Source of the DNA: Gammaproteobacteria bacterium
Lineage (GTDB): Bacteria; Pseudomonadota; Gammaproteobacteria; UWMA-0217
Direction: 5' to 3'
NCBI GenBank assembly: GCA_026981985.1
Contig: JALSHZ010000010.1
Location: 1-32,787, forward strand
DNA: 32,787 nucleotides
Shown here: one piece after another, positions 1-32,787 of the stretch
How positions within the stretch are numbered: position 1 is the stretch's first letter
Layout of the letters: every line of letters starts with the position of its first letter
Made by a program: the position numbers and the translations under genes
The notes under the pieces: model-generated
Told to the model about the DNA's origin: nothing
Database searches by the model: none
Seen by the model: only the letters and a program-made list of their open reading frames with translations

Positions 1-1
1 C

Positions 2-106
2 ATGAACCTGTTTGAGCGGGAGCCATCTGCGTTGAGCCTGGCAAAAAAGCGCCGCAAAGCTGCATGGGATGATAACTACCGCGCTAAGGTATTATTTTCA
101 CGTTGA
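2..106 (+). CDS. C-terminal end of an unidentified gene (partial)
   Basis: An open frame runs from the window edge to a TGA at 104-106. It encodes about 34 residues, rich in basic and small polar residues (LAKKRRKAAWDD...LFSR at the end). The ATG at position 2 is probably internal, because the frame is open to the edge and there is no room to see a ribosome binding site. I do not recognise the family. It converges on murU with about 34 bp between the two stop codons, and I see no clear terminator hairpin there. It could also be a chance frame, so confidence is low. Confidence 0.35.
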   Translation: MNLFEREPSALSLAKKRRKAAWDDNYRAKVLFSR

Positions 107-140
107 TTTATATGCGCTCGCCCTGGCGTAGCGGGGTTGC

Positions 141-815
141 CTAATGCCCGCGCTTTTGAAGCCAATCTGACAGTTCCGCCAGTCGTTGCGGTGTACCGAC
201 ATCCGTCCACTTTTGCGTACACAACGCACCACTGATCAAGTGTCTCGCCGCGGCTTTGTGCAGTAGCGGTGCAAGCGGGAAGGGGCCGGGTTCGCAGTCG
301 TCGAAAAGCGCCGCGCGATACCAGCCGATACCACTGAAGGTAAAGTGTTCCGTTCGACCGTCTGAGTGAATCATCCCTTTGTTCAAGCCAAAGTCACCAT
401 CGGGGTGATGGGATGGGTTGGGTACGAGTATGAGGTGTGCCAGAACATCGTCGTCAAGTACGGGCGGGGTCAGATCGCATTCGGTCCAGATGTCGCCGTT
501 GATGACGAGGAAAGGGCCATCGCCAAGCAGCGGCAGTGCCTGATGAATCCCACCGCCGGTCTCCAGCAGCAGCGGGGATTCGATGGCGTAGCGTATCGAC
601 AGGTCAAAGCGACCGCCGTCGCCCAGCTGCGCTCTGATCTGTTCTCCGAGGTGGTGCAGGTTGATGACGATCTCTTCATAACCGGCGGCCTTCAGTCTTT
701 CCAGATGGTATTCGATCAGCGGCTTGCCGGCTACCGGTAGCAGGGGCTTGGGGGTGTGATCGGTCAGCGGGCGCATGCGTTCGCCGCGTCCGGCCGCCAG
801 GATCATGGCTTTCAT
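141..815 (-). CDS. murU: N-acetylmuramate 1-phosphate uridylyltransferase (MurU-type nucleotidyltransferase)
   Basis: The 224-residue product is a sugar-1-phosphate nucleotidyltransferase of the GT-A-like fold. The N-terminal signature LAAGRGERMRPLT (residues 6-18) and the KPLLPVAGKPL stretch form the nucleotide-binding loop and the conserved lysine region. The NGDIW segment near residue 106 carries the metal-binding aspartate. The length and the adjacent AmgK-type kinase point to MurU, which makes UDP-MurNAc from MurNAc-1-phosphate and UTP in the peptidoglycan-recycling route that bypasses de novo MurA/MurB synthesis. Its ATG overlaps the stop of amgK by 4 bp, so translation should be coupled. 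Glucose-1-phosphate or mannose-1-phosphate specificity cannot be excluded from sequence alone, but the pairing with amgK makes MurU the best call. The enzyme is expected to be cytoplasmic. Confidence 0.85.
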   Translation of the reverse strand: MKAMILAAGRGERMRPLTDHTPKPLLPVAGKPLIEYHLERLKAAGYEEIVINLHHLGEQIRAQLGDGGRFDLSIRYAIESPLLLETGGGIHQALPLLGDGPFLVINGDIWTECDLTPPVLDDDVLAHLILVPNPSHHPDGDFGLNKGMIHSDGRTEHFTFSGIGWYRAALFDDCEPGPFPLAPLLHKAAARHLISGALCTQKWTDVGTPQRLAELSDWLQKRGH

Positions 816-1813
816 GCCGTGAGCCTCGATGCGACGTCGAGGTCGGTCAGGAGTTCAGCGAGTGGGGCCGTGTGTGAATAGCGTGCTGCGATCGTAGTGA
901 CGTACCGTAATGTGCGCGGGATGTCGTGCAGATACCCCGGTTTGCCGTCCCGGTGATTGAGCCGCGCAAAAATCCCAATGGCCTTGAGATGACGCTGGAT
1001 GCCCATCAGATCGAACCAGCGCTGGAAGGTTTCTTCGGTGACGTGATGCAGCTGCCCCGATGCCACGGCTGCATCGACAAACTGTTGCACCCAGGCATTG
1101 ATTCGTTGTTCCGGCCAGTCGATGTAGCAGTCACGGAGCAAGGAAACCAGATCATAGGTCACCGGGCCTGATACTGCATCCTGATAATCGATAATCCCCG
1201 GCGAGCCAACCTCCGTTGTCATCAGGTTGCGCGAATGGTAGTCCCGGTGGACGAACACGCTGGGTTGTTCCAATGCACTGTCAATCAGCCGCGCATAAAC
1301 TGCTTCGAGCGTTTGGCGATGATGATCATTGAGAATGAGGCTGAGGTGCCGGCCGAGAAACCAGTCGGTAAACAGCGCGAGTTCGCTGTTGAGCAGGGCA
1401 GCGTCGTATACGGGAAGCCCGGTGGTGTCGGCCTGTTGTAGCTGGCACAGTGCGGTGATTGCAGCGCTGTAGAGTTCGTCCGCCGTCTCGGGGTTCAGCT
1501 TGTCCAAATAGGCTTGGGTTCCCAGATCGTCGAGCAGCAAGAAGCCTGCATCGCTGTTGGCGGCATGGATATGGGGAACACGCAGACCAACGGCTTCCAG
1601 GCGTTCGGTCACGGCAATGAAAGGTCCACAGTCCTCGTGAGCGGGCGGCGCGTCCATTGCCACCAGGGTTGCACCACTGCCTAGTGAGACCCTGAAGTAG
1701 CGACGGAAACTGGCATCGGCCGATGCGGGCTCGATATCAGTCACGTTGACCCCGGGCAGTGAGGTCAGCCAGGCCTCCAATTGCTGCAGGCGTGTGTCGA
1801 CTTCAGTTCTCAC
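812..1813 (-). CDS. amgK: Anomeric MurNAc/GlcNAc kinase AmgK (aminoglycoside phosphotransferase family)
   Basis: The 333-residue product has the APH kinase fold. The catalytic loop HRDYHSRNLM is near residue 190, and the metal-binding IIDYQDA follows about 15 residues later. The family includes AmgK, which phosphorylates MurNAc at the anomeric carbon to give MurNAc-1-phosphate, the MurU substrate. The start is a GTG at 1813, only 2 bp after the rne stop, so it is probably translated by reinitiation from rne. The alternative ATG at 1815 is out of frame and stops at once. The 4-bp overlap with murU makes the two a functional pair. In pseudomonads I recall amgK-murU beside lptD; here the pair sits behind rne. 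Drug phosphotransferase activity is unlikely given the partner gene. Confidence 0.85.
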   Translation of the reverse strand: MRTEVDTRLQQLEAWLTSLPGVNVTDIEPASADASFRRYFRVSLGSGATLVAMDAPPAHEDCGPFIAVTERLEAVGLRVPHIHAANSDAGFLLLDDLGTQAYLDKLNPETADELYSAAITALCQLQQADTTGLPVYDAALLNSELALFTDWFLGRHLSLILNDHHRQTLEAVYARLIDSALEQPSVFVHRDYHSRNLMTTEVGSPGIIDYQDAVSGPVTYDLVSLLRDCYIDWPEQRINAWVQQFVDAAVASGQLHHVTEETFQRWFDLMGIQRHLKAIGIFARLNHRDGKPGYLHDIPRTLRYVTTIAARYSHTAPLAELLTDLDVASRLTA

Positions 1814-1815
1814 AT

Positions 1816-4686
1816 TCAGTCGCTGGCTGCTGTCCCGGATTGCGGCTCCTTCTGTTCAGCTTTTTTTCGCGCTGGCTTGTTCTCCGGCGGTGTTGAGGGC
1901 GCATCCTTCTTTGTTTTCTCAGTGTCCGATTTGCTCGACTTGGCGGGCTTCGTCGGTTTGTCTTCGCTTGGTGTTGCGCTCTTTTTCGCCGGTTTTGCCG
2001 TACTGCTCTCTACCGTTGCCGATGCATCGGTACTCGATGTTGCCGCTGTGGCGGTATCGGCGTTGGCATCGCTGCCGGTTTTGCGCGGTGGCTTCCTGCG
2101 ACGGGTTCTGGCTGGGCGTTTGCGCTCGGAACCTGTCTTGCTTTCCTGCTTTTCAGCTTTGGCTTTCTTGGGCGTCTCGTCGCTGCTGTCTTGCTGCTTG
2201 CCGGACTTCTCAGATGCCGGTTGCTCAGCCGGTGGCTCGCTGGCCTTTGCTGTGGTTTTCGTTCCAGTATCCGCTGCCGATGGCTCTGTCGTTTTGGCCT
2301 GAGTGACTGGTGTTGTTTTGGTAGCACTTTCTGTCGCAATTGCCTGGTCAGTCGCGGCCTGCTCGGCTTTTGACTTGTTAGCCTGACGCTTGTCTGATTG
2401 GTTGGTGCTACCCGCTTCGCTGGCGCCGGTGTCGGTAGTCGTTGTAACCGGTGCTGCGGATGCCCGTGGCTTGCGCCGCCGCCGGTTTCTGTTGCTGGCG
2501 GGCTTGTCCTGGCTTGCGGCAGGTTTGCTGCCGGCATCGGAAGTTGCTGTTTCTTTGGTCGCGCTTTCCTTGCTGCTGGCCGTGGCTTCGTTGACATCGG
2601 TGCGAGGTGGCATCCGCCTGCGGCCACCGCGACGCCCACGAGACTGCGGCGCGTTGCTGCCAGCTTGCGATTTTGCCTCTTTCGTGGATGGCGCAGTCGC
2701 CGTGGTGTCACTACGCTTGTCTGTCGCGCTGCCCTGTTTGCGTTGCTGGGATGCAGCCTCTTTCTGCTTGCCCTTTTGCTGACCCTGGCCAGGCTCATTC
2801 TTGCTGCGCGTATCCCGGCCGTTGCGGCGTCGTGAGCCTGGACCCCGGGTTCTCTGGCTCGAGCCGCCATTACGGCCGGGTTGTCGCTGTCGTCCCGATG
2901 CGCCACTGCGACCCTGTTGGCCACCATTTTCCTTCTTCTCTCGGCTGGGTGTTTTGCTTTCCCCTTCGTTGCCGGTGGCAAACAGGCTTTTCCACAGCCT
3001 TACGATCAGACCGGGTGCCTGCGGCTCCTGCTTCGCGGGTGCTGCCTTTGGAGCAGGTGCAGGGGTCGGCGGTGGCGGTGCGGCTACGGGGATTGTCTGG
3101 ACAACGGCCTGTTGTGCTGCCGGGGTAGCTTTCTGGGATGAAATGGGAACTTCGGCTTCGACTTGCTCGGGCAGTTGGTGACTGGGCTGGCTGACGACGC
3201 TGTGTTCCTTCTCATCCGACCGTAAGCGCTCCAGCTTGTAGTTGGGGCGGGTGTAGTTGCTGTCGGGAACAATGACGATACGGATGCCCTGGCGTGATTC
3301 TGAGGCGGCAATTTCGGCGCGCTTCTCATTGAGCAGAAACGTCGCGGTATCCACCGGCAGGTGGGCCACGACGTAGCCTGTCTTGTCCTTGATGGATTCT
3401 TCCTCGATCAGGCGCAGGATTGACAATGCCATTGATTCAACGCTGCGAATCGTGCCATGGCCCTGACAATTGGGGCAGACTTCCTGATGGGACTCGCCCA
3501 GTGACGGACGCAGTCGCTGCCGTGACAGTTCGAGCAGGCCAAAGCGCGAAATTCGGCCGACCTGGACGCGGGCGCGATCGTACTTGAGCATCTGCTTGAG
3601 GCGATTTTCCACCTCGCGCTGATGACGGTTGGGCTGCATGTCGATGAAGTCGATGACGAACAGGCCGCCGAGATCGCGCAGACGCAATTGGCGGGCGATC
3701 TCCTCTGCTGCTTCCAGATTGGTCTGCAGTGCGGTTTCTTCGATGTCGGAACCCTTGGTGGCGCGCGCCGAGTTGACGTCGATGGAGGTCAGCGCCTCGG
3801 TGTGGTCGATGACGATGGCGCCTCCGGATGGCAGGCGTACCTCGCGCTGAAAAGCGGATTCGATCTGGGTCTCGATCTGGAAGCGGCTGAACAGCGGAAT
3901 GTCTTCCTGATAGAGCTTCAGCTTGCGCAGGTTATGCGGCATGACCTGGCGGATGAAGTCTTCGGCCTGTTTATGGACCTCGGGGTCGTCGATGATGATT
4001 TCACCGATCTCGCTGCTGTAGTGGTCTCGCAGTGCGCGGATGATGACGCTGGTGTCATGGTAGAGCAGGCAGGGCGCGGCATTTTCCTCGGCGCCTTTGA
4101 CAATCGCTTCCCAGAGTGTGACCAGGTAGTCCAGATCCCACTGCAACTCTTCGGGGGTGCGACCGACACCGGCGGTACGGATGATGGTGCCCATCTGGTC
4201 GGGTGTCTTGAGTTGTCTGGCGGCCTCGCGAACCTGTACCCGGTCTTCGCCCTCGATGCGGCGCGAGACGCCGCCCGCGCGTGGCTCGGTGGGCATCAGC
4301 ACGAGATAGCGGCCTGCCAGGCTGATCTTGGTGGTCAACGCAGCGCCCTTGTTGCCGCGTTCCTCCTTCTCGACCTGAACGATCAGTTCCTGACCTTCTT
4401 TCAGCGCTTCCTTGATGCTGGGGCGGCCTTCCTTGTTGAGGGCTTCGTCCTGCCACCAGACTCGGGCGACCTCCTTGAACGGCAGGAAGCCGTGGCGATT
4501 ACCGCCGTATTCGACGAACGCAGCCTCCAGGCTGGGCTCGATACGGGTAATCTTGCCTTTGAAAATGCTGGATTTCTTCTGTTCGCGCGAGGGAACCTCG
4601 ATATCCAGATTGTAAAGTTTCTGACCATCGACGATGGCCACACGCAGCTCTTCCTGCTGCGTCGCATTGATCAATATTCGCTTCAT
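1816..4686 (-). CDS. rne: Ribonuclease E
   Basis: The 956-residue endoribonuclease organises the RNA degradosome and processes rRNA, tRNA and mRNA. An S1 RNA-binding domain covers about residues 35-120 (FKGKITRIEPSLEAAFVEYG). The DNase I-like catalytic domain carries the two magnesium-binding aspartates, D303 in SIDVNSARAT and D346 in FVIDFIDMQ. The zinc-link cysteines are C404 and C407 (CPNC), which join protomers in the tetramer. All four match E. coli numbering. From about residue 560 the chain becomes low-complexity, rich in Ala, Lys, Gln, Thr and Arg, as expected for the disordered scaffold with RNA-binding arginine-rich patches. The frame is open upstream to 4914, but homology begins at the ATG at 4686 (MKRILINATQQ). 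It heads the rne-amgK-murU operon. Confidence 0.97.
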   Translation of the reverse strand: MKRILINATQQEELRVAIVDGQKLYNLDIEVPSREQKKSSIFKGKITRIEPSLEAAFVEYGGNRHGFLPFKEVARVWWQDEALNKEGRPSIKEALKEGQELIVQVEKEERGNKGAALTTKISLAGRYLVLMPTEPRAGGVSRRIEGEDRVQVREAARQLKTPDQMGTIIRTAGVGRTPEELQWDLDYLVTLWEAIVKGAEENAAPCLLYHDTSVIIRALRDHYSSEIGEIIIDDPEVHKQAEDFIRQVMPHNLRKLKLYQEDIPLFSRFQIETQIESAFQREVRLPSGGAIVIDHTEALTSIDVNSARATKGSDIEETALQTNLEAAEEIARQLRLRDLGGLFVIDFIDMQPNRHQREVENRLKQMLKYDRARVQVGRISRFGLLELSRQRLRPSLGESHQEVCPNCQGHGTIRSVESMALSILRLIEEESIKDKTGYVVAHLPVDTATFLLNEKRAEIAASESRQGIRIVIVPDSNYTRPNYKLERLRSDEKEHSVVSQPSHQLPEQVEAEVPISSQKATPAAQQAVVQTIPVAAPPPPTPAPAPKAAPAKQEPQAPGLIVRLWKSLFATGNEGESKTPSREKKENGGQQGRSGASGRQRQPGRNGGSSQRTRGPGSRRRNGRDTRSKNEPGQGQQKGKQKEAASQQRKQGSATDKRSDTTATAPSTKEAKSQAGSNAPQSRGRRGGRRRMPPRTDVNEATASSKESATKETATSDAGSKPAASQDKPASNRNRRRRKPRASAAPVTTTTDTGASEAGSTNQSDKRQANKSKAEQAATDQAIATESATKTTPVTQAKTTEPSAADTGTKTTAKASEPPAEQPASEKSGKQQDSSDETPKKAKAEKQESKTGSERKRPARTRRRKPPRKTGSDANADTATAATSSTDASATVESSTAKPAKKSATPSEDKPTKPAKSSKSDTEKTKKDAPSTPPENKPARKKAEQKEPQSGTAASD

Positions 4687-5085
4687 TATGGGATTCTCGT
4701 CTTGCTGAAGCGCCTGGGTTGACTGCCGGCCGAATGCCGGGCAGTTGCAGCAGATATCCGGGGATACCGATGATGTAGCCAAGTAGTGCCAACAACATGT
4801 TGCAACAGCCTCAGTAGCAGTGAATACGGGCCTGTCGAGGTTCGGGGGGGACGCAAAACGAAACAGTTGCCAGCGTGAATGCCGGCCAGAGATGGCCATG
4901 GGCGCATCGCCCATGTCGGCCTCGGCAGTGTTCTGCCGCGGTTTCTGTTTGCCGGGTTCACGCTGTGCCTTGTACCAGAACCATGTGGCTCGGGGAGGGT
5001 CAACAGCAAATGGAGACGGGCTGTCTTGTCGTCAGCGCCGTTACATTGGAAGCCGGGTGTAAATCTGCTTGATTCGTAGCGTCAA
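4687..5085 (-). promoter_or_regulatory. Long rne leader and candidate rne promoter
   Basis: This stretch of about 400 bases upstream of rne has no convincing gene; the open frames in it look like chance. A possible sigma-70 site on the minus strand has TTGACG at 5085-5080 and a poor TTTACA about 16 nt downstream (5063-5058). It would start RNA near 5051 and give a 5' UTR of roughly 365 nt. E. coli rne has a 361-nt structured leader through which RNase E degrades its own mRNA, so the length is suggestive. One clear stem-loop lies at 4723-4744 (CTG-CCGGC / GCCGG-G-CAG, 5-nt loop, one bulge). I could not match the known hp2/hp3 elements, so the regulatory role is inference. Confidence 0.35.
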
Positions 5086-5147
5086 CGCCGAACCTCTGGT
5101 TCAGGGTGTTCCAGGCGTGATTCTAGTTAATCGTCAAAAGCAAGGTA

Positions 5148-5153
5148 TATAAT
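5148..5153 (+). promoter_or_regulatory. Candidate -10 box for rluC
   Basis: A perfect TATAAT lies at 5148-5153 on the plus strand, about 150 bp before rluC. The matching -35 position (5125-5130, AGTTAA, or TAGTTA with an 18-nt spacer) is poor. Transcription would begin near 5160 and give a leader of about 144 nt containing the hairpins annotated at 5184-5278. The perfect hexamer in a divergent intergenic region supports a promoter; the weak -35 lowers confidence. Confidence 0.4.
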
Positions 5154-5183
5154 GACTCTCCATTACCACCTTGCCCATTCAGA

Positions 5184-5278
5184 AGTCAGCGTGCTGACTC
5201 CTATGAAATTCGTTCCTGCAATCTCATTGAATTGCAGTGGCGCATCGTAACAACTTGTTGTTTTTTCTTCAAGTTACG
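5184..5278 (+). promoter_or_regulatory. Structured rluC leader with stem-loops and a possible attenuator
   Basis: Three inverted repeats lie in series between the candidate promoter and rluC. AGTCAGC/GCTGACT pairs at 5184-5199 (6 bp with a 4-nt loop). CTGCAAT/ATTGCAG pairs at 5216-5237 (7 bp, 8-nt loop). Then AACAA-CTTG-TTGTT at 5249-5262 is followed directly by TTTT, which looks like a weak intrinsic terminator with a CUUG tetraloop. An alternative pair, CGTAAC (5246-5251) with GTTACG (5273-5278), uses some of the same bases, so it and the terminator-like stem exclude each other. That layout would fit attenuation of rluC, but no ligand or leader peptide is visible. Confidence 0.4.
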
Positions 5279-5303
5279 CTATTCCGGAGAGTGACCCAAT
5301 CTG

Positions 5304-6251
5304 ATGAGTGATGCGTATCATCCCGTGCAACGGCTGCGGGTGACAGCCGGGCAGGCCGGCCAGCGGCTGGACAATTTTCTGTTCGCGCGTTTCCGGCAGC
5401 TGCCGAAGGCCAGGATCTATCGGATGCTGCGCAAGGGAGAGGTGCGCGTTAATGGTGGTCGTGCACGCCAGTCCTATCGTATCCAGGCGGGAGACGAGTT
5501 GCGCCTGCCGCCAGTGCGGCTGCCGGCGGTTGCCGATGCTGAACTGCGCATCGGCAGCCGTGATTTGCAGGCGGTGGCATCCGCGATGTTGTACGAGGAC
5601 GACGATCTGTTGGTGATCAACAAGCCGGCGGGGCTGGCGGTACATTCCGGTTCAGGCGTTGACTACGGTGTGATCGACGTCCTGCGCAAGCTGCGCCCGG
5701 AGGCGCAGTTTCTTGAGTTGGTGCATCGGCTCGATCGCAGCACCAGTGGTTGCCTGCTGCTGGCGCGGAACCGCCAGACCCTGGTTGCGCTGCATGAGCT
5801 GTGGCGCAGTGGTGGTGTGTCAAAGCGTTACCTGGCGCTGGTTGCCGGGCAGTGGCAGGAGGGTCGGCGGCAGGTCGATCTGCCGCTTGAGCGTAGCGGA
5901 CAGCAAGGGCAGATACGGCAGACACGGGTCAGTGACGAGGGTAAACAGGCTTTGTCCCATTTCGAACCACTGACCGTGTTCGACGATGCTACATTGATGG
6001 CGGTGACGATCGATACTGGTCGAACTCACCAGATTCGGGTTCATGCGGCGGAACTCGGCTACCCGCTGCTGGGTGATGACCGCTATGGTGATTTTCGGCT
6101 CAATCGGGAGTGGAAGAAGCGTGGTTTGAAGCGCCTGTTCCTGCATGCGCACAAGCTCGAATTTCGCTTGTCGCCGGGGGCGCCACTGCACCGTTTTGAG
6201 GCGCCGCTGGGTGATGATCTCAATCGAGTGCTGGAGTCTTTGCATGGCTGA
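5304..6251 (+). CDS. rluC: 23S rRNA pseudouridine synthase RluC
   Basis: The 315-residue protein is an RluA-family pseudouridine synthase. An N-terminal S4 RNA-binding domain covers about residues 20-75 (QRLDNFLFARF...RMLRKGEVRVNGGR). The catalytic domain carries HRLDRSTSGCLLLAR with the nucleophilic aspartate at D144. E. coli RluC modifies U955, U2504 and U2580 of 23S rRNA. The family call is firm; RluC rather than RluD rests on its divergent position next to rne, as in E. coli. Its stop overlaps the start of the next gene by 8 bp. Expression may be controlled by the structured leader upstream. Confidence 0.95.
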   Translation: MSDAYHPVQRLRVTAGQAGQRLDNFLFARFRQLPKARIYRMLRKGEVRVNGGRARQSYRIQAGDELRLPPVRLPAVADAELRIGSRDLQAVASAMLYEDDDLLVINKPAGLAVHSGSGVDYGVIDVLRKLRPEAQFLELVHRLDRSTSGCLLLARNRQTLVALHELWRSGGVSKRYLALVAGQWQEGRRQVDLPLERSGQQGQIRQTRVSDEGKQALSHFEPLTVFDDATLMAVTIDTGRTHQIRVHAAELGYPLLGDDRYGDFRLNREWKKRGLKRLFLHAHKLEFRLSPGAPLHRFEAPLGDDLNRVLESLHG

Positions 6252-6906
6252 GCGGCGTTTTGAAGTACTGGTCTTCGACTGGGATGGCACGCTGATGGAT
6301 TCCGCAGCGCATATCGTCGAATGCCTGGAACATGCCATGCAAGCCGTTGGTCTGGAGCCGCGGCCGGCAGATGAGCTGCGGCAGGTCATCGGGCTTGGCC
6401 TGGAGCAGGCAATCGCTGGCATTATGCCCGAAGCGCCCGCAGCCGTGATCGAGCGTGGCGTCGAGGCGTTCCGCGAGCGCTTTCTCGCACCGCAACCGAC
6501 GCCCAGTGAGCTGTTTCCGGGTGTTGAGGCGGTGCTCGATGAGCTGGTCGCCCAGGGGTATCAGATGGCCATCGCAACCGGCAAATCGCGCCGGGGGCTG
6601 AACAAGGTGCTGGCAGAAACCGGGCTGGAGAGCTATTTCCCGGTATCGCGCTGTGCCGATGAAACCTTTTCCAAGCCGCATCCGCAAATGCTCGAAGAAA
6701 TACTCACCGACCTCGATACGCCGCCCGAGCGCGCCCTGGTGATCGGTGACACAGAGTTTGACCTTTTGATGGCAGCTAATGCCGGCGCCGCGGCAGTTGG
6801 CGTCAGCTATGGCGTTCACGATGAAACGCGGCTGCGGCAAGCGCAACCACTGACGATTCTGCACCAGCTTGGCGAGCTACCCGTGTGGCTAAACGGTGGT
6901 GATTGA
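6244..6906 (+). CDS. HAD-superfamily phosphatase, Gph-like
   Basis: The 220-residue protein belongs to HAD subfamily IA. Motif I is DWDGT at residues 12-16, where D12 would be the nucleophile and D14 the acid/base. Motif II threonine lies in MAIATGKSRRG, motif III lysine in FSKPHPQM, and motif IV in VIGDTEFDLLMA. This is the pattern of phosphoglycolate phosphatase-like enzymes, but the substrate is unknown. The ATG at 6244 is chosen because it overlaps the rluC stop by 8 bp and starts just before motif I; the frame is open further upstream only as an rluC shadow. A HAD phosphatase after rluC is also the arrangement I recall in pseudomonads. The product should be cytoplasmic. Confidence 0.88.
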   Translation: MAERRFEVLVFDWDGTLMDSAAHIVECLEHAMQAVGLEPRPADELRQVIGLGLEQAIAGIMPEAPAAVIERGVEAFRERFLAPQPTPSELFPGVEAVLDELVAQGYQMAIATGKSRRGLNKVLAETGLESYFPVSRCADETFSKPHPQMLEEILTDLDTPPERALVIGDTEFDLLMAANAGAAAVGVSYGVHDETRLRQAQPLTILHQLGELPVWLNGGD

Positions 6907-6978
6907 GCGATAATCGGCGGCTTGTGAGCCTGCTGGTGACGGCTACTGCCAGCATATGTCCTGAGAGGTCCTGTCGTA

Positions 6979-7629
6979 GTGAGCAAAAAGCCCAACAACC
7001 CCGCGTCGAAGAAAACTGGCAATGGCACAAAGGTTGCCGGCAGTGAAGCCATGCCCAGCGTCGAGGCGGCGTCAGACACCTCGGCAGCGGCAACCGACAG
7101 TGCAAAGAAGGGCACAAGTCGGCTACTGATTGCTGTGGTGTTGCTCGCAGCGATTGCCTTCTTCCTGTTTCTGCTCGGCAATGTCAATAACGCGACCAAG
7201 GCGGAGAATCCACTGCCGGCGGTGATGAGTTATGCCTCTCCGGGAGACCATGCCCGCGCTGAAATTGCTGGCTTGCTGGCGCGTGGTCAGCAGGCCATCG
7301 ATCTTGACAATCTCTATACGAAGGCCGAGCAATTCCGTGCTGACGGCGCGATGGCAGATGCCTACATCCTCTACTTCTATGCGGCCCGTGATGGTCATGG
7401 TCCATCCGCGTTTCGGCTCGGGATGATGTCTGACCCGGCTTACCATGATGCCTACCGCGATGTGATGGCCGAGCCTGACCTGTTTCAGTCCCTGAAATGG
7501 TATCGAGCCGCCAAGGCAGCCGGGGTCGAGGAGGCCAATGCACCGCTCGACAAACTTGCAACCCTGATAAGGCAGCGTGCAGCCGACGGTGACGCCCAGG
7601 CCCGGCGACTGCTGCTGGAGATTGAATAA
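6979..7629 (+). CDS. Membrane-anchored Sel1/TPR-like protein, first gene of the vWA-ABC cassette
   Basis: The 216-residue protein starts with GTG at 6979, preceded by GAGAGG about 10 nt upstream. Residues 1-45 are polar and rich in Ala, Ser, Thr and Lys. One hydrophobic segment (about 49-68, LLIAVVLLAAIAFFLFLLG) should anchor it in the inner membrane, with the rest in the periplasm. The C-terminal part looks like alpha-alpha repeats of the Sel1 type (ADAYILYFYAARDGHGPSAF, LKWYRAAKAAGVEEA), ending in DAQARRLLLEIE. Such repeats usually bind partner proteins. Its stop overlaps the next start by one base (TAATG), so it is probably a dedicated partner of the secreted vWA protein. I do not recognise a named family. 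Confidence 0.75.
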   Translation: MSKKPNNPASKKTGNGTKVAGSEAMPSVEAASDTSAAATDSAKKGTSRLLIAVVLLAAIAFFLFLLGNVNNATKAENPLPAVMSYASPGDHARAEIAGLLARGQQAIDLDNLYTKAEQFRADGAMADAYILYFYAARDGHGPSAFRLGMMSDPAYHDAYRDVMAEPDLFQSLKWYRAAKAAGVEEANAPLDKLATLIRQRAADGDAQARRLLLEIE

Positions 7630-9725
7630 TGTTCACAAGGCTCAAGACCCAACTGCTGCTGATTGGTGTTCTGTCAGCATGGCTCGTGCTTCCGGTCGTG
7701 GCGGCAGGCGATAAGCCGTTGCTGATGGAAGGCAAACAGACACTGTACCAACGGGTGTTGGTGAAGCCGGGGGCCAAGCTTGCGACGGGGCCGGGTGGGC
7801 AGGGCGAGCGCGAAACCGTGCCGTTCACTGTCTACTATGTCTATGCGCGGAAATCGGTGGACGGCAAACCCTGGGTCAAGCTGGGGGCAGACAGCTTTGG
7901 TGGCACCGATGGCTGGGCCCGTGGCGATGCGCTGATTCCCTGGAATCAGACGCTGACAGTTTCCTTTCGCGATCCAGCCAAGGGCAGTCGCGTGCTCTTG
8001 TTCAAGGACAAGCAAAGCCTCAAGTCGCTGGTCGAAAGCGGTAGCGCCGACAACTACCGGCAGACATATTTGCAGGCGATCGATGGCAAGTTGCCGGAAG
8101 ACTCTCCGGTGGTCGCCATTCAGCCACCTCAGGCGATCGATATCACCGAGGACTTTTACCTCGTCCCGATCATCGACCATGAAGACATCTATCTTGGCAG
8201 TGAAGCAGCGACGATGCTGGAGGTGACAGCCGTGCCCCTGGTCTCCGCCGCAGCGGAATCCGAGCAGCCAGCGGCCGAGGCCAGCACTGCGGTCAAAGAG
8301 GATGTCGCAGCTGAGGATGCAGACGCCAAGGCAGCGGCACGCGCGCAGGCGCGGCAGCAGGCCATCGACAAGGCGTTGCGCGAATACAAGAGTGGTCTGG
8401 TGTTCGTCATCGACTCCACCCATTCGATGCAACCCTATATCGAGCGTACGCGTGAAGCGGTTCGCGCCATCTATGAGCGTCTGGAAAAAGCGGGAGTCAC
8501 TTCAGGCATGAGTTTCGGCGTTGTTGCCTATCGCGATGATCCCGGTGCCGTCGAGGGGCTGGAATACCGCATCAAGACGATTGCCGATCTGCAGCAGGGG
8601 CAGAATGCCGATACTTTCCTGGCGGCGATGGACAAGCTCAAGGCGGCAGAGGTGTCCAGTCAGGATTTTATCGAGGATGCCTATGCTGGTGTCGTCACCG
8701 CACTCGATGGTATCAACTGGAAAGACCGTGATGCTCGCTACGTCATTCTCATTACCGATGCGGGCGCCCGTGGGCCGGACGACAAGCTCGGCAGTACCGG
8801 GCTCGATGCGGAAAAGCTGAATCAGCTGGCGCGGGAAAAGGGTGTTGTCCTGTTGGTGCTGCATTTGCTGACGCCAGCAGGCGAAGACAATCATGCCGCG
8901 GCTGCGGCGCAGTACAAGAAGCTGTCGCACTACCCGGATATCGGCAGCCTGTATCACGGCGTCGCAGCGGGTGATGTCATGGCTTTCGGCAAGGCAGTCG
9001 ATGCGATTGCGGGTCAGATCAGCGGCCAGGTTCAGCACATGGTTGCTGCGGCGGTGGACGAGCAGCTGCCTGATGCGGAACCCGCCGAGGTCGCGCCGGT
9101 TGGCGCAGCGAAAGAAGAGGCAGCACCGTCGGTCGAAGAGGCAAACCTGGCAGCGTTGCAGCAGAAACTGCATAAGCTGGGGCATGCGCTACGCATGCAG
9201 TACCTGCGCAAGCAAAAGGATGGCAAGGTACCCGAAGTGTTCGATGCCTGGTTGATCGACCGCGACTTTCTCAACCCCGAACAGCCCACCGTCGATGTGC
9301 GGGTGTTGCTGACGCGTGATCAGCTCAGTGATCTGCATGATTTGATGCGCCAGGTCATTGATACCTTCCAGAATGGCCTGATCACACCGCAAGGGTTTAT
9401 CGACAATATTCGCAAACTGGCGGCGAAACTCAGCCGCAACCCAGAGCAGTTGGGTGAGGATGGCGCGGGCAGCAGCCTGTCAGAAATGGGTTTCATGAAA
9501 GAGTACATCGAGGATCTGCCTTATCGCAGTGAGGCCATGACCTTGACGCTGGAAGATTGGGCGGAATGGCCGGCGCGGCGGCAGATCGAGTACATCAATC
9601 GCCTGGAGAACAAGATTGCCTACTACAAGGCGTTGTACGACCATACCGATCTGTGGGTGTCCCTCGATGGCGGTTCCGTAGACGGGCAGTCGGTGTTCCC
9701 CATCGAGTTGCAAATGCTGCCTTGA
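7629..9725 (+). CDS. Secreted von Willebrand factor A protein resembling the PpkA C-terminal region
   Basis: The 698-residue protein has an N-terminal signal peptide (hydrophobic 8-24, likely cut near VVA-AG at 25-27). Residues 30-200 form a beta-rich region with repeated short strands (VPFTVYYVYARK, WVKLGADSF) that may be SH3-like. An Ala/Glu-rich linker spans about 205-250. A vWA domain follows at about 255-475, with a MIDAS of D262-x-T264-x-S266. The segment LHLLTPAGEDNHAAAAAQYKKL and the later IGSLYHGV recall the vWA part of the T6SS kinase PpkA, from memory. The C-terminal 200 residues are helical and unassigned. There is no kinase domain. The gene overlaps both neighbours (TAATG, TGATG), so its partners are probably the Sel1-like protein and the ABC pair. 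Confidence 0.8.
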   Translation: MFTRLKTQLLLIGVLSAWLVLPVVAAGDKPLLMEGKQTLYQRVLVKPGAKLATGPGGQGERETVPFTVYYVYARKSVDGKPWVKLGADSFGGTDGWARGDALIPWNQTLTVSFRDPAKGSRVLLFKDKQSLKSLVESGSADNYRQTYLQAIDGKLPEDSPVVAIQPPQAIDITEDFYLVPIIDHEDIYLGSEAATMLEVTAVPLVSAAAESEQPAAEASTAVKEDVAAEDADAKAAARAQARQQAIDKALREYKSGLVFVIDSTHSMQPYIERTREAVRAIYERLEKAGVTSGMSFGVVAYRDDPGAVEGLEYRIKTIADLQQGQNADTFLAAMDKLKAAEVSSQDFIEDAYAGVVTALDGINWKDRDARYVILITDAGARGPDDKLGSTGLDAEKLNQLAREKGVVLLVLHLLTPAGEDNHAAAAAQYKKLSHYPDIGSLYHGVAAGDVMAFGKAVDAIAGQISGQVQHMVAAAVDEQLPDAEPAEVAPVGAAKEEAAPSVEEANLAALQQKLHKLGHALRMQYLRKQKDGKVPEVFDAWLIDRDFLNPEQPTVDVRVLLTRDQLSDLHDLMRQVIDTFQNGLITPQGFIDNIRKLAAKLSRNPEQLGEDGAGSSLSEMGFMKEYIEDLPYRSEAMTLTLEDWAEWPARRQIEYINRLENKIAYYKALYDHTDLWVSLDGGSVDGQSVFPIELQMLP

Positions 9726-10510
9726 TGATGCACGTCCATCAGCAGGGGCACCGGGGTTCTCGCGCCCCGGGCAGAAGTGACGAGCGCGTACTGATCTATC
9801 ATCTGCGCGATGTTGTCAAAACGCGCGAGGCCGAGGGCGTCGCGTTCAAGCTGAAAGTTCCCAGCCTGCAGATTGCTCTCGGTGAAAAGATCGCGCTGAT
9901 CGGCGAGAGTGGCTGCGGCAAGAGTACGTTGCTCGATCTGTTGACCTTCATTTCCCGTCCAACTGCGGTGGGCGCCTTTCGTTTTCGCCCAGAACCCGGT
10001 GCCGCGCCAATCGATATCCAGGCGCACTGGGAGAAAAAACAGTTCAACGAGCTCAGTGACCTGCGGATGTTGCGGCTTGGTTATGTGATGCAGACAGGCG
10101 GGTTGCTGCCGTACCTGACGGTACGCGAGAACATTGGTCTGTCGCGCCGGTTGCTGGGGCTCGACCCGGATGCGGTCGATGAGCTTGCTTACGATCTCGG
10201 CATCCACAAGCATCTGGACAAGAAGCCGTCACAGCTTTCTACCGGGGAGCGTCAGCGGGTTGCCATTGGTCGCGCGCTGGCGCACCGGCCATCGATCGTG
10301 ATCGCCGACGAGCCCACGGCCTCGCTCGACCCCATCGCGGCGCAGCGCATCATGGCGCTGTTCATCGAGATGGTGGAATCGCTGAATATCACGGTTATCG
10401 TTGCCAGCCACGCCTGGCGTCATGTGAAGTCGCTGGGGTTGCGTCGCCTCAAACTGCGTATTCACAAAGATGTGGATGGTGGTGTCGCTGAAACCATCGT
10501 TTCGGGGTAG
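9725..10510 (+). CDS. ABC transporter ATPase of the LolD/MacB/TagT type
   Basis: The 261-residue ATPase has all core motifs: Walker A GESGCGKST (60-68), Q-loop Q123, an ABC signature of LSTGE (171-175) instead of LSGGQ, Walker B IVIADEP (191-197) with E196, and the switch histidine H229 in VIVASH. A 20-residue basic N-terminal tail precedes the first strand. The ATG at 9725 overlaps the vWA stop (TGATG), and the frame upstream is only a shadow of the vWA gene. With the FtsX-like permease 8 bp downstream it should form an inner-membrane complex of the MacB/LolCDE/TagTS class, which transmits ATP-driven motion to periplasmic partners instead of importing solutes. The exact role is unknown. Confidence 0.88.
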   Translation: MMHVHQQGHRGSRAPGRSDERVLIYHLRDVVKTREAEGVAFKLKVPSLQIALGEKIALIGESGCGKSTLLDLLTFISRPTAVGAFRFRPEPGAAPIDIQAHWEKKQFNELSDLRMLRLGYVMQTGGLLPYLTVRENIGLSRRLLGLDPDAVDELAYDLGIHKHLDKKPSQLSTGERQRVAIGRALAHRPSIVIADEPTASLDPIAAQRIMALFIEMVESLNITVIVASHAWRHVKSLGLRRLKLRIHKDVDGGVAETIVSG

Positions 10511-10517
10511 TGGCAGC

Positions 10518-11732
10518 ATGCGTCGTCTGAGAAAACTGCTGTGGTTGTCGTGGCGTGATTATGTCAATGAATGGCAGATGTCGGGCTGTTTCGTGCTGGC
10601 GCTGGCGGCGGTACTGGGGCCGATGCTGATTCTGTTCGGGCTCAAGTCCGGCATTATCGGCAATATGCTCGACCAGCTGGTCAACAATCCGCGGAACCTG
10701 GAAATCCAGACGGTTGGCGCGGGCCGTTTCGACAAGCCGTGGATCGAGGCGCTGCGCCAGCGTCCGGAAACCGGCTTTGTCATCCCGAAAACCCGCAGCC
10801 TGTCGGCAAGCCTGGATCTTAAAAGCGATCATGCACCAGACATTGTTGCCGTTGAGCTGGTGTCGTCGGCGCCGGGTGATCCCCTGCTGGGTGAGTTGGC
10901 CGCAGCGCTGAAGGCACCAACCGATGTGATTCTGTCGGCCGCGGCTGCTGACAAGCTGAGGGTGCGGGCCGGTGACGAAATCGATGCCAGTGTAGCGCGG
11001 CGTTTTCATGGCAAACGCCAGCGTGAACACATTGCCTTGAATGTCGTCGGGGTTGCGCCGCCATCGGTCAATCGCAGGGAGGCCGCGTTCATGCTGCTGG
11101 AGACGGCGGAGGCCATCGAAAGCTTCAAGGACGGGATCGCCGTCGAGACCTTCGGCTGGGATGGCGATGAACCGCAAAGTGAGAGCACACGGCTCTATTC
11201 TGGCTTCAGGCTGTATGCGCGCTCCCTCGACGATGTGACGCAGTTGAGCCGATACATGCAGGATCTCGGCCTGAAGGTGCGCACACGCTCCGAAGATATC
11301 GAGATCGTGCAGGGGATGGACCGGAATCTCACCATGATCTTCTGGGTTGTCGCGATGATTGGCCTGACCGGCTTCTCGGTCTCGCTGGGTGCGAGCCTGT
11401 GGGCCAATGTCGACCGCAAGCAGCGTGATCTCAGCATGATGCGGCTGGTCGGATTCCACACCGGTGACATCGTCTGGTATCCGGTATTCCAGTCGGTACT
11501 GACGGCGATCGGTGGCTGGGCGCTGGCGGTCGCGATCTATTTCGGTGTCTCCAAAGGCATCAACCAGTTGATGGCATCGCAGCTGCGACCGGGAGAGGAA
11601 GTCTGCAAGCTGGTACCCGAGCACTTCGCTCTGGCCTTGTTGTTGACGCTGGCCGCCTCGGTGGTGGCTGCTGCATTGGCCGGGCTCCGCGCCGCGCGAA
11701 TCGAACCGGCGGAAGGGCTGCGCGAGGTTTAG
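10518..11732 (+). CDS. FtsX/MacB-type ABC permease
   Basis: The 404-residue membrane protein starts at the ATG 7 nt after the ATPase stop. One transmembrane helix (about 19-42, GCFVLALAAVLGPMLILFGL) is followed by a large periplasmic domain (about 43-270). Three helices follow near the C-terminus: FWVVAMIGLTGFSVSLGASLW, then about 325-350, then ALALLLTLAASVVAAALAGL. This one-plus-three topology is that of MacB/FtsX/LolC permeases. The coupling segment DRKQRDLSMMRLVGFHTGDI lies between helices 2 and 3, and the chain ends in the typical ARIEPAEGLREV. In the T6SS threonine-phosphorylation pathway TagS is such a permease. No helper lipoprotein (TagQ/R) is present here. Confidence 0.85.
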   Translation: MRRLRKLLWLSWRDYVNEWQMSGCFVLALAAVLGPMLILFGLKSGIIGNMLDQLVNNPRNLEIQTVGAGRFDKPWIEALRQRPETGFVIPKTRSLSASLDLKSDHAPDIVAVELVSSAPGDPLLGELAAALKAPTDVILSAAAADKLRVRAGDEIDASVARRFHGKRQREHIALNVVGVAPPSVNRREAAFMLLETAEAIESFKDGIAVETFGWDGDEPQSESTRLYSGFRLYARSLDDVTQLSRYMQDLGLKVRTRSEDIEIVQGMDRNLTMIFWVVAMIGLTGFSVSLGASLWANVDRKQRDLSMMRLVGFHTGDIVWYPVFQSVLTAIGGWALAVAIYFGVSKGINQLMASQLRPGEEVCKLVPEHFALALLLTLAASVVAAALAGLRAARIEPAEGLREV

Positions 11733-11879
11733 CCATTTTGGGCTGGCGGATTACTTCGAACCGTGGTTTGCTTCATGACGGTTGCTCACGACGACAGCGC
11801 CAGCATAGTGGGCATCACGGTATCGACTTCATGTCCATGAGATAATTCAGGGGTCTAATAGTCAATAACAACAATAACA
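11733..11879 (+). promoter_or_regulatory. Intergenic leader of the glycosyltransferase operon
   Basis: This 147-bp gap separates the ABC cassette from the glycosyltransferase pair. GATAAT at about 11840 and TCTAAT at about 11855 are possible -10 boxes, with no good -35. The last 20 bases before the ATG are A/C-rich with repeated AAC/CAA and contain no Shine-Dalgarno sequence, so initiation probably depends on an unstructured, S1-binding leader. I see no strong terminator hairpin for the ABC operon, so readthrough into the glycosyltransferase genes is possible. Confidence 0.35.
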
Positions 11880-13157
11880 ATGACTACAAAAATCACCTAT
11901 TTGGTAAGCCATTACCCCGCCATTTCGCATACTTTCATTCTCAACGAAATTCGCCACCTGCGTGATCAGGGGTTGGATATCGATGTCTGTTCAATCAATG
12001 ATCCGGATCGTGTGGATGAATGCCTCACCGTCGTCGAGCAGGCCGAGAAAAAGCGTTGCTTCTATGTCAAGTCCGCTGGAATTGGTGCGATTGCGCGCGC
12101 GCATTTGGGCTTGTTGCTGAAATCTCCGCTGCGCTACTTCCGCGGGTTGGGCATGGCTGTCAGTTTGGCGGGTGGTTCACCCCGCGAACTGCTCTATCGT
12201 TTGTTCTACTTTGCCGAAGCTGTGGTAGTGGCGCACCGTATGCAGCATCGTGGCAGCAGTCATGTGCATGTTCATTTCGGGTCTGAAGTGGCGACAGTTG
12301 GTCTGCTGGTCAAGCAGGTAGCACCGGTCGGCTTTTCGCTGACCATTCACGGTTCTGATGAGTTTTATGATGCCCCCGGCTTTCATCTGACGCGCAAAGT
12401 CGAAGAGGCGGATTTTATTTTCTGCATCAGCCACTACACCGCGAGCCAGTTGATGCGTCTCTCGGAGAGTCAACATTGGAACAAAATTTCTGTGGCGCCG
12501 CTTGGTGTTGACGTCAACCATTTTTCCCCCCAGAAGAAAAGTGATGACCACGATACGCTTAACGTACTTTGCGTCGGGCGTTTGAATGCAGCCAAGGGTA
12601 TTCATCTGCTACTCAAGGCTGTAGCGCATTTGCACCGTCAATATGATTCACTGCGATTGATTGTCGTGGGTGATGGTGAGCTTCGGGCATCGCTCGAATC
12701 ATTGGTGGAGTCGCTGGGTATTGCTGACCGTGTGGAGTTTGCCGGTGCCGTCAACCAGGATGGGATTCCTCCCTACTATCAGCGTGCCGATGTGTTCTGT
12801 TTACCAAGCTTTGCGGAAGGCGTGCCGGTGGTACTGATGGAGGCCATGTCCATGGAAATTCCTTGTGTGGCGTCACGTATCACGGGGATTCCGGAGTTGA
12901 TCGATGATGGCTGCAACGGGCTACTGTTTACGGCGGCCGATGTCGATGCATTGACAGCCGCTCTCAAACGCTTGCTCGATGATCCGGTGTTGCGCCAGAA
13001 GCTTGGCAGAGCTGGACGGCAGAAGGTGCTCGCAGGCTACGATCTCAATGCCAATTTCACTGCATTGGCCCACCATTTTGTCGAACAACTCGATGGTTGC
13101 GAATCCAGTCAGGAAGGGAGGCGGGGCGCCGTATGGGCGTCGGAACGTTATGTCTGA
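11880..13157 (+). CDS. GT4-family glycosyltransferase, WcaL-like
   Basis: The 425-residue protein has the GT-B fold of family GT4. The N-terminal acceptor domain begins with ITYLVSHYPAISHTFI and contains HVHFGSEVATVGLL and TIHGSDEFYD. The C-terminal nucleotide-sugar domain contains VLCVGRLNAAKGIHLLL, where the basic residues contact the donor phosphates, and the E-x7-E motif in FAEGVPVVLMEAMS. Architecture and motifs resemble exopolysaccharide enzymes such as WcaL. Donor and acceptor cannot be read from sequence. The next gene overlaps it by 8 bp, so the two probably act on the same glycan. It should sit at the cytoplasmic face of the inner membrane. No other polysaccharide genes (flippase, polymerase, Wzc) are in the window. 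Confidence 0.88.
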   Translation: MTTKITYLVSHYPAISHTFILNEIRHLRDQGLDIDVCSINDPDRVDECLTVVEQAEKKRCFYVKSAGIGAIARAHLGLLLKSPLRYFRGLGMAVSLAGGSPRELLYRLFYFAEAVVVAHRMQHRGSSHVHVHFGSEVATVGLLVKQVAPVGFSLTIHGSDEFYDAPGFHLTRKVEEADFIFCISHYTASQLMRLSESQHWNKISVAPLGVDVNHFSPQKKSDDHDTLNVLCVGRLNAAKGIHLLLKAVAHLHRQYDSLRLIVVGDGELRASLESLVESLGIADRVEFAGAVNQDGIPPYYQRADVFCLPSFAEGVPVVLMEAMSMEIPCVASRITGIPELIDDGCNGLLFTAADVDALTAALKRLLDDPVLRQKLGRAGRQKVLAGYDLNANFTALAHHFVEQLDGCESSQEGRRGAVWASERYV

Positions 13158-14778
13158 GGCTATCAGAATTGCCGTCGTCTCTACCGGCGGGCAAGTGCCT
13201 GCCTGGGAAGCTTCGATGGTCGAATCGCTGGCGGCACTGCCTGGTGTCGAGGTTGGGCTGATCATTGATGAATCGCCGCTGGTGGATGATGCGCCGCTAG
13301 CCTTTCGCTGCTACGAGTGGCTCGATAACCGATTGTTTGGGTTGTTCGATAACCCATTGGCTCGGGTGCCTATGCCAAAATCCGTGGCGCACTGGTCTCT
13401 CTCTGATACAGAGGAAATGCTCGATTTGGTGATTTGCTTGTCAGCTGCCCGCAAGGATACGGTTTTTGGCCGGTATGGTGCTCTATGGGTCGAGGCTGTT
13501 GACGATGAGGGGCATGGACTGTCACCGGTTGGTTACCATGAGGTGATGCGCCGGTGGCGCAGTTCGGCCATTGCTGTGCGTCATCGGCGTAAGCCTGGTG
13601 TGTCGGCACGGGTCATCCACTGTTCGCGGTCGAGCACTGATGCCATTTCCATGCGCAGGAATCGTGAGCAGATTTTGTGGAAAGCCAGAGACTTCATTCC
13701 CCGTCTGGTTGCCCGTGCATTGCGCAATGGCGGGGTTTTCCCTGGTTGTGCCGCATCGACCCAGCCTGTTGAATCGAAGTCTACATGTGCTGGCGTAGGA
13801 TCAGCAGCGCTGTTGGCGGGTGATGCGGTAATGTCGTTGGCTTTGGATGATGTATGTCACGAAGTGGTCAGGGGATATCCATCGACGGCTGGGCTAGTCG
13901 GGCAGTTTGCTCATAAACTGCCGGATGTTTTCCGTTTCTACTACCACGCTAAGCTGACGCGTGAGCAATGGTACCTGATGTTCCAGTTCTCAGATCGTAT
14001 CAGTCTGGGACTGGATTCCTATCAAGCCATTGTGCCACCCAAAGACCGTATTTGGGCCGACCCGCATCTGTTGGAAAAAGATGATGTGTGGTACGTCTTT
14101 ATCGAGGAGATGCTGTTTAGCGAAAACAAGGGGTTTATCTCTGTTTTGCAGATCGATGCGCAAGGCGCTTGGACGCAGCCAGTCAAAGTGCTCGAACGTG
14201 ACTACCATCTCTCTTATCCCCAGATTGTCGAATGGGATGGCGAAATCTACATGCTACCCGAAAGTTCTGCCAACCGAACCATCGAGCTCTACCGCTGTAT
14301 CGATTTTCCACTGCGTTGGGAGCGGGTAAAGGTGTTGATCGATGACATCGAGGCTGTCGATTCCTCGTTGCTTTGGCGCGAAGGAAAATGGTGGCTTTTT
14401 TGTTCGGTCAAGCCCCATCCAGCTGCTTCGGAAAATGATGAGCTGCATATCTACTACAGCGATGATCTGCTCACCGGGCAGTGGCAACCCCATGCGGCAA
14501 ACCCTGTGGTCAGTGATGTGACACGGGCGCGCCCGGCAGGCCGGATCTTCGAGCATAATGGGCAGCTTGTCCGCCCCTCGCAGAATTGCGGTGGAATCTA
14601 TGGTTTTGGTCTCAATCTCAATCGAATCACGTGCCTCGATGAAACGAGCTATGAGGAGCAAATCATCGACCACACTAGCGCCGCAGCCTATCCGGGGATG
14701 ATTGCCACTCACACGCTGGCCAGAGAAGGGCGCTTGACTGTGGTCGATGCCTGTCGGCGAATTTCCGTGCTTGGCTAG
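13150..14778 (+). CDS. GINT1-like glycosyl/formyl-transferase-related protein
   Basis: The 542-residue protein starts at the ATG at 13150, 8 bp before the end of the glycosyltransferase gene; the frame upstream is a shadow. Residues 1 to about 215 look like a Rossmann domain (IRIAVVSTGGQVPAWEAS), reminiscent of the formyltransferase-like part of some bacterial homologues. Residues about 295-540 match, from memory, the beta-propeller found at the N-terminus of plant glucosamine inositolphosphorylceramide transferase: RIWADPHLLEK, WYVFIEEM, SYPQIVEWDGEIYMLPES and the DSSLLW...WWLF repeat-like blades. The function of bacterial members is not settled; a role in modifying a surface sugar fits the neighbour. 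I do not see a clear catalytic motif in the N-terminal domain. Confidence 0.65.
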   Translation: MSEAIRIAVVSTGGQVPAWEASMVESLAALPGVEVGLIIDESPLVDDAPLAFRCYEWLDNRLFGLFDNPLARVPMPKSVAHWSLSDTEEMLDLVICLSAARKDTVFGRYGALWVEAVDDEGHGLSPVGYHEVMRRWRSSAIAVRHRRKPGVSARVIHCSRSSTDAISMRRNREQILWKARDFIPRLVARALRNGGVFPGCAASTQPVESKSTCAGVGSAALLAGDAVMSLALDDVCHEVVRGYPSTAGLVGQFAHKLPDVFRFYYHAKLTREQWYLMFQFSDRISLGLDSYQAIVPPKDRIWADPHLLEKDDVWYVFIEEMLFSENKGFISVLQIDAQGAWTQPVKVLERDYHLSYPQIVEWDGEIYMLPESSANRTIELYRCIDFPLRWERVKVLIDDIEAVDSSLLWREGKWWLFCSVKPHPAASENDELHIYYSDDLLTGQWQPHAANPVVSDVTRARPAGRIFEHNGQLVRPSQNCGGIYGFGLNLNRITCLDETSYEEQIIDHTSAAAYPGMIATHTLAREGRLTVVDACRRISVLG

Positions 14779-14827
14779 CTCGTATTTCTCGTTTGGGTCG
14801 CAGATAAGAGGTGGTGAGAAATCCGGG

Positions 14828-15406
14828 TTAGGGCAGTTCCACCCCCTCGTTGGCGAGAAACGTGGTCAGACGGATCAGGGGCAGGCCGATCAGTGCATTG
14901 GGATCGTCGCCCGCCATCTTTTCGAACAGCGTGATGCCAAGCCCTTCGGATTTGAAACTGCCGGCACAGTTGTATGGCTGTTCCTTGTGTAAATAGCGCT
15001 CGATCTGTTCCGCTGTCAGTGTTCGGAACCATACTCCGAATGGCACGATGTCCAGCTGCATGTTGCCGCTGCTGGTATTGAGCAGGGCAAGGCCGGTAAG
15101 AAAGCGCACTTCCTTGCCAGCAAACCCACTGAGTTGTGCTCTGGCCTTGTCATGTGTTCCCGGCTTGCCGATGATCTTGCCGTTGCAAACGGCGCATTGA
15201 TCCGACGCAATCACCAGGTGGGCGGGGTAGTGTGATCTTGCGGCCTCGGCCTTGGCCGCGGTAAGCCGGCGAACCATCGCTGCGGGTGATTCCCCGGGCA
15301 GCGGTGTTTCGTCGATCTCTGGCGCGAAGGCCTCGAACGGAAGAGACAGCCGCTCCAATAGCGCTGCGCGGAATGGCGAGGTCGATGCCAGAACAAGGGG
15401 AAGCAT
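14828..15406 (-). CDS. yceF: Maf-family 7-methyl-GTP pyrophosphatase (YceF type)
   Basis: The 192-residue Maf/HAM1-fold nucleotide pyrophosphatase hydrolyses m7GTP and probably clears modified nucleotides. Visible motifs are LASTSPFRAALLERL at the N-terminus, DETPLPGESP, IASDQ with the catalytic aspartate, and CAGSFKSEGLGITLFEKM near the C-terminus, which follow E. coli YceF closely. The ATG at 15406 is preceded by GGAG at good spacing, whereas the longer frame to 15688 runs into yceD on the other strand and has no homology. In E. coli yceF lies between rluC and yceD as here, but here about 8 kb of other genes separate it from rluC. It diverges from yceD with 123 bp between start codons. Confidence 0.93.
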   Translation of the reverse strand: MLPLVLASTSPFRAALLERLSLPFEAFAPEIDETPLPGESPAAMVRRLTAAKAEAARSHYPAHLVIASDQCAVCNGKIIGKPGTHDKARAQLSGFAGKEVRFLTGLALLNTSSGNMQLDIVPFGVWFRTLTAEQIERYLHKEQPYNCAGSFKSEGLGITLFEKMAGDDPNALIGLPLIRLTTFLANEGVELP

Positions 15407-15466
15407 GGTTTCTCCAGAGCTAAGAGCGTTGTAACTATTCGGTAGGTAGAAAAATAGAGCCGTTGC

Positions 15467-15488
15467 TGTATGTTTTCTGTATGTTTTC
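15467..15488 (+). repeat. Tandem 11-bp direct repeat upstream of the yceD promoter
   Basis: TGTATGTTTTC occurs twice without a gap (15467-15477 and 15478-15488), ending 2 bp before the -35 box of the yceD promoter. The 11-bp period places both copies on one face of the helix, in the position of an UP element or an activator site. I do not recognise the motif; it is not the FadR or FabR consensus as I know them. Confidence 0.7.
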
Positions 15489-15490
15489 TT

Positions 15491-15520
15491 TTGACAGCGG
15501 GATAGTCGACTGCGTAGAAT
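15491..15520 (+). promoter_or_regulatory. Sigma-70 promoter for yceD-rpmF-plsX-fabH
   Basis: A perfect -35 TTGACA (15491-15496) and a near-perfect -10 TAGAAT (15515-15520) are separated by 18 bp. The expected transcription start is 15526-15528, only 2-4 nt before the yceD ATG at 15530, so the mRNA from this promoter would be essentially leaderless. No Shine-Dalgarno sequence precedes that ATG, which agrees. Confidence 0.8.
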
Positions 15521-15529
15521 CGCGCGCTT

Positions 15530-16093
15530 ATGTCCGGACTGCCGCTGCAATTGGTCGATCCCTTCAGGCAGGCCAGCCTTGGTGCCGAGTACCAGGGTGA
15601 ACTGCCGTTTGACAAGATGCCGCGTCTGCGGGCACTGCTCGTCGAACAGTGCGAAGGGAGTGTAAGGTATCGACTCCGATTTTCGCAACCGGGCAGTCGA
15701 CGTTACTGCCTGGAAGGGGAAGTCGAAACCTTGGTTTCGCTACCCTGTCAGCGTTGCTTTCGCCCAGCACTGCACCAGGTGGAAGGGCGTTTCTGCTTCG
15801 AGCTGGTAGAAACCGAAGCGCAGGTTGATCTGGTCGAGGATGGCTGCGAAGCGTTGCTGGTAACAGACGAACGTATCAGCCTCGTCGGATTGCTTGAAGA
15901 CGAGGTGTTGCTGGGGTTGCCGGCAATAGCGGTTCACGACGACATTGCGGCTTGCGAAGGCTCGGACTGGCAACAGTGGATGGCACAAGAGCAGGGCAAG
16001 TTACTGAATGAGAATGCCGGGGATGAGGACAACCCGTTCGCGGCATTGGCCGGCCTGAAAGATACCCTTGCCTCGAAAGAGGGCAAAGAGTAA
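15530..16093 (+). CDS. yceD: 23S rRNA accumulation protein YceD (DUF177)
   Basis: The 187-residue protein belongs to DUF177/YceD, a cytoplasmic family co-transcribed with rpmF in most bacteria and linked to 23S rRNA accumulation. The CQRC motif near residue 74 (LPCQRCFRP) is the family hallmark and may bind metal. The acidic segment, the PAIAVHD motif and the C-terminal NPFAALAGLKDTL match E. coli YceD. The ATG at 15530 is supported because LPLQLVDPFRQA...YQG aligns with the start of the E. coli protein, although there is no ribosome binding site and the promoter ends 9 bp upstream. The next gene, rpmF, starts 43 bp downstream. Confidence 0.92.
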   Translation: MSGLPLQLVDPFRQASLGAEYQGELPFDKMPRLRALLVEQCEGSVRYRLRFSQPGSRRYCLEGEVETLVSLPCQRCFRPALHQVEGRFCFELVETEAQVDLVEDGCEALLVTDERISLVGLLEDEVLLGLPAIAVHDDIAACEGSDWQQWMAQEQGKLLNENAGDEDNPFAALAGLKDTLASKEGKE

Positions 16094-16136
16094 CGATCGG
16101 TCCGACATCGATGTATTTGAAGACTGGAGCTGAATC

Positions 16137-16334
16137 ATGGCTGTACAAAAGAGTAAGAAGTCACGTTCGCGTCGCGGCATGCGTCGTTCACATGACAGTT
16201 TGAATGGACCTACATTGTCCATCGATCCCGTAACCGGTGAGACGCATCGTCGCCACCACGTGACGCCGGATGGTTTCTACCGCGGCAGACAAGTCATTGT
16301 GATGGCTGAGGAAGTCGAAGAAGACGAGGAGTAA
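16137..16334 (+). CDS. rpmF: 50S ribosomal protein L32
   Basis: The 65-residue ribosomal protein begins [20 protein letters not shown], the conserved basic L32 start that binds 23S rRNA. A GGAG Shine-Dalgarno sequence lies about 7 nt before the ATG. The C-terminus is acidic (EEVEEDEE), longer and more acidic than E. coli L32. No CxxC zinc pair is present, so this is the zinc-free form. It lies between yceD and plsX as is usual, and a strong hairpin follows the stop. Confidence 0.97.
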
Positions 16335-16352
16335 TCTCCTCACGAGCGGGAC

Positions 16353-16389
16353 AACGACGACAGGCGCTACATGCGCCTGTCGTCGTTTT
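16353..16389 (+). terminator. Strong intrinsic terminator/attenuator between rpmF and plsX
   Basis: A perfect 15-bp stem pairs 16353-16367 with 16373-16387 around a 5-nt TACAT loop, and the run TTTT (16386-16389) closes it. It begins 18 bp after the rpmF stop and ends 37 bp before plsX. Because plsX has no obvious promoter of its own, this probably works as a partial terminator that lowers plsX/fabH relative to L32, or as an mRNA 3'-end stabiliser. The short T-run makes complete termination less likely. Confidence 0.75.
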
Positions 16390-16425
16390 GAGCGCTCATC
16401 CGGAAATCATCGGAGCAGCTATCGC

Positions 16426-17439
16426 ATGTCACGACAACACTATCGGATTTCACTGGATGCAATGAGTGGGGACCTTGGTCCCGAAGCCGTCGTCCCCGCG
16501 GCGCTCGATGCGTTACGAACATTCGATGATATTGCCCTCGTGCTGGTGGGTGACGAGGCGAAGATTCGGCAGCAGCTTGGCAATGCTTCTTCGTCACGGC
16601 TGAGTATTGTGCATACCACTGAGGTCGTCACCATGGAAGACGCACCGGCCCAGGCGCTGCGCACGAAAAAGGATTCGTCGATGCGGGTGGCGATCAATCT
16701 GGTCAAAGAGGGCAAGGTTGATGCGGCCGTCAGCGCGGGCAATACCGGCGCATTGATGGCAACCGCCAAGTTTGTGCTCAAGACCTTGCCGGGCATTCAT
16801 CGTCCTGCTATCTGTACCGCGGTGCCTTCCGGAAGCGGCAGCCATACGCACCTGCTCGATCTTGGCGCGAATATCGATTCGTCACCGGAGCAGCTGCATC
16901 AGTTTGCCGTCATGGGTTCGGTCATGGTGCAGGCAGTGGACAATAATGCGGCGCCTGCCGTCGGGCTATTGAATGTTGGCGCCGAGGCGATCAAGGGCAG
17001 CGCCGAGGTCAAAGCCGCTGGCGAATTGCTGGCATCCAGTCCGTTGAACTATGTCGGTTTCGTCGAAGGTGATGATATCTATGCCGGCAAGGTGGACGTG
17101 GTGGTCTGCGATGGGTTCGTCGGCAATGTGGCGTTGAAGACCAGCGAAGGTCTGGCGAAGATGATTTCCAGTAATCTTCGGGATGAATTCCTGCGCACGC
17201 CGCTGACAAAGCTCGCCGGCCTTATTGCCATGCCTGTGCTCAAGGCATTTCGCCGCAAGATCGATCCGCGGCGCTACAATGGCGCCAGTTTGCTGGGCCT
17301 CAACGGTGTCGTGATCAAGAGCCACGGTGGCGCTGACCGTCTTGCCTTTGCCAATGCCATCAAGATAGCGCGCATCGAGGCGCATCAGAAGGTGCCGGAA
17401 AAGATTGGCGCACAAATTCAGAGCCTGCTCTCTGAATGA
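16426..17439 (+). CDS. plsX: Phosphate acyltransferase PlsX
   Basis: The 337-residue peripheral enzyme converts acyl-ACP and phosphate to acyl-phosphate for PlsY in phospholipid synthesis. Typical motifs are SLDAMSGDLGPEAVVPAAL at the N-terminus, VSAGNTGALMATA, and VVCDGFVGNVALKTSEGLAK. The C-terminal LLGLNGVVIKSHGGAD is also conserved. Its length is close to that of the E. coli enzyme. The ATG at 16426 comes 91 bp after rpmF, across the hairpin. fabH follows 49 bp downstream in the same direction, so the two lipid genes are likely co-transcribed. Confidence 0.96.
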   Translation: MSRQHYRISLDAMSGDLGPEAVVPAALDALRTFDDIALVLVGDEAKIRQQLGNASSSRLSIVHTTEVVTMEDAPAQALRTKKDSSMRVAINLVKEGKVDAAVSAGNTGALMATAKFVLKTLPGIHRPAICTAVPSGSGSHTHLLDLGANIDSSPEQLHQFAVMGSVMVQAVDNNAAPAVGLLNVGAEAIKGSAEVKAAGELLASSPLNYVGFVEGDDIYAGKVDVVVCDGFVGNVALKTSEGLAKMISSNLRDEFLRTPLTKLAGLIAMPVLKAFRRKIDPRRYNGASLLGLNGVVIKSHGGADRLAFANAIKIARIEAHQKVPEKIGAQIQSLLSE

Positions 17440-17488
17440 CAGCCGTGTAACATAACGGCAGAGTAGAACGATTGTAACGGAGCGCTCC

Positions 17489-18454
17489 ATGTATTCACGC
17501 ATTACCGGTACCGGCAGTTATCTGCCCGAAAAAATCCTGACCAATAAAGACCTGGAGGCGATCGTCGATACCTCCGACGAGTGGATCAGGGAGCGTACCG
17601 GTATTCGTGAACGCCATGTTGCCGCACCGACCGAAACCACTTGCGACCTGGCTGAGCAGGCGGCGCGCTGTGCACTCGATGCTGCTGGCAAGCACCCTGA
17701 TGATGTAGACCTGATCATTATCGCGACCACGACCCCCGACAAGGTATTCCCCAGTACGGCCTGCCTGTTGCAAGCGCGGCTGGGCATTCGCGGTTGTACG
17801 GCGTTCGATTTGCAGGCGGTCTGCACCGGGTTCGTCTATGCTGTGGGGGTTGCTGACAAATTCATCAAATCGGGAACCCACAAATGTGCGCTGGTGATCG
17901 GTGCCGAGACGATTAGCCGGCTGCTGGACTGGACCGACAGAACCACCTGTGTGCTGTTTGGCGATGGTGCCGGCGCGGTGGTGCTCGAAGCTGGTGACGA
18001 ACCCGGCATTCTCTCGACCCACCTGCATGCCGATGGTCAATACGAGAAGCTATTGCATGTACCTGCGGGGATCTCTACCGGATTTGCCGAAATCCAGGCC
18101 GAGTCGGCGTTCATCCAGATGAAGGGTAACGAAGTATTTCGCGTGGCGGTCAACACCCTGGGCAGGATCGTCGATGAAACCCTCGCGGCCAATGATATGC
18201 AAAAGGAAGACATCGACTGGTTGGTACCGCACCAGGCCAATGTGCGCATCATTCAGGCAACGGCCAAAAAGCTCAAGATGGATATGGATCACGTTGTCGT
18301 TACTGTTGCCGAGCATGGTAATACCTCGGCGGCGTCGGTGCCGCTGGCGCTGGACACGGCGGTCAGGCGAGGAGATATCAAGCCGGGTGAAACGGTAATG
18401 ATGGAAGCTTTTGGTGGCGGTTTTACCTGGGGTTCCGTACTGGCAGTAATGTAA
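17489..18454 (+). CDS. fabH: 3-oxoacyl-ACP synthase III (FabH)
   Basis: The 321-residue ketoacyl synthase III starts fatty-acid chains by condensing acetyl-CoA with malonyl-ACP. The thiolase fold carries the catalytic triad: C112 in LQAVCTGF, the histidine in [10 protein letters not shown] and the asparagine in [14 protein letters not shown]. The cysteine number equals that of E. coli FabH. GGAG precedes the ATG at 17489. It follows plsX, but the usual next genes fabD, fabG and acpP are not here: a CYTH-domain gene starts 7 bp after the stop. The rest of the fatty-acid operon must therefore lie elsewhere in this genome. Confidence 0.97.
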
Positions 18455-18461
18455 CCGGCGT

Positions 18462-18935
18462 ATGGCAACAGAAATCGAACGCAAGTTTCTTGTCGTCAGC
18501 GACGCCTGGCGCGACGCCGTGACGCACAGCGCCATCTTCAGGCAGGGCTATATTGCGACGGGAGAAACAACTCGGGGCTCGGTTCGGGTGCGGATTTCCG
18601 GCGATCAGGCATGGCTGAACATGAAATCTGCGACGCGCGGCATGGAACGGCTGGAGTTCGAATACCCACTACCGCTCGAAGATGCGATCCAGGTCCTTGA
18701 CTCCCTCTGTGAAACCCCCATCATCGAGAAAACTCGGCACTATGTCCGTCATGCCGACCACACTTGGGAAGTGGATGTGTTCGAGGGCGAGAACGCTGGC
18801 TTGGTGGTTGCCGAGGTTGAGCTCGAAACGACAGAAGACCGCCCCTCGTTGCCGGTATGGGTTGGGAACGAGGTCACAGATGATTTGAGGTACTACAACG
18901 CTTGTCTCGTAAAGCACCCCTTTAACACGTGGTGA
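18462..18935 (+). CDS. CYTH-domain triphosphate tunnel metalloenzyme
   Basis: The 157-residue protein starts with the CYTH hallmark ExExK (E4-I-E6-R-K8) and shows further charged residues of the tunnel: VRVRISGDQAWLNMKS, REFLEYP-like RLEFEYPLPL, and EVDVFEGENAGLVVAEVEL. Members of this length cleave inorganic triphosphate or thiamine triphosphate with Mg or Mn; class IV adenylate cyclases share the fold. The substrate is not determined by sequence. It lies 7 bp after fabH and has no clear Shine-Dalgarno sequence, so it is probably the last gene of the yceD-fabH transcript. A biochemical link to fatty-acid synthesis is not evident. Confidence 0.9.
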   Translation: MATEIERKFLVVSDAWRDAVTHSAIFRQGYIATGETTRGSVRVRISGDQAWLNMKSATRGMERLEFEYPLPLEDAIQVLDSLCETPIIEKTRHYVRHADHTWEVDVFEGENAGLVVAEVELETTEDRPSLPVWVGNEVTDDLRYYNACLVKHPFNTW

Positions 18936-18947
18936 TGACAGAGTGAC

Positions 18948-18976
18948 TTGAGCGGCATTGGGTTTCTGCCTAATCT
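18948..18976 (+). promoter_or_regulatory. Weak candidate promoter for the response regulator
   Basis: TTGAGC (18948-18953) and TAATCT (18971-18976) are 17 bp apart, 46 bp before the ATG of the UvrY-like gene. The -35 has four consensus bases, the -10 only three. A promoter is expected in this 86-bp gap, but this is only the best of weak candidates. Confidence 0.25.
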
Positions 18977-19021
18977 TCTACTCGACGCAGACAGCAACAT
19001 AACCTCATACAGGGAGATACG

Positions 19022-19654
19022 ATGGTTAACATTTTTATAGCGGATGGTCAGCCATTCGAGGAGAAGGATATCCTCGCTGAATTCGCAGCCGAAGGAATTC
19101 AAGTTCGCAAGCAGTGCAGTACCAGTGAAGAGCTGGTCGACGCAGTCAAGAAGGAGCAGCCTGATGTCGTGTTGCTGTCTTTGACGCTCGGTGGCTTGGG
19201 CGCGTTTGAAGCGATCGATCAGATCAGATTGAACTTCCCGCGCGTGGGTATCGTTATCATGCTGGTGCATGCAGACGGCCCATTCCCCAAGCGACTGCTC
19301 GATACGGGCGCCAGCGGTTTCATTTCTCGCAATACTGATCCGACCGATATCGTTGACGCTATCGTTACGGTAAAAAATGGCGAGAAGTACATCAGCCCGG
19401 AGATTGCTCAAAAAATTGCCATTTCACTGCTGCCTGGTGGCGAAGAGTCACCGCTGGATCGTCTCTCTGAGCGTGAAATGCAAGTCATGTTGCAGCTGAG
19501 CCAGGGTGATTCGCCATTGCTGATTTCGAGCAGGTTGGCGCTGAGCCCGAAAACTGTTAGCACCTACAAGCACCGCGTTCGCGACAAGCTTCGGGTCGAT
19601 GATACTCAGGAGATCTTTGCGCTGGCTGGCACCCATGGCTTGGTCGCACGCTAG
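19022..19654 (+). CDS. LuxR-type response regulator of the UvrY/GacA family with a degenerate receiver
   Basis: The 210-residue protein has a receiver domain (1-125) and a LuxR-type helix-turn-helix (about 145-205; LSEREMQVMLQLSQGD, LSPKTVSTYKHRVRDKL). Length, the C-terminal domain and the position near uvrC and pgsA match UvrY/GacA, which activates the Csr small RNAs. The receiver has lost its phosphorylation chemistry. Aligned to E. coli UvrY, the phosphoacceptor D54 is S53, the acidic D9 is G9, the T82-type position is hydrophobic and the conserved lysine is arginine (ISRNTDP). Only D8 remains. A strong AGGGAG ribosome site precedes the ATG. Whether it has become phosphorylation-independent or is regulated differently is inference. 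A true UvrY may exist elsewhere. Confidence 0.85.
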   Translation: MVNIFIADGQPFEEKDILAEFAAEGIQVRKQCSTSEELVDAVKKEQPDVVLLSLTLGGLGAFEAIDQIRLNFPRVGIVIMLVHADGPFPKRLLDTGASGFISRNTDPTDIVDAIVTVKNGEKYISPEIAQKIAISLLPGGEESPLDRLSEREMQVMLQLSQGDSPLLISSRLALSPKTVSTYKHRVRDKLRVDDTQEIFALAGTHGLVAR

Positions 19655-19681
19655 TACGTCAACCTGTCAGTAATGTTCCAC

Positions 19682-19709
19682 ACAACGGGAAGCATGTGCT
19701 TCCCGTTGT
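19682..19709 (+). terminator. Hairpin terminator after the response regulator
   Basis: A perfect 12-bp stem (ACAACGGGAAGC / GCTTCCCGTTGT) with a 4-nt ATGT loop lies 27 bp after the stop codon. The trailing T-run is weak (AGTTTG), so termination may be partial. It separates the regulator from the DNA-repair genes. Confidence 0.65.
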
Positions 19710-19738
19710 AGTTTGAAGCACTGAAAAATGAATCGGGC

Positions 19739-19744
19739 TAGAAT
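19739..19744 (+). promoter_or_regulatory. -10 box six bases before the uracil-DNA glycosylase ATG
   Basis: TAGAAT ends 6 nt before the ATG at 19751, so the expected transcription start falls on the start codon itself. There is no Shine-Dalgarno sequence. The -35 is poor (TTGAAG 20 bp upstream). A leaderless mRNA is the simplest reading. Confidence 0.45.
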
Positions 19745-19750
19745 CCCATC

Positions 19751-20377
19751 ATGGAATTCAGTCTCGATTGCCGCCGTTGTCCGCGGCTGGTGCACTACCT
19801 CGAATCGCTCCGTCTTCGTTTTCCCGACTATCACAATGCACCGGTGCCCGCCTTTGGTGATCCTGCTGCGCGATTGATGATTGTCGGGCTGGCCCCCGGG
19901 CTGCATGGCGCCAATGCCACCGGTAGGGTGTTTACCGGCGATCCGTCCGGTGATCTGCTGTTCGCCACCTTGCACCGATTCGGTTTCTGCAACTATCCAT
20001 CGTCGCGTCTGATGGTCGATGATCTGCGGCTCGACAATTGCCTGATTACCAACGCAGTCAAATGTGTGCCTCCCTCGAATCTTCCTAACAGCACCGAACG
20101 CAAGCGTTGCGGCAGTTTTTTGCGCGACGAGATTGATACCCTTGCGCCACGTGTCATTGTCGCACTGGGGCGTATAGCGCATGAGAGCGTTCTCAAGGCG
20201 TTGGACCAGACCATCGCCCGGTTTCCCTTTGCCCATCTTGCTGAACACTGCCCGCTGGGTGCAGAAGGCCCGATCTTGCTGGACAGTTATCATTGCAGTC
20301 GCTACAACGTACAGACCAAGCGGCTGACGGCTGCGATGTTCGACAAGGTGTTTGCGAGAGCACGGGAGTTGCTGTGA
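19751..20377 (+). CDS. Uracil-DNA glycosylase, family 5 (UdgB-like, 4Fe-4S)
   Basis: The 208-residue base-excision repair enzyme removes uracil and possibly other deaminated bases from DNA. Motif A reads GLAPGLHGANATGRVFTGD (46-64). The iron-sulphur cysteines appear to be C7, C10, C105 and C120 (CRRC; NAVKCVPPSN; RKRC). Motif B near the C-terminus is HCSRYNVQTKRLT, close to the UdgB HPSRxNxxTxRLT pattern but with Cys for Pro. Its stop overlaps the GTG start of uvrC by 4 bp, so the two repair enzymes are translationally coupled. In E. coli uvrY and uvrC are adjacent; here this gene and a terminator lie between them. Confidence 0.88.
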   Translation: MEFSLDCRRCPRLVHYLESLRLRFPDYHNAPVPAFGDPAARLMIVGLAPGLHGANATGRVFTGDPSGDLLFATLHRFGFCNYPSSRLMVDDLRLDNCLITNAVKCVPPSNLPNSTERKRCGSFLRDEIDTLAPRVIVALGRIAHESVLKALDQTIARFPFAHLAEHCPLGAEGPILLDSYHCSRYNVQTKRLTAAMFDKVFARARELL

Positions 20378-22218
20378 CAGCGCAAGACAAGGCTACGAGC
20401 CAAGCCTTCGATCACCAGGAGGTGCTTGCCACCATGCCCGCCGCGCCCGGTGTCTACCGCATGCTCGGTGATAAAGGTGAGTTGCTGTATGTGGGCAAGG
20501 CCAAGCATCTGAAAAAACGGGTAGCGAGCTATTTCGTCAGTGGGAGAAACAGCCTGCGCATTCGCAAGATGGTGGCGCAGATCCGGGATATCCAGATCAC
20601 CGTCACCGAAACAGAAGCCGAAGCGCTGCTGCTTGAGAGTAATCTGATCAAGCAGCATCGGCCTCGTTACAACATTCTGCTGCGGGACGATAAATCTTAT
20701 CCCTATATCTACGTTTCCACCGAAAGCGCTTATCCGCGTCTGAGTTTTCATCGTGGCGCCCGTAGTGGCAAGGGGCGCTATTTTGGGCCCTATCCGTCGG
20801 CCACGGCGGTACGTTTCACGCTCAGTCAACTGCAAAAGTTGTTCAAGGTGCGGCTCTGCGAGGACAGCTATTACCGCAGTCGTTCCCGTCCCTGTCTGCA
20901 ATATCAGATCAAGCGCTGTTCAGCGCCCTGCGTAGATCTTGTTTCACAGGAGGACTATCGGCGCGATATCGAAGACAGCATGCGCTTTCTGTCCGGCAAG
21001 AGTGATGAGCTGATTGCCGAGCAGATCGTCAAGATGGAGCAAGCATCGGCCGCGCTGGAATTCGAGCAGGCGGCGCAATACCGCGATCAGATCGAACTGA
21101 TGCGCAAAATCGCGCAGCAGCAGTACATCAGTGGGGCGAAAGGTGATGTCGATGTGATTGCGGTTGCTATCGAGCAGGGGGTTGCCTGCGTGCAGGTATT
21201 TTATATCCGCACCGGGAACAGCCTTGGCAACCGGGCGTTTTTTCCGCGCCTGCCGGACAAGGGCGCCGACGAGAACGAGGTGCTGGCGGCTTTTCTCGGG
21301 CAATACTATGCAGCCCGGGAGATCCCAGCTGAGGTCATCATCAGTCGGCCATTGAAAGATCATGTGTTGATCGAGCAAATGCTGCGGCTGCGCAAGGAAG
21401 GCAAGGTGGTGCTGAAAAGCAGTGTTCGTGGTGAGCGGTCGAAATGGCTGGAGATGGCCGAGCGCAACGCGCGTGTTGCACTGCGTTCTCGCCTTGCATC
21501 ACGTGAGACGGTACGCACGCGCTATGAAGATCTGCAAGAACGGCTCGGGCTCGATGAAATACCCAAGCGCATGGAGTGTTTCGATATTTCCCATACCCAG
21601 GGCGAGGCGACGGTTGCCTCCTGTGTCGTCTTCAATGAAGAAGGGCCGCTCAATGGCGACTATCGGCGCTTCAATATCACCGGCATTACGCCCGGAGACG
21701 ACTATGCGGCCATGCATCAGGCGCTGAGCCGGCGCTATCGCAGACTGGCGGAGGGCGAAGGTGTTTTGCCTGATATTCTTTTCATCGACGGCGGGCGTGG
21801 TCAGCTGCATCAGGCAGAGGCGGTGCTCAGCGACTTCCAGATCCAGGGTGTCACGCTGGTCGGGGTGGCGAAGGGCGAGGGACGCAAGGCTGGTTTGGAA
21901 ACGTTGTTTGTTTCGGGCCAGGACAAGGGTATTTCATTGCCACCTGATAGTCCCGCGCTGCAATTGGTGTTGCAGATTCGGGATGAGGCGCATCGATTCG
22001 CCATCACCGGCCATCGCAAGCGGCGGGCCAAGGCGCGGGTCAGTTCGACGCTGGAGGAGGTGCCGGGGTTGGGGCCGAAACGGCGCCAGGCATTGCTGCA
22101 ACACTTTGGCGGTATCCGCGCCATTGCCACCGCCAGTATCGAAGAGTTGGCCAAGGTGCAGGGCATCAGCAGGCGTCTCGCCGAGGCCATCTATAGCCGC
22201 TATCATGACGAGACCTGA
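20374..22218 (+). CDS. uvrC: Excinuclease ABC subunit C
   Basis: The 614-residue nuclease makes both incisions in nucleotide excision repair. An N-terminal GIY-YIG domain (about 20-100; PGVYRML, LLYVGKAKHLKKRV) makes the 3' cut. The UVR motif (about 200-240; EQASAALEFEQAAQYRDQI) binds UvrB. The RNase H-like domain (about 380-540; ECFDISHTQGEATVASCVVF) makes the 5' cut. Tandem helix-hairpin-helix motifs end the protein (VPGLGPKRRQALL; GISRRLAEAIY). The GTG at 20374 is chosen because it gives the usual N-terminal length and overlaps the upstream stop (GTGA). pgsA follows 20 bp downstream as in E. coli. Confidence 0.97.
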   Translation: MTAQDKATSQAFDHQEVLATMPAAPGVYRMLGDKGELLYVGKAKHLKKRVASYFVSGRNSLRIRKMVAQIRDIQITVTETEAEALLLESNLIKQHRPRYNILLRDDKSYPYIYVSTESAYPRLSFHRGARSGKGRYFGPYPSATAVRFTLSQLQKLFKVRLCEDSYYRSRSRPCLQYQIKRCSAPCVDLVSQEDYRRDIEDSMRFLSGKSDELIAEQIVKMEQASAALEFEQAAQYRDQIELMRKIAQQQYISGAKGDVDVIAVAIEQGVACVQVFYIRTGNSLGNRAFFPRLPDKGADENEVLAAFLGQYYAAREIPAEVIISRPLKDHVLIEQMLRLRKEGKVVLKSSVRGERSKWLEMAERNARVALRSRLASRETVRTRYEDLQERLGLDEIPKRMECFDISHTQGEATVASCVVFNEEGPLNGDYRRFNITGITPGDDYAAMHQALSRRYRRLAEGEGVLPDILFIDGGRGQLHQAEAVLSDFQIQGVTLVGVAKGEGRKAGLETLFVSGQDKGISLPPDSPALQLVLQIRDEAHRFAITGHRKRRAKARVSSTLEEVPGLGPKRRQALLQHFGGIRAIATASIEELAKVQGISRRLAEAIYSRYHDET

Positions 22219-22224
22219 CCGGTA

Positions 22225-22230
22225 TAGAAT
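22225..22230 (+). promoter_or_regulatory. -10 box eight bases before the pgsA ATG
   Basis: TAGAAT (within TATAGAAT) ends 8 nt before the pgsA start, and no Shine-Dalgarno sequence is present. It matches the arrangement at yceD and the uracil-DNA glycosylase gene. The -35 region lies in the uvrC 3' end and is poor. It would give pgsA a near-leaderless transcript in addition to any readthrough from uvrC. Confidence 0.4.
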
Positions 22231-22238
22231 AACCGCCC

Positions 22239-22781
22239 ATGGACTTCAATATTCCCAATTTGCTGACGCTGGCGCGTATCGTATTGATACCGCTGGTGCT
22301 TATTATTTTCTATCTGCCTATCGAACACGCCGGCCCGCTGGCTGCGATACTGTTTGCGATTGCAGGTATTACCGACTGGCTCGATGGCTATCTGGCGCGC
22401 CGGCTCAACCAGATGTCGCGTTTTGGCGCTTTCCTTGACCCGGTAGCCGACAAGCTGATGGTCGCGGCGGCCTTGTTGCTGATCGTCGACAAGTTTGGTG
22501 GTGTCTGGATCACGGCTGCTGCGGTGATTATCATCGGCCGTGAGATCGCGATCTCGGCGCTACGTGAGTGGATGGCGGAAATTGGTGATCGCAGAAAGGT
22601 GGCCGTCAGCTATCTGGGCAAGCTCAAAACCACCGCGCAGATGTTCGCGCTGTTTTTTCTGCTATACCAGGAGCCGTTGCTGGGCTTGCCGTCACTGCAG
22701 ATAGGATTCGTCCTGCTGGCCATTTCGGCCGTGCTGACACTGTGGTCTATGTTCAACTACCTCCGTCTGGCCATGAAATAG
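22239..22781 (+). CDS. pgsA: CDP-diacylglycerol--glycerol-3-phosphate 3-phosphatidyltransferase
   Basis: The 180-residue inner-membrane enzyme makes phosphatidylglycerophosphate, the committed step to phosphatidylglycerol and cardiolipin. The CDP-alcohol phosphotransferase motif is complete: D46-x2-D49-G50-x2-A53-R54-x8-G63-x3-D67-x3-D71 (DWLDGYLARRLNQMSRFGAF then LDPVADK). Several hydrophobic helices span the membrane (for example 15-26, 35-45, 75-88, 142-175). The length equals that of E. coli PgsA and the neighbours (uvrC before, tRNA cluster after) are the same. The gene starts directly with ATG after a TAGAAT box and lacks a ribosome binding site. Confidence 0.96.
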   Translation: MDFNIPNLLTLARIVLIPLVLIIFYLPIEHAGPLAAILFAIAGITDWLDGYLARRLNQMSRFGAFLDPVADKLMVAAALLLIVDKFGGVWITAAAVIIIGREIAISALREWMAEIGDRRKVAVSYLGKLKTTAQMFALFFLLYQEPLLGLPSLQIGFVLLAISAVLTLWSMFNYLRLAMK

Positions 22782-22783
22782 GG

Positions 22784-22813
22784 TTGACATCAGACGGAAA
22801 ATACCGATAATAC
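22784..22813 (+). promoter_or_regulatory. Sigma-70 promoter of tRNA-Gly
   Basis: A perfect TTGACA (22784-22789) starts 2 bp after the pgsA stop. The -10 is GATAAT (22806-22811, 16-bp spacer) or TAATAC (22808-22813, 18-bp spacer). A GC-rich discriminator (CGGCCTCC) follows before the tRNA at 22825, as in stringently controlled stable RNA promoters. Confidence 0.8.
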
Positions 22814-22824
22814 CGGCCTCCAAC

Positions 22825-22900
22825 GCGGGAATAGCTCAGCTGGTAGAGCACAACCTTGCCAAGGTTGGGGTCGCGAGTTCGAATCTCGTTTCCCGCTCCA
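22825..22900 (+). tRNA. tRNA-Gly (GCC)
   Basis: The 76-nt cloverleaf includes an encoded CCA. The acceptor arms GCGGGAA and TTCCCGC pair fully, followed by T and CCA. The anticodon stem CAACC/GGTTG encloses the loop TTGCCAA with anticodon GCC. The T arm GCGAG-TTCGAAT-CTCGT is normal. It corresponds to E. coli glyW in position. Confidence 0.97.
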
Positions 22901-22907
22901 AATTGTC

Positions 22908-22937
22908 GAAAAAGCCTCGCACACGCGGGGCTTTTTC
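22908..22937 (+). terminator. Intrinsic terminator after tRNA-Gly
   Basis: The stem AAAAAGCCTCGC / GCGGGGCTTTTT (one G-T pair) with an ACAC loop ends in a T-run, 8 bp after the tRNA-Gly CCA. It separates tRNA-Gly from tRNA-Cys, so the tRNAs form at least two transcription units. A-T pairing at the base means it could also work on the minus strand. Confidence 0.85.
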
Positions 22938-23020
22938 TTGCCTGCAAACCGCAGGTGCGCCGACGAAAAAAGTGCAATGAAATAGCCGATAAAAGCTGTT
23001 ATCATCGCGCCTCAAACTCT

Positions 23021-23094
23021 GGCTGAGTGGCAGAGTGGTTATGCAGCGGCCTGCAAAGCCGTGGACCTCGGTTCGATTCCGGGCTCAGCCTCCA
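23021..23094 (+). tRNA. tRNA-Cys (GCA)
   Basis: The 74-nt cloverleaf has acceptor arms GGCTGAG/CTCAGCC, discriminator T and an encoded CCA. The anticodon loop CTGCAAA is closed by GCGGC/GCCGT and gives anticodon GCA. A TATCAT box at 23000-23005 may be its -10, with a poor -35. It matches E. coli cysT in position. Confidence 0.97.
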
Positions 23095-23116
23095 TCTTTC
23101 CCTGATACGCCTATCC

Positions 23117-23203
23117 GCCCGGGTGGCGAAATTGGTAGACGCAAGGGACTTAAAATCCCTCGGTAGCGATACCGTGCCGGTTCGATTCCGGCCCCGGGCA
23201 CCA
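23117..23203 (+). tRNA. tRNA-Leu (UAA)
   Basis: The 87-nt class II tRNA has a long variable arm. The acceptor arms GCCCGGG/CCCGGGC pair fully, followed by A and an encoded CCA. The anticodon stem AGGGA/TCCCT encloses CTTAAAA with anticodon TAA. It lies 22 bp after tRNA-Cys with no terminator between, so they are probably co-transcribed. It matches E. coli leuZ in position. Confidence 0.97.
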
Positions 23204-23231
23204 CAGGGATAGACTTCCCACATACTCCCGC

Positions 23232-24635
23232 ATGAAGCAACGCCTCGAAGAGCTTCCGTACTTTTCTGATTCCGCCTTACTGTTTGCGCAGATTGCACAT
23301 TGGCACTGGGCCGTGTTTCTCGACAGTGGCGCTGTTGACGCACGCCAGGGTCGTTACGATATTTTGGCCGCAGAGCCCTATGTTACGTTGGTGACGCGTG
23401 GTGAGACGACTGAAATATGTCGGCATGGCGACTGCGAATCGTCCAGGGAAGATCCTTTTGCATTGCTGCGCCAGGCACTGGTGCCAATAGGCGACAACAG
23501 CGGTGAGCTGCCGTTTTATGGCGGTGCGCTGGGCTATTTCTCCTACGATCTCGGGCGGCGCCTGGAACGGCTGCCGAATACGGCCGTCGACGATACGCAG
23601 TTGCCGCAGATGGCGGTCGGAATCTATGACTGGGCGCTGGTGGTGGATCACGAGCAGCGCCGCAGCTGGCTGGTCAGTGCCGGGCGCGACAGCCAGACAC
23701 AGACATCGGAGCGCTGGGATAAACTGCTGAGGCTATTTTCCGCACCGTTGCGAGATGATGGTGAAGGGACATTCCATACGCGCGGTGAGGTCTCATCCAG
23801 CTTGTCGTTTGCCGATTATGGCGCGGGGTTCCGCCGCATTCAGCAGTATATTCGTGACGGTGACTGTTATCAGGTCAACTATGCGCAGCGCTTCTCGGTT
23901 GCCTGTGAGGGCGACGCTTGGGTTGCTTATCGGGCCTTGCGCAATAGTAACTCCGCCCCGTTTTCCGCCTGGATGAATCTGCCATTCGTACAGGTGTTGA
24001 GTGCTTCTCCAGAGCGGTTCTTGCGGGTCAGGAATGGCGAGGTTGTGACGCAGCCGATCAAGGGCACAGCGCCACGTTCGGATGACCCCGGGGAGGATGC
24101 CGCGCGGGCCCAGGCGTTGCAGCACAGCGACAAGGATCGAGCGGAGAACCTGATGATCGTCGATCTGCTGCGCAACGATCTCAGCAAGAACAGTGAATAT
24201 TTCAGCGTCAAGGTGCCGAAGCTGTTCGAGTTGCAACGCTTCGCCACGGTTCATCATCTGGTGAGTACGATAACGGCCACACTGCGGCCAGATCGTGATG
24301 CGCTGGATCTGTTGCGCGGCTGTTTTCCGGGTGGCTCGATTACTGGTGCGCCGAAAATCCGGGCCATGGAAATCATCGACGAGTTGGAGGGGGTTCGCCG
24401 CGGCATCTATTGTGGCTGCATCGGCTATATCGGCTTCAATGGTGACATGGACAGCAATATCGTCATTCGTACGCTCACGGTGCAGGATGGCCAGATGCAG
24501 TTCTGGGCGGGAGGGGGCATCGTCATCGACTCCCGACTCGGGGCGGAATACCAGGAGACGCTCGACAAAGCCCATGCGTTACACGCGTTAATCAGTCGCT
24601 TCCATGCCGATGGGTATAATGACGGCAATCCATGA
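23232..24635 (+). CDS. pabB: Aminodeoxychorismate synthase component I
   Basis: The 467-residue chorismate-binding enzyme makes 4-amino-4-deoxychorismate for folate, using ammonia from a PabA glutaminase that is not in this window. Motifs include SASPERFLRV, the PIKGTAPR catalytic lysine region, RAENLMIVDLLRNDL, GCFPGGSITGAPKIRAM and FWAGGGIVIDS. The N-terminal region (GGALGYFSYDLGRRLERLP, MAVGIYDWALVVDH) matches PabB rather than TrpE. The ATG lies only 28 nt after tRNA-Leu, with no Shine-Dalgarno sequence and no clear promoter between, so transcription may come through the tRNA genes. The gene ends just before a TATAAT that may serve the next gene. Confidence 0.93.
   Translation: MKQRLEELPYFSDSALLFAQIAHWHWAVFLDSGAVDARQGRYDILAAEPYVTLVTRGETTEICRHGDCESSREDPFALLRQALVPIGDNSGELPFYGGALGYFSYDLGRRLERLPNTAVDDTQLPQMAVGIYDWALVVDHEQRRSWLVSAGRDSQTQTSERWDKLLRLFSAPLRDDGEGTFHTRGEVSSSLSFADYGAGFRRIQQYIRDGDCYQVNYAQRFSVACEGDAWVAYRALRNSNSAPFSAWMNLPFVQVLSASPERFLRVRNGEVVTQPIKGTAPRSDDPGEDAARAQALQHSDKDRAENLMIVDLLRNDLSKNSEYFSVKVPKLFELQRFATVHHLVSTITATLRPDRDALDLLRGCFPGGSITGAPKIRAMEIIDELEGVRRGIYCGCIGYIGFNGDMDSNIVIRTLTVQDGQMQFWAGGGIVIDSRLGAEYQETLDKAHALHALISRFHADGYNDGNP
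24615..24620 (+). promoter_or_regulatory. Candidate -10 box for the persulfide dioxygenase gene
   Basis: A perfect TATAAT lies inside the last codons of pabB, 33 bp before the next ATG. The -35 region is not convincing. It would allow the sulphur gene to be expressed independently of pabB. Confidence 0.35.
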
Positions 24636-24653
24636 TTCCAGCAGGTTAACCTT

Positions 24654-25445
24654 ATGATTTTTCGTCAACTGTTCGAACCCGACTCCTGTACCTATACTTA
24701 TCTGCTCGGTTGCGAAGAAACCGGTCAGGCGGTATTGATCGATCCCGTCATCGACACCGCAGAACGCGATCTGGCGACCGTCAATGCACTTGGGCTGACC
24801 TTGGCCTATACGCTGGAAACGCATATTCATGCCGATCACCTGACCGGCGCGCGCAAGCTGCGGGCGCTGGCAGGCAGCAAAATCGTCGTGCCGGCGATGG
24901 ATGCGCTCGACTGCGCGGACATGGGGGTGGAAGAGGGCACGCCATTTGCAGTCGGCACGATTGAACTGCATCCGCTCTACACGCCTGGCCACACCAGCAC
25001 TCATCACGCCTACCGTATCGATAATGGTATGCAGCCCGTGCTGTTCACCGGCGATGCCTTGCTGATCGAGGCTTGCGGTCGTACTGATTTTCAGTCCGGC
25101 GATCCAAACGCGCTGTATGCAAGTATCCACGAGAAGTTCTTCAACTTGCCGGATGAGACGCTGGTGTACCCCGCTCACGACTATGAGCAACGGCAGATCT
25201 CGACAATCGGGCAGGAGAAGGCGCGTAACCCACGTCTGGGTAACAATCGTTCGGAGGAAGAGTTCGCCGCCATCATGAATGGCCTGAACCTGCCCTATCC
25301 ACGCAAGATCGATTTTGCCGTACCGGGTAACGAGGCCTGCGGTCAATGTCCCGACAACGTGCCCGAGGAATATCGTGGTCCTTGCGATATCGAAACCTTG
25401 CCCGTGTCACAACAGCGGCCCGTGAAGGTCGGTGATCAGGGGTAA
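24654..25445 (+). CDS. ETHE1-like persulfide dioxygenase
   Basis: The 263-residue metallo-beta-lactamase-fold protein resembles mononuclear-iron ETHE1/SDO enzymes that oxidise glutathione persulfide to sulfite. Metal motif THIHADHLTG holds H57, H59, D61 and H62. PLYTPGHTS provides the next histidine, FTGDALL the bridging aspartate, and YPAHDY the final histidine. GRTDFQSGDP matches ETHE1 and helps separate it from glyoxalase II. A C-terminal extension carries CGQCPDNVPEEYRGPC, three cysteines whose role is unknown. AGG lies 8 nt before the ATG. A glutathione reductase two genes downstream fits use of glutathione persulfide. Glyoxalase II activity is the main alternative. Confidence 0.88.
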   Translation: MIFRQLFEPDSCTYTYLLGCEETGQAVLIDPVIDTAERDLATVNALGLTLAYTLETHIHADHLTGARKLRALAGSKIVVPAMDALDCADMGVEEGTPFAVGTIELHPLYTPGHTSTHHAYRIDNGMQPVLFTGDALLIEACGRTDFQSGDPNALYASIHEKFFNLPDETLVYPAHDYEQRQISTIGQEKARNPRLGNNRSEEEFAAIMNGLNLPYPRKIDFAVPGNEACGQCPDNVPEEYRGPCDIETLPVSQQRPVKVGDQG

Positions 25446-25448
25446 TCC

Positions 25449-26408
25449 TTGGCTGCAAGCAAGTTTCGCCCTGCCTGGTGGTTACCAGGCCCGCATCTGC
25501 AAACATTGTGGCCGACCTTCTTTCGTCGGCGCCCAAGGTTACCGCTGACGCCTGAGCGGGTCGCGCTCAGTGATGGTGATTTCCTCGATCTGCTGTGGTT
25601 GAAGGGGCAGCAGTCTCGGCCGTTGGTGTTATTGCTCCATGGTCTGGAAGGCTCGATTCATTCGGCCTATGCCGGTGGCCTGATGCAGACCTTGTATGGC
25701 TCTGGTTACGACGTCTGCTTCATGCATTTTCGCGGCTGCAGTGGCGAGCCCAATCGCCTGGATCGCAGCTATCACAGCGGCGACACCGGCGACCTTCAGG
25801 CGGTTGTCGAGCATATAGGCAGGCAACATGCTCGCAGCGTCGACGGCATCGTCGGTTTCTCGCTGGGTGGAAATGTACTACTCAAATGGCTTGGCGAGCA
25901 GGGCGCGACCGCGCCAGTATGTTGCGCCGTCGCCGTGTCGGTACCCTATCAGCTCGATGATGCGGCAAAGCGGATGAATCGTGGTTTTTCACGGCTTTAT
26001 CAGTGGCACCTTGTCTCCCGCCTGCGCAAGAAATATCTGGAAAAATTCAAGCAGCGGCCATCACCATTGAATGTCGATGTGCGCCAGCTGAAAACCTTTT
26101 TCGACTTCGACGACCAGGTTACCGCACCGCTGCACCAGTTCGCCGGTGTCGATGACTACTACCATCGCAGCAGCAGCCGGCAATACCTGCCATCGATCCG
26201 GGTGCCAACACTGCTGATCCACGCTGCCGACGACCCCTTCATGTTTCCGCATACAGTGCCCACACAGCAAGAACTGCCAGAGCAGGTGTGGCTGGAACTA
26301 TCTGCCAATGGCGGGCATGTCGGCTTTGTTGGCGGACGCTGGCCATGGTCACCGCGTTACTGGGTCGATGAACGTGTTTTGGCGTGGTGCAAAGCGCATG
26401 CAAGCTGA
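25449..26408 (+). CDS. YheT-type alpha/beta hydrolase
   Basis: The 319-residue hydrolase belongs to the YheT/EMB8 family. Signature segments are FRPAWWLPGPHLQTLWPTFF at the N-terminus, LLLHGLEGS, and the nucleophile elbow GFSLGGN with S138. The acid is probably in HAADDPF and the histidine in NGGHVGF. The substrate is unknown; related proteins act on lipids or esters. The start is a TTG at 25449, 3 nt after the previous stop and about 7 nt after an AGGGG sequence, so translation is coupled to the dioxygenase gene. No in-frame ATG occurs before the conserved N-terminus. Confidence 0.9.
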   Translation: MAASKFRPAWWLPGPHLQTLWPTFFRRRPRLPLTPERVALSDGDFLDLLWLKGQQSRPLVLLLHGLEGSIHSAYAGGLMQTLYGSGYDVCFMHFRGCSGEPNRLDRSYHSGDTGDLQAVVEHIGRQHARSVDGIVGFSLGGNVLLKWLGEQGATAPVCCAVAVSVPYQLDDAAKRMNRGFSRLYQWHLVSRLRKKYLEKFKQRPSPLNVDVRQLKTFFDFDDQVTAPLHQFAGVDDYYHRSSSRQYLPSIRVPTLLIHAADDPFMFPHTVPTQQELPEQVWLELSANGGHVGFVGGRWPWSPRYWVDERVLAWCKAHAS

Positions 26409-26483
26409 GTCGATGGGTGCAATAGTCAACAAACCCGGCGAAAACTGGCAAACTGCCCCCTCAATTTTTCATGAGAACTTGTG

Positions 26484-27836
26484 ATGCCCAAGCATTATGA
26501 TCTGATTGCCATTGGCGCCGGCAGCGGCGGACTCTCCATAGTCGAGCGCGCTGCACAATATGGTGCGCGCTGTGCGGTCGTCGAAACAGGAAAACTCGGC
26601 GGTACCTGTGTCAACGTTGGCTGTGTACCGAAAAAAGTGATGTGGTATGGCGCCTCACTGGCGCATGCCTTGCACGATGCGACCGACTACGGTTTTAACA
26701 TAGATATCAAGGGCTTCGATTGGGCAGAACTCAAGGCCAAGCGCGACCGCTATGTCGGCAACATCAATACCTGGTACCACAGTTTTCTCGCGGATTCCGA
26801 TATTGATGAAATCCATGGTTACGCACAGTTTCTCGACGCCCATACCCTGGCGGTGGCCGGGCAGACATATACCGCCGAGCACATCGTCATCGCGCCAGGC
26901 AGCCGTCCCATCGTGCCCGATATTCCGGGGGCTGAGTTTGGTATCACTTCGGATGGTTTTTTCGAGTTGCAGGCATTGCCCGAACGGGTTGCTATCGTCG
27001 GCAGCGGCTATATTGCGGTGGAGATCGCCGGCGTGCTCAATGCGCTGGGCAGTGAAGTGACGCTGTTTCTGCGCAAGCAACATCTGCTACGCGAATTTGA
27101 TGCCATGCTGCGTGAAGGCTTGATGGAGGAGATGCTCAATGCCGGTATCAATATCATGCCGATGACGCAGATCGCTCGTGTCGATAAGGATGCCGAGTCG
27201 GAGAAGCTGATGCTGCATTGTGATTCCGGCCAGACGTTCGAGCATTTCGATGCGCTCGTCTGGGCCATCGGTCGTGCGCCAAACAGTGATGGCTTGGCGT
27301 TGGAGAAGGCGAGCATCGAAGTGGATAATAAAGGCTATGTCGTCGTCGACGATTTTCAGAACACCAATGTGCCGGGCGTATATGCCGTGGGTGATGTGAT
27401 CGGCAAAGCCCAGCTCACGCCGGTGGCGATTGCCGCCGCACGCCGTCTTGGTGATCGACTGTTCAACCACCAGCAGGATCGCAAGCTGGCCTACGACCTT
27501 ATTCCCAGCGTCGTTTTCTCGCATCCCCCAATTGCATCAGTCGGTTTGACCGAATCACAGGCAAGAGAGCAGCATGGCGCTGCGGTGAAAATCTATCAGA
27601 GCCGTTTTACCCCCATGTATCACGCCTTCACCAGCCACCCGCAAAAAGTCTCCATGAAACTGGTGACCGTAGGCGCAAAGGAAAAGGTCGTGGGCTGCCA
27701 TATTATCGGCCTCGGTGCTGATGAAATGCTGCAAGGCTTTGCGGTAGCCATTCGCATGGGCGCAACGAAAAAGGACCTCGACGACACCATCGCAATTCAT
27801 CCTACCGGCTCTGAGGAGCTGGTGACGATGCGTTGA
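26484..27836 (+). CDS. gor: Glutathione-disulfide reductase
   Basis: The 450-residue flavoenzyme reduces glutathione disulfide with NADPH. An FAD-binding GAGSGGLS (11-18) is followed by the redox-active disulfide [13 protein letters not shown] with C42 and C47, as in E. coli. The NADPH-binding GSGYIAVE is near 172-179. The second FAD motif is YAVGDVIG. The dimer-interface catalytic histidine lies in the C-terminal [13 protein letters not shown]. The ATG at 26484 is preferred to the GTG just before it because GAGAA is better spaced. It follows the hydrolase gene by 75 bp with no strong promoter visible, and would supply glutathione for the persulfide dioxygenase. Confidence 0.94.
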
Positions 27837-27976
27837 TAGGGGTTTTGTTATGTTGATTTTCCTGCGCCGCCCGTCACGGAGGGATGTTGGCTCATTGGCA
27901 GGGTGATGGCCGTTGGAACAGTTGATATCCTTTTTTGTTGTTGTCCGGTCACGAAAGACAGGGGATTTACTGCGGA

Positions 27977-28774
27977 ATGAAAAAATTACTGACGATCATT
28001 TTTGTACTCATCGCATCCATCGCCAATGCTGGTGAAACCTTGCGACTGGCGACGACGACGAGTACGGATAATTCCGGATTGCTGCGCACGTTGTTGCCTG
28101 ATTTCGAGCGCAAGACGGGGATTCGGGTTCATGTGATTGCTGTCGGTACAGGCAAGGCGCTGCGTATGGGGCGTGATGGCGATGTCGATGTGGTGTTGGT
28201 GCATGCGCGTTCGGCGGAAGAGCAATTTGTCGCTGATGGCAGTGGTGTTGCGCGATACCCGGTGATGCACAATGATTTCGTCATTGTCGGGCCGGTCGAC
28301 GATGCGGCTGGTGTTTCGGCTGAGACGGATGTCGCCAGCGCGTTGCAGCAGATTGCTGTGGCAAAGGCGCGTTTCGTTTCGCGTGGTGATGATTCCGGCA
28401 CGCATCAGAAGGAGTTGTCGCTGTGGCAGGCTGCGGGTATCGAGCCGCAGGGCCGCTGGTATCTGCAGGCCGGGCAGGGGATGGGCAAGGTATTGCAGAT
28501 GGCGAGTGAATTGCAAGCCTATACGCTGACGGATCGTGGTACCTGGCTGGCGATGCGTGACAAGCTCGACCTCGGGTTGTTGCTGTCGGGGGATGAGCGT
28601 CTGTTCAACCCCTACGGCATAATCGCCGTCAATCCGGCGAAGCATTCTGATGTGAACTATCGTGCGGCGGTAAAACTGATCGATTGGCTCATCTCACCGG
28701 AAACGCAGCAGAAAATTGCTGCTTTCCGTGTTGGTGGAGAGCCGTTGTTCGTGCCGGAAAATTTGCCACAGTAA
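27977..28774 (+). CDS. TupA-like tungstate/oxyanion periplasmic binding protein
   Basis: The 265-residue protein has a signal peptide ending ANA (residues 16-18). The mature start ATTTSTDNSGLL is the TupA hallmark, where the Ser/Thr residues bind the oxyanion. VIAVGTGKALRMGRDGDVDVVL and VMHNDFVIVGP are further family motifs. It would capture tungstate, or possibly molybdate, for an ABC importer. No TupB permease or TupC ATPase gene lies next to it, which is unusual. The 140-bp region upstream shows no riboswitch I can recognise. The ATG at 27977 is chosen over an upstream ATG at 27935 because it begins the signal peptide. It converges with the next gene with 5 bp between stops. Confidence 0.88.
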   Translation: MKKLLTIIFVLIASIANAGETLRLATTTSTDNSGLLRTLLPDFERKTGIRVHVIAVGTGKALRMGRDGDVDVVLVHARSAEEQFVADGSGVARYPVMHNDFVIVGPVDDAAGVSAETDVASALQQIAVAKARFVSRGDDSGTHQKELSLWQAAGIEPQGRWYLQAGQGMGKVLQMASELQAYTLTDRGTWLAMRDKLDLGLLLSGDERLFNPYGIIAVNPAKHSDVNYRAAVKLIDWLISPETQQKIAAFRVGGEPLFVPENLPQ

Positions 28775-28779
28775 TTCTT

Positions 28780-29271
28780 CTACATCGACATTTCCAGATC
28801 GTCCATGACGGCGTCGATCCCGGCCTGGGCGCATTCCTCGTCTGTTTTTCCTGCTGGTGCGCCGCTGACGCCGATACCGCCGATCAATTTGCCGCCCACC
28901 TGAATCGGTAAGCCGCCGGTTGCCATCACTACGCCGGGTGTTCTGCCGATTGGCCCATTGGCCCGGTCTTTCAACTGTGCTGTTGCTGCATTGAAGTTGA
29001 CGGCGGCATAGGCCTTGCCCTTGCTGATTGGCAGTGTGATCGGTGCGGCAATGGTGTCGCGCAGCGCAACCTGCACCAGCCCGTCACGATCGACCACGGT
29101 TACCCCGATTTGAATCCCTTTGTCGGTACAGGCCTTGATAGCCGCCTGAGCCATTGTGGTTGCGGTTGCCAGTGTCATGCGCGTTACGCTGACAGTCATG
29201 GCATCTTCATCAGCCATGATGGCAGGGGAGAGCGTGGCAAACAGTAACAGGGATATTGGCTTTCGTATCAT
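28780..29271 (-). CDS. HbpS/GlcG-family (DUF336) periplasmic protein
   Basis: The 163-residue protein has a signal peptide (LLLFATLSPAIMA, about 8-20). The rest is a single GlcG/HbpS domain: TLATATTMAQAAIKAC, VTVVDRDGLVQVALRD, SKGKAYAAVNF, TPGVVMATGGLPIQV and IGGIGVSGAPAGKTDEECAQAGID. HbpS of Streptomyces binds haem and iron and reports redox stress, but many members are uncharacterised. It starts 21 bp after the tandem thioredoxin gene on the same strand, so both are probably one periplasmic redox operon. Haem binding here is inference. Confidence 0.88.
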   Translation of the reverse strand: MIRKPISLLLFATLSPAIMADEDAMTVSVTRMTLATATTMAQAAIKACTDKGIQIGVTVVDRDGLVQVALRDTIAAPITLPISKGKAYAAVNFNAATAQLKDRANGPIGRTPGVVMATGGLPIQVGGKLIGGIGVSGAPAGKTDEECAQAGIDAVMDDLEMSM

Positions 29272-29292
29272 CGGGTGGCTCCGTTTGGGGGG

Positions 29293-30339
29293 TTATTTCC
29301 AGATATCGACATCTTTTCCGCGCGCACGAATCCGGTCGGCACGGGCTTCGAGGTAGCGCTGAAAATTAGGCTGTTTGGTATAGGCACCGGTTGCTACATA
29401 GTCGAAGATCGACTGGGTGTGGAATTGCTTGAACATCGCTTCGCTGCGGATGACCTCCTTGCCGCTCGAATCAAAAAATACGATGGTGGGGGCATAGTGG
29501 ATGCCGAGCTCTTTAGCCCACTGTCGTGCCGTGGTCTTGCTGCCGTCGAACAGCACCAGCGGATCTTTGCCCCACATATCCAACTGAATGTTGTTGAACT
29601 GCTTGATCAACTCACGCGTCTCGGCGTTATCGATGACTGTCTCATGCAGCTTTTCGCAGGCGGGACACTGTTTCTGCTCGAACCAGACAGCGACCGGGCG
29701 TTCGCCGAGCAGCTTGTTGAGGGCGAATGGCGTGCTGAGGAAAAAGGGTTCTTCGACCAGTTTGCCGCTGGACGGTGAAGGTGCCCGTTGACGGATAAAG
29801 TCGGTGAATGATGGGCCGTCATTGCCTGAATGGCTGTTCGCATACTGCAAGGCGAGCATGAATCGTTCCGGCGGCAGGTAGCCGTTCAAGCGCAACACCT
29901 GTTCGCCTGTTTCGTCAAGAAATACGGTGGTGGGCGTGAACTGCACCTTCAGTGCTTCGGCAAATTGCTTCTCCGTCAACTGGCTGCCATCGATCGTTGC
30001 CACGTCGCGGTCGCCCCACATATTGATCGCGACCACCTCGAAGTGCTTTTGCATGTAGTCGGCGATGCTCTGTTGCGAGAGATTGCGTTCAACCAGCAGG
30101 TTGCAATAGGGGCAGCCTTGCTGGTGAAACAGGATGATGATGCGTTTGCCAGCCTTGGCGGCCTCGGCAACGTCTTCGTTGAAATCGAGAAAGCTGCTGC
30201 GGAACCACGCTGGGTATTCGGTCTCGGCGGCACCCAGGAATTTTCCTTCGGGGTGTTCCGCTTCCTTGGACAGCAGCGGTGACGCAGGCAGAAAGCAGGC
30301 AAGAATCAACAGCAGACGGGAAAGGCGGGAAGAATTCAT
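29293..30339 (-). CDS. Secreted tandem thioredoxin-like protein (SoxW/DsbD-like domains)
   Basis: The 348-residue protein has a signal peptide (about 1-25, LLLILACFLPASPLLS). It contains two thioredoxin-like domains in series. The first has GCPYC near residue 76 with the cis-proline loop FTPTTVF. The second has QCPACEKLHE near residue 225 with YAPTIVFFDSSGKEV. Both resemble SoxW-type thioredoxins of sulphur oxidisers and have a WG(D/K)(R/D) segment after the third strand (NMWGDRD, DMWGKDP), which suggests internal duplication. It probably handles periplasmic disulfides, perhaps for c-type cytochromes or Sox proteins. An electron donor of the DsbD/CcdA type is not in the window. Confidence 0.88.
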   Translation of the reverse strand: MNSSRLSRLLLILACFLPASPLLSKEAEHPEGKFLGAAETEYPAWFRSSFLDFNEDVAEAAKAGKRIIILFHQQGCPYCNLLVERNLSQQSIADYMQKHFEVVAINMWGDRDVATIDGSQLTEKQFAEALKVQFTPTTVFLDETGEQVLRLNGYLPPERFMLALQYANSHSGNDGPSFTDFIRQRAPSPSSGKLVEEPFFLSTPFALNKLLGERPVAVWFEQKQCPACEKLHETVIDNAETRELIKQFNNIQLDMWGKDPLVLFDGSKTTARQWAKELGIHYAPTIVFFDSSGKEVIRSEAMFKQFHTQSIFDYVATGAYTKQPNFQRYLEARADRIRARGKDVDIWK

Positions 30340-30436
30340 GGTGTTGCTCGGGCAGTGCCAATGCCTTATTTAAGACCGAAAGCGGCTGACCGATCCAGTG
30401 CGAGGCTTCGTTTGGGAAAGTTTCCCGGCTGCTACG

Positions 30437-31270
30437 TCAGTCGATTCTGACCGATAGCACGTCACAATTGGCGCCATGCAGAATGCCATTGGTGGTTGAG
30501 CCGAGAAGCCGTGAAACACCGCTGCGACCGTGTGAGCCGGTCACGATCAGGTCGACTTGCTGGGCTGCCGCGTAGGAGAGCACTGCGGCCTTTGGGGCAC
30601 CCCACATGACTTCGGTCTTCAGATTGGGAATCTCCAGCTTGCCCGCCAGTTGCGCCATCTGTTTTTCGGCGGCTTCGAATATCATGTGATCGGTATCGAG
30701 CTGCTGCACCGGCCCCACCGGGTCGTAGATATCACCGTAGAAAACGAAATTTTCGACCGCATGCAGCAGGGTGGTACGGGCGTCGTACAGGCTCGCGATC
30801 TCTTTCGCCCGGCGCGCCGCAATATCGGCGTGGGGAGAGAAATCAGTGGCTACCAGGATATGGGCATAGGGTATCAGTGTGTCCTGATTGTTCTGCTGTG
30901 ATGCCGATGCCATCCCTTCACGCAACCAGTCCCAGGCGACCAACAGCTCATCGCGCTTGAAATAGCGGATTTCAGTGGCGGTGAACGCATTGCCCAGTGC
31001 AGTCATCCAGTGTTCCCAGCGTTTTTCGCCGATGATGGCGATATGCTTGAAGTCATCCTCATGTTTTGTCATGAACATGAAATCGGTCCAGGCGGCGTCC
31101 GCTTCCCAGCCGTGGAAGTTCTCCAGCTCGATCAGTAGTGACAAGGGGCCGTGCTTGGCGATCAGCTGTTCCAGCAGCGTAGTGAATTCTTCAAGATCCT
31201 TGTCATTCAGTTTGCCGATGACCTTGACGGCGACGATGCGGTCTTCGTTGACGGGGATGATCTGAAACAT
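30437..31270 (-). CDS. SpoIIAA-like (STAS-fold) and universal stress protein fusion
   Basis: The 277-residue cytoplasmic protein has two parts. Residues 1-122 match the SpoIIAA-like domain (DUF3478): KVIGKLNDKDLEEFTTLLE, GPLSLLIELENFHGWE, KHIAIIGEKRWEHWM and YFKRDELLVAWDWL. Residues about 133-277 are a UspA domain beginning YAHILVATDFSPHAD and ending in the nucleotide-binding loop GSHGRSGVSRLLGST. That loop is one residue shorter between the second glycine and GS than the ATP-binding consensus G-x2-G-x9-G(S/T), so nucleotide binding is uncertain. It lies 15 bp after the zinc-ribbon gene. A stress or membrane-associated signalling role is inferred. Confidence 0.88.
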   Translation of the reverse strand: MFQIIPVNEDRIVAVKVIGKLNDKDLEEFTTLLEQLIAKHGPLSLLIELENFHGWEADAAWTDFMFMTKHEDDFKHIAIIGEKRWEHWMTALGNAFTATEIRYFKRDELLVAWDWLREGMASASQQNNQDTLIPYAHILVATDFSPHADIAARRAKEIASLYDARTTLLHAVENFVFYGDIYDPVGPVQQLDTDHMIFEAAEKQMAQLAGKLEIPNLKTEVMWGAPKAAVLSYAAAQQVDLIVTGSHGRSGVSRLLGSTTNGILHGANCDVLSVRID

Positions 31271-31285
31271 GCGGGACTCCGGTAG

Positions 31286-31828
31286 TTAGTCCGACTGCGC
31301 GTTTTCGGTTGTGCTGGCTGCGCTGCGAACAAAAGTAGTGTTTTTGCACTTGGGGCAGGGCGGGATATGCCCGGCGCTGGCGAAGTGCAGTTGCTCGCCG
31401 CATTTGGTGCATTCGAGAATACCGGGTGCGGTGACCTCGCCGGTGCGCCACAGTTCGAAATCGGCGAGCATGGCTTCTTCCTTCAGCTCCAGCAGGTCAA
31501 CGGTCGTCTTGTCGGCTGCGGACATGATTTTGTCCCAGAGATAGGATTCCTCGACCTTGACCTCGAAGGGAAACCATTCGCGAAAATCTTCACGCGTTTT
31601 TTTCGCCTCTTGTGCGACGGCGTAAAAGTCGCGTTTTACCCAGTCGGCCACCTGCTGCGCTTCGTGGATCGTCAGTTCCTTCAGTGATACAGATTCATCG
31701 CGCAAACCTGCCAGTACATCGTGAAATGCATCGCGTGTCAGGTCTTCGATATTGTGGAGACGTTCGGCCAGGCGCTCGGTCATCTTGTGATATCCGTCGA
31801 CCAGATTATCGATCTGTTTGCTTTTCAT
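31286..31828 (-). CDS. Zinc-ribbon protein (DUF1451/YgiW-unrelated, YfgJ-like ribbon)
   Basis: The 180-residue protein is mostly helical and charged, with a likely coiled coil (about 1-120: DGYHKMTERLAERLHNIED, EAQQVADWVKRDFYAVAQE). The C-terminal zinc ribbon uses two CxxC knuckles, CTKC and CPKC, about 18 residues apart. This matches the zinc ribbon-containing DUF1451 family found in many Gammaproteobacteria, function unknown. The frame is open upstream to 32446, but the ATG at 31828 has GGAG 9 nt before it and begins the family homology. It is the first gene of an operon with the UspA fusion. Confidence 0.85.
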   Translation of the reverse strand: MKSKQIDNLVDGYHKMTERLAERLHNIEDLTRDAFHDVLAGLRDESVSLKELTIHEAQQVADWVKRDFYAVAQEAKKTREDFREWFPFEVKVEESYLWDKIMSAADKTTVDLLELKEEAMLADFELWRTGEVTAPGILECTKCGEQLHFASAGHIPPCPKCKNTTFVRSAASTTENAQSD

Positions 31829-31867
31829 TGTCGTTTGCTCCGCAAGGACTCGTGGAAAACAAGCCAT

Positions 31868-32005
31868 ATGGCTGTAGCCTACCAAGGCGGGGAGTTTGTA
31901 TCCACAATGCATGTTGCCGCAGGCTGTCCATGTGGCCCGCCGGCACCTTTGCAGCATCAACCAGATGGACGGTGGTTGGTCAATATTAACCCGGCAATCG
32001 GCTGA
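31868..32005 (+). other. Short open frame of doubtful status in the divergent gap
   Basis: A 45-codon frame runs from ATG 31868 to TGA 32005 (MAVAYQGGEFVS... with GCPCGPP near the middle, ending NINPAIG). It lies between the divergent zinc-ribbon and carbamoyltransferase-like genes, in the same frame as the latter but cut off by stops at 32003 and 32012. There is no good ribosome binding site and I recognise no family. It may be a small protein, a remnant, or chance. The rest of the 228-bp gap shows no clear promoter. Confidence 0.25.
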
Positions 32006-32056
32006 CGCCGATGATGGCGCATCCCTAGTGCCGCTTACTCGCTGGGAGCCAGTGTC

Positions 32057-32787
32057 ATGGATGTAGACCATGCACCAACCGGCCGGGAAGACGATGGCGG
32101 TGCCATGGTCGAACTGGCGGAAATGTTCAATAGCTATGGCGATGCGGTTGTACTGAAAACACAGTCGGCTGACAGTTTCGACGCGATTTTTCGTGATTCG
32201 ACCATTCCCGTCATCAATGGGGGTAACGGCGATGTTGAAAACCCGAGCCAGGCATTGGTCGATCTCTATACGCTGTTCAAGTGGCGACCAGAACTGATGT
32301 TCCCCGATGTCAGCGAGGAGATGAAGCTTGAGGTGGGGTTTTTTGGTGCGCCCGGTCATACCCGTACGGTACACAGTCTGATGATCCTGATGGGGCTCTT
32401 CCCCTGGGCATTCTCGCGCATCGTGATTTTCGGACGGGTGAATCAAATCTTCAAACCGGGGCAGCGTGAAAGACTGGAGGCGGCCGGGCTGACGATCGAA
32501 ACCACTGCCGAGCTATACAAGCAGGAGACCATGGTTGGCTGCCTCAACATCGAACTGCCACGCATGGATGTGATTTATTCTGACTTGCTCAAACCACTCG
32601 AATTGTCAAAAATCAACCGTGAAGCAGCGATAAAGGCATTGAAGCCCAATGCGATGGTGCTGTGCCCTTCGGTGCATCTTAAGGAGTTTGGTGGTTTGCT
32701 GGACGATTCGCCCAACAATGCTTATTTCAGTCAGGCAAGAAATGCGGTTTATGTCCGCATGGCTGTTCTGCAAGCGATTTTGGGTTA
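32057..32787 (+). CDS. Aspartate/ornithine carbamoyltransferase homologue, N-terminally truncated and catalytically degenerate (partial at window edge)
   Basis: The frame runs from ATG 32057 to the window end, whose last bases TA may begin its stop codon. It aligns well with ATCase: LGASVMDVD with [30 protein letters not shown] with [32 protein letters not shown], and the C-terminal [20 protein letters not shown]. Similarity continues upstream to PSAAYSLGAS, then stops at a TGA (32012-32014), so about 60 N-terminal residues including the STRTR carbamoyl-phosphate loop are missing. H134 is Asn, the R229 region is YSDLLKP, HPLPR is CPSVH, and the K84 loop is replaced; only the R167 region remains. 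GGGAG lies 8 nt before the ATG. It could be a non-catalytic homologue or a pseudogene. Confidence 0.65.
   Translation, partial: [243 protein letters not shown]

Follow-up and report, generated by a model that had tools for sequence, protein, structure and literature searches.

The window, the whole stretch of 32,787 nucleotides that was analyzed, contains a cassette of four consecutive genes on the forward strand (Table 1). They encode an anchored Sel1-like protein, a secreted vWA protein with a MIDAS, an ABC ATPase and a permease of the FtsX fold. According to the ORF calls, the anchor and vWA genes overlap in TAATG, the vWA and ATPase genes overlap in TGATG, and a 7-nt gap (10511–10517) lies between the ATPase and permease genes. 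The first-pass annotation had described four genes with overlapping or near-touching junctions; the ORFs and junctions were confirmed to the base, and the four components proved to be those that it had named. Upstream of the cassette lie what we take to be rluC and a gph-like phosphatase gene, near rne (window positions 5304–6906), and in the related genome G003 a presumably sppA-like gene is located between gph and the cassette (locus L012, 5210–6910). On the other side, a gene for a family 4 glycosyltransferase (11880–13157) adjoins a gene (13123–14775) whose product matches, in its C-terminal part, GINT1_N (glucosamine inositolphosphorylceramide transferase N-terminal, 3e-45).

Table 1. Coordinates of the cassette genes, of the MIDAS and of a Ser/Thr kinase gene discussed in the text. 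Positions refer to the window unless another locus is given.
Feature	Position	Strand	Remarks
Sel1-like anchor gene	6979..7629	+	GTG start at 6979; 216 aa
vWA protein gene	7629..9725	+	698 aa
MIDAS loop 1, DSTHS	8412..8426	+	residues 262–266; loop-3 TD at residues 376–377, 8754–8759
ABC ATPase gene	9725..10510	+	261 aa; TagT-like
Permease gene	10518..11732	+	ATG at 10518; 404 aa; TagS-like, FtsX/MacB fold
Ser/Thr kinase gene	L142 816–2018 (G000 contig C127)		401 aa; one TM, no vWA part; adjoins a gene for a Sel1-repeat lipoprotein

The anchor itself gave no match in a Pfam search of the window protein, and a Sel1 match was obtained for 16 of the 27 members of its family. It has one strong TM segment (residues 49–67), which, in the family alignment, is preceded by a short, unconserved cytoplasmic tail and followed by a variable linker. 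Conservation resides in the C-terminal half (approximately residues 88–216), which is periplasmic and Sel1/TPR-like. The alignment contains no cytoplasmic output domain in the anchor, and a route for a signal into the cell is therefore not visible.

The vWA protein opens with a signal-like segment and carries no kinase domain. The segment is followed by an N-terminal beta domain, the vWA domain (residues 255–480; PF00092 match at 257–413, 5e-8) and a conserved C-terminal domain (approximately residues 500–698); assignment of the beta domain to SH3b is weak, with a match in one of 48 members. The MIDAS predicted in the first-pass annotation from the motif DxTxS is intact. D262, T264, S266 and D377 are invariant among the 48 vWA family sequences, and both the loop-1 motif D-x-T-x-S-M-x-P-Y-I and the loop-3 TDA occur in 80/80 relatives. 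Given this invariance, metal-dependent ligand binding by the predicted MIDAS is probably under selection. In the AF2 model (pLDDT 82.8) the vWA domain is integrin-I-like, and a Foldseek search with this model returned only vWA-containing structures, leaving the N- and C-terminal domains unassigned. Weak likeness to the vWA domain of TssR, a T6SS protein of Bacteroidetes, was detected in 8 of the 48 family members; the window protein, however, remains below the curated TssR cut-off, and its genome has no T6SS sheath gene.

The ATPase matches ABC_tran (Pfam, 2e-25) and carries Walker A, signature, Walker B and H-loop motifs, which are kept in 67 to 74 of 74 relatives. The permease matches FtsX (PF02687, 5e-10) and consists of an N-terminal TM helix, a large periplasmic domain and three more TM helices. 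For its AF2 model (pLDDT 86.9), the best Foldseek matches were LolC/LolE, MacB and YtrEF, followed by FtsX. As modeled, the permease has the fold of the type VII ABC superfamily, with four TM helices and a large, MacB-like periplasmic domain after TM1.

A first search covered 55 related genomes and revealed the vWA protein in seven others, from several genera and families; the ABC gene adjoins in all of them and the permease gene wherever the contig reached that far. The neighborhood survey that the first-pass annotation had set as a refuting test was then extended by a scan of genome contigs, in which nearly all of the 80 best relatives have the same four-gene order; its outcome speaks for that annotation. 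The Sel1 gene is present in 77 of these loci, the ATPase gene in 75 and the permease gene in 74, all in the same order and on the same strand, and the missing genes fall mostly at contig ends. The median gaps between the genes are 5, 12 and −1 bases (with starts taken from the longest ORFs). The cassette is a real conserved unit whose gene order is maintained far beyond chance. At three loci (L042, L044 and L178), approximately 3 kb of unrelated genes, presumably thymidine phosphorylase-like, PRPP synthetase-like, transposase and CHAD-like, stand between the vWA and ABC genes, and both of these genes are retained.

According to their titles, all 80 loci belong to lineages of Gammaproteobacteria or Pseudomonadota, save for two MAGs labeled Desulfobacterales and Polarisedimenticolaceae, which may be mislabeled. 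The carriers include Chromatiales, Sedimenticola, Thiodiazotropha symbionts, an Escarpia endosymbiont and the Olavius gamma 3 symbiont. Of 370 sampled gammaproteobacterial genomes, each at least 90% complete, approximately 29 were counted as holding a full-length member of the vWA family (strong matches) and roughly 7% as holding the cassette, so that it is not a rarity. The flanks of the 80 loci are varied and conserved only as lineage-bound housekeeping contexts. The sole recurrent one, at approximately 15 loci, has leuS–lptE before the cassette and holA and nadD after it, genes that we take to be housekeeping and lineage-bound; the search for a functional clue in neighboring genes was given up for this reason.

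The vWA profile also matches ORFs of approximately 1,000–1,190 amino acids, from profile positions 17–24 to 659 of 659 and with E values of 1e-168 to 1e-178. At locus L132, the ORF so matched carries a Pkinase domain (7e-46), and its neighbors encode a PP2C (PppA), TagF, homologues of the ABC ATPase and the permease, an FGE-domain TagR, a TagQ-like protein and TssC; this is the layout of TagQRST-PpkA-PppA in the Pseudomonas H1-T6SS. The cassette profiles score 240–281 bits against the proteins in the TagT position and 375–414 bits against those in the TagS position. On the basis of these matches and of the L132-type neighbors, the vWA protein is the counterpart of PpkA's periplasmic half, and the ABC pair that of TagT/TagS. 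The likeness to PpkA and TagT/TagS that the first-pass annotation had drawn is thus borne out by a full-length vWA profile match (E ~1e-170) and by ABC homologues at PppA/TagF loci, and it extends to the order vWA–ABC–permease.

In contrast to TagQRST-PpkA-PppA, the cassette has no kinase domain, PppA, TagF, TagR or TagQ, its vWA protein is secreted rather than membrane-spanning, and a Sel1 anchor has been added. No gene for a kinase, PppA, TagF, TagR, TagQ, Srf or TssC was found in the available flanks of the 80 cassette loci. The window genome (98% complete) lacks the sheath genes TssB and TssC; of 49 genomes that hold this type of cassette, many of them MAGs given without a completeness value, just 8 have TssC. 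The TagR profile yielded only a weak 78-column fragment in the window genome, away from the cassette. The earlier statement that no kinase or T6SS gene is present therefore holds within the window and, for TssB and TssC, genome-wide; it does not extend to kinases in general, as three Ser/Thr kinases are encoded elsewhere in the genome. With kinase, PppA, TagR, TagQ and sheath genes looked for and absent, the cassette falls outside the T6SS threonine-phosphorylation pathway.

TagR and TagQ are the presumed link between PpkA and the outer membrane. Since both are missing from the cassette, and TagR is represented in the genome by the weak fragment only, the same signal need not apply. In Pseudomonas aeruginosa, T6SS assembly upon mechanical or chemical damage to the outer membrane, including damage of the polymyxin type, depends on TagQRST-PpkA (PMC11881912), and disturbance of the envelope is accordingly the first candidate for the input of the cassette.

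Kinase-free vWA proteins also occur in a second setting. At loci L126–L130 and L188, genes for SrfB, SrfC (Virul_Fac match, 4e-297) and SrfA are followed by kinase-free vWA–ABC–permease genes, then by TagR and mostly TagQ. SrfA comprises a probable cytoplasmic domain, a TM segment and a C-terminal half that matches the C-terminus of the window anchor (profile comparison: probability 99.1%, E 1.8e-18), and its N-terminal domain is missing from the anchor in the family alignment. Owing to this match, the anchor can be seen as SrfA cut down to a tail, the TM segment and the periplasmic part. The cassette shares with the SrfABC-Tag loci a kinase-free secreted vWA protein, the ABC pair and the homology of its anchor to the SrfA C-terminus, but it lacks SrfB, SrfC, TagR, TagQ and the SrfA N-terminal domain. 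SrfB is absent from the window genome and from all 49 searched genomes with this cassette type, and SrfC from the flanks of the 80 cassette loci.

Relatives of tagQRST/ppkA, described as tag and ppkA homologues, were reported in 2013 beside srfABC in genomes mostly without T6SS (PMC3608642), and in 2019 genes tied to the post-translational control of T6SS were reported near srfABC in Xenorhabdus (PMC6950479). The srfABC-linked relatives were therefore already on record, and the designation of the system as undescribed has to be narrowed to the Sel1–vWA–ABC–permease form, which was not found described in the open-access literature searched. The passages on these genes in PMC3608642 and PMC6950479 make no mention that the "ppkA" beside srfABC may be kinase-less. 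The vWA–ABC–permease genes of the Srf operons at L126–L130, L188, L016 and L171 are kinase-free, and the earlier annotation as ppkA may hide the missing kinase.

In the vWA tree, 37 of the 38 rows with an anchor gene form one clade (100/99). The kinase-bearing proteins, sampled from just one family with L172 as a probable truncated member in addition, form a single clade (100/99) and stand apart from the anchor clade, as do the Srf groups. The permease tree contains the same sub-clades on a weaker backbone. Because the other settings are kinase-free, the kinase fusion is most simply explained by a single gain, provided that the root is not on the kinase branch. Locus L173 (G521 C388, 3521–9759), with anchor, vWA, ABC and permease genes followed by TagR, falls outside the main clade on a long branch; it may represent a form that stands between the minimal cassette and the Tag loci. 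A further deep and kinase-free branch of the vWA–ABC–permease family comprises L174 (G557), L175 (G788) and L134 (G068). Approximately 4 kb separate the vWA and ABC genes in L174 and L175, TagR is present in L134 and L175, and G557 and G788 hold a second, standard cassette too.

Several other explanations of the cassette have to be weighed. As the permease fold is closest to LolC/E and MacB, the genes could encode a LolCDE- or MacAB-like transporter for a particular lipoprotein, lipid or drug, in which the vWA protein would serve as carrier or adaptor in the periplasm; this appears quite improbable. The ATPase scores 124 bits against the LolD model, whose cut-off is 307.75, and is likewise far under that of FtsE; the permease scores 18.5 bits against the lolCE model (cut-off 362.45) and is also far from reaching that of MacB. 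A true LolC/E is encoded elsewhere in the window genome (512 bits), which excludes LolCDE, and no MacA or TolC-like partner accompanies the cassette. Membership in LolCDE or MacAB was rejected on these missed cut-offs and on the separate LolC/E. LolCDE, MacAB, FtsEX-EnvC and YbbAP-TesA all resemble the cassette in permease topology and fold and in ATPase class, but its scores are far below their family cut-offs, and we know of no vWA partner for any of them. Taken with the conserved motifs and the permease fold, the missed Lol and MacB cut-offs and the genome's own LolC/E favor a type VII ABC machine coupled to an anchored periplasmic vWA protein. Decay of a T6SS threonine-phosphorylation locus after loss of its kinase, for which the shared genes and the sheath gene in 8 of the 49 cassette genomes could speak, is hardly credible: in the vWA tree, 37 cassettes group in a well-supported clade of their own, separate from that of the kinases, the MIDAS and ATPase motifs are intact, no TssC, TagF or PppA gene lies near any of the 80 loci, and elsewhere in the family (Srf loci and most "other" settings) the kinase is missing too. 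This candidate was dropped because of the separate clade, the intact motifs and the absence of T6SS from the window genome.

Another explanation, which we regard as improbable, is a split PpkA, in which the cassette would be the sensing half and the PpkA-like kinase of contig C127 (Table 1) the output half, acting in trans. This kinase is 55–57% identical to PpkA kinase domains over approximately 250 residues, and such kinases (E≤1e-55) occur in 11 of 25 cassette genomes, some of them typed by score only, versus 58 of 345 others (Fisher p 0.002, uncorrected for kinship). At the same threshold, however, they are missing from the three closest cassette genomes, G001, G003 and G004, and from 14 of the 25, so that a C127-type kinase is not a general partner; as a general rule, the split PpkA was set aside for this reason despite the enrichment. 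The main rival is an outward, purely periplasmic action of the cassette as an envelope maintenance effector. The ABC pair would act like FtsEX on EnvC: it would use ATP to set the vWA protein and the anchor to work on peptidoglycan or the outer membrane, by remodeling, repair or tethering, with no report to the cytoplasm. We judge it rather unlikely, though it deserves serious attention: the anchor without a cytoplasmic output domain, the lack of a kinase, phosphatase or Srf gene near the cassette and the type VII fold of the permease all agree with it, but the cassette is not accompanied by a hydrolase, an amidase or a lipoprotein carrier, and the closest studied relatives act in signaling (PMC11881912).

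The reading that we favor, with middling confidence, is that the cassette is an autonomous, kinase-free relative of the TagQRST-PpkA core, namely a type VII ABC complex with an anchored vWA protein that reads or responds to envelope disturbance. From the gene linkage and the full-length homology, we infer that the products would assemble physically. The permease and the ATPase would form a type VII ABC complex that carries no substrate through the membrane and instead uses ATP hydrolysis in the cytoplasm to move a periplasmic domain. The secreted vWA protein would be the periplasmic partner of this complex, equivalent to the extracellular half of PpkA, and the Sel1-like anchor, in the place of SrfA, would hold it near the inner membrane. 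An envelope ligand is probably bound by the MIDAS, and the complex would read, or react to, disturbances in the outer membrane or periplasm; the direction of signaling and the use to the cell are inferred. The absence of TagR and TagQ from these loci and the anchor's lack of a cytoplasmic output domain count against this reading. The first-pass interpretation is partly supported: its analogy holds as homology, and the sensing, adhesion or mechanotransmission role, like the scaffold function of the Sel1-like protein, is hypothetical.

Judged from its sequences, the cassette is a widespread, kinase-free variant of the TagST-PpkA core that is new as a four-gene form, which suggests that the damage sensor also works as a stand-alone unit. 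More tentatively, and as a possibility that we consider open to real doubt, an autonomous kinase-free machine for envelope sensing or mechanotransmission, spread across sulfur-oxidizing and other Gammaproteobacteria, may be the older module, from which the T6SS attack sensor arose by a single kinase fusion. As a natural version without kinase, TagR, TagQ and T6SS, the cassette isolates the sensor core and makes the activity of this core directly testable. The core may prove to be a module open to reuse, coupled to outputs of at least three kinds, namely a kinase that serves T6SS, the Srf proteins, and one that is unknown or purely periplasmic.

Follow-up and report, generated by a model that had tools for sequence, protein, structure and literature searches.

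A GacA/UvrY orthologue with an aspartate-less receiver in a family of Gammaproteobacteria, and its apparent separation from the kinase BarA

The gacA locus

The window (the whole stretch of DNA that was analysed, 32,787 nucleotides; it belongs to genome G000, and compared genomes are designated G001 and so on) carries a gene for a GacA-like protein that combines a receiver domain (Pfam PF00072, 44 bits against a cut-off of 30.2) with a LuxR/GerE helix-turn-helix (HTH; PF00196, E 4.8e-13, above cut-off). Its open reading frame starts with ATG. The genes and non-coding features of the locus are:

18462-18935 (+): CYTH-domain gene, upstream of gacA (Pfam)
19009-19021 (+): ribosome-binding region ACAGGGAGATACG; positions 19007-19021 read ATACAGGGA (upstream comparison)
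19022-19654 (+): aspartate-less GacA/UvrY orthologue, pseudo-receiver and LuxR/GerE HTH, 210 aa (ORF list, Pfam, NCBIfam, tree)
19682-19709 (no strand): strong inverted repeat ACAACGGGAAGCA..TGCTTCCCGTTGT, between gacA and the uracil-DNA glycosylase gene (sequence)
19751-20377 (+): gene of the uracil-DNA glycosylase superfamily, closest to family 4, separating gacA from uvrC (Pfam)
20383-22218 (+): uvrC, conserved uvrY/gacA neighbour, from its predicted ORF start (profile match)
22239-22781 (+): pgsA, the next conserved gene (profile match)

The CYTH-domain gene is itself preceded by fabH (at 17489). The core of the ribosome-binding region, AYAGGGAGA, is common to all four genomes in which the gene was found, and the remaining upstream region aligns poorly. 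This region (as ATACAGGGA) resembles the CsrA consensus, and on that likeness the gacA mRNA might be a target of CsrA. No GacA-like box was found upstream of the gene itself, and Rfam recognises only three tRNAs in the window. The inverted repeat is likely, to judge by its sequence, to be a transcription terminator.

The preliminary description of this DNA had placed the gene at the canonical uvrY position, and the neighbourhood agrees: uvrC lies downstream in the window, in G001 and in G004, with pgsA following in the window and in G001, and uvrC adjoins gacA in most of the canonical loci tested. (In G004 uvrC comes directly after gacA, whereas in the window the glycosylase gene lies between; in G002 the contig ends and uvrC linkage is beyond reading.) The best NCBIfam model for the protein is NF007018 (UvrY/SirA/GacA), at 157 bits, which falls short of the 280-bit cut-off; canonical relatives score 297-315 bits. 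In the protein tree, several backbone forks of which are weak, the four family proteins form one clade (support 100/100) nested in canonical GacA next to those of G046 and G005, the nearest rows being L012 and L013. The stem of this clade is long, at 2.4 changes per column versus 0.04-0.25 on the internal family branches. A single gammaproteobacterial family thus has this gene as its true GacA/UvrY orthologue.

The preliminary description had called for a search for a second GacA; with NF007018, no second GacA-grade regulator is found in G000 or in the other family genomes. Regulators at G000:C144 and G001:C69 score 185-191 bits; the former (191 bits, above the window protein) was considered as a second GacA and set aside, as it falls outside the GacA clade and lies beside a HisKA_3 kinase.

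The receiver domain

The residues of the phosphorylation pocket lie at:

19043-19048 (+): D8 (retained acidic residue DD1) and G9 (DD2 lost; G or N in the family) (alignment)
19178-19180 (+): S53, replacing the phospho-acceptor Asp; S in 4/4 orthologues, D in 36/36 canonical rows (alignment A2)
19262-19264 (+): L81, replacing the switch Thr/Ser; L in 4/4 orthologues (alignment A2)
19319-19330 (+): F100 (aromatic switch position; canonical Y) to R103 (conserved Lys; K in G002) (alignment A2)

Alignment A2 comprises 40 rows, 36 canonical relatives and 4 family members (L083, described below, is omitted). Each canonical row has D8/D9, D53, T or S81, Y100 and K103; each family row has D8, G or N9, S53, L81, F100 and R or K103; and direct reading of the G000 protein gives D8, G9, S53, L81, F100 and R103. 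The serine, the glycine and the hydrophobic residue at the Thr position that the preliminary description had named are borne out by both readings. Its arginine for the conserved lysine is present in the G000 protein but not fixed in the family, G002 having Lys. The loop after strand 3 is also altered: where the canonical set has an invariant Pro (Asp +4) and Gly (Asp +8), the window protein has G57 and A61. Both positions are named as altered in the pseudo-receiver class in a 2025 review (PMC12632262).

A functional UvrY/GacA receiver, defined by the phospho-Asp, the DD pair, Thr/Ser and Lys, is departed from at S53, G9 and L81, and the protein is an aspartate-less receiver, in the sense of a receiver fold that lacks the phospho-Asp. 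The family-wide loss of the phospho-acceptor, of the second metal-binding Asp and of the Thr switch supports the earlier statement that the protein cannot be a normal BarA/GacS target: by its sequence, the receiver has lost the usual means of taking up a phosphoryl group. Some pocket chemistry could be left, given the retained D8, F100 and a basic residue at 103. D54N in Shewanella UvrY abolishes transfer from BarA to UvrY (PMC3171408), substitution of Asp54 in Salmonella abolishes csrB expression (as quoted in PMC4682653), and DNA binding in vivo by canonical UvrY needs BarA-dependent phosphorylation (PMC4682653). Acetyl phosphate does not phosphorylate canonical Shewanella UvrY (PMC3171408).

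Among the full-length rows of a wider set of more than 100 relatives, D53 is lost in just one further protein, a LetA/GacA orthologue of Legionella brunensis (L083, 9923-10579), which has Ala at the phospho-Asp position and retains DD, T and K. Either an independent loss or a sequence error is possible there.

An AlphaFold2 model of the aspartate-less GacA (mean pLDDT 86.6, pTM 0.70) is two-domain and of the NarL family. The model shows a receiver fold that is predicted to be intact and is uninformative about the switch. Its structural neighbours are LiaR, VraR, EvgA and RcsB; VpsT is also among them, though not closest. This last likeness, together with two receiver blocks that are invariant in the family (QPDVVL.SL..GG.GAFEAID and GPFP.RLL.TGASGF), is what favours regarding the receiver as a ligand- or protein-binding switch in which another input replaces phosphorylation, as c-di-GMP does for VpsT. 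The VpsT-type motif that follows the receiver is W[F/L/M][T/S]R; residues 123-126 here, after the last receiver helix, are YISP, which departs from that VpsT/CsgD-type motif, and a ligand is not indicated, so that this alternative is considered rather improbable. (In VpsT, R134 has a role in c-di-GMP binding; PMC3359988.)

Fixation and selection

An order-wide search for relatives yields five genomes, all of one family. Their public records are of metagenome-assembled Gammaproteobacteria, and the label of one of them, HyVt-560, suggests a hydrothermal vent source. In one of the five, G003, the contig that carries uvrC stops 138 bases before that gene, so that gacA cannot be scored. S53, L81 and the lack of an acidic residue at position 9 are constant across the four orthologues that were found, which span 3 genera of one family; this is what the alignment proposed in the preliminary description was to establish; identity to the G000 protein is 92% in G001 and 74% in each of G002 and G004. 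That the substitutions arise from sequencing error, mis-assembly or recent mutation is suggested by nothing more than the draft state of the source assemblies and is refuted by their recurrence in four assemblies and three genera, three of these assemblies with conserved uvrC synteny; the probability left to it is negligible.

For the closest pair, G000 and G001, dN/dS of gacA is ~0.05 (receiver 0.07, HTH 0.04); between genera that of the receiver is up to 0.46, a rough value with dS near saturation. Frameshift or truncation is found in 0 of 4 genomes. A pseudogene is accordingly rejected, by the low dN/dS and by the substitutions shared among orthologues. By these measures the gene is under purifying selection and is not decaying. 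The two outcomes named beforehand as contrary (a close relative with the aspartate, and a pseudogene-like dN/dS) were looked for, and neither occurred. Since the substitutions are common to four genomes of three genera and the gene is under purifying selection, they are more than chance. The conversion of the receiver is best placed as a single event on the family stem.

The two domains have since changed at different rates. For family pairs at UvrC identity 0.63-0.67, identity is 0.58-0.60 in the receiver and 0.94-0.97 in the HTH; for canonical pairs at UvrC identity 0.62-0.70 the means, 0.83 and 0.85, are similar to each other. Taken with the long stem branch and the dN/dS values, these figures point to rapid change that then became fixed, the HTH being more tightly constrained than in canonical GacA. 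The far faster divergence of the receiver, and its dN/dS between genera, could also be taken for slow decay, the receiver being a passive remnant and the HTH alone mattering. Such decay is very unlikely, in view of a receiver dN/dS below 1 (0.07 between the closest two genomes), a confidently predicted fold, reading frames that are whole in all four genomes, and the several invariant receiver blocks.

The DNA-binding domain and Csr output

19460-19621 (+): LuxR/GerE helix-turn-helix, with family-fixed K183, H184, R187 (recognition helix) and T195, Q196, I198 (dimer helix) (Pfam, alignment)

Between family genera the HTH is 94-97% identical (receiver 58-60%), and it carries changes that are fixed in the family: R183K, Y184H and F187R in the recognition helix and D195T, V196Q and L198I in the dimer helix. 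(The roles of these two helices are those usual in the NarL family.) The HTH that the preliminary description had called intact is therefore present as a domain but is changed at these places. Identity of the family HTH to canonical HTHs is 0.48; canonical pairs separated by a comparable UvrC distance reach 0.68. The recognition-helix stretch SPKTV.TY is retained in the family, and K177, T178 and R185 are invariant. The changes in the recognition and dimer helices fall on the same stem branch as the receiver losses and, since the HTH was altered together with the receiver, the target sites may have changed as well.

Every family genome has CsrA, in 2-3 copies. On the other hand, GacA boxes in G000 do not exceed those in a reversed control (1 vs 5 at one mismatch, 65 vs 65 at two), and none of the sites examined in the family resembles an Rsm/Csr sRNA promoter, by a procedure that is clearly positive in one of three control genomes and would miss diverged boxes. 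In that positive (L163, G046:C4:98000) a one-mismatch GacA box precedes 11 A(N)GGA motifs, and a terminator is present; it is likely, on these features, to be an Rsm/Csr sRNA, and Rfam does not recognise it. Three further candidates were rejected: L167 (G004) and L172 (G002) each have a GacA box and many GGA motifs, the former leading into a reading frame and the latter being without an sRNA-like terminator, and L197 (G000:C100) has nine A(N)GGA motifs and an unconvincing terminator.

These data bear on a simpler alternative, in which GacA is constitutively active: a locked-on pseudo-receiver would act at the ordinary GacA box, CsrA sequestration would be permanent or set by the expression of gacA, and the pathway would be simplified and not re-targeted. 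The retained SPKTV.TY half of the recognition helix with its invariant K177, T178 and R185, and the presence of CsrA, are compatible with this, but the box counts, the lack among the examined sites of one like an Rsm/Csr sRNA promoter (though the method found one in G046) and the heavy change of the HTH on the stem speak against it, and it is regarded as unlikely. At least a partial shift of targets is probable, given that the recognition and dimer helices changed on the stem too and that the sites examined gave no Csr sRNA with a GacA box.

Many of the two-mismatch GacA boxes in G000 are copies of repeated elements. A MITE-like element is found at more than 20 sites of the G000 genome (L187, L188, L191, L193-L195 and L211-L214 among them; none in the window); it is ~120 bp long, is bounded by the repeats GTAACTGCTCAG...CTGAGCAGTTAC and contains TGTAAATGAGCACTTCCA. 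A second repeat, TGTGAGAGTGCTCTTCCATCTTGTTTGTTCATGG (L183, L186, L215, L216), is seen several times close to the ends of contigs, and it may represent the end of an insertion sequence.

BarA and a second regulator

The best family matches to the BarA model are kinases at G000:C52, G001:C152 and G003:C15. The search of G000 for a BarA/GacS kinase that had been proposed at the outset thus leads to a BarA homologue on C52, beside a regulator designated RR2. The domains of these kinases are HAMP, HisKA, HATPase, receiver and Hpt, with a weak sCache_4 match in G000 and G003 (2 of 3), and the three phosphorelay residues (His, Asp, Hpt-His) are kept, so that the C52 kinase has the domain set that defines BarA. 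Its best NCBIfam model is BarA, NF008318, at 487 bits and below the 890-bit cut-off (as is canonical G005 BarA, at 657 bits). The BarA tree resolves internal relationships poorly, and orthology therefore rests on best hits and on a shared gene cassette: the sensor-kinase half is best matched by BarA of other genomes, and a TonB-receptor/ABC_sub_bind/BarA cassette is surrounded by genes that commonly adjoin barA in G043 (acpS/pdxJ/recO/era-like) and G024 (cysM-like; all named by protein resemblance). Two other identifications were dropped on this evidence. An unrelated kinase of a TonB operon is at odds with the kinase half and the cassette's place at usual barA sites, and a BarA lacking Hpt, which a model match ending near position 798 had implied, is at odds with the Hpt that Pfam finds.

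Upstream of the cassette in G000, G001 and G003 is RR2, a LuxR-type regulator with an intact receiver, and the gene order in each is RR2-TonB-ABC_sub_bind-BarA. G038, of another family, has RR2 (49% identical), ABC_sub_bind and BarA, the TonB gene being undetected, and its GacA is intact; the gain of RR2 alone therefore did not force the loss of the aspartate. The Hpt motif is HQ..G in all four kinases with an RR2 neighbour and HK or HR in the six others examined, which fits a change of partner, as a motif-level sign only. BarA and RR2 are undetected in G002 and G004 (drafts of 510-670 contigs, completeness 95), and both genomes retain the aspartate-less GacA. The rewired Gac/Csr pathway of the preliminary description can be put more sharply: in part of the family BarA shares an operon with a regulator, RR2, whose receiver appears phosphorylatable.

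The reading judged probable is that GacA became a pseudo-receiver regulator on the family stem and acts independently of phosphorylation, with targets probably shifted, and that BarA was re-partnered to RR2. BarA would now phosphorylate RR2, as their proximity in the operon suggests, and GacA, freed from its kinase, would act without phosphorylation and bind DNA in the ground state, at targets that are probably shifted at least in part. Its output may be set by the amount of protein, by a partner or ligand at the receiver, or by dimerisation through the altered dimer helix. The order of events would be that suggested by G038, with RR2-BarA and an intact GacA. A fuller history, in which the partners of the Gac system were exchanged in nature, is put forward tentatively: BarA gained a regulator of its own, RR2, within its operon, and GacA, no longer phosphorylated, was repurposed, acquired new DNA targets and outlived BarA in two genera, the lineage of G038 being intermediate-like.

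BarA and GacA are among the most conserved gammaproteobacterial signalling pairs, and here the pair seems split. Canonical GacA in related families, RR2-BarA with intact GacA in G038, and aspartate-less GacA with or without BarA make up a before-and-after series in which the origin of a pseudo-receiver from a global regulator coupled to a kinase can be tested directly.

Comparison with known systems

The protein shares with UvrY/GacA/SirA/LetA (NF007018) its domain order, its uvrC-pgsA synteny and its place within the GacA clade; unlike these, it is without the phospho-Asp, DD2 and Thr, and the kinase is either encoded with another regulator or undetected. Aspartate-less receivers are ~4% of receivers (PMC4395418, as cited in PMC12632262); according to the same two sources, Ser ranks third among the residues that replace the Asp (15%), and DD1 is usually retained with DD2 lost. 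The activation and inactivation of pseudo-receivers are described as an unresolved matter (PMC12632262). The window protein resembles this class in its fold without the phospho-Asp, in its Ser and in its DD pattern, and differs in having Leu at the Thr/Ser position and in that the conversion is visible against canonical, kinase-coupled orthologues. SsoR of Shewanella (PMC11045786) and regulators of the HP1043/ChxR type are likewise phosphorylation-independent, with activity governed by amount or by a fixed conformation (properties that are predicted here); they belong to the OmpR/PhoB family, not to NarL/LuxR, and SsoR retains a full phosphorylation pocket. Pseudo-receivers are thus already known, while an aspartate-less GacA throughout a family, with a re-partnered BarA, appears to be new: no paper on GacA/UvrY so fixed, or on BarA encoded with another regulator, was found in a search that lay outside most subscription journals.

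Elsewhere BarA is described as an orphan that does not adjoin uvrY (PMC11045786). The family kinase is like BarA/GacS/LetS in its HAMP-to-Hpt domain series (and, in two of three, the weak sCache_4 match), and unlike them in two respects: its operon also encodes RR2, a TonB receptor and an ABC_sub_bind protein, and its Hpt motif is HQ..G, not HK..G. The linkage to ABC_sub_bind and TonB-receptor genes suggests that BarA may receive a periplasmic ligand input. BarA with an ABC_sub_bind protein, mostly also with a TonB receptor, occurs in several gammaproteobacterial families (L143, L144, L145, L229, L230 and L231).
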